Assembly (NCBI RefSeq): GCF_050003625.1
Contig: NC_134397.1
Coordinates: 268,950,070 to 269,014,069, forward strand
Length of the DNA stretch: 64,000 nt
Direction of reading: 5' to 3'
Source of the DNA: Haematobia irritans
Taxonomy: Eukaryota; Arthropoda; Insecta; Diptera; Muscidae
A program made the translations under genes and the position numbers. The notes under the pieces are model-generated. The model was not told where the DNA came from. It saw only the letters and a list, made by a program, of their open reading frames with translations, and did no database searches. The first letter of the stretch is position 1. The number at the start of each line of letters is the position of its first letter. This document shows, in pieces, positions 1 through 64,000 of the stretch.

Positions 1-829
1 CGAATGTGTTTGTGCCAGTGAGTGAATTTCGCTTTAGGGTTGACATAGCACGTTAACTAATTTGTACAGGATATGTATATTTAAACGTACCTCATTCTGT
101 TGATGTATTTGGTTTTCAAGCCGCTACACGACGCCGCCTCGGTTACGTTTCTTTAAGCAAGGATGCAATTTACAGAGGCTATCATATGACTCACATGATT
201 AACATGAGGTATTTTGTTTTACTTTCTAGAAAAATTCATTAAATTTCTACTATATGTGGATATGTCTGCCAGTGACGTACAGTGACTGACATTTTCTACA
301 CACAAGGCAAGAATGAGCAAAAGGCTTTCAACGAACCAGCTAAAACAGTTGCACCTGAAGTTTTTCAAGGTTTCAACTTCAACAAGTTTAACAAGCTCAC
401 AGTTTTCTTAGTGAAACTTTTTCGAAATAACTTTTACTTGTGTTGGTTACTTGTTTTATTTTTCTAAAAACTTTTGCATCGTACATGTGGTATAGGACTA
501 CAATTAGTTTCTCATTGCCTTCTGATGTCTAGTTCATTTTGCGAAATTGTTAAACAAATGCCAGGTAAATATAACCTTTTCCAAAGAGTTTCTCCAAAAC
601 GTCATTAAAGTGTGTGTATTTTTTTCGTAGCACAAGCAAGGTTTAATTTCATATAGAAGTGCATGTATGCATATATGGAAGTTTTTCTCGCATATGAATA
701 TTCCAAGAAAAACAAAATAGCCATTAAAAGAGTGAAAAACTGTATTTGGGTTGATGATCATATACACGCATCAAGGGTCGTCTTCAAGATATGAAGTTAG
801 ACATTAAAAAAAAAATTTGTTAATTTCAG
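1..829. other. AT-rich intergenic DNA, no gene seen
   Basis: Only short, low-complexity open frames occur and none shows a domain, signal peptide plus splice sites, or similarity to anything I recognise. No repeat family of this window was recognised here. Confidence 0.5.
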
Positions 830-883
830 TTAAAACAAGTAAGTAAAGTCTAAAGTCGGGCGGAGCCGACCATATTATACCCT

Positions 884-1225
884 CCACCGTGGTGCAATGG
901 TTAGCATGCCCGCCTTGCATACACAAGGTCGTGGTTTCGATTCCTGCTTCGACCGAACACCAAAAAGTTTTTCAGCGGTGGATTATCCCACCTCAGTAAT
1001 GCTGATGACATTTCTGAGGGTTTCAGAGCTTCTCTAAGTGGTTTCACTGCAATATGGAACGCCGTTCGGACTCGGCTATAAAAAGGATGTCCCTTGTCAT
1101 TGATCTTAACATGGAATCGGGCAGCACTCAATGATAAGAGAGATGTTCACCAATGTGGTATCACAATGGACTGAATAGCCTAAGTGAGCCCAATACATCG
1201 GGCTGCCACCTAACCTAACCTAACC
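884..1225 (+). mobile_element. tRNA-derived SINE, full length, (CCTAA)n tail
   Basis: The 5' part is tRNA-like. An A box TGGTGCAATGG lies at 890-900 and a B box GGTTTCGATTCC at 933-944, the internal RNA polymerase III promoter. A roughly 250-bp body follows, then a tail of three CCTAA repeats. The flanks TACCCT (878-883 and 1226-1231) look like a short target duplication that splits the family B motif TATACCCTTCACC. The B box has one extra T relative to consensus. Related copies lie at 10280-10580, 12013-12095 and 52751-52878. Open frames inside are incidental. Confidence 0.85.
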
Positions 1226-1382
1226 TACCCTTCACCACTATGTAGACAAACATTTGTGCTACCATCTCAACTACTTAAAATTTGCTGGGAGCTATATATA
1301 AATTTGCATTTCCAGATACAAATACTTTTAATGTAAACAATTTTTTGTACTTCTACAAAAACTCTAGAATTAAAATTTATGC

Positions 1383-1712
1383 CCTGTTCCTGTATATCGA
1401 ACGAAAACCAGTTCGAATGAAGGGCAGTCACTCGAATTCGAATGAATTTGGGTTTTTCTATTTTTGAAAGTTCGATTCGTTTGTATGAGAATACATTGAT
1501 TATTAAAAATTAGTATTTTTAAATTTTTGGCCTGAGAATTCATTCAAATGTTAACAATGCTTTTACTTTTTTCTTGACACTTATTGTATATGTTCGTTTA
1601 TTACGCGACAACAAAATATGAAGTGACTTGCCTTTCGAAATAAGAGAACAAAAATCAATTTTCTTTCGTTTGGAATATGAAAGAAATCTTTCGTTCGATA
1701 TACAGGAACAGG
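1383..1712. mobile_element. 330-bp MITE with 24-bp perfect terminal inverted repeats
   Basis: CCTGTTCCTGTATATCGAAC at 1383 is repeated as its reverse complement ending at 1712, and the match runs for about 24 bp without mismatch. No transposase is encoded. The insertion splits family B body sequence: AAAATTTATG on the left, ATCGGCT on the right, where intact copies read AAAATTTATGTCGGCTAATG. No clear target duplication was found, so the superfamily is unassigned. Confidence 0.7.
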
Positions 1713-2271
1713 CCATTAAATCGGCTGGGATGAAACACAATGTTAGTAAAAAATATGGGAAATATGAAGCGAGAGAAATTTTAATGCAATTGTACAAAAG
1801 AGATTTATGATTTTTCAGGCGATACATATGTATTCGACATATAGGACAATTAGAGTAATATTTATAATTTTTGCTACTCAGCAGTGGCGATTTTACAAGG
1901 ATATTGGTTAGATCTCGCCAAGATATGTGTTCAAGTGTGGGTTGTGATATATTATTCGTTCTACGGGCGACTTGGAGCCTTATTTAAAACTCATCCGTTC
2001 TGTGGAAATTTTGGCATTGCAGTGTGTAGGATATGACTAAGATATGGGGAAATCATCACAGAATTTTGTGTAAAGTGTGAGAATTTGGGCCATCTCTGGG
2101 GAAACTATCCAGTCAATTGGAGGAAAATCCCATTGAAAATGGGTCTAAAATATGAAACAGTCTACCATATTTCCCCAACTCTGGTGTACGTATATATGGG
2201 AGCTATATACAATCTGAACCAATTTTGACTAAATTTGACATGCATAGTTAGAATAATAATTCTGCTACCTA

Positions 2272-3239
2272 CACGCTCACAAAAAATCGCTTCTGTAACA
2301 GATACTCCCAAACATATTTTGCTTCAAGCATATACATTTTTGGCTATTGCCCAAACATTTATATGTTTGATCTCTTCCAATATATAATATGTTTGAAAGC
2401 ATATTGGTCTAAACAATATATGTTTGGGTAGTCAATTTCCAAACATTTTGTATTTTTGCATCCAAATTCAATAATGTTGTCTTCCAAAAAACAATATGTT
2501 ATTATGTGAACATATAATATGTTTGGAAGCATTTTGCACCCAAAAATATTATATGCTTAAAAAAAATTCTCCCAAACAATATTGTGCTCAAAATTTTATT
2601 TATTTATTTATATATTTACAATCATAATGAATTATGAAAATAAACAGGTAATATAGGTGCTAACAACATAGGTTTTCGACCTGAATGCTCAAAATTTTGT
2701 TTCTGCCTAATTGTATATTCCCCCACATCTTTCTCACTTCCACGACATTTTTTAGTTCTTAGCACCTTTTTCTGTAATACAAACATTGTAGAAGAAATTA
2801 TTCAATTTTTTTTATTTTAATTTTACCTTTTGCCGGACGGGGATTCGAACAGCGGACCACACAGTTTGTAAGGATCAAAGAAGTAGCTGATCAATTGCCC
2901 AAGGAAAAATAAAATGTTAATTTTGTAATAACAAGCAACAACCACCAACTTAATTCAATATCGCTCCCTGTTAAATAGCGCTCCAAGCTACTAAACACAT
3001 ATATGTTTATAGGCTATTTCTAAATTAATATATGTTTGCATCCAGGCATATTATATTTAAAAACATTTTATGTCCCAAACATAATATGTTCTAACATATT
3101 AACATATATGTCCCAAACATGTTATGCTAGTTTATGAACATTATATGCTTGCACTCAAAAATATTGTGTTTAAAAATTTATGTTCCAAGCATATAATGTT
3201 TATAGCCAAACATATGAAAAATAGTCTTTTTCATCCGTG
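2272..3239. mobile_element. 968-bp TA-flanked element rich in AACATATATG motifs, with tRNA-like relic
   Basis: The element begins CACGCTCACAAAAAATCGC, ends TTTTCATCCGTG, and is flanked by TA (2270-2271 and 3240-3241). Removing it and one TA restores a family B unit reading CTACCTATGCGAAATTTCA. Inside are many imperfect inverted copies of ATATGTTTGG and its complement. A decayed minus-strand tRNA-like segment lies at about 2828-2896, with a B-box complement GGATTCGAAC. No transposase is present, so it is non-autonomous. Relatives are at 4860-5766, 34640-35640, 50570-50850 and 59916-61698. Confidence 0.75.
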
Positions 3240-3279
3240 TATGCGAAATTTCACGTAAATGGGAGTATAACTTTGGCCC

Positions 3280-4060
3280 CCTTGGTCATATGAGTGCAAT
3301 TCGGACGGAAGATATATACATATCTAAATCTGAACCGATTTCAACCAAATTTGCCACAATTACCTATACTACTAAACGTACTCCTTATGCGAAATTTGAA
3401 GCAAATCACGGCAAAACCCTGGATTTTGAGACCATATAAGTTTAAATCGAACGAAATATATATATGGGAGCTATATCTAAATCTGAATTGATTTTGACCA
3501 TATTTGGCACATACAATAGTATCGTTAAAAGTACCGCTTGTGCAAAATTTGAAGTAAGTCAGGGCAAAACTCTGGCTTTTGAGACCATATAAGTCCAAAT
3601 CGGGCGAAAGATATATATGTGAGCTATATCTAAATCTGAACCGATTTTAACAAAATTTGACACACTTAACGATACTATTAAACGTACCTCTTGTGCAAAA
3701 TTTGAAGCAAATCACGGCAAAACTCTGTTCAAATCGGATGAAAGATATATATGGGAGCTATATCTAAATTTGAACCGATTTAAATCAAATTTACCAAGTA
3801 TTGGTAGAATGTCAATTCTACCCTCTGTGCAAAATTTCACGAAGATCGGTAGTAAACTTTGGCCTCTTTGGTAATATGAGTCTAAATCGGATGAATGATA
3901 TATATGGGAGCTATATCTAAATCTGAACCGATTTGGCTGATATTTTGCAATATTTTCGAGATTCATAAAATATTTGGATGTACGGTATTTCAAGAAAATC
4001 GGTTGATAAACACGCTAACTATGACCACATCGGGGATAAATATCTATGGCAGCTATATCT
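3280..4060. repeat. Family B tandem units, diverged
   Basis: Repeats of ATATATGGGAGCTATATC followed by AAATCTGAACCGATTT recur at about 150-bp intervals, and the units are quite diverged. The open frames seen here arise from the repeat and show no coding features. Confidence 0.7.
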
Positions 4061-4859
4061 AAATCTGAACCGATTTTTTCCGATCCGGCTGAAATTTGGT
4101 ACATGGTGTTAGTATATGGTTTCTAAGAACCATGCAAAAATTGGTCCACATCGGTCCATAATTATATATAGCCCCCATATAAACCGATCCCCAGATTTGG
4201 CTTGCGGAGCCTCTAAGAGAAGCAAATTTCATCCGATCTGGCTGAAATTTGGTAGGTGGTGTAAGCATATGATCTCTAACAAGCATGCAAAAATTGGTTC
4301 TCGTCGGTCCATAATTATATATAGCCCCCTTATAAACCGATCCCCAGATTTGGCTTACGGAGCCTCTAAGAGAAGCAAATCTCATTCTATCCGGCTGAAC
4401 CTTGGTACATGGTGTAAGTATATGGTCTCTAACAACCATGCAAAAATTGGTCCACATCGGTCCATAATTATATATAACCCCCATATAAACCAATCCCCAG
4501 ATTTGAACTCCGGAGCCCCTTGGAAGAACAAAATTCATCCGATTCGGTTGAAATTTGGTACGTGATGTTAGTTTATGGTATCCAACAACCATTCAGGAAA
4601 TGGTTCATATCAAAAGTGGTCCATATCAGTCCATAATCATATATAGCCCCCGTATAAACCAACCCCGAAATTAAGTTTTGGAGCCTCTTGGAGGAGAAAA
4701 TTTCATCCGAGTCAGTTGAAATTTGGTACATTGTGCTAGTATATGGCCGTTAACAACCATGCCAAACTGGGTCCATATCGGTCTATAGTTATATATAGCC
4801 ATCAGATAAATCGATCCCCAATCACACAAAAATTGGTCCATATTAAGTTCATTTGTATA
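4060..4859. repeat. Family A tandem array, 153-bp units
   Basis: Units contain GGAGCCTCTAAGAGAAGC, AAAAATTGGTCCACATCGG and ATATATAGCCCCCATATAAA. The landmark CCGATCC recurs at 4184 and CCGATCCCC at 4337, 153 bp apart. As 153 is divisible by three, the same frame stays open through several units on both strands (4116-4565 plus, 4059-4592 minus). I read this as an effect of the period and not as coding. Confidence 0.8.
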
Positions 4860-5192
4860 CACGCAAAGAAAAAAAAACATTTTGAAAACGTGTACCGAAA
4901 ACGTTTTTCTTTTGTTAGAGTTTTTTGAATTGCTGCGAAAATTGTAAACTTTTATCACCAAAAAAATTCGTTTGTTACAAAATGTTTATTTCTTCAATAA
5001 AAAAAAAACTTATTTTTGAAACAACAACACAGTCGTTTATGTAAAACAGTGTTCTTTTCTGACTTTAGGTATTTAATAAGACACATTTTACAGTTCAAAA
5101 TTTAATATACTACAATGTAATGTTGAACATTTTTTCGGAATCTTCCGAACATATCTGGAATATATGTAAAAAAAAAACAAAAAAAAAACTTT

Positions 5193-5264
5193 GGTCGAAG
5201 CAGGGATCGAACCCACGACCCTTGGCATGCAAGTCGGACGTAGCAACCACTGCTCCACGGTGCC
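5193..5264 (-). other. tRNA-like sequence inside a DNA element
   Basis: On the minus strand it has an A box TGGAGCAGTGG and a perfect B box GGTTCGATCCC in a span of 72 bp, the size of a tRNA. The two ends do not form a good acceptor stem, so it is not a functional tRNA gene. It closely resembles the SINE heads at 884 and 52878. Confidence 0.7.
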
Positions 5265-5381
5265 AAACAAAATGTTTGTTTCTGTTAAATAAACTTTGTT
5301 TATTCGGTTCGTGGGCGCCGCAAGCTATGCTATATAAATATAACTTATATGGATATTTATCTATTGATGACCATAACAGGT

Positions 5382-5450
5382 ACATAGCTCAGTGGTTAGT
5401 GTGTTGGTTACATAGTGCATGGTCCGCGGTTCGATTCTCCGTCCAGGCGA
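5382..5450 (+). other. Second tRNA-like sequence, different origin
   Basis: The A box TAGCTCAGTGG and the B box GGTTCGATTCT are intact. It differs in sequence from the module at 5193-5264, so two separate tRNA-like sequences were recruited. A reverse-oriented copy occurs at 60225-60295 and decayed copies near 2830, 6245 and 34950. Confidence 0.7.
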
Positions 5451-6063
5451 AAGGTAAAAAAAATTTTAAATTTTATAAAATCGTATAATTTCTTCTACAT
5501 TGTTGGTATTACAGGAAAAGGTGTTAAGAACTAAAAAACTTCGTGGATGTGAGAAAGATGTGAGGGAAAATGCAATTAGCAAGAAAACATTTTTTTTGAG
5601 TTAGTTTTTATGAAATTGTTTTTACATCCTGGAAAAGAATAAAGGTTTATCACAAAAAGTATATACTTTTCTTCCAAATACACTTCCTTACAGCGAAAAG
5701 CAAATGAGAAACGAACTTCGCTTGTCTAAAATTTCGTTTGGGAGGAAAGAATTATTTTATTGCGTGTATAGCACCCATATAAGCGACCCCCATATTTAAG
5801 TTTAGGCTCTCTACGTACCGTGTAAAAGTCCATATCGATTCGTAATTATTTGTAGGCTTACCTATACATACCTTTTTTGTCTAATATATACCACGTGTTG
5901 ACTAACTCACAATTTAGAAAACGATGTTAAGAAGTTTTAAGATACCACAACCCAAGTAATTCGATTGTGGATGACAGTCTTTCATAGAAGTTTCTACGCA
6001 ATCCATGGTGGAGGGTACATAAGATTCGGCCCGGCCGAACTTACTGCTGTATATACTTGTTTT

Positions 6064-6380
6064 TATCAAACATTGCTCTTTTCTGACTTTATGTTTTAAA
6101 TAAGACATATTTTTAGGTTTCGTAGTAAAAAGTTAATATGGTGGTAAGTAATGCTGAAGCCTCCTTCGTAATCTTGCGAGAATGCAATATATTAAAATTA
6201 CATTATTTCCGTTTGCAATATGGTTGGTTTTCTTTAGGTTTGTTCGATCCGCTGTTCGATTTTCCGTCTGGGAACATTTAAAAAACGTATAAAATCGATA
6301 AATTTTTTCAACATTGTTTGTATTACAGAGAACGGTGATGAGAAATGAATAAACCACGTGCAAAAAAGAAATATATGAAC
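6064..6380. repeat. Decayed fragment of the tRNA-module element
   Basis: CTCTTTTCTGACTTTATG at about 6075 matches GTTCTTTTCTGACTTTAG near 5050, and GTTCGATTTTCCGTC near 6255 is a relic of the second tRNA-like B box. The element termini are not recognisable. Confidence 0.5.
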
Positions 6381-7394
6381 GAATGAGGTGGAATAAATCA
6401 GTGGAATAAATCTGTAGCTATAAGACGAGCGATTCACCCATGATGGCAACGTGAAGGTGATTGCAATACATATCCGCCACATTGTATAGTATACGTCTTG
6501 TAAAACTTTCATCATAATTGTGACCTTGTGGGAATCGCATATCTCCACTTTAATTTGTTCGTAAAAAAAATATCAATTAACCATGCTTGCCTTGAAAAAT
6601 AAACATTGATAAATATCCGAGTAATCGTAAGCCTATTTGCAAAATAATTTTATTTAATCTTTCACCTGGACAATTCTGTGGTCAAATAAGCTTTTGTTTT
6701 AAATAATTATCGAAAAGATATATACATTAAATCCTATATAAATTGAAAACTTTATTTAATTTGCAAAAATATTTAATCCAAAAGCAAACAGAAACTGAAA
6801 TTCGCATCTACTACTTGGGAATTTAATGGGACTCGTTAAGCGCTATTATTATTTACAACTTACACCACCCTATACATACGAAAAAGTTTTTCCAGTCCAA
6901 AGCAAAAGTTAAATTGAATTAACTAAATCAAGAGATATGTTGGGGTGTGAGTCCTCTCACTGTTTTATAGAAACGCATCACGCCTAGAATGCACTCAAAT
7001 CACACATATGCATGGATACCCATACGCAAACAGTTCACATATGAGCTTTGAAATGAATGTAAACCACCACCCCGCCAAACAGAAGTTTTGTTTTTCGCAC
7101 CGAATGCCTCCCGAAAAATTCCCAGAAATAGAAATAAAATGTGAAATATTATACTGGTGAGGCATACAAAATGAAACCCACAAAATATTCCTCTTTAAAT
7201 GCTTCATTCTGGCAGCAGCTGCTAATTTAACTACTGCAGACATTAATGCTGCTTACACTGTAATACCATACTTACGGTGAACTACTACATATGTTACCAT
7301 ACCTAAATGTTAGTTTGTTACTCCCACTCATGTAGCGGGAGTATACAGTAAGTATCGAAAAATGTTTGTTGGAAGCAAATGTTCTTTAGATGTA
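6381..7394. other. No gene recognised
   Basis: Apparently unique AT-rich sequence. The longest frame (minus 6995-7243) has no signal peptide, domain or splice context I can support. Confidence 0.4.
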
Positions 7395-7513
7395 CAGAAA
7401 AAAAAATTCCAATTAAAATTTTATTTAATTTTAATTCCAATTAAAAATTTAATTGATGTTGAAATTGTTTTAATTAAAATTAAATTGAGTCACAAAAATT
7501 GGATCAATTAGTT

Positions 7514-8923
7514 TTTATACCCTCCACCATAGCATGGGGGTATATTAACTTTGTCATTCCGTTTGTAACACATCGAAATATTGCTCTAAGACCCCATAAA
7601 GTATATATATTCTGGGTCGTGGTGAAATTCTGAGTCGATCTGAGCATGTCCGTCCGTCCGTCCGTCTGTTGAAATCACGCTAACTTCCGAACGAAACAAG
7701 CTATCGACTTGAAACTTGGCACAAGTAGTTGTGATTGATGTAGGTCGGATGGTATTGCAAATGGGCCATATCGGTCCACTTTAACGTGTAGCCCCCATAT
7801 AAACGGACCCCAAAATTTGGCTTGCTGGGACTCTAAGAGAAGCAAATTTCATCCGATTGGGCTGAATTTTAGTGCAAAAATTGGTCCACATCGGTCCATA
7901 ATTATATATAGCCCCCATATAAACCGATTCGGCTTGCGGAGCCTCTAAGAGAAGCAAATTTCATCCGATCTGGCTGAAATTAGGTACATGGTATAATTAT
8001 ATGGTCTCTAACAACTATGCAAAAATTGGTCCACATCGGTCAATAATTATATATAGCCCCCATATAAACCGATCACCAGATTTGAACTCCGGAGCCTCTT
8101 GGAAGACCAAAATTCATCTGATTCAGTTGAAATTTGGTACGTGGTGTTAATATATGGCCTCAAACACCCATGCAAAAATTGGTCGAAATCGGTCCATAAT
8201 TATATATAGCCCCCATATAAACCGACCCCAGATTTGACCTCCGGAGCCCCTTGGAAGAGCAAAATTCATCCGAATCGGTTGATGTTAGTATATGATATTC
8301 AACACCCATGCAGGAATTGGTTCATATCAGTCCATAATTATATATAGCCCCCATATAAACCGATCCCCAGATTTAACCTCCGGTGCCTTTTGGAGAAACA
8401 AAATTCATCCGATCTGGTTGAAATTTGTTACGTGGTGGTAGTGTATGATATTTAACAGCCATGTCAAAAGTGGTCCATATCAGTCCATAATCATATATAG
8501 CCCCCAATCACAATTTAGAAAACGATGCTAAGAAGTTTTAAGATAAGTATTACCACAACCCAAGTAATTCGATTGTGGATGACAGTCTTTCGTAGAAGTT
8601 TCTACACCCAGAGAAGGAATATGGTCACCTCAAACATGTTTCAAGAGAAAAATGTTATTTTTCGATGGTGACCATGTAACATGTTCGCCGCAACCATGTT
8701 ATTTTCTCAGAAATTATGTATATATTTTCGGAAAGCATGTTATGTGTGGCGAGAAAATAACATTTTTGCGACAAACGTGTTACATGGTCACGGTCCAAAA
8801 ATAACATTTTGCTCTTGAAACATGTTTGAGGTGATCATATTCCTTCTCTGGGTGTACGCAATCCATGGTGGAGGGTACATAAAATTCGGCCTGGCCGAAC
8901 TTACGGCCGTATATACTTGTTTT
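7514..8923 (+). repeat. Family A element, near complete
   Basis: Begins TATACCCTCCACCATAGC...GGGGGTATA, continues with CCGTCCGTCCGTCCGTCTGT at about 7650, then 153-bp units, and ends in a GGCCTGGCC hairpin followed by ACGGCCGTATATACTTGTTT. No protein is encoded. It lies in the AATT-rich element at 7395-9287 and is itself interrupted by a 250-bp MITE. Confidence 0.8.
8605..8854. mobile_element. 250-bp palindromic MITE, TA target duplication
   Basis: Starts CACCCAGAGAAGGAATATG and ends with its complement ...CTTCTCTGGGTG, with arms of at least 90 bp that pair imperfectly almost to the centre. TA flanks it at 8603-8604 and 8855-8856. Intact family A copies read GTTTCTACGCAATCC here, which proves the insertion point. 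The TA duplication fits mobilisation by a Tc1/mariner-type transposase. Confidence 0.9.
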
Positions 8924-9005
8924 CATTGACATTGATAATTAATAAAATCATTTCAGTGATTAAAGAAATTTCCATTAAAAACTAATTGAATCAATTAATG
9001 TCATG

Positions 9006-9255
9006 CACCCAGAAAAGGAATATGATTACCTCAAACATGTTTTAAGAGCAAAATGTTGTTTTTGGGTGGTGACCATGTATCATGGGTTTCGCAACTATGT
9101 TATTTTCTCGGAAATCATGTATCTGGTTTCGGCAAGCAGGTTATATTTGACGAGAAAATAACATTTTAGTGACAAACATGTTACATGGTCACCATACAAA
9201 AATAACATTTTGCTCTTGAAACATGTTTGAGGTGATCATATTCCTTCTCTGCGTG
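9006..9255. mobile_element. Second copy of the 250-bp palindromic MITE
   Basis: Starts CACCCAGAAAAGGAATATG and ends CTTCTCTGCGTG, the same 250-bp length as 8605-8854 with scattered substitutions. The flanking dinucleotide is TG on both sides, possibly a mutated or non-canonical target. A half copy lies at 48661-48750. Confidence 0.85.
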
Positions 9256-9449
9256 TGATTGAAGACAAAACATACATATTTTTTCTGTGTGGAAAAGCAA
9301 AGGGGTTTTTTGGCGCAAAAGCTGTACATTTAACATGGACTTGTCATAGAACGGATGTCCACCATTTTAACTGATGTTGCACTGAGATTGCATCACTTTT
9401 TAAGGTGTGATCCGAATTCAATTTTGTTATATTTTGCCAAATAAATATA

Positions 9450-9728
9450 CCCTTCACCACTACTATGGTACAGGGTATAATAAGTTTGTGCATTTGTATG
9501 TAACGCTAAGAACGACCGGTCTTAGACCCATCTTTTGGTATACCGATCGTTTTAGAATTAAATTCTGAATCGATTTAGCGATGTCCGTCTGTCCATGTAT
9601 TTTTGTGTGCAAAGTACAACTCGCAGCTTATGTCCGATTGGCACTGGGTCGTTTTTCCACTTAAAGACGATCCCTATTGATTTTGGAAAAAATCGGTTCA
9701 GATTTAGATATAGCTGCCATATACATGG
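9450..9728. repeat. Truncated family B element end
   Basis: TATACCCTTCACCACTACTA...GGTACAGGGTATAATAAG forms the terminal hairpin, followed by GATGTCCGTCTGTCC. The sequence diverges after one partial unit near GATATAGCTGCCATATA. The same terminus is seen at 34185 and 44922. Confidence 0.7.
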
Positions 9729-10265
9729 CATTCTATAAACGCTAAGGCGCTAAGGAATGTGTCGATTATCTCAAGACCGCGCTTCGTCGGTAATGGGCCA
9801 AAATCCGCAAAGCGACATTCGTGCAGCGTATGGTGGCTAGTTTAGGTTAGTGTCTGCCACGGTTGCCACTCGCGCAAAAAATTCCACCATGAATTATTAT
9901 TTTATTTTATATATTATGCAATATTTAGTTTATAGACAATTTCTATAGAAACTTTTCTCAAAGTATTATTTCTATTGCAAATTATCTAAAAAAAATTTCT
10001 CACAGAATATTTTCTCAAAATTGTATTTCCAAAGTTCTTAAAAATGTTATTTCCATAGAAAATGTTATCGAAGTTTTATTTTAATCGAACATTTTGTCAA
10101 AATTTTATTTTTTATAGAAAATTTTCTAAAATTTTATTTCTATGGAAAATTTGTCAAAATTATGTTCTATATAAAATTGAAATAACTCTTAGTTGGAGAG
10201 GAATATTTTGTAAAATCTACCAAAAAGTCAAGAATTCTATCAATCTACCAAACAGTATAAAATCA
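9729..10265. other. Decayed 29-bp minisatellite and non-repeat DNA
   Basis: From about 10020 to 10180, degenerate copies of the TTTTATTTCTATAGAAAATT unit can be read. No gene is seen in the remainder. Confidence 0.45.
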
Positions 10266-10279
10266 AAATTTTTTGGTAG

Positions 10280-10580
10280 GTTAGGTTAGGTGGCAGCCCG
10301 ATGTATCAGGCTCATTTAGACTATTCCGTCCATTGTGATACCACATTGGTGCCGATTCCATGTTAAGCTCAATGACAAGGGACCTCCTTTTTTATAGCCG
10401 AGTCCGAACGGCGTTCCACATTGCAGTGAAACCACTAAGAGAAGTTTTGAAACCCTCAGAAATGTCATCAGCATTACTGAGGTGGGATAATCCACCGCTG
10501 AAAAAATGTTTGATGTTCGTTCGAAGCAAGAATCGAAACCACGAGGCGGGCATGCTAACCATTGAACCACATTGGCTCCC
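10280..10580 (-). mobile_element. tRNA-derived SINE, minus strand, 14-bp target duplication
   Basis: The (TTAGG)n-like start at 10280 is the tail in reverse, and the tRNA-like head ends at 10580. AAATTTTTTGGTAG occurs perfectly on both sides (10266-10279 and 10581-10594). A perfect 14-bp duplication is the mark of LINE-driven retroposition and gives exact ends. This copy is shorter than 884-1225 and its A box is mutated (TGGTTCAATGG). Confidence 0.9.
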
Positions 10581-10776
10581 AAATTTTTTGGTAGAATTCT
10601 ACCAACTGTGGCAGCCCATTATTATACCCTCCACCATAGGATGGGGGTATATTGGTCTAAGATCCCATACAGTAACATATGTATATTCTGGGTCGAGCCC
10701 CAGATTTGACCTCCGAAGCCACTTGGAGGAGCAAATTTCGTCCGGTTCGGTTAAAATTTTGTAAGTTATATTAGTA

Positions 10777-11663
10777 AAGGGTGGTTAAATTGTAAGGGCC
10801 GATGTTGAATGTGAACCACACCTAAACGCCAAGTTTTTTTTCCCAATTTTATTTGACATTTCTCTATTTCAGACATACTCAATTTGAACCATGGAGAGAT
10901 ACACAATCCAACAACGAATTAAATGGTTCCAAGAAATGGCAATAGTGGATGATCAATTTTCGAAGAAAATCATCTTCAGTGCTGAGGCACATTTTCACCT
11001 CAGTGGATTCGTCAATAAACAGAATTGCCGCATTTGGGCGAATGAGAATCCAGAGTGAATGTCGAAAAACAAATGCACCCACAAAGAGTGACTATTTGGT
11101 GCGGTTTATGTGCTGGCGGCATCATCGGGCCGTATTTTTTTCCAAAATGAGACCGGTCAGGCAGTTACTGTGAACTTTTTATGGCCCGAATTGGAAGATA
11201 TGGATGTGGACGATATGTGGTTTCAGCAGGACGGTGCCACTTGCCACACAGCTAATGAAACAATGGCTCGTTTGCGCAACAAATTCAATGGCCGTGTTAT
11301 CTCACGTAATGGCGATGTCAATTGGCCGACAATATCACTTGACACCGTTGGATTTTTTTCTTTGGGGTTATTTGAAAGAAAATGTGTACGTCGATAAGCC
11401 AGCAACAATTCAAGAGCTAAAGAATGAGATAATTCGGCACATTAACGGCATAGAACCTCCATTATGCCTCAGCGTCATCGAAAATTCGGACCATCGGATG
11501 AAGGTGTGTCACCGAGGTCGCGGCGCCCATTTGGCCGATATTTTGTTCCATACATAATTGAGTAATATCAATATATCATAATAAAATAAAATTACAATAA
11601 TTTCCTAAATAGTTTGTGTGTTACTCAAAATCAACATTGGCCCTTGAAATTTTAACCACCCTT
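10777..11663 (+). mobile_element. Deleted mariner-like element (DD41D group)
   Basis: Terminal inverted repeats AAGGGTGGTTAAATTGTAAG and its near complement span about 32 bp. TA flanks at 10775-10776 and 11664-11665, and the joined flanks rebuild the family A text TTAGTATATGGTC. At 887 bp it is about 400 bp shorter than 13853-15154, the difference being lost from the 5' half of the transposase. Confidence 0.9.
10891..11556 (+). pseudogene. Mariner transposase pseudogene, HTH region deleted, first catalytic Asp lost
   Basis: Remnant of a Tc1/mariner transposase, the nuclear DDE/D enzyme that cuts at the terminal repeats. Reading from ATG at 10891 gives MERYTIQQRIKWFQEM, which runs from the first N-terminal residues directly into the catalytic domain, so nearly all of the DNA-binding part is deleted. 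The block normally FSDEAHF reads FSAEAHF, so the first catalytic aspartate is alanine. Nonsense and frame changes follow near 11057, 11140 and 11340. The second motif WFQQDGATCHT and the third TPLDFFLWG are still readable in different frames, about 41 residues apart. It ends in GAHLADILF. It cannot be active. Spacing and motifs are close to the transposase at 13966-15047. Confidence 0.85.
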
Positions 11664-12012
11664 TATATGGTCAACAACCATGCAAAAAGTGGTCCATATA
11701 GGTTCATAATTGTATATAGCCGCTATATAAACCGACCACCATATTTCACCTCGCAAAAATTCAAGAACTGAATTATATAGGCTTTTAATCTGCCTTATGT
11801 TTTGCCTAATATTTACCCCGCATGGACTAACTTCCAATTTAGAAGACGATGTTAAGAAGTTTTATGATACCTTGTCATCGGCAAGTTCTACCACAACCCA
11901 AGTAATTCGATTGTGGATGACAGTCTTTAGTAAAAGTTTCTACGCAATCCATGGTGGAGGGTACATAAGACTCGGCCAGGCCGAACTTACGGTCGTATAT
12001 ACCTGTTTTTAG

Positions 12013-12095
12013 GCTCACTTAGACTATACAATCGAGTGTGATATTACAAGTGGTAAACTTCTCTCTTATCTATGAATGCTGCCCGATTTAGCTCA
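12013..12095 (-). repeat. SINE 3' fragment
   Basis: GGCTCACTTAGACTAT, GAGTGTGATATTACA and CTCTCTTATC match the 3' half of the SINE at 884-1225 in reverse. Head and tail are missing. Confidence 0.6.
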
Positions 12096-12099
12096 GTGT

Positions 12100-13012
12100 C
12101 CAGTTTGTTACTACACTAGTGCAACAACAAATATAAATATATTTTTGGAAGTTTATTTACTTTTAAGAAAAATGTCTTTTTTTTTAAATAGACCATTTTC
12201 GTTCTATTCGTGTTATCTAAATTTTAAAATGTATCTATTTTTTAAGAAATTTGTCCTTGATATTCTGTAATTTGCGTGTCCCAAAATAAAGGTTATATCA
12301 ATACGTCATCTTTTCTTTGGCACCCTCTGTACATTGTCAAATGAGTACGTACAGTGATTGCCTCAGGGTGGTATGCAATTAAACCAAGTGAATATAAATT
12401 AAATGGCGTTAGAATAGTAATTCCTCCCTAAATCTAACTCTACAAATACGCACACACACATAGACATACAATTAAATGCATATGTCTTACATAGACACAC
12501 ATACATTGTAACATATACCATACATATATATACATTTAATTCCGGATTAAAGCAGTACCATTAGAGATACTGTCGAAATTAAGCTCATATATCTACTGTT
12601 GTTCGAAGCTTGGGTGGGAGTGTGTGTGGAGAGGGGGAAGCAGGCAAAAAGCTGTGCAATTGTGCACACTTTTAAATGATACGTAAACTTTTACTTTAAT
12701 ATAGAATTCTTGGATTTGGACAAATTCTATTTGGAGAGTATGAATGAGTCCTTTAATTAAGCTAACGAGCATTTTGTTATCTATTCGAAAATGTTTACAA
12801 AAGGTCATTGCACCATCACTAAATGTAATCTATTTATCTAGATTCAAGTTCGTTGGAGGGATGAATTTAAGAGTTAAAGTTTGTTTGGCTAAAAATGTTC
12901 TGTACTAAAAGCAGTTGGAAATCTTAATGCTATATACATATATGCGACGAGACGATAAAAATAATATGTTTGCAAAACGGGAGTCGCAAACGTTGTTAGT
13001 TTGTTAAAATTT
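12100..13012. other. Non-repeat AT-rich DNA with one orphan transposon-like end
   Basis: No gene is seen. A short CA-rich stretch at about 12450-12470 is a minor microsatellite. GGCACCCTCTGTA near 12320-12332 looks like one terminal repeat of a Tc1-like element, but no mate was found. Confidence 0.35.
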
Positions 13013-13460
13013 TTATACCCTCCACCATAGGATGGGGGGTATATTATTTTTGTCATGCCGTTTGTAACACATCGAAATATTGCTCTAAGACCCCATAAAG
13101 TATATATATTCTGGGTCGTGGTGAAATTCTGAGTCGATCTGAGCATGTCCGTCCGTACGTCCGTCTGTTGAAATCACGCTAACTTCCGAACGAAACAAGC
13201 TATCGACTTGAAACTTGGCACAAGTAGTTGTTATTGATGTAGGTCGGATGGTATTGCAAATGGGCCATATCGGTCCACTTTTACGTATAGCCCCCATATA
13301 AACGTACCCCCAAATTTGGCTTGCGAGGCCTCTAAGAGAAGCAAATTTCATCCGATCCGGCTGAAATTTGGTACATGGTGTTAGTATATGGTCTATAATA
13401 ACCATGCAAAAATTGGTCCATATCGGTCCATAATTATATATAGCCCCCATATAAACTTTT
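13013..13460 (+). repeat. Truncated family A element
   Basis: Starts TATACCCTCCACCATAGGAT, has GTCCGTCCGTACGTCCGTCTG and about two 153-bp units, then stops abruptly after CCCCCATATAAAC at about 13458. The far hairpin terminus is missing. Confidence 0.75.
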
Positions 13461-13852
13461 AATTTAAGTTCCTCGTACTTGATACTAGGACACAAAATTG
13501 AATTTATTCGTTTTTTTTCACCTTTTTCCTTCATTTGCTATCAATTAAATAGAATTATTATAGAATTATTAAAGCCAAGTTGACGTTAGTCAAATACAAT
13601 TTTCTGTTAATTAAAGACAATAATTTTTAAGTCGAATCAAGTCGAATCAATTATAAGGACAACATTACTTCATTGACAAGTTTATCGACTTTAGGACAAG
13701 GAAAAATCTCTATGTCAGTGAAATGCGCCTTCTATGTTAAGCAAAAAACGCACTCGTATTTTAAGGACAAGAAAATTTTGCCCTAACGACAGTATATTTT
13801 CCAGTGTAAGTGGGTTTTTCAAAAAGTCGTGTTAGAACTCTCCCCTAATATA

Positions 13853-15154
13853 AAGGGTGATTCTTTTGAGGTTAGGATTTTCATGCATTAGTATTTGACA
13901 GATCACGTGGGATTTCAGACATGGTGTCAAAGAGAAAGATGCTCAGTATGCTTTGACATTTCATCATGAATAGACTTACTAACGAGCAACGCTTGCAAAT
14001 CATTGAATTTTATTACCAAAATCAGTGTTCGGTTCGAAATGTGTTTCGCGCTTTACGTCCGATTTATGGTCTACATAATCGACCAAGTGAGCAAACAATT
14101 AATGCGATTGTGACCAAGTTTCGCACTCAGTTTACTTTATTGGACATTAAACCAACCACACGAATGCGTACAGTGCGTACAGAAGAGAATATTGCGTCTG
14201 TTTCTGAGAGTGTTGCTGAAGACCGTGAAATGTCGATTCGTCGCCGTTCGCAGCAATTGGGTTTGTGTTATTCGACCACATGGAAGATTTTACGCAAAGA
14301 TCTTGGTGTAAAACCGTATAAAATACAGTGCAAGAACTGAAGCCGAGCGATCTGCCACAACGTCGAATTTTCAGTGAATGGGCCCTAGAAAAGTTGGCAG
14401 AAAATCCGCTTTTTTATCGACAAATTTTGTTCAGCGATGAGGCTCATTTCTGGTTGAATGGCTACGTAAATAAGCAAAATTGCCGCATTTGGAGTGAAGA
14501 GCAACCAGAAGCCGTTCAAGAACTGCCCATGCATCCCGAAAAATGCACTGTTTGGTGTGGTTTGTACGCTGGTGGAATCATTGGACCGTATTTTTTCAAA
14601 GATGCTGTTGGACGCAACATTACGGTGAATGGCGATCGCTATCGTTCGATGCTAACAAACTTTTTGTTGCCAAAAATGGAAGAACTGAACTTGGTTGACA
14701 TGTGGTTTCAACAAGATGGCGCTACATGCCACACAGCTCGCGATTCTATGGCCATTTTGAGGGAAAACTTCGGAGAACAATTCATCTCAAGAAATGGACC
14801 GGTAAGTTGGCCACAAAGATCATGCGATTTGACGCCTTTAGACTATTTTTTGTGGGGCTACGTCAAGTCTAAAGTCTACAGAAATAAGCCAGCAACTATT
14901 CCAGCTTTGGAAGACAACATTTCCGAAGAAATTCGGGCTATTCCGGCCGAAATGCTCGAAAAAGTTGCCCAAAATTGGACTTTCCGAATGGACCACCTAA
15001 GACGCAGCCGCGGTCAACATTTAAATGAAATTATCTTCAAAAAGTAAATGTCATGGACCAATCTAACGTTTCAAATAAAGAACCGATGAGATTTTGCAAA
15101 TTTTATGCGTTTTTTTTTAAAAAAAAGTTATCAAGCTCTTAACAAATCACCCTT
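13853..15154 (+). mobile_element. Near-complete mariner-like element, DD41D group
   Basis: A 1302-bp element with ends AAGGGTGATTC and AATCACCCTT, flanked by TA at 13851-13852 and 15155-15156. The inner parts of the inverted repeats are diverged. It encodes one transposase broken by a single frameshift, so it is the best preserved DNA transposon in the window. DD41D elements with similar text are known in flies and moths (the rosa group); that link is from memory. Confidence 0.9.
13966..15047 (+). pseudogene. DD41D mariner transposase, single frameshift
   Basis: Cut-and-paste transposase acting in the nucleus on its own terminal repeats. The first frame from ATG at 13966 gives the N-terminal part with paired helix-turn-helix motifs (about residues 1-120, including RRRSQQLGLCYSTTWKILRK). 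At about 14318-14328 the frame shifts; related proteins carry two more residues between KPYKIQ and QELKP, so a 4-base loss is the simplest cause. The second frame runs to the stop at 15047 and holds FSDEAHF, WFQQDGATCHT and LTPLDYFLWG, with 41 residues between the second and third aspartates. All three catalytic residues are intact. Total length is about 360 residues, normal for the family. The text differs clearly from the deleted copy at 10891. Confidence 0.9.
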
Positions 15155-16317
15155 TAGCTATTACATTGATAAACCCAATTTTAAGATAAATAGTTAATAG
15201 ATTTATTATTCCCTCCACCATAGGATGGGGGTATATTAACTTTGTCATTCCGTTTGTAACACATCGAAATATTGCTCTAAGACCCCATAAGGTATATATA
15301 TTCTGGGTCGTGGTGAAATTCTGAGTCGATCTAAGCATGTCCGTCCGTCCGTCTGTTGAAATCACGCTAACTTCCGAACGAAACAAGCTATCGAATTGAA
15401 ACTTAGCACAAGTAGTTGTTATTGATGTAGGTCGGATGGTATTGCAAAACGGCCATATCGGTCCACTTTTACGTATAGCCCCCATATAAACGGACCCACA
15501 GATTTGGCTTGCGGAGCCTCTAAGAGAAGCAAATTTCATCCGATCAGGCTGAAATTTGGTACATGGTTTTGGTATACGGTCTCTAACAACCATGCAAAAA
15601 TTGGTCCACATCGGTCCATAATTATATATAGCCCCCATAGAAACCGATCCCCAGATTTGGCTTCCGGAGACCCAAAGAGAAACAAGTTTCATCCGATCCG
15701 GCTGAAATTTGGTGCATGATGTTGGTATATGGTCTCTAACAACCATGCAAATATTGGTCCACATCGGTTCATAATTATATATAGTCTCCATATAAACCGA
15801 TCTTCAGATTTGGCTTGCGGAGCCTCTAATAGAAGCAAATTTCATCCGATCAAGTTGAAATGTGGAACATGGTGTTAGAGTATGGTCTCTAACAACCGTG
15901 CCAGAATTGGTCTATATCGGTCCATAATTAAATATAGCCCCCATATAAACGGTTCTCCAAATTTGACCTCCCGAGCCTCTTGGAGGGGCAAAATTCATCC
16001 GATCAGGTTCAAATGTGGAACGTGGTGTTAGTATATGGTCTCTAACATCCATGCAAAAATTGGTCCACATAGGTTCATAATTATATATAGCCCCTATATA
16101 AACCGATCCCCAGATTTGGTTTGCGGAGCCTCTAAGAGAAGCAAATTTCATTCGATCCGGTTGAAATTTAGAACATGGTGTTAGTATATGGCCGCTAACA
16201 ACCATACCAAAATTGGTCCATATCGGTCTATAGTTATATATAGCCGATTTCCAATCACACAAAAATTGGTCCATATCGGTTTATAATCATGGTTGCCACT
16301 GGAGCCAAAAATAATCT

Positions 16318-16545
16318 ACAAAATTTTATTTCTATAGAAAATTTTGTCAAAATTTAATTTCTATAGAAAATTGTGTTAAAATTTCATTTCTATAGAAAAT
16401 TATGTTAAAATTTTATTTCTATAGAAAATTGTGTTAAAATTTCATTTCTATAGAAAAATTTGACAAAACTTTATTTCTATACAAAATTTTGTTTTTATAC
16501 AAAATTTTGTCAAAGTTTTATTTCTATAGAAAATTTTGTCAAACT
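16318..16545. repeat. 29-bp minisatellite
   Basis: Units of TTTTATTTCTATAGAAAATT followed by TTGTCAAAA repeat about eight times with small changes. Each unit is nearly self-complementary around TTTCTATAGAAA. The same minisatellite occurs at the same place in the family A elements at 35643 and 56447. Confidence 0.85.
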
Positions 16546-16766
16546 GAATTATATACGTATTTAATCGGTGTTTTTTAATTTAATATATACCACGTATGGA
16601 CTTATTTACAATTTACAAGACGGTGTTAGGAGGTTTTATGATACCTTGCCATCGGCAAGCGTTACCGCAACCAAAGTAAATCGATTGTGGATGGCAGTGT
16701 TTAGAACAAGTTTCTACGTAATCCATGGGGTACATAAGATTCGGCCTGGCCGAACTTACGGCCGTA

Positions 16767-18050
16767 AAGGGTGATACGGTCAAAATTTGGTCAATATAAA
16801 CTTGATGTATTTCTTTCAATTTTGCATTTAAAAAACCTGAACACCCCTCATTTTGAAGGTGTGTGTGTGTGTAGAATATTGCTCCTATTTTGATTTTGGA
16901 ATTCACTCTTCAGTTGTCAAAATGCCGTCCAAGCAAGAAGAGCAGCGTATCAAAATTTTGCTCGCGCATCGCGAAAATCCGAGCTACTCGCACGCAAAGC
17001 TGGCAAAATCGCTAAAAGTTGCCAAATCAACCGTTACAAATGTAATTAAAGTGTTTGGGGAACGTTTGTCGACAGCCAGGAAGTTGGATCGGGGAGAAAT
17101 CGAAAACCGGAAGCCGCTGAGATGACAAAGAGAGTTGCCGGTAGTTTCAAGCGAAACCCTAACCTCTCTGTCCGAGATGCCGCAAATAAGCTGGGTGTAT
17201 CGTCTACAACCGTGCACCGAGCCAAAAACGAGCCGGACTATCGACTTACAAGAAGGTAGTGACTCCAAATCGCGATGATAAACAAAATATGACGGCCAAA
17301 GCGCGATCCCGGAGGCTGTACACGACATGCTGACGAAGTTTGACTGCGTGGTAATGGACGACGAAATCTACGTCAAAGCCGACTACAAGCAGCTTCCGGG
17401 ACATACGGCAAAAGGAAGCGGAAAGTTAGCAGATATTTTCAAGCACATAAAACTGTCAAAGTTCACAAAGAAATATCTGGTTTGGCAAGCTATCTGTACC
17501 TGTGGCTTGAAAATCAGCATTTTCATAGCTTCCGGGACTGTCAACCAAGAAATTTACGTGAAAGAGTGTTTGAATAAACGTCTGCTGCCCTTCCTTAAGA
17601 AACACGGTTGTTCCGTACTGTTTTGGCCGGATTTGGCATCTTGCCATTACGGTAAAAAGGCCATGGAGTGGTACGCCGCCAACAACGTACAGGTGGTTCC
17701 CAAGGACAAGAACCCTCCCAACACGCCAGAGCTCCGCCCAATTGAGAAATACTGGGCTATTGTCAAGCGGAACCTAAAGAAGACCAAAAAAAACTGCTAA
17801 GGACGAGCAGCAGTTCAAGGCAAACTGGCTTTCTGCGGCGAAGAAGGTGGACAAGGTGGCTGTACAAAATCTGATGGCAGGTGTCAAGCGTGAGGCCCGG
17901 CAATTCGGATTTGGAAAAGCGAAAGCCTAACTGAATATTTTTCCTGAATTTTATACTAATTGAACTTGAAAAAGAAATTTAATTTGATTTTTTAAATAAA
18001 CGATTTAAATCGGTGTTTTCCCTTGACCAAATTTTGACCGTATCACCCTT
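16767..18050 (+). mobile_element. ITmD37E-type mariner element, 29-bp inverted repeats
   Basis: The ends AAGGGTGATACGGTCAAAAT and complement match without mismatch over about 28 bp. TA flanks at 16765-16766 and 18051-18052; closing the gap restores the family A end GGCCGTATATACTTG. At 1284 bp it is full length. A second, damaged copy is at 45899-47165. Confidence 0.95.
16922..17930 (+). pseudogene. DD37E transposase pseudogene
   Basis: Starts MPSKQEEQRIKILLAHRENP with a helix-turn-helix (about residues 20-50, AKLAKSLKVAKSTVTNVI). The catalytic domain shows VMDDEIYVKADYKQ, LFWPDLASCHYG and LRPIEKYW, with 37 residues between the second Asp and the Glu, the DD37E signature. The reading frame is broken at about 17100-17125, again between 17230 and 17330, and in a run of A near 17795, and a few residues are missing after KQLPG. 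The three catalytic acids are still encoded. The family is known from mosquitoes and other Diptera. This copy cannot make an intact enzyme. Confidence 0.9.
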
Positions 18051-18411
18051 TATATACTTGTTTGAAACTAACATATCCATTGGAGATCATATGGTGACAC
18101 AACCGGTTTTTAATTTCAAATAAATCTATTAAATAGTTATCTTAAAATTTGGTTTATTAACGTAATAGCTATACGAACTGTTTTCTTATAACCAACAACC
18201 AGTTCGTTACCCAATAGTGGATTACAAAAGTAGTCTTCATTGGAACCATCCGTAAATATGAAAATCAATACATAACACAATTTTCATTTGCATATTTGTG
18301 AATTTTCATATCGACCCATTTAATATTCTTTTTTTAATTCCTTGCATATTGCCAAAGATAATGTGTGGTTAGAGGCAAACGTTACTAATGGAACATAAAT
18401 AACCAGAAAAG

Positions 18412-19212
18412 AAGTAGTTCGGCCGGGCCGAATCTTAAATACCCACCACCAGAAAGCAAGTTTATTAGTTTCGATCGTAGTAGGGTATTACTTGCACATA
18501 TACAAAAAAAAATAATTTTTGCATTCAATCAGGATATTAATTGATGCAATTAATTTCTTCGAGCCTAGGAATTATAGCATCAGTCACCTGAGGTCAATTA
18601 AAAAACTAAATTAATGCAATTAAAAACAAAAATTGTTGAACTAATTAAATTTTTAACTGAACATTCAATTAAAGATTTAATTGGAAATATTTTGGAGAAA
18701 ATTTCTTCTGTGTATATTAAATTCGATTTGATGAAACATACTTCTTTCGGTCCAAATGGTACGGTTCCCGAAGTTACATTCAAAGTTTCTACATATGGAG
18801 ACTATATCAGGTTCAGGAATTATACGATCCATTTTTGTTTCAATTTTAGAGGAATGAATGAACTTCCTGTCTAGGCGTGCTAAGCTTTTTAGGCTCCTGG
18901 AAATAAGCCCCAAGAAATAAGCCTCCAAAACGGAAATGAAATAAAGCCCCAAACCTTTATATTGAAAAGCTTTATCAAACATATACCGATGTAAATCAAA
19001 TTTTAAAAATTTTACAGACAAAAAACGAATCGGTGCTTAATTTCAGAATTATTGCTCCATTATTGAAGGTTGTAGCGTAGTTACAATAACGGGCAATGTT
19101 AGATCATCTTAGGATTTCGCTCTGAGCCACAATATACATATATACTTTATATCGAAGATCCATATTTCGATGCGTTACTAAATAAATGACAAACTTATTA
19201 TACTCCCCATAT
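18412..19212. repeat. Decayed family C element with nested AATT-rich MITE
   Basis: GTTCGGCCGGGCCGAATCTT then AAATACCCACCACC at about 18417-18452 is the family C hairpin terminus, and TATACTTTATATCGAAGA with TTATACTCCCCATATGG near 19142-19212 is the other end. No 153-bp array remains. 18064-18411 just before it shows nothing recognisable. Confidence 0.6.
18497..18715. mobile_element. AATT-rich MITE
   Basis: Filled with TTAATTGATGCAATTAAT-type palindromes and ending TTTCTTCTGTG before TA. It sits in family C sequence. It resembles 7395-9287 and 24721-25000. Confidence 0.5.
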
Positions 19213-20989
19213 GGTGAGAAAAAACATCAGCATCAACCATCAGAAACAGTGGCTGAAGGAGAAGAAGGAGTTCGGAGTGTAAACTGCAAAACTCAACCAC
19301 ATGCAAATCTTTCACGTCATGGTTGTTTTTTTTTCGCTCTTCTCATTCTCATTCTTTTTATTGGACCAAAATTAAAACATGTCGAGAAAAGAATCCTTGC
19401 TGACATGTTTCTAACGGCAGCTGCCAGCGAAAATAGCCACAAGAAGTGAAAACTTTTGTAATTAAGTCAACTCATCAAATACTTACCAAAGAAAATACTT
19501 CACAGTGGAAAAAGGTTGTTGGTAGAGGTGGAATGAAGAACAAGAAAGAGCATTGCTCAATTCGAGGGAATAACAAAAACAAATAAATGCTCCACCAAGG
19601 ACCTGTGTTTCTAATGTTGCATCTGAGTCTTAGAGAAGTTGAAATTCAGTGTTGAGAAAATACACTCATGCTGCGTGAGTATTTAACATTAAGCCAATCA
19701 AAGTGGAAATATCGAGAAAAAATCCATAAGACTCCCATTGACACCGGAAGCGCTAGATTGGCATTTCGTGAACTTGTAAAATGGTGCGAAAACACGATGC
19801 AAAATTTTAACAGCATCACGGAAACTTATAAATGCCTTTCAGTTTACAGCGTTCATGAATTCCAATTTAGTTTGGGTTGCAAACCGTGAGAGCAATGCAT
19901 TTTGTGACTGGAATAAAAGGTAGGGAACAAGAATTTTATCGAAATTTCCCTGGAATACACGTTTAAGAGGAATGACTTTTGTAAACGGTTTCGCAACGTA
20001 TTCTAAATTTCTAATAAATTGCATAAAAGTTGTCTTAAATCTTTATGTTGTATATTGAGAGTCGATCAATAACTTCAGTAATCAAAGTCAATGCCACGGT
20101 TTGTTTTTGTCGGAGGCGATGTACCTTTTGTATTTTGGAAATACAGAACAAATAGATATTAATCATCGAAAATAGCTTTATCAAAATATTCCCCATTAAG
20201 ATTCATACACTTTTATTTATTTATTTTTAAGTCTACAGACTACTTAAAACTAAAAATGTATTAAATCTTGAATATTAAAAAATTTATGAAATATTGTTGA
20301 ATGCAGTTTGGTCTTCATGTATCTTGAACGAAACTTACGTTAAACTTTTCATTGAATTGTATCGAATTGAAATCTATTGAATTGAAATGTGTTGAACTGA
20401 AATTGTATATTTCTATAAAAATTAATTATAGTTTGTAAAGCAATGAATTAAGAACAATACAAGACTTAATTACGTTTGGCAACTGCTTTTATCGTTTTTT
20501 CTTTTTTTTATAAAAGAGCCATATTCAATCTCACCCGGGCAGATCGCACTAAAGACTATGGAAATGTGCAGTGGCCACACTGAAACTTATATTTATAGTC
20601 AGGCTTGCGAGATGGGTATCTGGCATTTTCTTTTCAGTAACTTAATAATGTCAATTCCCTTAATCTTCTTGTCCAATAAGCTCGAATAAATATTGTAATA
20701 ATTTCTAGTTTAAATGATTTGGACATTGAACCAGCCTGCATTGTTATAGCCGACTATCAAACCTTTTTTCGGAAGGTTCAGGTGCAGTTCACTTTGGGTT
20801 GAGTGAATTACCCGAATTTATTCTGATAATTGGTTGATAGTTTTGCTGCAAGTAGAGGATGCTGATGAGGAATGTGGTAATTACGAAACAGCTGCACATC
20901 CAACCATCTTGCAGTCTATAGGGCTTCGCCCAAATAAATTTGACAAGCATACTTTTCCTCTTGTAGTTTAGTCAATGCATGGCTTTAAG
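19213..20989. other. Mostly unique DNA, no supported gene
   Basis: A 73-codon frame (plus 19668-19889) has normal complexity but no recognised domain, signal peptide or splice signals. An 87-codon frame at 19186-19449 begins in repeat DNA. I make no gene call. Confidence 0.4.
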
Positions 20990-22614
20990 CTGAGATCAAA
21001 AACAACAATAAGAAATATTTTTTTTTCTATAGAAAATTTAGTCAAAATTTTATTTCTATAGAAAATTGAGTCAAAATTTTGTGTCTATAGAATATTTTGC
21101 AAAATGTTATTTCTATAGAAAATTTTGCAAAAGTTTGTTTGTTACACAATTTTTTTTTTAAATTTTATTTCAATTGATAATTTTATTTCTATAAAAATTT
21201 AAGTCAAAATTTTATTTCTATAGAAAATTTTGCCAACATTTTATAGTAATAGATTCTTTATTAGAAAATTTGGTCAACATTTTATTTCTATAGAAAATTT
21301 TGCCAAAATTTTATAGTAATAAATTTTTTTATTAAAAAATTTTGTCAAAATTTAATTTCTATAGAAAATTTAGTCAAAATTTTGTTTTTGTAGAATATTT
21401 TGCAGAATTTTATTTACTACACAAAAATTTTTGTCAATTTTTGTCTTACTGATGTTCACTGCTATAAAAAATGTATTCAAAATTTTATTACTATAGAAAT
21501 ATTTTTTTCTATATAAAATTTAGTCAAAATTTTGTTTCTATAGAATATGTTATTTTGCAAAATTTTATTTCTATAGAAAATTTTGCAAAATTTTGTTTGT
21601 TACACAATTTTTTTTGTTTTAAATTGTATTGCTATTGATAATTTTTCATACTTTTATTTCTATAAAAAATGTTGCCAAATTTTATTTCTATAAAAATTTT
21701 ATTAACAATTTTATTTCTATATATTTGGTAAAAATTTGATTTCTATAAAAAATTTTGCCAAAATTTTATTTCTATAGAAAATTTAGTCAAAATTTTGTTT
21801 CTGCAAAATTTTATTTACTGGACAAAAATGTTTCCAAAATTGTATGCTCACGGATACTCACTGCTAAGTCGAAAACTTGTAGAAATGACTCAAATTTTCA
21901 AATTTTTCAATGAATGAATCATAAATGCATTTTTGCGAAATTGTCTAAACAGTTATAAATATTTCCCAAATATTGCCCGAGATTTTGTAGAAGTCTGATT
22001 TGAGATTTTATCAAAATGTAGATCTAAATACAAAGTTGTGCAGAGTATATTATAATCGGCCCGCCCGACTTTAGACTTTCCTTGCATTTTTATTTGTTGT
22101 TAAAATTGTGTTACGTCCCATAACGTTAGATTTCAATTTAAAGTACATAGATTTTGTAGAAGTATATACTATTTTGTCTAAATCGATTCAGATTCAAATT
22201 CATGCATATGGGTATATAAACCTTTATATAGCTCGCAACAAATTTAAAGGATTTGAGATAGTATCAATAATTTTGGCCCACATAATATGAGAAGATACCA
22301 ACAGTATATGTATTATATACTGTTGGTATCTTCTCATATTATGATGGGTATTTATAGCATTATTTTATTTATTAAACATTGCCCTAAATTTGAAATGTAG
22401 AGTTTAATTGGCATCTAATGTGAAATTAAGACCTTTTTTTGCACACATAAATAAATACGATACGTTATATCGATCCACACAATAGATCTACAAATGAGTG
22501 GTATTAAAATGAGATTTAGTTATATTACCCGGAGTCGACTCCGGAGTCGGAGTCGAGCTGATGAAAAATGCTGGAGTCGGAGTCGACCAAAATTGGCTCG
22601 ACTCCACAGCCCTG
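20990..22614 (-). mobile_element. hAT-like element, left-truncated copy
   Basis: This is a reverse-orientation copy of the element at 39879-41967. It ends GACTCCACAGCCCTG at 22614 with GGAGTC-rich subterminal DNA (22530-22612). A degenerate 29-bp minisatellite covers about 21030-21835. The far CAGGGCTG end is absent, so no target duplication can be scored. It also carries the hairpin described at 22281. Confidence 0.7.
22281..22343. repeat. Perfect hairpin, 29-bp arms, 5-base loop
   Basis: The arm starting CATAATATGAGAAGATACCA is followed by loop GTATT and the exact complement ending at 22343. The sister element at about 40165-40203 has only one arm, so the palindrome arose in this copy. Confidence 0.9.
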
Positions 22615-22739
22615 GTTGTGTCCATAAAATTTTTTTCTTTTTTTTTGCAGTTTTAGAGGAGGATGACCTCCTCCCCGACCAAATATCGAAAACTGATGTA
22701 GTATCTTTTGCATGGATATTAAATACCACGTATTAACAC

Positions 22740-23520
22740 CATGTACCAAATTTAGCCAGATCGGATGAAATTTGCTTCTCTTAGAGGCTCCGCAAGCCAA
22801 ATCGGGGGATGGGTTTATATGGGGGCTTTATATAATTATGGACCGATGTGGACCAATTTTTGCGTAGTTGTTAGAGACCATGTACTAACACCATGTACCA
22901 AATCTCAGCCGGATCGGATGAAATTTGCTTCTCTGAGAGGCTCCGCAAGCCAAATCTGGGAATCGGTTTATATGGGGTCTATATATATAGTTATTGACCG
23001 ATGTGGATCAATTTTTGCATGATTGTTAGAGACCACATACTTACGAAAAATTTCAGCCAGATCGGATGAAATTTGCTTCTCTTAGCGGCTCCGCAAGCCA
23101 AATCTGAGCGTCGGTTTATATGGGGGCTAAATATAATTATGGACCGATGTGGACCAATTTTGGCGTGGTTGTTAGAGACCATATACTAACATCATGTACC
23201 AAATTTCAACCGGATCGGATGAATTTTGTTTCTCTTAGCGGCTCCGCAAGCCAAATCTGAGCGTCGGTTTATATGGGGCTATACGTAAAAGTGGTCCGAT
23301 ATGGCCCATTTGCAATACCATCCGACCTACATCAATAACAACTACTTGTGCCAAGTTTCAAGTCGATAGCTTGTTTCGTTCGGAAGTTGGCGTGATTTCA
23401 ACAGACGGACGAACGGACGGACATGCTTAGATCGACTCAGAATTTCACCACGACCCAGAATATATATACTTTATGGGGTCTTAGAGTAATATTTCGATGT
23501 ATTACAAACGGATTACAAAA
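22740..23520 (-). repeat. Family A fragment, reverse orientation
   Basis: About four units containing GAAATTTGCTTCTCTTAG run into the CGGACGAACGGACGGACATG block (23400-23425) and TATATATACTTTATGGGG. The TATACCC hairpin at the outer end is missing: sequence changes after ACAAACGGATTACAAA. Confidence 0.8.
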
Positions 23521-23614
23521 TAATACGCATTTTTGGATTTTAAAGACAATGAAAATTCATATTTTACAATTTACATTTGCAATAGATTTTAGTTCGAATA
23601 TCAATATTTTTCTA

Positions 23615-23989
23615 ATGGCGTTAAATGTCTTGCGTGTAGTCCTAGTTCCTCAAGTTTGGAGCTTGACTCTGAACTCTTACAATAGTAAACAAAAGACAAT
23701 TGGCCAAAAATGTAAGTATGATTTAATAATTTTTATAAGTATTTTACAATCCAGTAGTTTTTCTTTAGATTGCAGAACATGAGTTCCTTCGTATTTCCTT
23801 AACATTTTACCACAAACTTAGAAATAAAAGAATTCTGCCATATATTTAATTGTATGTTTTCATTTTCCTCTGCAAATCATATGATTTTCAGACTTTGATT
23901 TTCCGGCAAGCGATTTCGAAAATTCTTGTTTCACGGGAAACCAAGAACAACCAAAATTTTTTGGCTGGGGAAATCAAAGTGGAAGGTGA
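23615..23989 (+). CDS. Candidate small two-exon gene, unknown function
   Basis: A possible host gene. Exon 1 (23615-23711) begins MALNVLRVVLVPQVWSLTLN, a weak signal-peptide-like start, and ends at a perfect donor GTAAGT (23712). An acceptor ATTTTCAG ends at 23891. The phases match (97 + 98 bases = 65 codons with stop) and exon 2 reads FDFPASDFENSC then FFGWGNQSGR before TGA at 23987-23989. Exon 2 could instead splice at GGAAG/GTGAAA (23986). A nearer acceptor at 23768 would give a stop after four residues. The composition looks protein-like and the segment matches no repeat in the window, but I recognise no family. Confidence 0.3.
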
Positions 23990-24720
23990 AATCTTTTTGA
24001 AAGGAAATCCAGAACATACCCGATTATATTTGGTATTTGGTCGCATTCAGTTCAGCTTAGGATATAGTCCAATATGCTCTTCTATGCACCGGTGTTGTTA
24101 TGTGTTTGTTTTAACTGTGTAAGATTATTTCTTTATTTCCATCTGTGGTTCAGAGACTTCTCATAGAAGACCACTTTTCAACATTTCTAATTAAATTCCT
24201 TTGTCATAGAACTGTTACTCATATTCAATATTGTCTAATAAATCCACATTGATACCCTTGCATTTATTAAATTGTAAGACTTCTCACCCAGGTCACACAA
24301 TGAGGTAGATATCCCACTAAACACTTGTCTGTTGTCCATTACAATACAAAGTCACTCAAAAGTGCTGGGACATATCTCTACACACACACACACATACCCT
24401 GAACTCAAACACACAACATTATAAAGAAATATCCATTTATTGTTATACGAATCGACTTATCCTTCATTTGTATTATTTCTCAAAGTGATTGCTGTTGTTA
24501 TTAACCATTACCAAATGACATCTTAAGGATGCGAATTTGAAAGATAATTTCAAATGGAATTCAATTGATTTCAATGTACCAAGGATTAGAAATTGTGACA
24601 CCACACAATGACACACACTCATGTAGATATCAATATATTGGAAATATAACTACACACCAAGCGTCGGTAATTAGGATTAAGAAGTTAGGTATTGTGACAG
24701 GCCGGGCATTTGCTGGATTC
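23990..24720. other. No gene recognised
   Basis: Unique AT-rich DNA with a short CACACA run near 24380. No repeat family or coding signal was identified. Confidence 0.4.
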
Positions 24721-25000
24721 CACAAAAAACATTTTTCTGATTCAATCACGAAATTAATTGATCCAAGTAATTTTTAATTGAAATGTATCACAGAAATGAT
24801 AGTATCAATTAAAAAATTAATTGAAGGTCAATTAAAAAGTTAATTGATCCAATTAAAAATTAATTGATACTATTATATTTGTGATTGATTTTTATTTCAA
24901 TTAAAAAATTTGTTGAATCAATTAAATGTTTAATTGAATATTTTTTAAAACTCAATTAAAATTTTAATTGGAAAAATTCTCGTGAAATTTTTTTTGTGTG
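24721..25000. mobile_element. AATT-rich MITE, about 280 bp
   Basis: Ends CACAAAAAACATTTTTC and the complement-like TTTCACG...TTTTTTTTGTG. The inside is a series of TTAATTGATCCAATTAA-type palindromes. TA follows at 25001; the left flank is TTC, so the target duplication is not clear. Confidence 0.6.
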
Positions 25001-25039
25001 TAGATAACAACTAGTGATTGTTCAATCATACCGTCGATT

Positions 25040-25400
25040 TATAAATAGTAAGTTCTCCCAGAAAAAAATATCACCATAATATTTCTAATTAAAAAGTTGA
25101 TTGACTGATTGACGCAAAATTCATGCAAAATTAAATGGACTCGATCATTTGAGATGCCCATGATATTAGCAATTTCACGCACTTTTATTCGTCGATCATT
25201 TAATACCATATCATGCACTTTGGCTACAATTTCTGTTGTTGTTGCTGTTTTTGGACGTCCACTACGTGGTTCATCTTCAATGCTTGTACGACCACGTTTA
25301 AATTCAGCAACCCAATTTTTTACTGTTGCATATGAAGGAGCACTTTCACCTAACATATTCACCATATCATTATGAATGTCTTGTCCCAATAAAGCATTTT
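25040..25400 (-). pseudogene. Mariner transposase N-terminal fragment
   Basis: On the minus strand, the frame reads GESAPSYATVKNWVAEFKRG, then EDEPRSGRPKTATT and VREIANIMGISNDRVHLILH. These are the two helix-turn-helix segments and linker of a mariner-family transposase of the Mos1/SETMAR type. The frame is lost at the start (before MGQDIHND) and after LHEF, and the entire catalytic domain is missing. It is a DNA-binding-domain relic next to the MITE at 25410, with no terminal repeats recognised. Confidence 0.8.
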
Positions 25401-25409
25401 ATGTAAATA

Positions 25410-25973
25410 CCCAGCAAAAAAATTTGGAAGTTCTTCCAAAGGCACAACTTTAAAAGCACTTCCAGAAGATGAACTCCCAATGATGTTCTTTATTTTAACT
25501 ACCCAGGAAGTTCTTTTAATTCAATTTTTTATAACTTGGTTTTTTAATACTTTTAATGGATAATTTTAACTTTTTTTGTTTCAAATAGGTTAAAAACAGA
25601 ATAAGAATTCATAAAATGGTACAAATCATTTAAATTTTGTTGACAAAAATGCTAAATCCGATCTGGAAAAATTGTGAATTATTGAAAATATTTGAGGTCA
25701 AACGTTTCCGACAAGCGTTAGAATCCATTAAAAATTATAAAAATTATTTATTTGACAAAATATCACAGAATTTTTTTATTTACATCCAAAACATTGAATT
25801 CGGTTCACACCTAAAGAAGTGATGCAAATTCAGTGCAACGACTGTTGAAATGGAGGACTTCCGTCCTATGACAAGCCCATGTTAAATTAATCGCTTCTGC
25901 GTCAATTTTGCACCACTTCCGGATCCAAAAAGAACATTTTCATTACTTTTTTGGCGACGCTTTTTTTGCTGGG
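25410..25973. mobile_element. 564-bp MITE with CCCAGCAAAAAAA ends, TA target
   Basis: Starts CCCAGCAAAAAAATTTGGAA and ends GACGCTTTTTTTGCTGGG, with TA at 25408-25409 and 25974-25975. A second copy, split by a family A element, is at 56356-58865. A sequence-unrelated element with the same ends is at 36606-37557. Confidence 0.85.
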
Positions 25974-25975
25974 TA

Positions 25976-26665
25976 TTTAATGACAGCACGCATTTCTAAT
26001 TTTTCCATAGTTTTAAGAAAATTGCGGGTGAGTCCCGTTTGAACACCTGTTTCTATATGAAGGAGTTGCCAGATCGAAAAAAAATTTAAAATGTGTTCAT
26101 AACAGAGATGGAAGTTTCCAAAAACACTTAGCTTTTTTCTGTTTATGCCGCGCTTTTTGTGCTAGGCTAAAAAGTTTCCGAACTGCCCTCGTACAATTAA
26201 TTTTTTTTTATGTCAAATTAACTAATAAATAAGTTTTTAATTAAAATATTAATTAATAACAAGAATGGAGTTGTATTTAAGAAAAACAGTCAGCACATTC
26301 ACAAAAAAAATATCATTGAAGAATATAATCCACACTAGAAAATGAGTACTTAATGAGTTAAAAGGCCTCACTCCTCAAATAACAAATACAAATTTGTTGC
26401 CACTGGGTTCACAAATGTTCTGTTCCTAATTGGTTTTGTGTGTGTATGTTTGGTGGATTAATGTATGTGTGTTTAAGTGTCCAATTAGTTTTTGACCTCA
26501 ACTGAACCGCAAAATTATCGTAATGTCCTTCATGGGCACAGTGACCACATGGTAAGAAGCATGTTGTATTTGAATCGGATCTTCTTTAAGTTATCAATAT
26601 GTAAACATATTGTCCTTAATCTAATGTATTATATAATTTAAAGCCACCTGTTAGTGTATATTTAC
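25976..26665. other. No gene recognised
   Basis: Unique AT-rich DNA. No feature could be supported. Confidence 0.4.
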
Positions 26666-26880
26666 CAGGGCTGTGGAGTCGAGTCAATTTTACTCGACTC
26701 CGGCTCTGACTCCAGCATTTCTTATTAACCTCGACTCCGACTCCGGAGTCGACTCTAGGTGGTGTACCTATATCTCAATTTAACAGTATTCCAATTGTAA
26801 TTTTAAGGTGTAGCGTTCCAAAAATAGACCGATATAAGTATTCTATTTTGCCATATGTGTTTATATGTCCTAAAGAACCC
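26666..26880. mobile_element. Fragment of the CAGGGCTGTGGAGTCG hAT-like element
   Basis: CAGGGCTGTGGAGTCGAG at 26666, then GACTCCGACTCCGGAGTCG and ACCTATATCTCAATTT, matches the start of 39879-41967. A 22-bp direct repeat (ATATGTCCTAAAGAACCC and following) occurs twice near 26862-26910. Confidence 0.6.
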
Positions 26881-26899
26881 TAATTGTTATATGTCCTAA

Positions 26900-28735
26900 A
26901 GAACCCTAATGACAGGACATTTACGAATATTGTTTCTATAGAAATAAAATAGTGAAATATCGATTTATAAATGGTATATCAGTTATGGGCATTAGAGGCC
27001 ATAAATTTAATGTGAAGAATTTCGAGTGGCTTTGATGAAACAACCATTCTCCCAAAAGACTTGCTCAGATGGCACGTTGGCAGAGGTTCAATTTAAAATT
27101 ACAGCTTATAAAGACATCGGGTGTATATGGAGATTTCTCAAGTATGTATCACCACATACAAAATCTGGGACGACGGTAAATTTCCGCATTTATTTATGGA
27201 TCCCAAATGACTCTAAATTCAAAATTTTGACAAATATTATGAACATTTTAGATTGGGAAAAACTTCTTAAAACAAATCGGATGATGGGTTTATATGTAGG
27301 TGCTATATCACCAAATTGTCCGGTATCACCCATCTTCGAACTCGACATGACTGCCAAAAAATTTAGAACGTTTGGTTCTACTGCTATATTGCCTTAAAAT
27401 TGTACCTTTATCAAGAGGTACATATATGGTCAAAAATCGATATTTTAATATGTTAAAAATTGACAATACAATTGATCAATTCAGCCCATATTCTAGTAAA
27501 CCCTATTTCTTATATAAAAGTGGAATTCTAGAAGTATTTTGGGGTTATAAAAATGTGTGCCAAAAATGGTGAGTATCGGTCCATGTTTTGGTATAGCCCC
27601 CATATAGACCGATCTCAAGATTTTATTTCTTTGGCTTCTAGAATCCTTAGTTGTTATCCAATTTGCCTGAAATTGGAAATCTAGAGGTATTTTGGGACCA
27701 TAAAGAGGTGTGCCAAAAATGGTGAGTATCGGTCCTTGTTTTGATAAAGCCCCCATACAGACCGATCTCCCGATTTTATATCTTGGGCTTATAGAATCCG
27801 TAGTTTTTTATCCAATTTGCCTTAAATTGGAAATCTAGAGGTATTTTGGGACCATAAAGAGGTGTGCCGAAAATAGTGAGTATCGGTCGATGTTTTGATA
27901 TATCCTCCATATAGACCGGTCTCCAGATTATATTTCTTGGGCTTATAGAAACCGTAGTTTTTACCAAATTTGCCTGAAATTGGAAATCTGGAGGTATTGT
28001 AGGACCATAAAGAGGTGCGCCGAAAATGGTGAGTATCGGTCAATGTTTTAATATAGCCCCCATATAGGCCGATCTCCCGATTTTACATTTTGGTCTTGTA
28101 GAAACCGTAGTTGTTGTCCAATTTGCCTGAAATTTAAAATCTGGAGTTTTTTGGGACCATAAATAGGTGTGCAAGAAATGATTTTATTTTTTGAGATTCT
28201 AGAAACCGTAGTTTTCTATCCAATTTGCCCAAAATTTGAAATATAGAAGTATTTTAGGATCATAAAGAGGTGGGCCGAAAACGGTGAGTATCGGTCCATG
28301 CTGTAGTACAGCCCCCATTAAACAGATCTCCCGATTTAACTCCTTGGGTTTCTAAAAGCTGTAGTTTTTATCGATTCTTGAGGCACTGATCATGAAAATT
28401 GCTTGAACCTGAATGGAAAATTTCCAGATTTTACTTCTTGTAATCATTTAAAAAATGGGGCTGAAAATCTGCAGATTTTAGATATTAAATCTAGGCGTTA
28501 TTTCATCATTTTCATGCATACTTACAAGAGATGTTAATGATTCCTCTAAAATTCAAACAAAATCCAGAATCTGATATAGTCTTCATAGGTAAAATCTTTA
28601 AATTGATCTTCGGGAAGTGTACTGGTTGAACTGCTCTGCTTGGCAGAATATCTGTCATCAAACTATAATATTTTATTCATGGTGGTGGGTATTTAAGATT
28701 CGTCCCGGCCGAACTTACTGCTGTACATACTTGTT
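26900..28735 (+). repeat. Family C element with 153-bp array
   Basis: Units carry ATATAGCCCCCATATAGACC, GATCTCCCGATTTT and AAACCGTAGTTTTTATCC. The landmark (A)CCGATCT recurs at 27611, 27764, 27918 and 28071, i.e. 153, 154 and 153 bp. It ends GGTGGTGGGTATTTAAGATT, a CCCGGCC hairpin, then TACATACTTGTTTA. Frames crossing it are open by chance of period. Confidence 0.8.
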
Positions 28736-28932
28736 TATATTTAATTTACGTTATTAATGTAAGCAAAAAATAATTGAAATAAGAACAATTTTCTCACATT
28801 TGGAAAAATTAAACTAAAATCAACTACTTTCAAAGAGTGCTGCCTGATTCTATTTGTAGCTAATGACTAGAAATAAAACTTTCAGATTTTACTTCTTCCA
28901 ATAATTGGGGGTAAAAAATTTACATAATTTAA

Positions 28933-29259
28933 TGGTGTTTTCTTTTCTTGTTAAAAATGCGCACTTTTTTGCATTTTGCCCGGAAAATTTACTTTTTAAG
29001 TTCTTTTCTAAAAAACATGCAAAAGTGCGAAAAGGTTTCGAATTCTATTGTGAAAAAAGTGCCATTCCTAGAGACAAATTGCGGGCATTTTCAGCACCGC
29101 TGACAAACGAGAGTGCTGCGATTGACCTGATTGCTCCTTGGAATTCTTTTCTGCCCGCTGAAAAGATAGCATTTTTAGGTTGCTGGCAACATTTCAAAAA
29201 TGCGCATTATGTACAGACAAAATGAAGGCAAAACACTTTTTTCAGAAAAGAAAACACCA
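28933..29259. mobile_element. 327-bp MITE with perfect ends and TAA target
   Basis: TGGTGTTTTCTTTTCT at 28933 is matched exactly by its complement ending at 29259. TAA flanks both sides (28930-28932 and 29260-29262), as in PIF/Harbinger elements. A 106-codon frame (28905-29225) crosses the left border, so I treat it as accidental. Confidence 0.65.
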
Positions 29260-29262
29260 TAA

Positions 29263-29940
29263 GTTTCAAATGATTTTCTTGCACACTTAGATGAGAAGTT
29301 TAAAATTCCTCGAAAAAGCAAGCGGAAATGGTGCTTATAAAATCAGAATCTGATGTAGTTACATAAAAAGAAGCAAATTAACTGATCTTCTTTGGATATT
29401 ATTATTAAACTTTGGAAAATTCCATGTCAATGCTGTACATTTGAATTTCATCATTAGCATAGCGATTTCTTTACTCCTGTCTCATTTCGTTTTGTTATAT
29501 ATTTTTGTCTATTATAACATATTCATTTACATACATTATATTTATATACAATTCACTCAATAGCACATTTACAAATCCCTCCAAAACTGTGACTCATAAA
29601 AGTGCATAATTTAATTAAACCCAATTTTCGAACAATTAACAGTCGATTTAACTGCTCTCATTTCAACCATGAACACATGTCTTGTCTATTTGCATAATTG
29701 AATTTCTGTGTCAATTTTCCTTGACTATGAACAAATTTCACACTGACACACTGTTTAAGTAATATAATGTTTCATGTCCTATGACGCCATTTTAATTTAC
29801 CACAGTTTCAGTCGATTTATTAGCAGAAATTATCAATGATTTGTCACGGGTGAATTAAAAAAAAAACAGAGAAATGATTTTTTAATATGAATAAAAAAGA
29901 TATTTATAATTATAAATATTTTTAATTTTATAGAACTACA
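29263..29940. other. No gene recognised
   Basis: The first part resembles decayed family C body (CTTGCACACTTAGATGAGAAG). The rest is unique AT-rich DNA. Confidence 0.4.
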
Positions 29941-29942
29941 TA

Positions 29943-31330
29943 CAGCCCTAGTCAAATGTTATTACACATTGCTATTTTTTTTTTTCGTTTTTGTTGTACT
30001 TCTCAGATTGTTGTTGTTATTATTTCGAATATAAAGCAAGTTTGTTGGTTTTTGGATAGAATGAGGTGTGTGGAAGACGCGAGCAAAAATTCGCAAAAAA
30101 ATAACGGAACATTTCCCGAGAAAAAACACATTTGTCTGATGCTTTTTAGCGTCAAAAGTTATTACACACTATTTTTTCAAATCAAAAGTAATTAAACAAT
30201 AGCAATATCATAAGTTTTTCGCTACCTTGTGAGTTAAGTAGTTGTGTTTTACATTACTCTTGTAGAGGATTATGCAAAATATTAACATTGTTAATTTAAT
30301 ATACGAAAATGGTCAAAAGAAAGCATTTAAATATTGAAACAAGATCCGAGATTGTGACAAAATTTAAAATGGGAATTTCGGCTTCAGATCTTGTGAAAAT
30401 GTATGGTATTTCACTCAAAACGGTGTACAATTTAGAAAAAAGAAGGATACTTGTGGAAATTTAGAAGATAACAAGAAAAGTGGACGAAAACCTGTTATTG
30501 GACAAAGGGAGAAAACAAGATTAATGAGAGTCCTTATGGTAAATCCAACAATAAGCCCTATTCGCATTGCAGAAAATTCGGAAAAAGTAATTGGGAAAAA
30601 AGTAAGTGAAGCTACTTTACGTCGCAAGATGAAGAGCATAGAAATCAAAACCTATGTAGTCCGCAAAGCCATCGACATAACGCCAAACAACAAAGCCAAA
30701 CGGCATGCTTTTGCTCGAGAACATCTTAATAAACCAAAAGAGTTTTGGCACATCGTTTTGTGGACTGACGAGTCTTCTTTTGAGTTCCAGGGCTCTTTTG
30801 GAAGAAAGTATATGCATCTACCCTCAACTCTTAAAAGCAATGCACGACAGCCTCTGAACAGATTCGGGGGAGGATCTGTAATTTTTTGGGGATGCATATC
30901 ATTCTATGGATTGGGAGAGCTCGTACCAATTAAAGGAGCTTTGAATCAGTCTGGGTATATCGATGTGTTGCACGATCATGCATTTCCTTCAGCAAATAGC
31001 CTATTTCCAAGTAACGACTGGATTCTACAACAGGATAATGCTCCTTGCCATAAAGGATGGTTAATAACAAAGTTTTTAAATGAGGTAGATCAAGATGTTC
31101 TTGCATGGCCCCCTCAAAGCCCGGATCTTAACATCATTGAAAATGTTTGGAGTTTCATGAAACAAAACCGAATAATCGATAGAAATCGAAAACTTGAAGA
31201 AATTAAAAATATTTGGGCTAAAATACCTCTTTCTTTTATCCAAACCTTGATTGAGTCTATCCCTGCCAGGTTGCAAGCAGTAATTGATGCCAATGGCGGA
31301 ATTACTAAATATTAACTCTTTAAAATAAGT
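29943..31330 (+). mobile_element. Tc1-type element, right end missing
   Basis: Left end CAGCCCTAGTCAAATGTTAT follows TA (29941-29942). Three similar sites lie at 29951-29970, 30151-30170 and 30182-30200 (GTCAAAAGTTATTACACACT type), as in Tc1 elements with inner direct repeats. After the transposase stop the sequence passes into the family B end at about 31335 with no right inverted repeat. Confidence 0.85.
30309..31315 (+). pseudogene. Tc1-like transposase (DD34E), one frameshift
   Basis: The start at 30309 reads MVKRKHLNIETRSEIV with a first helix-turn-helix (GISASDLVKMYGISLKTVYNL). The frame breaks near 30440-30450 and recovers in the linker KKSGRKPVIGQREK. From there the frame is open to TAA at 31315. 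The catalytic motifs WTDESSF, LQQDNAPCH and SPDLNIIENVW are intact, with 34 residues between the second Asp and the Glu, the Tc1 spacing. It ends in the usual GGITKY. With about 335 residues it is normal length. Only the one frameshift and the lost right end are seen. Confidence 0.9.
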
Positions 31331-31730
31331 AAAACAAGTAAGGAAAGTCTAAAGTCGGGCGGTGCCGACTATATTATACCCTGCACCACTTTGTAGATCT
31401 AAATTTTCGATACCATATCACATCCGTCAAATGTGTTGGGTGCTATATATAAAGGTTTGTCCCAAATACATACATTTAAATATCACTCGATCTGGACAGA
31501 ATTTGATAGACTTCTACAAAATCTATAGACTCAAAATTTAAGTCGGCTAATGCACTAGGGTGGGGCCGAGTATATTACACCCTGCACCACTTGGTAGATC
31601 TAAATTTTCGATACCATTAAGTCGGCTAATGCACTAGGGCGGAACACAATGTTAGTAAAAAATATGGGGAACATTAAAATCTGAAGCAATTTTAAGGAAA
31701 CTTCGAAAAATTTTATTTATGATTTATCGC

Positions 31731-32040
<310 letters not shown>

Positions 32041-32984
32041 GTTTAGGAAAATGAGAGTAATTTTTATAACTTTTCGACTAAGCAGTGGCGATTTTACAAG
32101 GAAAATGTTGGTATTTTGACCATTTTTGTCGAAATCAGAAAAACTTATATATGGGAGCTATATCCAAATCTGAACCGATTTCAATCAAATTTGGCACACA
32201 TGACTATATTACTAATTGTACCCCTAGTGCAAAATTTCAACCAAATTGAAGCCAAAACTCTGGCTTCTGAGGCCATATAAGTCCATATCGGGCGAAAAAT
32301 ATATATGGAAGCTATATCTAAATCTGAACCGATTTCAATCAAATTCGGCACACATGACTATACAACCAATTGTACTCCTAGTGCAAAATTTCAACCAAAT
32401 TCGGCGAAAAATCTGGCTTCTGGGGCCACATAAGTCTATATCGGGCGAAAGATATATATGGGAGCTATATCTAATTCTGAACCGATTTCAATAAAACTTT
32501 GCACACTATACGACTAAGTGTTTTGTTTGTACAAAATTTCAAGCAAATCGGTATAAAACTCTGGCTGCTGGATCCATATTAGTGCATATCGGGTGAAAGA
32601 TATATATGGGAGCTATATCTAAATCTGAACCGATTTCTTCCAAAATCAATAGGGTTCTATTCTCACCCAAATTAGGAACATGTGCCAAATTTGAAGGCGA
32701 TTGGACTTAAATTGCGACCTAGACTTTGATCACAAAAATGTGTTCACAGACAGACGGAAGGACGGACGGACGGACAGACGGACATGGTTATATCGACTCA
32801 GGGACCCACCCTGAGCATTATTGCCAAAGACACCATATGTCTATCTCGTCTCCTTCTGGGTGTTACAAACATATGCACTAACTTATAATACCCTGTTCCA
32901 CAGTGTGGCGCAGGATATAAATATGGGAAACATTTAAATCTGAAGCAATTTTAAGGAAACTTCGCAAAAGTTTATTTATGATTT

Positions 32985-33436
32985 ATCGCACACTTTCCTT
33001 AAAATAAAGAAAAACATTTTTAATTTAAAGAAATCGTCTTTAACTCAACTGACATATTGCATTTTTAAATTCAAGATAAAATCGCTTCAAATATAGGCTA
33101 AGACTTATTTTAGCGATTTGCATCTTTGGTTTAAAGTTTTTTTTTTTAACAATAAGAAAAGTGTTTTTATTTTGAAGTACCTGTCATAATTTGGATTTTA
33201 AATTGGAATTTATTTGTACATAAATAACTTTATTAATATATCGCAAAAAGAGGATAAAAATTCGATGAATGACATCTGTATCTAATTTTAATTTTATTTA
33301 TCATGGATTTAAAGCCAGGGAGTTCCGTCAAAGATGCCTTTATTTTAAGGAAGCCGCATCTTTGGCTCGGAATCAATACCAAAATCCTTAAGTGAAGGTC
33401 AAAATATTTGGATCCAAGTAAACTTTTTATTGAGTG
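32985..33436. mobile_element. MITE, left end damaged, ends ...TTGAGTG
   Basis: Shares TTAAATTCAAGATAAAATCG, AGGCTAAGACTTATTTTA and TTGGCTCGGAATCAATACC with the element at 44502-47350. The right end TATTGAGTG is followed by TA. Its middle (33235-33245, ATTAATATATCGC) is the empty counterpart of the mariner insertion at 45899. Confidence 0.65.
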
Positions 33437-34185
33437 TATATAGGAGCTATAACTAAATCTGAACCGATTTCTTTCAAAATCAATAGGTATTCTGAGCCAA
33501 AACACATACTTGTGCCAAATTTGAAGTCGATTGGACTAGAACTGCGACCTAGACTTGGATTACAAAAATGTGTTCACGGACAGACGGACATGGAGCCCAC
33601 CCTGAGCATTTTTGCCAAAGACACCATGTGTCTATAAATCATAAATATAAATCTGAGCCGATTTCAACTAAATTTGGCACAATTAACGATACTATTAAAC
33701 GTACTCCTTGTGCAAAATTTGAAGCAAATCGGGACAAACGTCTGGCTTTTGTGGCCATATAAGTGCAAATGGGACGAAAGATATATATGGGAGCTATATC
33801 TAAATCTGAATCGATTTGCCTGATATTTTGCATATTTTACGAGAGCCGCAAACCATTGATAAATATGTCAATTATGACCAGATCGGTGATAAATATATAT
33901 GACAGTTATATCTAAATCTGAACCGATTTTTTTTAAATCAATAGCGATTGTCTTTGAGCCAAATTTTAGGACGATTAGACTTAAACTGCGACCTGTACTG
34001 TGCACACAAAATTACAATACAGACAGACGGGCAGACAGACATCGCTAAATCGACTCAGAGTTCAATTCTAAGACGATCGGTATACTAAACGATGAGTCTC
34101 AGACTTTTCCTTCTTGGCGTTACATACAAATGCACAAATTTATTATACCCTGTACCACAGTAGTGGTGAAGGGTATAAAAATGAG

Positions 34186-34639
34186 TTGATGTTTGATTAG
34201 ATACACCACAAATTTTTTGGATTACCTAATGCGTCTATATGCGTATGATTAAATTTTGATTTGTTATTCATATTTCCACCTTTCTGATCACAACCATATT
34301 GTATATTGTTTTATTCCGACCGATAGTTTAACCATAGTCACACATATGTTTTTATATTTGCTAATTTTTCCCCCTCTTTACCACAATTTGATAAACTGTC
34401 GGATTTATGTCTATTATAAAACTGAAAATATAAACCACATAAGTAAAAGCCACATATGTGGAATATGAGTAGAGATGTAAATACCAATAATTTTTATTGG
34501 CTAAATCAATTATTGCATTAAAAATGTGTACTAAATAGTTTATGGGTTTTATTGAATATATTGGTCCATTGTGTTGTATATGAAATTTTATAATGAGGTG
34601 ATACAATTTTAGTTCGCTAAATAAAGAAATAAATATAAA
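34186..34639. other. No gene recognised
   Basis: AT-rich DNA without repeat-family or coding signal. Confidence 0.4.
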
Positions 34640-35640
34640 GGAAATTTATTTTCATTTTTTTCTTCAAAAAGTTAAAATTTGTTTCACCAAAAATTATTTT
34701 TTGTTAAAAATTTTTATTTATAACACGTAAGTACAAAAGTTTTTTAAACAAATCCCGTATGGGTTTGTTTGTATAATGGACTGGACTTGTTATCTTTAAT
34801 TGAAGTTTTTTTCCGATCGGTATATATATGCCCTTCAATCTGCCCTATAAATAGCATTGATTAACTATTCGCGTTACTTGCACATTGATGGCTATAGCAA
34901 TATTTTTGTGTATTGAGCCATGGCATATAGCCCATGGTTTACAAATCGCTTCATCTGTATTTCGATTCTCCATCAGGATAAAAATTAAATTTTTAAAGAT
35001 TAAATATTTGCTTCTACACGAACGAAAAAGACTGTTTTTCATATGTTTGGGTGTAAAAATTATATGTTTGTAACTGCAATTTTTTAACACAATATTTTTA
35101 AGTGCAAGCATATATGTTCATAAACTGGTATAATATGTTTGGGACATATATGTTAAAATGTTTGGAGCATAAAATTGTTGTAAATATAATATGTTTGGAT
35201 GCAAACATATATTCATTTAGAAATAGCCTATAAACATATATGTGTTTATAAAGAGAGACCTAGAGAGTATGCTGCAAGTAAATGAATGGAAGTAACCAAT
35301 TGGCGCATTAAAAAAGTAACTAATTGGCGCATTTCTACCAGTGTATGTCTAAGGTGAAACAATACAAACAACGTTTTGTTCCAATCCTTGAAGTAAAAAG
35401 TGTTTAGGGTATATGTTTGTATTACAGAAGAGAATTGGTGAAAACTAAATGCATATTGTGGAAGAGAGAAAGATAGAAAATTTTTTTTTGTTAAATTTTT
35501 TGCACATCTTATAAAAGGCAAACATCGATGCCATTTATCGAAACATTCTATACATTTTTCCAAGAAACGCTGTTCGTTTGGAAAGAATAATAGGCTATAC
35601 CTACCTTAAGGTGGCTGTCCGTCCGTCGGTTTTCCCATTA
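34640..35640. repeat. Decayed tRNA-module / AACATATATG element
   Basis: A tRNA-like relic near 34915-34985 (TTTCGATTCTCCATCAGG), repeated ATATGTTTGG motifs at 35040-35245 and GTATTACAGAAGAGAATTGG at about 35430 all match 2272-3239 and 4860-5766. The order is scrambled and the termini are not clear. Confidence 0.55.
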
Positions 35641-36169
35641 TTTTTATACCCTCCACCATAGGATGGGGTATATTAACTTTCTCATTCCGTTTGTAACACA
35701 TCAAAATATTGCTCTAAGACCCCATAAAGTATATATATTCTGGGTCGTGGTATATGGTCTCTAACGACCATGCAAAAATTGGTCCACATCGGTTCATAAT
35801 TATATATAGCTCCCATATAAACCGATCCCCAGATTTGGCTTGCGGCGTCTCTAAGAGAAGCAAATTTCATCCAATCCGGTTGTAATTTGGAACATGGTGT
35901 TAGTATATGATCTTTAACATCCGTGCCGGTATTGGTCCATATCGGTCCATAATTATATATAGCCCCCATATAAACCGTTCTCCAGATTTGACCTCCGGAG
36001 CCTCTTGGAGGAGCAAAATTCATCCGATCCGGTTCAAACGTGGTGTTAGTATATGGTCGCTAACATCCATGCAGAAATTGGTACCGATATAGTTATATAT
36101 AGCCGATCTCACACAAAAATTGGTCCATATCGGTTCATAATCATGGTTGGCACTCGAGCCAATAATAAT

Positions 36170-36598
36170 CTACCAAAATTTTATTTCTATAGAAAATTTT
36201 GTTAAAATTTTATTTCTATAGAAAATTTTGTCAAAATTTTATTTCTATAGAAAAATTTGTCAAAATTTTATTTCTATAGAAAATTTTGTCAAAATTTTAT
36301 TTCTATAGAAAATTTTTTTAAAATTGTATTTCTATAGAAAATTTTGTTAAAATTTTGTTAAAATTTTATTTCTTTAGAAAATTTTGTCAAAATTTTATTT
36401 CTATAGAAAATGTTTCAAAATTTTATTTCTATAGAAAATTTTGTCAAAATTTTATTTCTATAGAAAATTTTGTCAAAATTTTATTTCTATAGAAAATTTT
36501 GTCAAAATTTTATTTCTATAGACAATTTTATTAACATTTTATTTCTATAGAAAATTTTGTCAAAATTTTATGTCTATAAAAAAGTTTGTCAAACTGAA
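36170..36598. repeat. 29-bp minisatellite, about 15 units
   Basis: TTTTATTTCTATAGAAAATT plus TTGTCAAAA repeats with few changes. It is the most regular of the minisatellite tracts here. Confidence 0.9.
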
Positions 36599-36605
36599 TT
36601 ATATA

Positions 36606-37557
36606 CCCAGCAAAAACTAGGTAACCACATCTCATTACAATTGACATTACCAGGAGTAAATCTGTCATTACACGTTGCATTACATTGCGGCGAGTTATAA
36701 TGACTAACTTGTAATGACAAAAATAAATACTTCTCGGTAATTTTCGAATTGTTATTCTCAAATTTTATGCAGTTGTAGTTAACGAATTAATAAAATAGAA
36801 TAAATAATGGTACCATTAAGTATAATTATTCACATAATCGAGCACTTACATAAAAAATCAAAGAGAATATGTAATGTAACGGTAATTCTGAAAAATTTTC
36901 TGTTAAGAAATTTTTATCACAAATATTTCATAATAATTGTGTTTAATGACATTGTCATATTATGTTTTAAATAAATGCTTTCTTATACCTCATTCACATT
37001 ACACTTCCAAAATGCGCTTAAACTAAATTTCAAATGTCATTTGCCTTATAAGAAAGAGACTTAAAATCCACTTTTAGTAGATTTTGAACTTTATGTGAAT
37101 TCGATATATTATCACGATTCCAACTCCCTTAAACAACCTACATTTATTTCTATTTTAAGTGTGAACTTAATTTGCATCTTATTTAGATTATTTTTTAGAT
37201 TTTTTGTTTATTTATACAATATTCGTTTCTATTCAAGTAGTTCTCCTATTACAGCATCACTCGCCATATTTTGTAATCGGCGATAGAAATCAATATTTCG
37301 AGATTTGGTTGCCTGAGACAATAAGTGGCTATTTTGCAAGCTTTGGTGTATCTACGAATAAGTCATTACATATTAGGTGATTATATGCTTTAAATTCACT
37401 ACTTATTTATGGCCGAAAATATGCCTGGGGAGAAGTACTTTCCTTCTAGGACATGCGTATGTAAATGTAATCCGAAGCGATGCCTATTAATAAGTGGTTA
37501 TTAATTTTTTATTAGGCTTACCTACAAGATTACCGGGTAATGAGAGTTTTTGCTGGG
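36606..37557. mobile_element. 952-bp MITE with CCCAGCAAAAACT ends, TA target
   Basis: Starts CCCAGCAAAAACTAGGTAAC and ends GAGAGTTTTTGCTGGG. TA flanks at 36604-36605 and 37558-37559, and the unoccupied site in the family A copy at 16550-16562 reads GAATTATATACGTATTT. Many TAATGACA/TGTCATTA motifs lie inside. No transposase frame was found. Confidence 0.9.
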
Positions 37558-37883
37558 TACGTATTTGATCGATCGTTTTTGATTTAATATATACCACGTA
37601 TGGACTTACACACAATTTAGAAGACGGCAAGCGTTACCGCAACTTAAGTAATTCGATTGTGGTTGGCAGTGTTTAGAAGAAGTTTCTACGCAATCCATGG
37701 TGGAGGGTACATAAGCCTTGGCCGTACTTACGGCCGTATAGACTTGTTTTTTTTTTTGCTCAAACAAATCTTTATACATCTGGAAATACCATTTGTTTAA
37801 TAAAAAAATCTTTATTTCCTTATAATAATATCATATGTTTAAAATGTAAACAAAAAATGTTCAGAAAACTGTTGAAAAATGCA

Positions 37884-37889
37884 TTTATT
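37884..37889 (-). terminator. Poly(A) signal AATAAA
   Basis: AATAAA on the minus strand, 53 bases after the stop codon of the cysteine-knot gene, a normal distance for a short 3' UTR. Confidence 0.45.
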
Positions 37890-37941
37890 TGTATGTGAAT
37901 TATAATTTAAATATGCCGTCGATTTAGAGTCCATTACATGT

Positions 37942-38872
37942 TCATGCACATGCTCCATAATCTCTCCAATATTCAAGGGCACAATTATTTGAACAACAAT
38001 CGTCATTTTTAGTGCACTACAAATAAATAAAAAAAGAAACAAACAAAATGAAATTAATTTTAGAACGTACTGGGTAGGTATACCCGAAAAAATTTATTAT
38101 GTAAAGTTTCATTTATTCTATGAAAAAGTCCATTCATTTAAAAAAAAATTTAAAAAAATTATGTAAACTTATGTATCTGTATTAGTCCTTTAACTACCAT
38201 GTAAAAATTGTCCCACATAGGTCGATAAATATTTACACCTCCATATATACTGATCCCCAGATGTGAATTCCGGATCGTCAAATTTCATCAAATCCGGTTG
38301 GAATTTACCATACGAAAATTGGTTTATATCGGTTCAAAATTATTTATAGACTCATCTGTATAATCCGATAAAGAACTAAAGAGGCTATATTGGTATTTTA
38401 TCTGCATGTTTCTATTTAGCATAGACTCCCTATGGACTAACTTGCAATTTAGAAGGCAATAATGAGAAATAGAAACTAAACATTGCAATCGGAAATTGTT
38501 ACCACAACCCGAGTAATTCAATTGTGGAGGGTACATAAGAGTCGGCCATGCCGAACTTTCGGATGTATTTACTGGTTTTATATTACAGTGACACGCACAA
38601 AACAATAATGATTTTACTACTAACTATTTTATTATATATTGAGTTCACAGTACCACAGATGAATACAATTTTATTTCGCTGTGAAGTGAAATTTTCGAAT
38701 TGTTGAGATTTCTCATGAATCGGTGGATATATATAAATATTCTATTGGATCATACCTGTACACTTAATCCTTTACATATGGTTGAGAGTTTTTCTGTTGC
38801 TAACCACTCCGATTTCACTGATATGCCCAATACTAATAGTACTAGAAAAATATAAAATATTACAGAGTTCAT
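37942..38872 (-). CDS. Small secreted cysteine-knot peptide gene, two exons
   Basis: Exon 1 is complement 38756-38872 and exon 2 complement 37942-38016; the 739-bp intron has donor GTATGA and acceptor TTATTTGTAG after a pyrimidine-rich tract. Both junctions are in phase 0, giving 63 residues. Residues 1 to about 21 form a classic signal peptide with a hydrophobic core at 4-17. Six cysteines at 33, 40, 46, 47, 51 and 62 give C-x6-C-x5-CC-x3-C-x10-C, the inhibitor-cystine-knot (knottin) spacing. The exon break falls just before the second cysteine. A TATA box lies about 116 bases upstream of the ATG and AATAAA 53 bases after the stop. The product is probably extracellular. Knottins include defence peptides, enzyme inhibitors and channel-active peptides, so I do not assign a role. 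Expression is not shown by sequence alone. Confidence 0.7.
38155..38580 (+). repeat. Family A right-end fragment in the intron
   Basis: TTTACACCTCCATATATACT, GGATCGTCAAATTTCATC and GGAGGGTACATAAGAGTC with the GGCCATGCC hairpin and TTTACTGGTTTTA end. It is inside the intron of the cysteine-knot gene and opposite to it in orientation. Confidence 0.7.
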
Positions 38873-38987
38873 ATTTGTGAGAACGTAGAAGGTTGCGTGA
38901 TTAAAGGTTTCTGTTATATTCACTTCATAGAAAATTCATTATTGCTAGTTTCAATTGTAGTTAAAACTAAAAAGGAATTAGTCATGC

Positions 38988-38995
38988 TATATATA
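38988..38995 (-). promoter_or_regulatory. TATA box for the cysteine-knot gene
   Basis: TATATATA within GGTTATATATAGC on the minus strand. A start about 25-30 bases further would leave a 5' leader of roughly 85-90 bases before the ATG at 38872. In AT-rich DNA this alone is weak evidence; the position makes it plausible. Confidence 0.4.
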
Positions 38996-39185
38996 ACCTA
39001 ATTACAATAAAGTATAGAGATGTATACATTAGATTTATCTGATTATGCAAGTTGGACTTCCAAATACTGAAAATGAAATTTTCAATTGTTTTACACTGTT
39101 GAAGAACTGACACCAAGAAAAGATTTGATGAGTGCTTGGTGGATGCGGAAAGGATTCATCGATTATGAAATTTCATTGACATTAT

Positions 39186-42100
39186 TTTATACCTTCCACC
39201 ATAGGGTGTGGGGTATATTAACTTTGCCATTCCGTTTGTAACACATCGAAATATTGCTCTAAGACCGCATAAAGTCAATATATTCTGGGTCGTGGTGAAA
39301 TTCTGAACCGATCTAAGCATGTCCGCCCGTCCGTCTGTTGAAATCATGATAACTTAAGAACGAAACAAGCTATCGACTTGAAACTTGGCATAAGTAGTTG
39401 TTATTTATGTAGGGCGGATGGTATTGTAAATGGGCCATATCGGACCACTTTTACGTGTAGCCCCCATATAAACCGACCCCCAGATTTGGCTTGCAGAGCT
39501 TTTTGGAGGAGCAAAATTCATCCGATCCGGTTGAAATTTGGTATGTGGTGTTAGTATATGGTCTATAACAACCATGCAAAAATTGGTCCACATCGGTGCA
39601 TAATTATATATAGCCTCCATATAAACCGATCACCAGATTTGACCTCCGTAGCCTCTTGGTAGAACAAAATTCATCTGATTCAGTTGAAATTTGGTACGTG
39701 GTGTTAATATATGGCTTCAAACACCCGTGCAAAAATTGGTCCAAATCGGTCCATAATTATATATAGCCCCCATATAAACCGATCCCCAGATTTGTCCTCC
39801 GGAGCCCCTTGGAAGAGCAAAATTCATCCGATTCGGTTGAAATTTGGGACGTGATGTTAGTATATGGTATCCAACAACCAGGGCTGTGGAGTCGAGCCAA
39901 TTTTGCTCGACTCCGACTCCGACTCCAGCATTTTTCATCAGCTCGACTCCGACTCCGACTCCGGAGTCGACTCCGGGTAATATATCTAAATCTCATTTTA
40001 ATACCACAAATTTGTAGTTCTATTGTGGGGGTGCCGTAAGTGGATCGATATAAAGTATCGTATTTATTTATGTGTGCAAAAAAAGGTCTTAATTTCACTT
40101 TAGATGCCAATTGAACTCTATATTTAAAATTTAGGGCAATGTTTAATAAATAAAATAATGATATAAATACCCATCATAATATGAGAAGATACCAACAGTA
40201 TATGTATTTGTGGACCAAAATTATTGATACTATCTCAAATCCTTTAAATTTGTTGCGAACTATATGCATGAATTTGAATCTGAATCTATTTAGGCAAAAT
40301 TGTATATACTTCTACAAAATCTATGTACTTAAAATTTAAAACTAACGTTATGGGACGTAACACAATTTTAACAACAAATAAAAATGCAAGGAAAGTCTAA
40401 AGTCGGGCTGGCCGATTATAATATACTCTGCACAACTTTGTATTTAGATCTACATTTTGATAAAATCTCAAATCAAACTTCTACAAAATCTCGGGCAATA
40501 TTTGGGGAATATTTATAATTGTTTAGACAATTTTGCAAAAATGCATTTATGATTCATTCATTGAAAAATTTGAAAATTTGAGTCATTTCTACAAGTTTAC
40601 GACTTAGCAGTGAGTATCAGTAAGCATACAATTTTGAAAAAATTTTTGTCTAGTAAATAAAATTTTGACTAAATTTTCTATAGAAATAATATTTTGGCAA
40701 AATTTTCTATAGAAATCCAATTTTGACAAAATATATAGAAATAAAATTTAGAATAAAATTTGGCTAAATTTTGTATAGAAATAAAAGTTTGAAAAAATTA
40801 TTAATAGAAATACAATTAAAAAAAATTGTGTATTAATTTTACAAAATTTTCTATAGAAATAAAATTTTGCAAAATATTCTATAGAAACAAAATTTTGACT
40901 AAATTTTATATAGAAATAATATTTTGAATACATTTTTTATAGCAGTGAGTTTCAGTGAGCATCAGTAAGAAAACAAATTTGAGAAAATTTGCTATAGAAA
41001 TAAAATTTGACAATTTTTTCTTATAGAAATAAAATTTTGATAAAATGTTCACTAAAAATATGATTTAGGAAAAAATTTTGTGTAGAAAATAAAATTCTGC
41101 CAAATATTCTACAGAAACAAAATTTTGACTAAATTTCCTACAGAAACAAAATTTTGACAAAATTTTCTATAGAAATAAAATTTTGAAAAAATTTTCTATT
41201 GAAATAACATTTTGACCAAATTTTCTAATAAAAAAATCTATTACTATAAAATATTGGCAAAATTTTCTATAGAAATAAAATTTTGATTTAAATTTTTATA
41301 GAAATAAACTTATCAATAGAAATAAAATTTTGAAAAAAAAATTGTGTAACAAACTAAATTTTGCAAAATTTTCTATAAAAACAAAATTTTGACTCAATTT
41401 AAATAAATTCAATAAAATTTTGACTAAATTTCCCATAGAAAAAAATATTTCTATAGTAATAAAATTTTGAATAAATTTTTTATAGAAATAAAATTTTGAC
41501 AAAATTTGCTATAGAAATAAAATTTTGACAAAACTTTTTATAGAAATAACATTTTGACAATTTTTCTATAAAAAACAACTTTGAAAAAATTTTCTGTCAA
41601 TATTCCACATATGTATATGGCCTTAAGATAAAATTAAACAAAATAATTTCGATTGTTCGAAATATTTCAAATAAATTGATATGGGCATTAAAATGGATCG
41701 ATACAGCCTATCTTCTAGTCTAGCATTCTAGGAAACATAAAAAGATAGTCGTAATTGGAAGTTAATTTTCATTTACAATCATGCTGTACATTGGTCGAAT
41801 GAATAACGCAATGGAAACTAATTTGCGTAAAAACTTGCTTAGTTACAAAAATGTGAAGTATTTTAAAAAATTTGGTTTAGCCGGAGTCGGAGTCGAGCAA
41901 AATTTTTACGACTCCGACTCCGACTCCAGCAAAATCTTCAGACTCCGACTCCGACTCCACAGCCCTGCCAACAACCATGCAGGAATTGGTTCATATCAGT
42001 CTATAATTATATATAGCCCCCATATAAACCGATCCCCAGATTTGACCTTCGGTGCCTTGTGGAGAAGCAAAATTCATCCGATCTGGTTGAAATTTGGTAC

Positions 42101-42685
42101 GTGGTGTTAGTATATGATATTTAACAACCATGCCAAAAGTGGTCCATATCAGTCCTTAATCATATATAGCCCCCATATAAATCCACAGATTTGGTTTTGG
42201 AGCCTCTTGGATGAGCAAATTTCATCCTAGTCAGTTGAAATTTGGTACATTGTGCTAGTATATGTTATGGCCGTTAATAAACATGCCTTACTAGGTCCAT
42301 ATCGGTCTATAGATATATATTGCCTTCAGATAAATCGATCCCCAATCACACAAAAATTGGTCCATATCAAGTTCATAATTGTATATAGTCCATATATAAG
42401 CGACGCCCATATTTCAATTCTGGCTACCTATGTACCGTGCAAAATTCAATATCGATTCGTAATTATTTGTAGACTTACCTACACATACCTTTTTTTAATA
42501 TATACCACATATGGACTAACTCACAATTTAGAAAACGATGTTAAGATGTTTTAAGATACCACAACCCAAGTCATTCGATTGTGGATGACAGTCTTTCGTA
42601 GAAGTTTCCACGCAATCCATGGTGGAGGGTACATAAGATGCGGCCTGGCCGAACTTACGGCCGTATATCCTTGTTTATATTATTT
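39186..42685 (+). repeat. Family A element split by a hAT-like element
   Basis: Starts TTATACCTTCCACCATAGGG with GTCCGCCCGTCCGTCTG, has four to five units, is cut at 39878 by the hAT-like element, resumes at 41968 with CCAACAACCATGCAGG, and ends GCGGCCTGGCCGAACTTACG then TATATCCTTGTTTA. Confidence 0.85.
39879..41967. mobile_element. hAT-like element, 2.1 kb, 8-bp target duplication
   Basis: Ends CAGGGCTGTGGAGTCG and its complement. CCAACAAC flanks both sides (39871-39878 and 41968-41975), and the duplicated site lies in family A text. Both subterminal regions carry runs of GGAGTC/GACTCC. The middle has AATTGAACTCTATATTTAAA, GATTATAATATACTCTGCAC and a long degenerate 29-bp minisatellite (about 40650-41595). 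No transposase is encoded. Eight-base duplication and CAGGG ends point to hAT. Confidence 0.85.
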
Positions 42686-43713
42686 TTATTGTTTGAATAA
42701 ATTCATGTTACACAATAATTTAATAATTACATTTTAAAACTTCAGTTACATATCAAAACTTAAACATTTGGCCTTATTTGGTTAACAAAAATGCATTAAA
42801 AAATATTAAAAAGGAGATAAAGTGTGATTAGAATTTCGACTACCCAATATTAGGGCTAGACCGCTGTGGGGTTATTAATACATATCAAAGTTATTATATC
42901 TCGAACAAACGTCTTTCCTTGATAATGCTTTTTTTTTTTGCTGCAGCATTTTATTCACATAAGCTTTAATTTTATTCTTTTATATTCCACTTGTTTGTTT
43001 ATATCACAGTGCTCCGTCCTTCTGGCAATGAATCAACCATTTCGTCTCATTGAGAGAAGAAATGTTCTTGCGGTTTCTTGTGCAAAATTCAATATCGATT
43101 CGTAATTATTTGTAGACTTACCTACACATACCTTTTTTTTTTTAATATATACCACATATGGACTAATTCAAAATTTAGAAAACGATGTTAAGATGTTTTA
43201 AGATACCACAACCCAAGTAATTCGATTGTGGATGACAGTCTTTCGTAGAAGTTTCCACGCAATCCATGGTGGAGGGTACATAAGATGCGGCCTGGCCGAA
43301 CTGACGGCCGTATATACGTGTTTATACTATTTTTATTGTTTGAATAAATTCATGTTACACAATAATTTAATAATTACATTTTAAACCTTCAGTTACATAT
43401 CAAAACTTAAACATTTGGCCTTATTTGGTTAACAAAAATGCATTAAAAAATATTAAAAAGTGTGATTAGAATTTCGACTACCCAATATTAGGGCTAGACC
43501 GCTGTGGGGTTATTAATACATATCAAAGTTATTATATCTCGAACAAACATCTTTCCTTGATAATGCTTTTTTTTTGCTGCAGCATTTTATTCACATAAGC
43601 TTTAATTTTATTCTTTTATATTCCACTTGTTTGTTTATATCACAGTGCTCCGTCCTTCTGGCAATGAATCAACCATTTCCTCTCATTGAGAGAAGAAATG
43701 TTCTTGCGGTTTC
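42438..43713 (+). repeat. Recent tandem duplication, two copies of about 640 bp
   Basis: Copy 1 (42438-43080) and copy 2 (43081-43713) both start TGCAAAATTCAATATCGATT and end TTCTTGCGGTTTCTT. They differ by few substitutions, a 9-base loss (GAGATAAAG region, near 42810) and small T-run changes. Each contains a family A end plus otherwise unique DNA, so this is a segmental duplication and not transposition. Confidence 0.9.
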
Positions 43714-44265
43714 TTTCGTAACATCAAAGAGACCACAAATGCAAATGCGCTGAATACAAATGAAAAACTCAATATACATAAGTTCCAATTAAATATGTAC
43801 ATAACAAAACTCATATGATATTATTTATTTACTCCACATGCTCCAATAGTTGTAAAACTTAACATACATAAAACGGATGCTTGTTGTAAATGTAATGACT
43901 TTATAATGATAATACACTGAAAAAAACATTTCACAAAAATTAAGCTACACTTGTGGTTTAGTCAATGCATGGTTTTAATCTGAAATCAAAAACAACAATA
44001 ATGACTGAAGAATAAACCAACAATAACTAACAAAATGAATGAATAATTATTATCTTGAACTTTTTTTGGAGTTCATGCATAAGAAAAATGAACTTTAAAA
44101 GTCTCTTTAATGAAAATGTCGATAATGAAAAAAATTTATAATTTTGCATAACCGTAGAAAATTTCAAAATTTATAGAAATTTCATGTAGCGTAGTATGAA
44201 CTTATTGGACGTAAAACTGTCATATGTTAAAAACCAAATCATGTTAATTTTAAAGACCAACTAGG
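43714..44265. other. No gene recognised
   Basis: AT-rich DNA. TTTAGTCAATGCATGG at about 43955 also occurs near 20970, marking a shared flank of unknown nature. Confidence 0.4.
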
Positions 44266-44921
44266 AAACAAATTCATTCGGTCAGTTCCCTTCTTCATTG
44301 TAAATTTCGTTTGCTTATTGTCCATTTCGAAACAAGTCGTCCAGATAGTTCGTCAAGATTTTGGGTTTATATTGTATACTTCCAACCATACCTCCCAATA
44401 AATCCTTCATTACAATATCCACTATGACTGGTGAAGCAGGAGAGCCCATGGGTAATCATTTTTGTTGTTCATAAAACTTATCCTCATATTTAAAATACCT
44501 ACACCGAAAACTTTACTGAAATATTTACGTGATATTAAAAATTACTCAACTTCAATTTTAGGATGCGAAATATACACACTATTAAGGAAAAATTTCTTTA
44601 AAATAATGACATTTTAATGAAAAGAAAGTTTCTAATCTTTGCTTCAAAAAAATTTTCATTAAAATTAGGACATGCATTTTGAAAATTTGCGTCCCTTCGC
44701 ATGTCTTTAAACTAAGGCAAATTTTCCTTAAAGTAAAGAAACACATTTTTGATTTAAAGAATTCGTCCTCAATATTGAATCTTTAGATATAAGATAAAAA
44801 CCCTTCAAATATAGGCTAAGACTTATTTTAAGGATTTAGCATCTTTAGTTAAAATTTTTTTTTTTTTTTGGAATTAAGAATTTTTTTTACTTCGAAGTAT
44901 CCGTCATAATTTGGATTCTTA

Positions 44922-45868
44922 TACCCTTCACCACTACTGTGGTACAGGTTATAATAAGTTTGTGCATTTGTATGTAATGCCAAGAAGGAAAAGCCTAAGA
45001 CCCATCGTTTAGTATACCGATCGTCTTAGAATTAAATTCAATGTCCGTCTGTCTGTCTATCTGCATATGTAATTTTGTGGGCAAAGTACAGGTCTCAGTT
45101 TAAGTCCGATCGTCTTCAAATTTGGCACAAAGTTTTACTTTGGCTCAAAGACAATCGCTATCGATTTTGAAAAAATTTAGATGTAGCTGCCATATATATT
45201 TATTTGTAGCTGCCATATATATTTATCACCGATCTGGATATAATTGACGTATTTATCAACGTAATTTTCTTAAAAATTCGTACAGCCAAATGGTTTATGG
45301 CTCTCGTAAAATATGCAAATTATCAGCCAAATCGGTTTAGATTTAGATATAGCTTCCATATATATCTTTCGTCCGATTTGCACTTATATGGCCTCAAAAG
45401 CCAGAGTTTTGTCCTGATTTGCTTCAAATTTTACACAAGGAGTACGTTTAATAGTATCGTTAATTGTGCCAAATTTAATTGAAATCGATTCAGATTTAGA
45501 TATAGCTTCCATATATATCATTCGCCCGATTTGGACTTCCTATCAGTCTAATACACACCTATCGACCGATAAATCATAAATAAGCTTTTGCGAAGTTGCC
45601 TCAGATTTAAATGTTTCCCATATTTTTTAGTAACATTGTGCTTCATCCGAGGGCATCAGCCGATCTAAATGTTAGTTCTAGAGATTTTGTAGAAGTAAAA
45701 AAAAAATTGTCTCCGAATCGGTTAAGATATAAATATTTGTATATGGGAATATAAACCTTCATGAAGGAGTTGAGAGGTAACACAAATTTTGGTCTACAAA
45801 TTGGTGAAGGGTATAATATAGTCGGCTCGGCCCGATTTTAGACTTTACTTACTTGTTAAACTGATATT
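44922..45868 (-). repeat. Family B element inside the MITE
   Basis: TATACCCTTCACCACTACTG...GGTACAGGTTATAATAAG begins it, ATGTCCGTCTGTCTG follows, then units and the end GTCGGCTCGGCCCGATTTTA then CTTACTTGTT. Compared with the empty copy at 33180-33225, it sits between T and T with no clear target duplication. Confidence 0.75.
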
Positions 45869-45898
45869 TGTTTGTACGTGAATAGCTTTATTAATATA

Positions 45899-47165
45899 AA
45901 GGGTGATACGGTCAAAATCAAGGGAAAACGCGTGTAAATCGGTGAAATCGTTTATTTAAAAAATCAAATTAAATTTCTTTTTCAAGTTCAATTAGTATAA
46001 AATTCAGGAAAAATATTCAGTTAGGCTTTCGCTTTTCCAAATCCGAATTGCCGGGCCTCACGCTTGACACCTGTCATCAGATTTTGTACAGCCACCTTGT
46101 CCACCTTCTTCGCCGCAGAAAGCCAGTTTGCCTTGAACTTGAAGCTCGTCCTTAGCAGTTTTTTGGTCTTCTTTAGGTTCCGCTTGACAATAGCCCAGTA
46201 TTTCTCAATTGGGCGGAGCTCTGGCGTGTTGGGAGGGTTCTTGTCCTTGGGAACCACTTGCACGTTGTTGGCGGCGTACCACTCCATGGCCTTTTTACCG
46301 TAATGGCAAGATGCCAAATCCGGCCAAAACAGTACGGAACAACCGTGTTTCTTCAGGAAAGACAGCAGACGTTTATTCAAACACTCTTTCACGTAAATTT
46401 CTTGGTTGACAGTCCCGGAAGCTATGAAAATGCTGCTTTTCAAGCCACAGGTACAGATGGCTTGCCAAACCAGATATTTCTTTGCGAACTTTGACAGTTT
46501 TATGTGGTTGAATATCTGCTACCTTTCCCCTTCCTTTTGCCGTATAAAACTCCTGTCCCGGAAGCTGCTTGTAGTCGGCTTTGATGTAGGTTTCGTCGTC
46601 TATTACCACGCAGTCAAACATCGTCAGCATCATCGTGTGCAGCCTCCGGGATCGCGCTTTGGGGTGTATTTTGTTTATCATCGCGATTTGGAGTCACTAC
46701 CTTCTTGTAAGTCGATAGTCCGGCTCGTTTTTTGGCTCGATGCACGGTTGTAGACGATACACCCAGCTTATTTGCGGCATCTCGGAGAGAGAGGTTAGGA
46801 TTTCACTTGAAACTACCGGCAACTCTCTTTGTCGTCTCAGCGGCTTCCGGTTTTCGATTTCCCCCTCCATCCAGACTTCCTGGCTGTCGACAAACGTTCC
46901 CCAAACACTTCAATTACATTTGTAACGGTTGATTTGACAGCTTTGCGTGCGAGTAGCTCGGATTTTCGCGATGCGCGAGCAAAATTTTGATACGCTGCTC
47001 TTCTTGCTTGGACGGCATTTTGACAACTGAAGAGTGAATTCCAAAATCAAAATAGGAGCAACATTCTACAGACACACACACCTTCAAAATGACGGGTGTT
47101 CAGGTTTTTTAAATGCAAAATTTAAAGAAATACGTCAAGTTTATATTGACCAAATTTTGACCGTA
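45899..47165 (-). mobile_element. Second ITmD37E-type mariner, one end trimmed
   Basis: Left end AAGGGTGATACGGTCAAAAT after TA (45897-45898). The right end stops at ATTTTGACCGTAT, lacking the last seven bases, and the flanking TA is gone. The empty site at 33233-33250 places the insertion in ATTAATATAT. It is closely similar to 16767-18050 in reverse. Confidence 0.9.
46021..47018 (-). pseudogene. DD37E transposase pseudogene, second copy
   Basis: Starts at 47018 with MPSKQEEQRIKILL and ends with the stop at 46021 after FGFGKAKA. The helix-turn-helix part has lost a few codons after AKL. VIDDETYIKADYKQ keeps the first Asp, and LFWPDLASCHYG and LRPIEKYW keep the second Asp and the Glu. Unlike the copy at 16922 it retains LPGQEFYTAKGRG and the lysine run after KRNLKK is intact. 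Frame changes occur near 46870, 46690 and 46440-46490. It is inactive, but its errors differ from those of the other copy. Confidence 0.9.
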
Positions 47166-47480
47166 TGAATGAAAAAATTCCATAAATGAGATCTGTATCC
47201 CAATTTTAATTTTATGGATCCTAGATTTAAAGCCAGATAGGTCGTACAAAATTTCCTTATTTTGAAGAACCCGCATCTTTGGCTCGGATATACCAACATC
47301 TTTAAAGGAAGGTCAAAATCTTTGGATTCAAGTAAACTTGTTTTTGAGTGTAGTGTACTGATGTAAAATTGAAATATTTCAACAAATAGACTTCGTGGTA
47401 TATTCGTGTATTGCTCCAAAATGTTCCACTTATCGTTCTTATGGCAAGGTTAACTGGAACATTTAGAAATAAGGAAACTG

Positions 47481-48124
47481 CACTGAAAAAAATATTGTCG
47501 CTATGCCAAAGATTTCATGTCTTTAAAATACGAATGCAAATTTAGCTTAGCATTAGAAGATGTATTTCTCTAATATAAAGTTTTTTTCCTTGTCCAAAAG
47601 TAAGTAAACTTTTCTTTTTCAGGTAAACTTAAGTAATTTGACTTAAAAATGGGTATCATAATATGAAAGAAAAATTTTTTGAGGTAAGGTCAACTTGACA
47701 TTAATAATTCAGAAAATTCTTTAAAATTAATGAAATTGTTTTTAAATTTGGTGTTTTTTGCATCTTGACTGCAAAGCAATAAATCGTTCAAATATAGGAC
47801 ATGTTTTTCAAAACTTTACTTTAAAGACGTTTTTTACTTGAAACATAGAATTATTTCTATTGGAATCCGTGTCTGAATTTGGTAAATAAAGTTTTCGTTA
47901 ACTTGTTTTTAAAGGACTTTGAGAGCATATGAAGAAAAACAGCTGAAAAAACGAAATATTAAAATTTGCTTCCTAGAAGTAAGTACACAAAACCCAAGTT
48001 TAAAAAAGAATTGTGTCTTAAAAGTATCCTTACTTGTATTCTCCGCTTCTTTGGCTCGGAATCAATACCAATATTTTTAAAGTAGAGACAAAATCTTTGG
48101 AACAGGGCATGCTTTTTTTCTGTG
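47481..48124. mobile_element. 644-bp MITE inserted in the Penelope relic
   Basis: Starts CACTGAAAAAAATATTG and ends GCATGCTTTTTTTCTGTG. TA follows at 48125-48126 and TG precedes at 47479-47480; on the coding strand this is TA before and CA after, with GATGTA/GTTTCC of the SFDV-VSLF reading restored on removal. Shares TTTGGCTCGGAATCAATACC with 32985 and 44502 elements. Confidence 0.8.
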
Positions 48125-48465
48125 TACATCAAAAGATATTAATATTTCGTCAGCTTCTAGTACACCGCATCTCTTATGGTGTACTCTAATCCCTTCGTCA
48201 ACAGTTTTAAAATATTGACCCTTTAGAATTGATTGATGAGCAGATTTGCCGTCAATCACGTATCTTCCTTGTGTATCTTCGGGAGTCCATATATCCTTGG
48301 TTGCAAAGAAGTTCTGTTTGTTGAGTTTTTCTTTTTATTAAACTTAATTGCATTAATTTTAAATAAATTGTTATTCTTATTTTGGAGACTTTTGATTGGA
48401 TCCTTGCTGAGTTCTCTATAGGTGTGCAAACTCATTAAAATATATCGCATTTTCATTTTGTAGTC

Positions 48466-48497
48466 CGTTTCGATTGGCGATGACGCCAATCGAAACG
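48466..48497. repeat. Perfect hairpin, 14-bp arms, 4-base loop
   Basis: CGTTTCGATTGGCG, loop ATGA, then the exact complement. It lies at the upstream edge of the Penelope relic. It is GC-richer than its surroundings. Confidence 0.85.
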
Positions 48498-48539
48498 CCA
48501 ATATTTTTTACCTTTATCTTCTGATACTCTTAGCAGATC

Positions 48540-48760
48540 CAAAAAAAAAAAAAAATTAAATGATTTCTTCAGCAATTTAGTTTTTAATTGATACAATTGA
48601 AAATTGAGACAATCAACTTTGGGCGAAATAATTGCCTTGGAAATTTATAAGAATGTACGCCCAGCTAAAGAATATGATCACCCCAAATGTGGTTCCAGAG
48701 TAAAATGTTATTTTTGGACGGTGAACATGGAACTTGTTGACCATGTTAACTAGTAGGTGA
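48540..48760. repeat. Fragments of AATT-rich MITE and of the 250-bp palindromic MITE
   Basis: A run of 15 A is followed by TTTTTAATTGATACAATTGA (AATT-rich family). Then CGCCCAGCTAAAGAATATGA with AAATGTTATTTTTGGACGG (48661-48745) is one arm of the palindromic MITE seen at 8605. 48760-48860 shows nothing else. Confidence 0.6.
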
Positions 48761-48861
48761 AACTTCCAACGAACCCAAACCGATCTAGATGATTCTTGTT
48801 TAAAATGATGGAGTTAATTGATTGCCGAACTAAAAATGCTCACTAAATAAAATTAATAAAA

Positions 48862-50535
48862 ACAAGTAAGGAAAGTCTAAAGTCGGGCGGGGCCGACTAT
48901 ATTATACCCTGCACCACTTTGTCGATCTAAATTTTCGATACCAGATCACATCCGTCAAATGTGTTGGGTGCTATATATAAAGGTTTGTCCCAAATACATA
49001 CATTTAAATATCACTCGATCTGGACAAAATTTGATAGACTTCGACAAAATCTATAAACTCAAAATTTATGTCGGCTAATGCACTAGGGTGGAACACAGTG
49101 TAAAAAAATATGGGAAACATTTAAATCTGAAGCAATTTTAAGAAAACTTCGCAAAAGTTTATTTATGATTTTTCACTCTATATATATGTATTAGAAGCTT
49201 AAGAGAATAAGAGTCATTTTTACAACTTTTTGACTAAGCAGTGGCGATTTTACAGGGAAAATGTTGGTATTTTGACCATTTTTGTGGAAATCAAAAAAAA
49301 AAAACATATATATGGGATCTATATCTAAATCTGAACCGATTTCAACCAAATTTGGCACGCATAGCAACAATGCTAATTCTACTCCCTGTGCAAAATTTCA
49401 ACTAAATCGGAGTTAAAAATTGGCCTCTGTGGTCATATGAATTTAAATCGGGCGAAAGCTATCTATGGGAGATATATCTAAATCTGAACCGATTTCAACC
49501 AAATTTGGCACGCATAACTACAACGCTAATTCTACTCCCTGTGCAAAATTTCAACTAAATCGGAGAAAAAAATTGGCCTCTGTGGTCATATATGTGTAAA
49601 TCGGCCGAAAGCTATATATGTGAGCTATATATAAATCTGAACCAATTTCAACCAAATTTGGCACGCATATCTATAATGCTAATTATACTCCCTGTGCAAA
49701 ATTTCAATTAAATCGGAGTAAAAGATTGGCCACTGTGGTCATATATATGTAAATCGGCCGAAAGCTATATATGTGTGCTATATATAAATCTGAACCAATT
49801 TCAACCAAATTTGGCACGTATAGCTACAATGCTAATTCTACTCCCTGTGCAAAATTTCAACTAAATCGGAGCAAAAAATTGGCCCCTGTGGTCATATGAG
49901 TGTAAATCTGGCGAAAGCTATATATTGGAGATATATCTAAATCTGAACCGATTTCAACCAAATTTGGCACGCATAGCTACAATGCTAATTCTACTTCCTG
50001 TGCAAAATTTCAACCAAATTGTGGTAAAACTCTGTTTTCTGGGACCGTATTAGTCCATATCGGGCGAAAGATATATATGGGAGCTATACCTAAATCTGAA
50101 CCGATTTCAATAAAATTTGGCACAAATGACTATAGTACTAATTGTTCTTCTTGTGCAAAATTTTAAGCAAATTAGGGTAAAACTCTGGCTTCTGGGGCCA
50201 TATAAGTCCATATCGGGCGAAATATATATATATATATATATATATATGGGAGCTATATCTAAATCTGAACCGATTTCTTCCAAAATCAATAGGGATCTAT
50301 TCTGAGCCAAAACACATACTTGCGTCGAATTTGAAGTCGATTGGACTAAAACTTCGACCTAGACTTTGATTACAAAAATGTGTTCACGGCAGACGGACAT
50401 CGCTATATCGACTCAAAAGCCCATCCTGAGCATTTTTGCCAAAGACACCATGTGTCTATCTCGTCTCCTTCTGGGTGTTGCAAACATATGCACTAACTCA
50501 TAATACCCTGTTCCACAGTGTGGCGCAGGGTATAA
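48862..50535 (+). repeat. Family B element, complete, regular 153-bp array
   Basis: Starts AACAAGTAAGGAAAGTCTAA with the GTCGGGCGGGGCCGAC hairpin. The landmark ATATCTAAATC recurs at 49321, 49474, 49627, 49780 and 49933, exactly 153 bp each. It ends ATAATACCCTGTTCCACAGT and GGGTATAAAAAT. A short (TA)n (50222-50246) lies inside. This is the best full copy of family B. Confidence 0.9.
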
Positions 50536-50569
50536 AAATTCAGTGATAATTGTGTATTTCCGTGGCCAT

Positions 50570-50850
50570 CTTGATCTTTTTCGTCAGTTTTCTCTTGCTC
50601 TCTCCGACATTTCTAAACAAATATATGTTTATACGAAATTTCGATATTAATATATGCATGCATCCAAAGATGTAATGATCCAATTATAATATGTATGTTC
50701 TAATATAATAACATATATGTCCCAAACATGTTATACTAGTTTATAAACATTATATGCTAGCACTAAGAAAAATGTGCTAACAATGTGAGTTCCAAACATA
50801 TAGTTTTTGAACCGAAACATATTTACAACAGCTTTTTCATCCGTGTATAT
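50570..50850. repeat. Fragment of the AACATATATG element
   Basis: ATATATGTTTATACGAAATT, ACATATATGTCCCAAACATG and CTTTTTCATCCGTGTA match the right half of 2272-3239. The right end is followed by TA. Confidence 0.65.
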
Positions 50851-50859
50851 TATTTAGTT

Positions 50860-51974
50860 TTCTAGTTATATCTTAATTGGATTTTTTGCATACTTTTTGT
50901 CATCTTAATGGGCATGATAAGCACTACAAAATATGCCTATATGGATGTGGCAAAGGAAGTTGGAAAACATAAAGGCAGATTACTATTGCGTTACCCTGTA
51001 GTTTAATTGAGAGCTTGTTTACATGTGACTAATTTTTTGTATAGAAAATTTTAATTGCTGTGACATTTGATAAAGTTTTCCTGCCATTTCACTTGGATGT
51101 ATTCCTCCAATTGTTAATTAATAATGGCTCCTAGAATAAACCTCTCCTACCAGTTTCTATATATCCAAGCAAAACAGAGCTTAAAGTTTGTTTTCAGTTG
51201 AAAGAGGATCCAAAAAACTTCCGCTCTATTAAAACATACAAAGAAAACGGAAGCATCTTTGGAATCAAACAAAACTTCATTATGAAATTTACTTTGAGAA
51301 TATAACTACATATAAAGAATTCTTTTCCATCTTTCAAATGGAATACCAATCGAATGAATGAAAAACAGGAACAAATTCGAATAAAAAATAAATGGGACCT
51401 AGAACGGAAGGATGTAAAGTTAAAAAAAATTGTAAATATTTTCCACCAAATCATTTGTTTTGTTCATTAGTCTCTGGGGCTTAGAAATTGCTCTTAATAT
51501 GAACTTAACTGAAAGTTCATGAACATTTTCGATTTGTTTTTCTTTTAAGCGGATGTTTGTTGCAGAATATTTTGAACAATGGAGGGTCATGCATATGCGT
51601 GTGTGCGTCTACTTTTGTGGAGTAGGTGTTGCTAACAAATTGCTCTTTAACATGAGTGCAAATATTTGCTGAATATCCATAGAGAAGTGTGGGTGTATAC
51701 GCTTGCGGCTATAAAATTCCATTTCACAAAATTTGGGATGCTCCTGTGGTATGTTTTCCGCATACTCCCAGCTTTTTCTTTATCCTCTCAATGTCCCGAG
51801 TGCATTTGCTTTAAACAGAAACATGATAAGGTTTGTAAATATTTAGTATCACCACTATAGCCCATGAATTACCATCACTGTTTCTTATGCCGGTATATCA
51901 GATGAAAATTCCACTTCTATGTGCAACTAAGTAAAATTTAAAAATATCCCCATGAAGTTTTTATAATTGCTATT
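50860..51974. other. No gene recognised
   Basis: AT-rich DNA. A 64-codon frame (51666-51860) and a minus-strand 86-codon frame (51194-51454) have no supported domain or splice structure. Confidence 0.4.
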
Positions 51975-52500
51975 CCAAGGGGCTCCGAAGGTCAAATCTG
52001 GTGACCGGTTTATATGGGGCTCTATATAATTATGCACCGATGTGGACCAATTTTTGCATGGTTATTAGAGACCATATACTAACACCATGTACCAAATTTC
52101 AGCCGGATCGGATGAAATTTGCTCCTCTTAGAGGCTCCGAAAGCCAAATCGGGGGATCGGTTTATATGGGGGCTATATATAATTATGGACCGATATGGAC
52201 CAATTTCTGCATGGTTGTTTCATCCGGATCGGATGAAATTTGCTTCTCTTAGAGGGCCTGCAAGCCAAATTTGGGGGTCCGTTTATATGGGGGCTATACG
52301 TAAAAGTGGACCGATATGGTCCAGTTGCAATACCATCCGACCTACATCAATAACAACTACTTGTGCCAAGTTTCAAGTCGATAGCTTATTTCGACCACGA
52401 CCCAAAATATATACTTTATGGGGTCTTAGAGCAATATTTCGATGTGTTACAAACGGAATGACAAAGTTAATATACGCCCATCCTATGGTGGAGGGTATAA
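51975..52500 (-). repeat. Family A fragment, reverse orientation
   Basis: About three units (GAAATTTGCTTCTCTTAG), then TATATACTTTATGGGGTC and the end CCCATCCTATGGTGGAGGGT ATAAAA. The CCGTCCG block is deleted. The hairpin terminus of the other side is missing. Confidence 0.8.
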
Positions 52501-52750
52501 AAAGGAAACTGTTACATACGAAGAATAAACTACTTCGCGCGACAAATTGAACTAAATTGTACTCCACAAAGCAGGAAAATGTAATCCCCTGTTATACTTC
52601 TTAACCGAACTTCACGAAATTACACCCTCTCGTAGAAGATAAAACAAACTAAAAGTAAAGAACAAAATCATTGGCGCCAAATCATGACCATTTTAGTTCA
52701 TTCTTACTAGTATTGGGAATCTTACAAAAATTTGTATTGTGCTTTAGTTC

Positions 52751-52878
52751 ACCAGCATTACTGAGGTGGGATAATCCACCGCTGAAAAACTTTTTGGTGT
52801 TCGGTCGAAGCAGGAATCGAACCCACGATTCCTGCTAGCATGCAAGGCGGGCATGCTACCCACTGCACCACGGTGGCT
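52751..52878 (-). mobile_element. SINE 5' fragment
   Basis: The head in reverse: CCACGGTGG complement, an A box TGGTGCAGTGG and a B box GGTTCGATTCC. GATTCCTGCTAGCATGC is an extra piece between the boxes compared with 884-1225. The 3' half and tail are absent. Confidence 0.75.
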
Positions 52879-52899
52879 TGAGACATACTTAAAAAAAGG

Positions 52900-54174
52900 A
52901 AAATTTAATTGGGCTGTGGAAAATTTCACAAAAAATAACGGAATTTAACTACAAACAAATAATTTTTGTGCAATAAAATTATGTTAAATTTATCGTTAGT
53001 TTAACTACTGACTTTTTTTCTGTGGAACACCTTAGGTATCGAAAATCTATGTTAAACCAAATCGACTTTTTTGCTAAAAGTCGATTCGTCAATATTGTTG
53101 AATATTTTTGGTCGATTTGCAAAAATACCGAAAACCGATTGGTCGAAGTTTTAGTCGACTTCGCCTTATTTGGTTTTGGAGTAAATCCTTTTACATTATA
53201 AGTGGATGGGGGGAATTATGAACTTAGCAGTTTTTTATGGATCTATTACTAAATAATATGAGAACATTTATAACTCTCGTGTTGGATGCTAGCATTCAAA
53301 AGATGGTAACAGAATTTAATTAAAAAACGAATTTCAATATGGATATAATCCAAAACTGTTCATTTGGTTTAACATGCTGTAATATTACATGTGTGTGTAT
53401 GGTTGTTTTCAAAACTTTTGTTGCATTTTTTTTGTGTTGGTGGTTTGTTTGCGTACTCCATGTTGCTTTGTGGTTTGTGTTTACATTTGCCATTGATAAT
53501 GAAAATGATGGTGTCGTTTGGTTACTAGGTGTTGCAGATCATTGATGTCCCATTATTGTCTTCTTGTCCACATCACATGCATCAGCTACGCATAGGCTAT
53601 TACAAAAACAAAAACATCAATACAATCATCGTTTATTCTTGTACAGCGGTCTGTTCACACTCTCAATGAAGAGATGTCCTTTTGGCTGTTAGCTGTAGAC
53701 AAGGCTCTCGTTCGTGCCAATGCTTGTGTATGAGTAGGAGAGAGCCAATGGGTGTGTATGAGTAGGAGAGTGGGGTTCTATTTGATAGTTTGCATTGTAT
53801 TCGCGGTGCATTGTTTGTGGTGTGTTTATTTAACAGTGTACTCGTAATGAGGTATGTCGAGTATCATAAAGATGTTTGGACAATTTTGTGTATTCGTAGT
53901 AGGTCGGTGAATACCAGAAAATTATAGTACCCCGTAAAAAAATATATATGTGCAACGTGTAAATTTTATAGTCTTATAAAGAACTTTTATTGAAAACATT
54001 TTTTCTTATTTTATTTACACTTTTGTACGTTACTAAAATACATAAACTAAATCTTTACTTAACGTTTGCTTTGACAGAAAATACTAACTTAAATTTTTAG
54101 TCATAGAAAATATTTATATGTGCAAAATTATATTTTAGCTATATGTCAAAATAAAATTAAGATAGTTTGATTAA
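52900..54174. other. No gene recognised
   Basis: Mostly unique DNA. TGTGTATGAGTAGGAGAG occurs twice at about 53726-53770. AAATTTATCGTTAGTTTA at about 52986 also occurs at 55081, so the two places may be flanks of one inserted segment. Confidence 0.4.
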
Positions 54175-55068
54175 CTAATACGATATAGTATTGCCCTTCT
54201 TTATTAGAACTTGCTGTAATCGGTGAGACGTAGAACATACAAAGTTTTTCAGAGTTGCCATATCGATTTTTCCCATTCTGTCGTAATTGCAGACTTCAGT
54301 TCTTTGGGTGTTGTATATTGCTTGGACTTCGCAAATACCTTAGCGGATAATATGCCCCAGAGATCTTCTATAGGATTTAGATCGGGACTTAGCGCTGCCC
54401 ACTCCAGTAAAGGTATATCACGAGACTTAAAAAAGTTTTTTTGTGAGACGTGCAACATGGATGGGAGCATTATCTTTTTGGAAAGTCCAAACTTCACCAT
54501 ATAACTCATCTATTAAATTGTTCTCCAATAAATCGACATATATCTCTGCGTTCATTTTGGTGAGGACAAAACATATTTTAGATTTTTCTCGTGCTCCAAA
54601 AGCTGCCCATACCATAAGAGATCCACCCCAGTGGGTGCGTTTATAGCAAGTTAGACGAGGGTACCAAGAATCTCTCCATTATTTGTGGTGGCCATCAGGA
54701 CCATCCAAATTGAATTTATTTTCGTCTCTAAATATAACCGTTTCGAACTCTTCGTCCCAAAACTTGCATTTTTCAACAAAAGAAATACGAACATTTTTAT
54801 GGTGCTGTGTTAACCTCGGTTTAATAATTTTATTTTCGTATTTTAGTCCTATATCGTGCTTGATAATTTGCTGAATTCGTTGTCTAGTCACATTCAGACC
54901 CAATTCTACTTTTATTTCTCTGTAGCTCATATTTTCATTGGCAGCAAGTTGGCGAATATGTCGCTTTGTCCTTTGGTCAACGGTTGGAATGCGTCCATTG
55001 CGTTTAGCACAACCGTAGTTTGTGGGATTTTTTTGTCGCCGATGCAATATATGCAAAATTGTTTGCAA
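54175..55068 (-). pseudogene. Tc1-like transposase pseudogene (Tc3-like text)
   Basis: On the minus strand from 55068: part of the first DNA-binding helix region and linker (KRNGRIPTVDQRTKRHIRQL), a second helix-turn-helix (SYREIKVELGLNVTRQRIQQ), then the catalytic domain. FRDENKFNLDGPDG holds the first Asp, FQKDNAPIHVA the second, and SPDLNPIEDLWG the Glu. A stop (TAA) follows HHK at about 54679 in frame with WRDSWYPRLTCYKR. Frames change again after TKK near 54430 and near 54255, then LQQVLIKKGNTISY leads to a stop at 54175. About 300 residues remain, nearly the whole protein. It is inactive. Terminal repeats were not identified. Confidence 0.85.
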
Positions 55069-55084
55069 TAAAAATAAATTAAAT

Positions 55085-55230
55085 TTATCGTTAGTTTACC
55101 TCCGGACAGACAATTATCGCTATCACCACAATGCACAAGCAATGCATACAATAAATCAGTTATATTTATAGAGCATAGATTTGGGCTCCCACGAGCCGAT
55201 GTAAAGAAACTTTATTTAACAGAAATATAC
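55085..55230. repeat. Fragment of the tRNA-module element
   Basis: ACAATTATCGCTATCACC, TTATATTTATAGAGCATAG and CTTTATTTAACAGAAATATA match the spacer between the two tRNA-like modules at 60300-60410. 55231-55493 shows nothing further. Confidence 0.6.
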
Positions 55231-55493
55231 TATTATTTGGCAAATTTTTAAAAACACAACTTTTGGAAAGAGAAATTATGGAATTTTACATGTATATATT
55301 AAATCTTTACTATGAAACTGTGAAATGTGTCATATTATAGTCTTAAAATCATAAAAGAACAGTGCTTGATATAAAGGAAATTGACTGTGATTTTGAAACA
55401 AACATATTTTTTTATTGCAAAAATAAAAATTTTGTGTGTGATTGCTCTATATATAGCTGGAAAACCACAAGTGGCTATCGTTAGAGTCCCCCT

Positions 55494-55815
55494 TTGCCAC
55501 CATACTGGCAGTGTGGCATCGCGTACAAAAAGTGGACAACAAAAACGGTAATAACATCAGAAATAATCCAAAAATTGATGGCCACTTATTATGGTATTAA
55601 AATTGCTCGTGAGCTGAACATTTCACGAGAACGAATGCAACACATATTAAATGAGATTGGATTAAAGCCATTGAAGTTCCTAAAAGTACAAGAGCTTATC
55701 GATGTATATACAAGGTTTGACTTGAAAGAGCCAAGGAGTTGCTTAGCTTGTACGAAAGTGGCCATTTGATTATCTCCAATGAGATACCATTTCAAAGTGA
55801 ATGGAATTTTCCATA
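55494..55815 (+). pseudogene. Tc1/mariner transposase fragment, first catalytic Asp changed
   Basis: The first frame reads SEIIQKLMATYYGIKIAREL, then NISRERMQHILNEIGLKPLK and KVQELID, a helix-turn-helix and linker typical of Tc1/mariner transposases. After a frame change near 55720 it continues LERAKELLSLYESGHLIISN and EIPFQSEWN. By position ISNEIPF should be xSDExxF, so the first catalytic Asp is Asn. The rest of the enzyme is missing. It is not from any of the other four transposase groups in the window. Confidence 0.65.
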
Positions 55816-56446
55816 GCCTTCAGTACTCAATTTGGGCCCTATATTCACAAATTTACCAACGTATAATGTAGACATACATTATAGTATAAATTAGAGGTCT
55901 GCATCGAATAACTTTGCACTACATGTATGCAATTCGGTGTTGAATATAGTACATACACTGCCTTCTCTCAGAGCGCAAGTAGTGAAGTGAAGAGAACACT
56001 TGCTTGTCAAATGCCACTAAATATGTGTTCCGGAAAAAGGAACAATAAAAATGTAAGTACTTGAGAAAAAGTACAACTTGGATTCTCCTCACTTCACGTG
56101 GTACCACAAGCAGGGCTGCCAATAAAATTTCATTAAAAATCGTCACTTTTTTCGATAAAAGTCGTCATAATCGGTACTTACAAATTTTAAAATCGTCAAA
56201 AAATCGACAATATAAATAATATTAAAATTAAACATATTATTTTGAGTAAACACAAAACAAAAGTATTTATTTCACATACAAAACAGAAAATTAATGTACA
56301 CAACTATGCATTTCAATAAAATAAAATACAAACAAAATAGGTCTGCATGCAAATACCCAGCAAAAAAATTTGGAAGTTCTTCCAAAGGCACAACTTTAAA
56401 AGCACTTCCAGAAGATGCACTTCCAATGATGTTCTTTATTTCAACT

Positions 56447-58411
56447 AACCCCATCATAGGATGGGGGTATATTAACTTTGTCATTCCGTTTGTAACACAT
56501 CGAAATATTGCTCTAAGACCCCATAAAGTATATATATTCTGGGTCGTGGTGAAATTCTGAGTCGATCTAAGAATGTCCGTCCGTCCGTCCGTCCGTCTGT
56601 TGAAATCACGCTAACTTCCGAACGAAACAAGCTATCGACTTGAAACTTGGGCCATATCGGTCCATATCGGTCCACTTTTACGTATAGCCCCCATATAAAG
56701 GGACCCTCAGATTTGACTTGTGGAGCCTCTAACAGAAGCATATTTCATCCGATCCGGCTGAAATTTGGTATATGGTGTTGGTATATGGTCTCTAACAACC
56801 ATGCAAAAATTGGTCCACATTGGTCCATAATTATATATAGCCCCCATATAAACCGATCCCTAGATTTGGCTTGCGGAGCCTAAAAGAGAAGCAAATTTCA
56901 TCCGATCCGGCTGAAATTTGCTACATGGTGTTGGTATATGGTCTCTAACAACCATGAAAAAATTGGTTCACATCGGTCCATAATTATATATAGCCCCCAT
57001 ATAAACCGATCCCCAGATTTGGCTTGCGGAGCCTCAAAGAGAAGAAAATTTCATCCAATCCGGCTGAAATTTGGTACATGGTGTTGGTATATGGTCTCTA
57101 ACAACCATGCAAAAATTGGTCCATATCGGTCCTTATTTATATATAGCCCCTATATAAACCGATCCCCAGATTTGGTTTGTGGAGCCTCTAAGAGAAGCAT
57201 ATTTCTTCCGATCCGGCTGAAATTTGGTACATGGTGTTGGTATATGGTCTCTAACAATCATGCAAAAATTGGTCCACATCGGTTCATAATTATATATAGC
57301 CCCCATATAAACCGATCCCCAGATTTGGCTTGCGGAGCCTCAAAGAGAAGAAAATTTCATCCGATCCGGCTGAAATTTGGTACATGATGTTGGTATATGG
57401 TCTCTAACAACCATGCAAAAATTGGTCCATATCGGTCCATAATTATATATAGCCCCCATATAAACCGATCCCCAGATTTGGGTTGCGGAGCCTCAAAGTG
57501 AAGCAAATTTCAGCCGATCCGCCTGAAATTTGGTACATGATATTGGTATATGGTCTCTAACAACCATGCAAAAATTGGTCCACATCGGTTCATAATTATA
57601 TATAGCCCCCATATAAACCGATCCCCAGATATAGCTTGCGAAGTCTCCAAGAGAAGCAAATTTCATCAAATCCGGTTGTAATTTGGAACATGGTGTTAGT
57701 ATATGATCTTTAACAACCGTGCCAGAATTGGTCCATATCGGTCCATAATTATATATAGCCCCCATATAAAACATTCTCCAGATTTGACCTCCGGAGCCTC
57801 TTGCAGGAGCAAAATTCATCCGATCCGGTTCAAATTAGGAACGTGGTGTTAGTATATGGTCGCTAACAACCATACCAAAATTGGTCCAATCACACAAAAA
57901 TTGGTCCACATCGGTTCATAATCATGGTTGCCACTAGAGCCAAAAATAATCTACCAAAATTTTATTTCTATAGAAAATTTTGTCAAAATTTTATTTCTAT
58001 AGAAAATTTTGTCAAAATTTTATTTCTAGAGAAAATTTTGTTAAAATTTTATTCGGTTCATAATAAAATTTTCATCATTGTCAAAATTTTATTTCTATAG
58101 AAAATTTTGTCAAAATTTTATTTCTATAGAAAATTTTGTTCAAATTTTATTCGGTTCATAGTCATGGTTGCCACTCCAGCCAAAAATAATTTACCATGAT
58201 TTTATTTCTATAGAAAATTTTGTCAAAAGTTTATTTCTATAGAAAATTTTGTTAAAATTTTATTTCTGTAGAAATGTTTGTCAAAAATTTCATTCTATAG
58301 AAAATTTTGTCAAAATTTTTATTTCTTTAGAAAATTTTGTGAAAATTTTATTTCTATAGAAAATTTTGTTAAAATTTTATTTCTGGCCGAACTTACGGCC
58401 GTATATACTTG
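56447..58411 (+). repeat. Family A element with the most regular 153-bp array
   Basis: Starts in CCCATCATAGGATGGGGG (the outer TATACCCTCCA is lost), has CCGTCCGTCCGTCCGTCTG, then about eight units with CCGATCCC at 57006, 57159, 57312, 57465 and 57618, exactly 153 bp apart. A 29-bp minisatellite follows, and the end reads GGCCGAACTTACGGCCGTAT then ATACTTGTT. The terminal hairpin is half deleted. Confidence 0.9.
57945..58388. repeat. 29-bp minisatellite, interrupted
   Basis: About 14 units. The lead-in GTTCATAATCATGGTTGCC occurs twice (57914 and 58154), so part of the tract was duplicated together with its border. Confidence 0.85.
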
Positions 58412-59605
58412 TTATAACTTGGTTCGTTCATACTTTTAATGGGTAATTTTAACTTTTTTTGTTTCAAATAGGTTAAAAACAGAGTAAGAATTCATAAAAT
58501 GGTACAAGTCATTTAAATTTTGTCGAAAAAAATGCTAAATCCAATCTAAAAAAATTGTAATTTTTTGAAAATATTTGAAGTCAAACGGTTCCGACAAGCG
58601 TTAAAATCCTTAAAAATTATAAAAAATTATAAAAATTATTTATTTGCCAAAATATCACAGAATTTTTTAATTTACATCCAAAACATTGAATTCGGATAAC
58701 ACCTAAAGAAGTGATGCAAATTCAGTGCAACGGTTGTTGAAATGGAGGATTTCCGTCCTATGACAAGCCCCTGTTAAATTCATCGCTTCTGCGTCAATTT
58801 TGCACCACTTCCGGATCCAAAAAGAACATTTTCATTGCTTTTTTGGCGACGCTATTTTTGCTGGGTAACACTAACATAAAAATCATTTTCTAGTTAAACA
58901 AAAATATTTCGTATTTTTTTTATAAAAAATCTATTTTTTCTAAAATATCAATTGAGTAGCATTTTTATTTAAAAATTAAATATTTTGAAACTCAAGAAAA
59001 AGTCCCGTGTTTTCAAAAACAGGTGATTTTTTATGGTGTTTCCGATAGATATGTCTATATGTGGTTATTTGTTTATAGTGTACTAGAATTTTATCATAAT
59101 TAGTAAAAAATTTCTACGTTTGCTGTGGAGAGTGGAAGAATCATGATTATTTGTACAAATTTTGACAAAACTCGAAAAGCCAAAGTACTCCATGTTTTGT
59201 TTCCGAAATGTTCCCAAAAATTTTCAAATTTATTTTAATATTTTCAAAAATTTCTTCAAAATGTAAAAACCTTAACTCCCTACGCTATGTGTCTAATGAA
59301 CGGAATTAATATCGTTAAAATCGGAATTGTCCATTTTGTGAGTAAAAAATCGTCAAAATGCCGATAAATCGGCAAAATTGGCAGCCCTGACCACAAGTAG
59401 AGAGTAGATAGTAGAGAGAAAAAGGAATATGTGTTTATTGGTAGGTAAGACATCAGAGTAGCAATAAGAAGTTACTCGTGGCTTTTGGTGTTCATCCAAA
59501 TGTATACCAATTGTTTTGCCACTCTCTCAAATAGATGTACTCACGTAGCAAGTACACGTGTACTCTGCATTTACAAATGGAATTGTGCAGACCTCTAGTA
59601 TAAAT

Positions 59606-59915
59606 ATTACAAATATGGTTATATTAAACTCGATTACATGTTAAGGTTCCGATCATATCCAGAATTGGCCTCATAATTTTAGCAAACTACTATGTAGTAG
59701 TTAAATGAATTATTCAAAAAAGTAGAACAATATGGCAGAAATTTGGCGTCAAGGAGTGAAACGTATTGGAATTTAGTGTCCTCACTTGAAAGAAGTAGCA
59801 CTTTCCCAATAAATTGGCGATATGAGAGCGCTACATACCACCATTTTTTTAACAAGTGATAATATTTTTTGGTTATGCTGGGGGCATCTCTAAACATTGC
59901 AGCCTTGTGTGTGTG
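59606..59915. other. No gene recognised
   Basis: Short stretch of AT-rich DNA between the hAT nest and the next element. The minus-strand frame 59679-59954 crosses into the next element and is not supported. Confidence 0.4.
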
Positions 59916-60224
59916 CACCCTCAAAAAAAATCGCTTCTTTAACATATGTTCCAAACATATTTTGCAGGAAGCACATATATTATTGGATACTGCCGAAACA
60001 TTATTATGTTTGTTTTATGTGAACATATTATATGTTTGGAAGCATTTTGAGCCCAAAAATATTATATACTTGGAAGAATTTTTTCCAAAGACGATTGTGC
60101 TCATTCCCTAACATACTCGTTATTTTCACTTCCACGAAATATTTTAATTCTTGGCACCTTTTTCTGTAATACAAATAATGTTGAAGAAATTATTCACTTT
60201 TATAAATTTTTTAAATTTTACCTT

Positions 60225-60295
60225 TCGCCTGCACGGAGAATCGAACCGAGGACCATACAGTTTGTAAGCCAACACACTATCCACTGGGCTACGTA
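60225..60295 (-). other. tRNA-like module
   Basis: On the minus strand, the A box TAGCCCAGTGG and B box GGTTCGATTCT match the module at 5382-5450. Confidence 0.65.
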
Positions 60296-60413
60296 GCTGT
60301 TATGGTCACCAGCAGATAATTATCGTTATAAGTTACATTTATATAGCATAGTTTGCAGCGCCCACGAGCCCATGCAAACATAACATTATTTAACAGAAAC
60401 ATACATTTGTTTG

Positions 60414-60467
60414 CCACGTGGAGCAGTGGTTAGCATGTCTGCCTTGGGTTCAATCCCTGCTCCGACC
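60414..60467 (+). other. tRNA-like module, shortened
   Basis: A box TGGAGCAGTGG and B box GGTTCAATCCC match the module at 5193-5264. The anticodon-arm region is shortened by a deletion of about 17 bases after GCCTTG. Confidence 0.65.
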
Positions 60468-61700
60468 GAACACTTTTTTTTTTTAATTTACACATTTTTA
60501 TTTATACTATATTAAATTTTTATAATGAAACTTCGAAATGTGGGTTATTAAAGATTTATAGTCAGTAACAGTGCTTGACATAAACGAAATTGATTGATTT
60601 TTGGATAAAATATATATATTTTTTTTTTGCAAAAATAACAATTTTGTAACAAAAAACTGTTTTTGGTACAAAACTTTAAAATTTGGAAGGAATTCAAAAA
60701 CTCTAACAAAAGAAGAACATGGAGTCGAGTGTAAACATACATAAATAATTTTATAATATAAACATACATTTATTTAGGTTTGAACAGTTTTTTATTAGCA
60801 TTTAACACCATCGCTCTAAAATGTCTTTTATTTTTCATTAATAATTCATTTTAAAGAAAATAAACTTTTTAAATTGTTTTAGCTGCAAAACTCGAACTTA
60901 ATGCCCGCTTTTATATTTGAAGGTGTCCGTCAACTCCTCTGGGACTACTTATTAATAAAGAGGAACTAAACTTTGTTTTTATACATTTTACTGTGTAATT
61001 TTTCACTATTTCCTCCTTATTTCATTTTACTGTCCCAACTCTAAAAAGAGTATAGTGCCCTTTCGTTATTTTTATGAAGACCCCTGATTTCTTTTAACGC
61101 ACCAAGAAAAAAATTGTTCCCATAATGCCAAAATGATAAACAAAACACATGTCCACACATACATAAAATGCTGCTCTCAAGGCGAAAACACATGTTTTTT
61201 TCAAATGTCTATTCTCTTGGTTCCGAATGTCCATTCTCTTTATTCAAATTAAATAATATTTAGACTTAAGCATATCAAATTTTTGGCCTTATCATAAAAC
61301 AGTTTTCCGAAACAACATACAAGCAGTTTCACAAAAATTTCTCTCTTTGGATTCTTTCGCTGTGTTATGTTGATATCTTTCGTCAACTCTCCCGGTTTCC
61401 ATCTCTATTTCTTTCTCTATACTCTCTCTGTCGCTTTGGATAAAATATCACAACATATGTATGTTTAGTCGAAATTTGTAAATTTATATATGTTTGCATT
61501 CACACATATGATTTTTATGAAACATTTATGCCCCAAACATAATATATTCTAACATATTAAAATAGATGTCCCAAACATTTAGTGTTAGTTTAGGAACATT
61601 ACATGTTTGCACTTAAATATATTGTGGTTTAAAATTGTGCCCGAAACACACTTTGTTTATATCGGAACATATGAAAAACATATTTTTCTAAGAGTGTGTA

Positions 61701-62511
61701 CGTGATATTAGATTACGAATTAAATGAATTTTCGATCAACATTTGAAACTTTATGACAAATATTTTCCAAATAATTTATGACCTCTTATTTGCATATTAG
61801 TTTCATGTGTGCATTGGAAAAATATTTTGATAGTTGTATTACGAAACCCCATTATATACAAACTGTAATCACATTTCAATGTGATCCATACAGATATTAA
61901 CAGTAACTTTTCATAATCCCCATCGATGATTAAGTGCCTTTGATTTTTCCCAATGCTATTATCCAGCAAATATAAATATACGAAAATACATATATACATA
62001 TGTGTGTGTTTGTATATTTATAAATTTTATGAAAACAATTCTTGCATACATACAGTGCAAAATTCATAAATGATTAATGCTTGTTTTTGGTTCGACGTTG
62101 TTATTGTTAATTGGGAAAGCTATTGTAGAACAATAGCGAAATGGATTTATTGGAAATTCTATACGAGTTGTACAATGCAATTACAAATACTAAAGCCAAA
62201 TGGAACATACACATATTTGAGTATTTAAATACAGTTATAAAATACTGAATTGAATTGAAAATGGTCCTTCGACATAGAATTAAATGCGAAATGCAATATG
62301 TGAGACGAAACGCAAATAAAACTACAATGGCTTACGAACAGATTGCAACAACTGTTGAATATTGAATGACCATGGGTAACAATGGCCCACTGCATTCATA
62401 GTCGTTCATTAAAAATTGCAATTGTAAATGCAAATAATGTCTCAATGTACTAAAAAGTTGTATTACATATAAATATAAATTCAGATACATCAGGTAAATT
62501 GAAAAAAAAAA
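61701..62511. other. No gene recognised
   Basis: AT-rich DNA. A minus-strand 82-codon frame (61751-61999) has no supported features. Confidence 0.4.
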
Positions 62512-64000
62512 ACAAGTATATACAGCAGTAAGTTCGGCCGGGCCGAATCTTAAATACCCACCACCATGAACCAAATATTAGGGTTTCCTTTGAAATTTCA
62601 GGAGGGCTTGATGACTTCAGGACACTTCCCGAACATAAATTTAAAGATTTCACCTATGAGGACTATATCAATTCTGGATTTATAAGAACCATTTTTGTTT
62701 GAGTTTTAGAGGAATCATTAACATCTCTTGTAAGTGTGCAAGAAAATTATAAAATAACGTCTTGATTTGAAATCTTAAATCTGTAGAAGTAAAATCTGGA
62801 AATTTTACATTGAGTTTCAAGCAATTTTCATGATCAGTGCGCCATCTACACCCTCAAGAAGTGAAGTCGGTCTATATGGAGGCATTACCAAATGGACCGA
62901 TAAAAACTTAATCCGATACACGTTTTTGTGAGCCTAAAATACCAGAATATTTACAATTTCAGGCAAATCAGATAAAAACTACGGTTTCTAGAAACCCAAG
63001 GAGTTAAATCGGGAGATCGTTCATATGGGGGCTATACTAAAATATGGACCGATACTCACCGTTTTCGTCACACCTCTTTATGACCCGAAAATACCTCTAG
63101 ATTTCCAATTTCAGGCAAATATGATAAAAACTTCGGATTCTAGAAGCCCACGAAGTAAAATCGGGAAATCGGTCTATATGGGGGCTATATCAAAATATGG
63201 ACGGATACTCACCATTTTCGGCACACCTCTTTACGGTCCTAAAATACCTCTAGATTTCCAATTTCAGACAAATTGGATAAAAACTACTGTTTCTATAAGC
63301 CCAAGACCCCAAAGCGGGAGGTCGTTTTATATGGGGACCATACCAAAACATGGACCGATACTCACAATTTTTGGCACACGTATTTGCGGTCCTACAATAC
63401 CTCTCGATTTCCAATTTTAGGTAAATTGAATAAAAACTGCGGTTTCTATAAGCCCAAGAAGTAAAATCGGGAGATCGGTCTATATGGGGGCTATACCAAA
63501 ACATGGACCGATACTCACAATTTTTGGCACACGTATTTGTGGTCCTACAATACCTCTAGATTTCCAATTTCAGGTAAATTGAATAAAAACTGCGGTTTCT
63601 ATAAGCCCAAGAAGTAAAATCGGGAGATTGGTCTATATGGGGGCTATGCCAAAACATGGACCGATACTCACCATTTTTGGCACACCTCTTTATGGTCATA
63701 AAACACCTCTAGATTTCAAATTTCAGGCAAATTGGATAAAAACTACGATTTCTATAAGCCCAAGACCCCAAATCGGGAGGTCGGTTTATATGGGGACTAT
63801 ATCAAAACCTGGACCGATATAGCCCATCTTCGAACTTGACCTGCCTGCAGACAAAAGACGAGTTTGTGCAAAATTTCAGCACGATTGCTTCATTATTGAA
63901 GACTGTAGCGTGATTACAACAGACAGACAGACAGACGGACAGACGGACATCGTTATATCGTCGTAGAATTTCTCCCTGATCAAGAATATATATACTTTAT
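62512..64000 (-). repeat. Family C element, runs off the window
   Basis: Starts AACAAGTATATACAGCAGTA, then TTCGGCCGGGCCGAATCTTA and AATACCCACCACCATG. The landmark for the unit (GGTCTATATG or close variant) recurs at 63018, 63171, 63324, 63477, 63630 and 63783, each exactly 153 bp apart. Toward the end CAGACAGACAGACGGACAGA leads to TATATATACTTTAT at the window edge. All long frames here are by-products of the period. Confidence 0.9.

Follow-up and report, generated by a model that had tools for sequence, protein, structure and literature searches.

A probable unannotated two-exon gene for a secreted, six-cysteine knottin-like peptide flanked by repeats

The minus strand of the 64,000-nucleotide stretch of DNA analysed here (the window) carries a short two-exon gene model that probably represents a real, unannotated gene. 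The coding part of exon 1 (38872-38756) holds the ATG, a signal-like stretch (approximately residues 1-21), an N-terminal stretch and the first cysteine, and ends in phase 0, while the coding part of exon 2 (38016-37942) contributes five of the six cysteines and the stop codon TGA. Their translations, MNSVIFYIFLVLLVLGISVKSEWLATEKLSTICKGLSVQ (39 residues) and CTKNDDCCSNNCALEYWRDYGACA (24 residues, then TGA), join in phase 0 to give a 63-residue precursor, in which all six cysteines lie C-terminal to the hydrophobic start and a single residue follows the sixth. Translation of both exons bears out the cysteine spacing given in an earlier note on this DNA, C-x6-C-x5-CC-x3-C-x10-C, corresponding to loops of 6, 5, 0, 3 and 10 residues. 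The broader claim of that note, a two-exon gene for a secreted six-cysteine knottin, is backed by this anatomy, by null tests and by loop similarity to a fly inhibitor-cystine-knot (ICK) peptide. Both exons, both splice sites, the start and the stop are intact. Annotation would easily overlook genes with two exons and such a short length.

The exons are separated by a phase-0 intron of 739 nt (38755-38017), located immediately 5' of the second cysteine codon, with the donor GTATGA and the acceptor TTTGTAG; the junctions read CAG/GTATGA and TTTTTTATTTATTTGTAG/TGC, respectively. The consensus donor and acceptor in matching phase noticed previously are confirmed; the donor score is equalled by 3.0% of the 6367 GTs and the acceptor score by 1.0% of the 5587 AGs in the window, both strands included. 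A stop codon made with the acceptor's TAG sits immediately 5' of exon 2 and closes the frame upstream, so that exon 2 is open solely from the acceptor onward. Downstream of the stop, and on the same strand, the expected poly(A) signal was found in two candidate copies of AATAAA, at 37889-37884 (53 nt beyond the stop) and at 37816-37811. The promoter evidence is weak. The proposed TATA box exists as a TATATAT heptamer (38995-38989, minus strand), but no TCAKTY initiator is suitably spaced from it: in the scan of 39180-38873, TCAKTY matches fell at 39110 and 39076, both upstream of the heptamer, and none where the heptamer would place the start of transcription.

The position of the intron agrees with that described for the hymenopteran ICK genes of naickins and amickin-1, which have a phase-0 intron before the second cysteine (PMC2853521); in our model, it lies directly before the codon of that cysteine. 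If an intron were placed at random over 42 mature codons and three phases, by our own arithmetic an exact match would be expected in 1 of 126 cases, and a phase-0 intron between the first two cysteines in about 7 of 126. This agreement was spotted after the gene model had been fixed and had no role in choosing it.

The best 12-residue hydropathy mean in exon 1 is 3.43, and signal cleavage, placed after residue 21 by a rule-based site only, would leave a mature peptide of 42 residues and 4.7 kDa. The computed pI of this peptide is 4.59 and its charge -2.2, which makes it acidic, and its ten-residue last loop reads ALEYWRDYGA. The spacing pattern of ICK peptides is C-x3-7-C-x3-8-C-x0-7-C-x1-4-C-x4-13-C, and the loops of 6, 5, 0, 3 and 10 residues all fall within it. 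Judged from the sequence, an ICK fold of the spliced product is likely.

A search among 5.8 billion proteins, Drosophila entries included, returned no homologue, with a method that finds close relatives only, since three shared 5-residue words are required. Pattern searches gave 17 stretches in viral contigs and 96 in prokaryote genome contigs, none confirmed as a homologue and none expected there. The best Pfam family was Toxin_21 (PF08091; E 0.01), whose 16.2 bits lie below the gathering cut-off of 21. The match to PMP22_Claudin (Pfam, E 0.088) was put down to the hydrophobic start, and the sole NCBIfam match (E 0.068) was irrelevant. The sequence neighbours in the PDB include ICK peptides at weak scores, such as U2-cyrtautoxin-As1a (2m36; E 0.24-1.3). 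Matches to interleukin-6 and TMH4C4 were judged to be due to chance, and those to short neurotoxins, which span 18 residues and involve three-finger toxins, were set aside. A profile that included asilid peptides returned the records of these same peptides (three of four candidates) and no bridging fly protein. The literature search found no paper linking ICK with Drosophila and seminal fluid. Nor did it find, among the matches listed (titles and the starts of abstracts), any ICK gene from muscids or blowflies, which does not prove absence from print. The main text of the stable-fly genome paper contains no word beginning with "knot" or "cysteine-rich".

The earlier statement that no named orthologue can be recognised stands, but it overlooked a similar named family, Asilidin1. 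Two peptides of this family from the assassin fly Dolopus genitalis, Dg10 and Dg12, are described with loops of 6, 5, 0, 3 and 6 residues (PMC6266666), and the sequence of Dg12 is carried by 6px7. The alignment identity of the predicted knottin is 38% to Dg10 and 30% to Dg12. We compared it loop by loop with six references (Dg10, Dg12, Dg27, Dg28, U2-cyrtautoxin and pB1; kappa-PVIIA and Dg29 were left out), keeping the cysteines fixed and shuffling the other residues 2000 times per reference. The similarity outside the cysteines was equalled in 2 of 2000 shuffles for Dg10, in 18 for U2-cyrtautoxin, 35 for pB1 and 38 for Dg12; as six references were tested, only the similarity to Dg10 is notable after correction. 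Dg27 (410/2000) and Dg28 (1936/2000) were no nearer to the knottin than shuffles. The first four loops, 6, 5, 0 and 3, are common to the knottin, Dg10, Dg12, Dg27 and U2-cyrtautoxin. Because the profile search retrieved no bridging proteins, the link to dipteran relatives rests on these shuffles and on the report in PMC6266666 that the closest relatives of Dg12 in nr are many predicted Diptera proteins.

Taken together, we consider it likely that the locus is a real insect gene, most likely from a fly, which is absent from the searched protein collections and codes for a secreted ICK peptide similar to Dg10 and Dg12 of Asilidin1. Under this reading, the exons would be transcribed and spliced at 38756/38016, a signal peptide of about 21 residues would be removed, and the mature peptide would fold into a knot with the pairing C1-C4, C2-C5, C3-C6. 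The acidic product, some 42 residues long (4.7 kDa), would then be secreted and could act extracellularly as a stable ligand or inhibitor, with the exposed ten-residue last loop, ALEYWRDYGA, as its likely contact surface.

An alternative that we find unlikely is a knottin-type host-defence peptide, induced by infection and released into the haemolymph or gut, where it would target the surfaces of fungi or bacteria. Antimicrobial functions are known among insect ICK peptides; host defence is reported for MaK, a beetle peptide, and has been proposed for the hymenopteran naickins (PMC2853521 for the naickins), with which the present model has its intron position in common. Defence is also suggested by the last loop of ten residues, which equals that of pB1, since a knottin from a wasp is described as matching two PDB entries, pB1 and the antifungal insect peptide Alo-3 (PMC9865768). 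However, the predicted mature peptide is acidic (pI 4.59, charge -2.2), whereas the pI stated for MaK is 8.29, and kappa-B-like patterns of three kinds had no match in 38873-40400. Given the acidity of the peptide and the absence of these three kappa-B-like patterns upstream, the favoured reading leans, if weakly, toward secretion by a particular gland (salivary or reproductive) rather than toward an immune effector.

A further alternative, which we hold to be quite improbable, is that open frames and splice-like sites have met by chance in AT-rich, intergenic DNA that is not expressed. The candidate was picked after scanning 64 kb, and the direct protein search gave no homologue, both of which are compatible with chance. 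We enumerated two-exon models under moderate filters: the start had to be signal-like, donor and acceptor fair, the intron no longer than 1500 nt and the product no longer than 110 residues, with six cysteines in ICK spacing. In the window, the knottin was the sole model to pass each of three filter sets, the moderate one being applied to both strands. Under the moderate filters, at least one ICK two-exon secreted model arose in 3 of 2400 Markov-simulated 64-kb sequences (1/800 at order 1, 2/800 at order 2 and 0/800 at order 4), a null that alone cannot prove the gene, because chance models would occur in a genome several hundred megabases in size. Loose filters gave an ICK model in 23 of 600 simulated 64-kb sequences, which leaves room for chance, and none in the reversed and complemented versions of the window. 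With filters near the observed quality, an ICK model appeared in 0 of 8000 simulated 64-kb sequences, and any model with at least six cysteines in 4 of 8000, although these null counts are not formal probabilities, because the model was already known when the thresholds were set. The resemblance of the loop residues to Dg10 and the agreement of the intron position with other insect ICK genes (PMC2853521) also argue against chance and for a real gene.

Repeats surround the model, where the earlier note had placed transposons on both sides. In a blastn survey of 36000-41000 against the window (E 1e-5), exon 1 and 308 bases upstream lie within 38586-39180, and exon 2 and 184 bases downstream within 37758-38187, neither of which has another copy in the window. 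Of two repeat fragments in the intron, 38188-38369 gives as many as 18 further alignments within the window and 38386-38585 as many as 9. Outside the gene, further copies within the window exist for 36000-36606, 37558-37757 and 39180-41000, so that within the surveyed interval repeats are confirmed on both flanks and in part of the intron. A pseudogene, decayed from a knottin gene that is still active at another genomic site, is very improbable, for the exons, splice sites, start and stop are all intact and tblastn shows no second knottin copy in the window (next match E 0.31), even if the repeats within and beside the gene, together with a weak promoter, would suit such a copy.

Several other features of the window were recorded. 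On the minus strand, 59536-59625 encodes a hydrophobic stretch followed by cysteines, with a weak tblastn match (E 4.1); Pfam gave no match on 59536-59640, and the stretch may be a further exon for a secreted peptide or a product of chance. Pfam searches covered 9 of the 33 listed open reading frames and one other stretch. Transposase-like frames of the Tc1/mariner kind lie at 13966-14340, 17327-17800, 25039-25389, 30524-31315, 46021-46443 and 54679-55068, the last two being under the Pfam cut-off and that at 30524-31315 having 60% identity to a protein of the Drosophila melanogaster subgroup, in keeping with DNA from an insect and probably a fly. An AT dinucleotide array of 151 copies with 98% matches occupies 31734-32035. 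Tandem arrays of period 153, with more than one consensus, make up 11 of the 38 arrays listed for the window and occur at many places (e.g., 56659-57888, 49307-50231 and 15453-16245); as 153 is a multiple of three, repetitive open reading frames such as 4059-4592 result. The window has no tRNA and no Rfam match at gathering score.

Returning to the secreted ICK peptide as the favoured reading, a more tentative and rather unlikely extension is that the gene is a non-asilid, non-venom member of the dipteran ICK lineage that gave the Asilidin1 neurotoxins, with an intron position common to hymenopteran ICK genes. If true, one insect ICK lineage would be traced back to a time before flies and wasps diverged. 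Confirming a relative outside the asilids whose intron position can be traced would open such an origin to testing; one more lineage-specific knottin would be an ordinary finding.

Among known systems, the naickins and amickin-1 of Hymenoptera share with the present model, by their description, the ICK framework and the phase-0 intron before the second cysteine, but they carry a proline-rich, positively charged C-terminal extension, of a type that is absent here. The plant peptide pB1 of Pereskia bleo (5xbd) has the same first loop of 6, CC, x3 and last loop of 10, and differs in its second loop (7 there, 5 here). U2-cyrtautoxin-As1a (2m36) has the same loops of 6, 5, 0 and 3, with a last loop of 6 instead of 10. 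Dg10 and Dg12 have in common with the predicted knottin a C-K start, a CCS motif, a tyrosine in the last loop and, by prediction here, a signal-bearing precursor; theirs comprises 78-80 residues and the one here 63. They differ in the last loop (6 residues there, 10 here), in the position of the first cysteine (residues 51-53 there, 33 here) and in being slightly basic, with pI values of 7.77 (Dg10) and 8.27 (Dg12) versus 4.59; moreover, they were found in venom. The Asilidin1 scaffold is described as Cx3-6Cx5-9CCx3-10Cx4-6C with 51-65 residues (PMC5793116), and the first four loops and the length of the knottin fit this description, while its last loop of 10 lies outside the range of 4-6. The predicted peptide thus departs from Asilidin1 proper at the last loop and yet looks built like Asilidin1.
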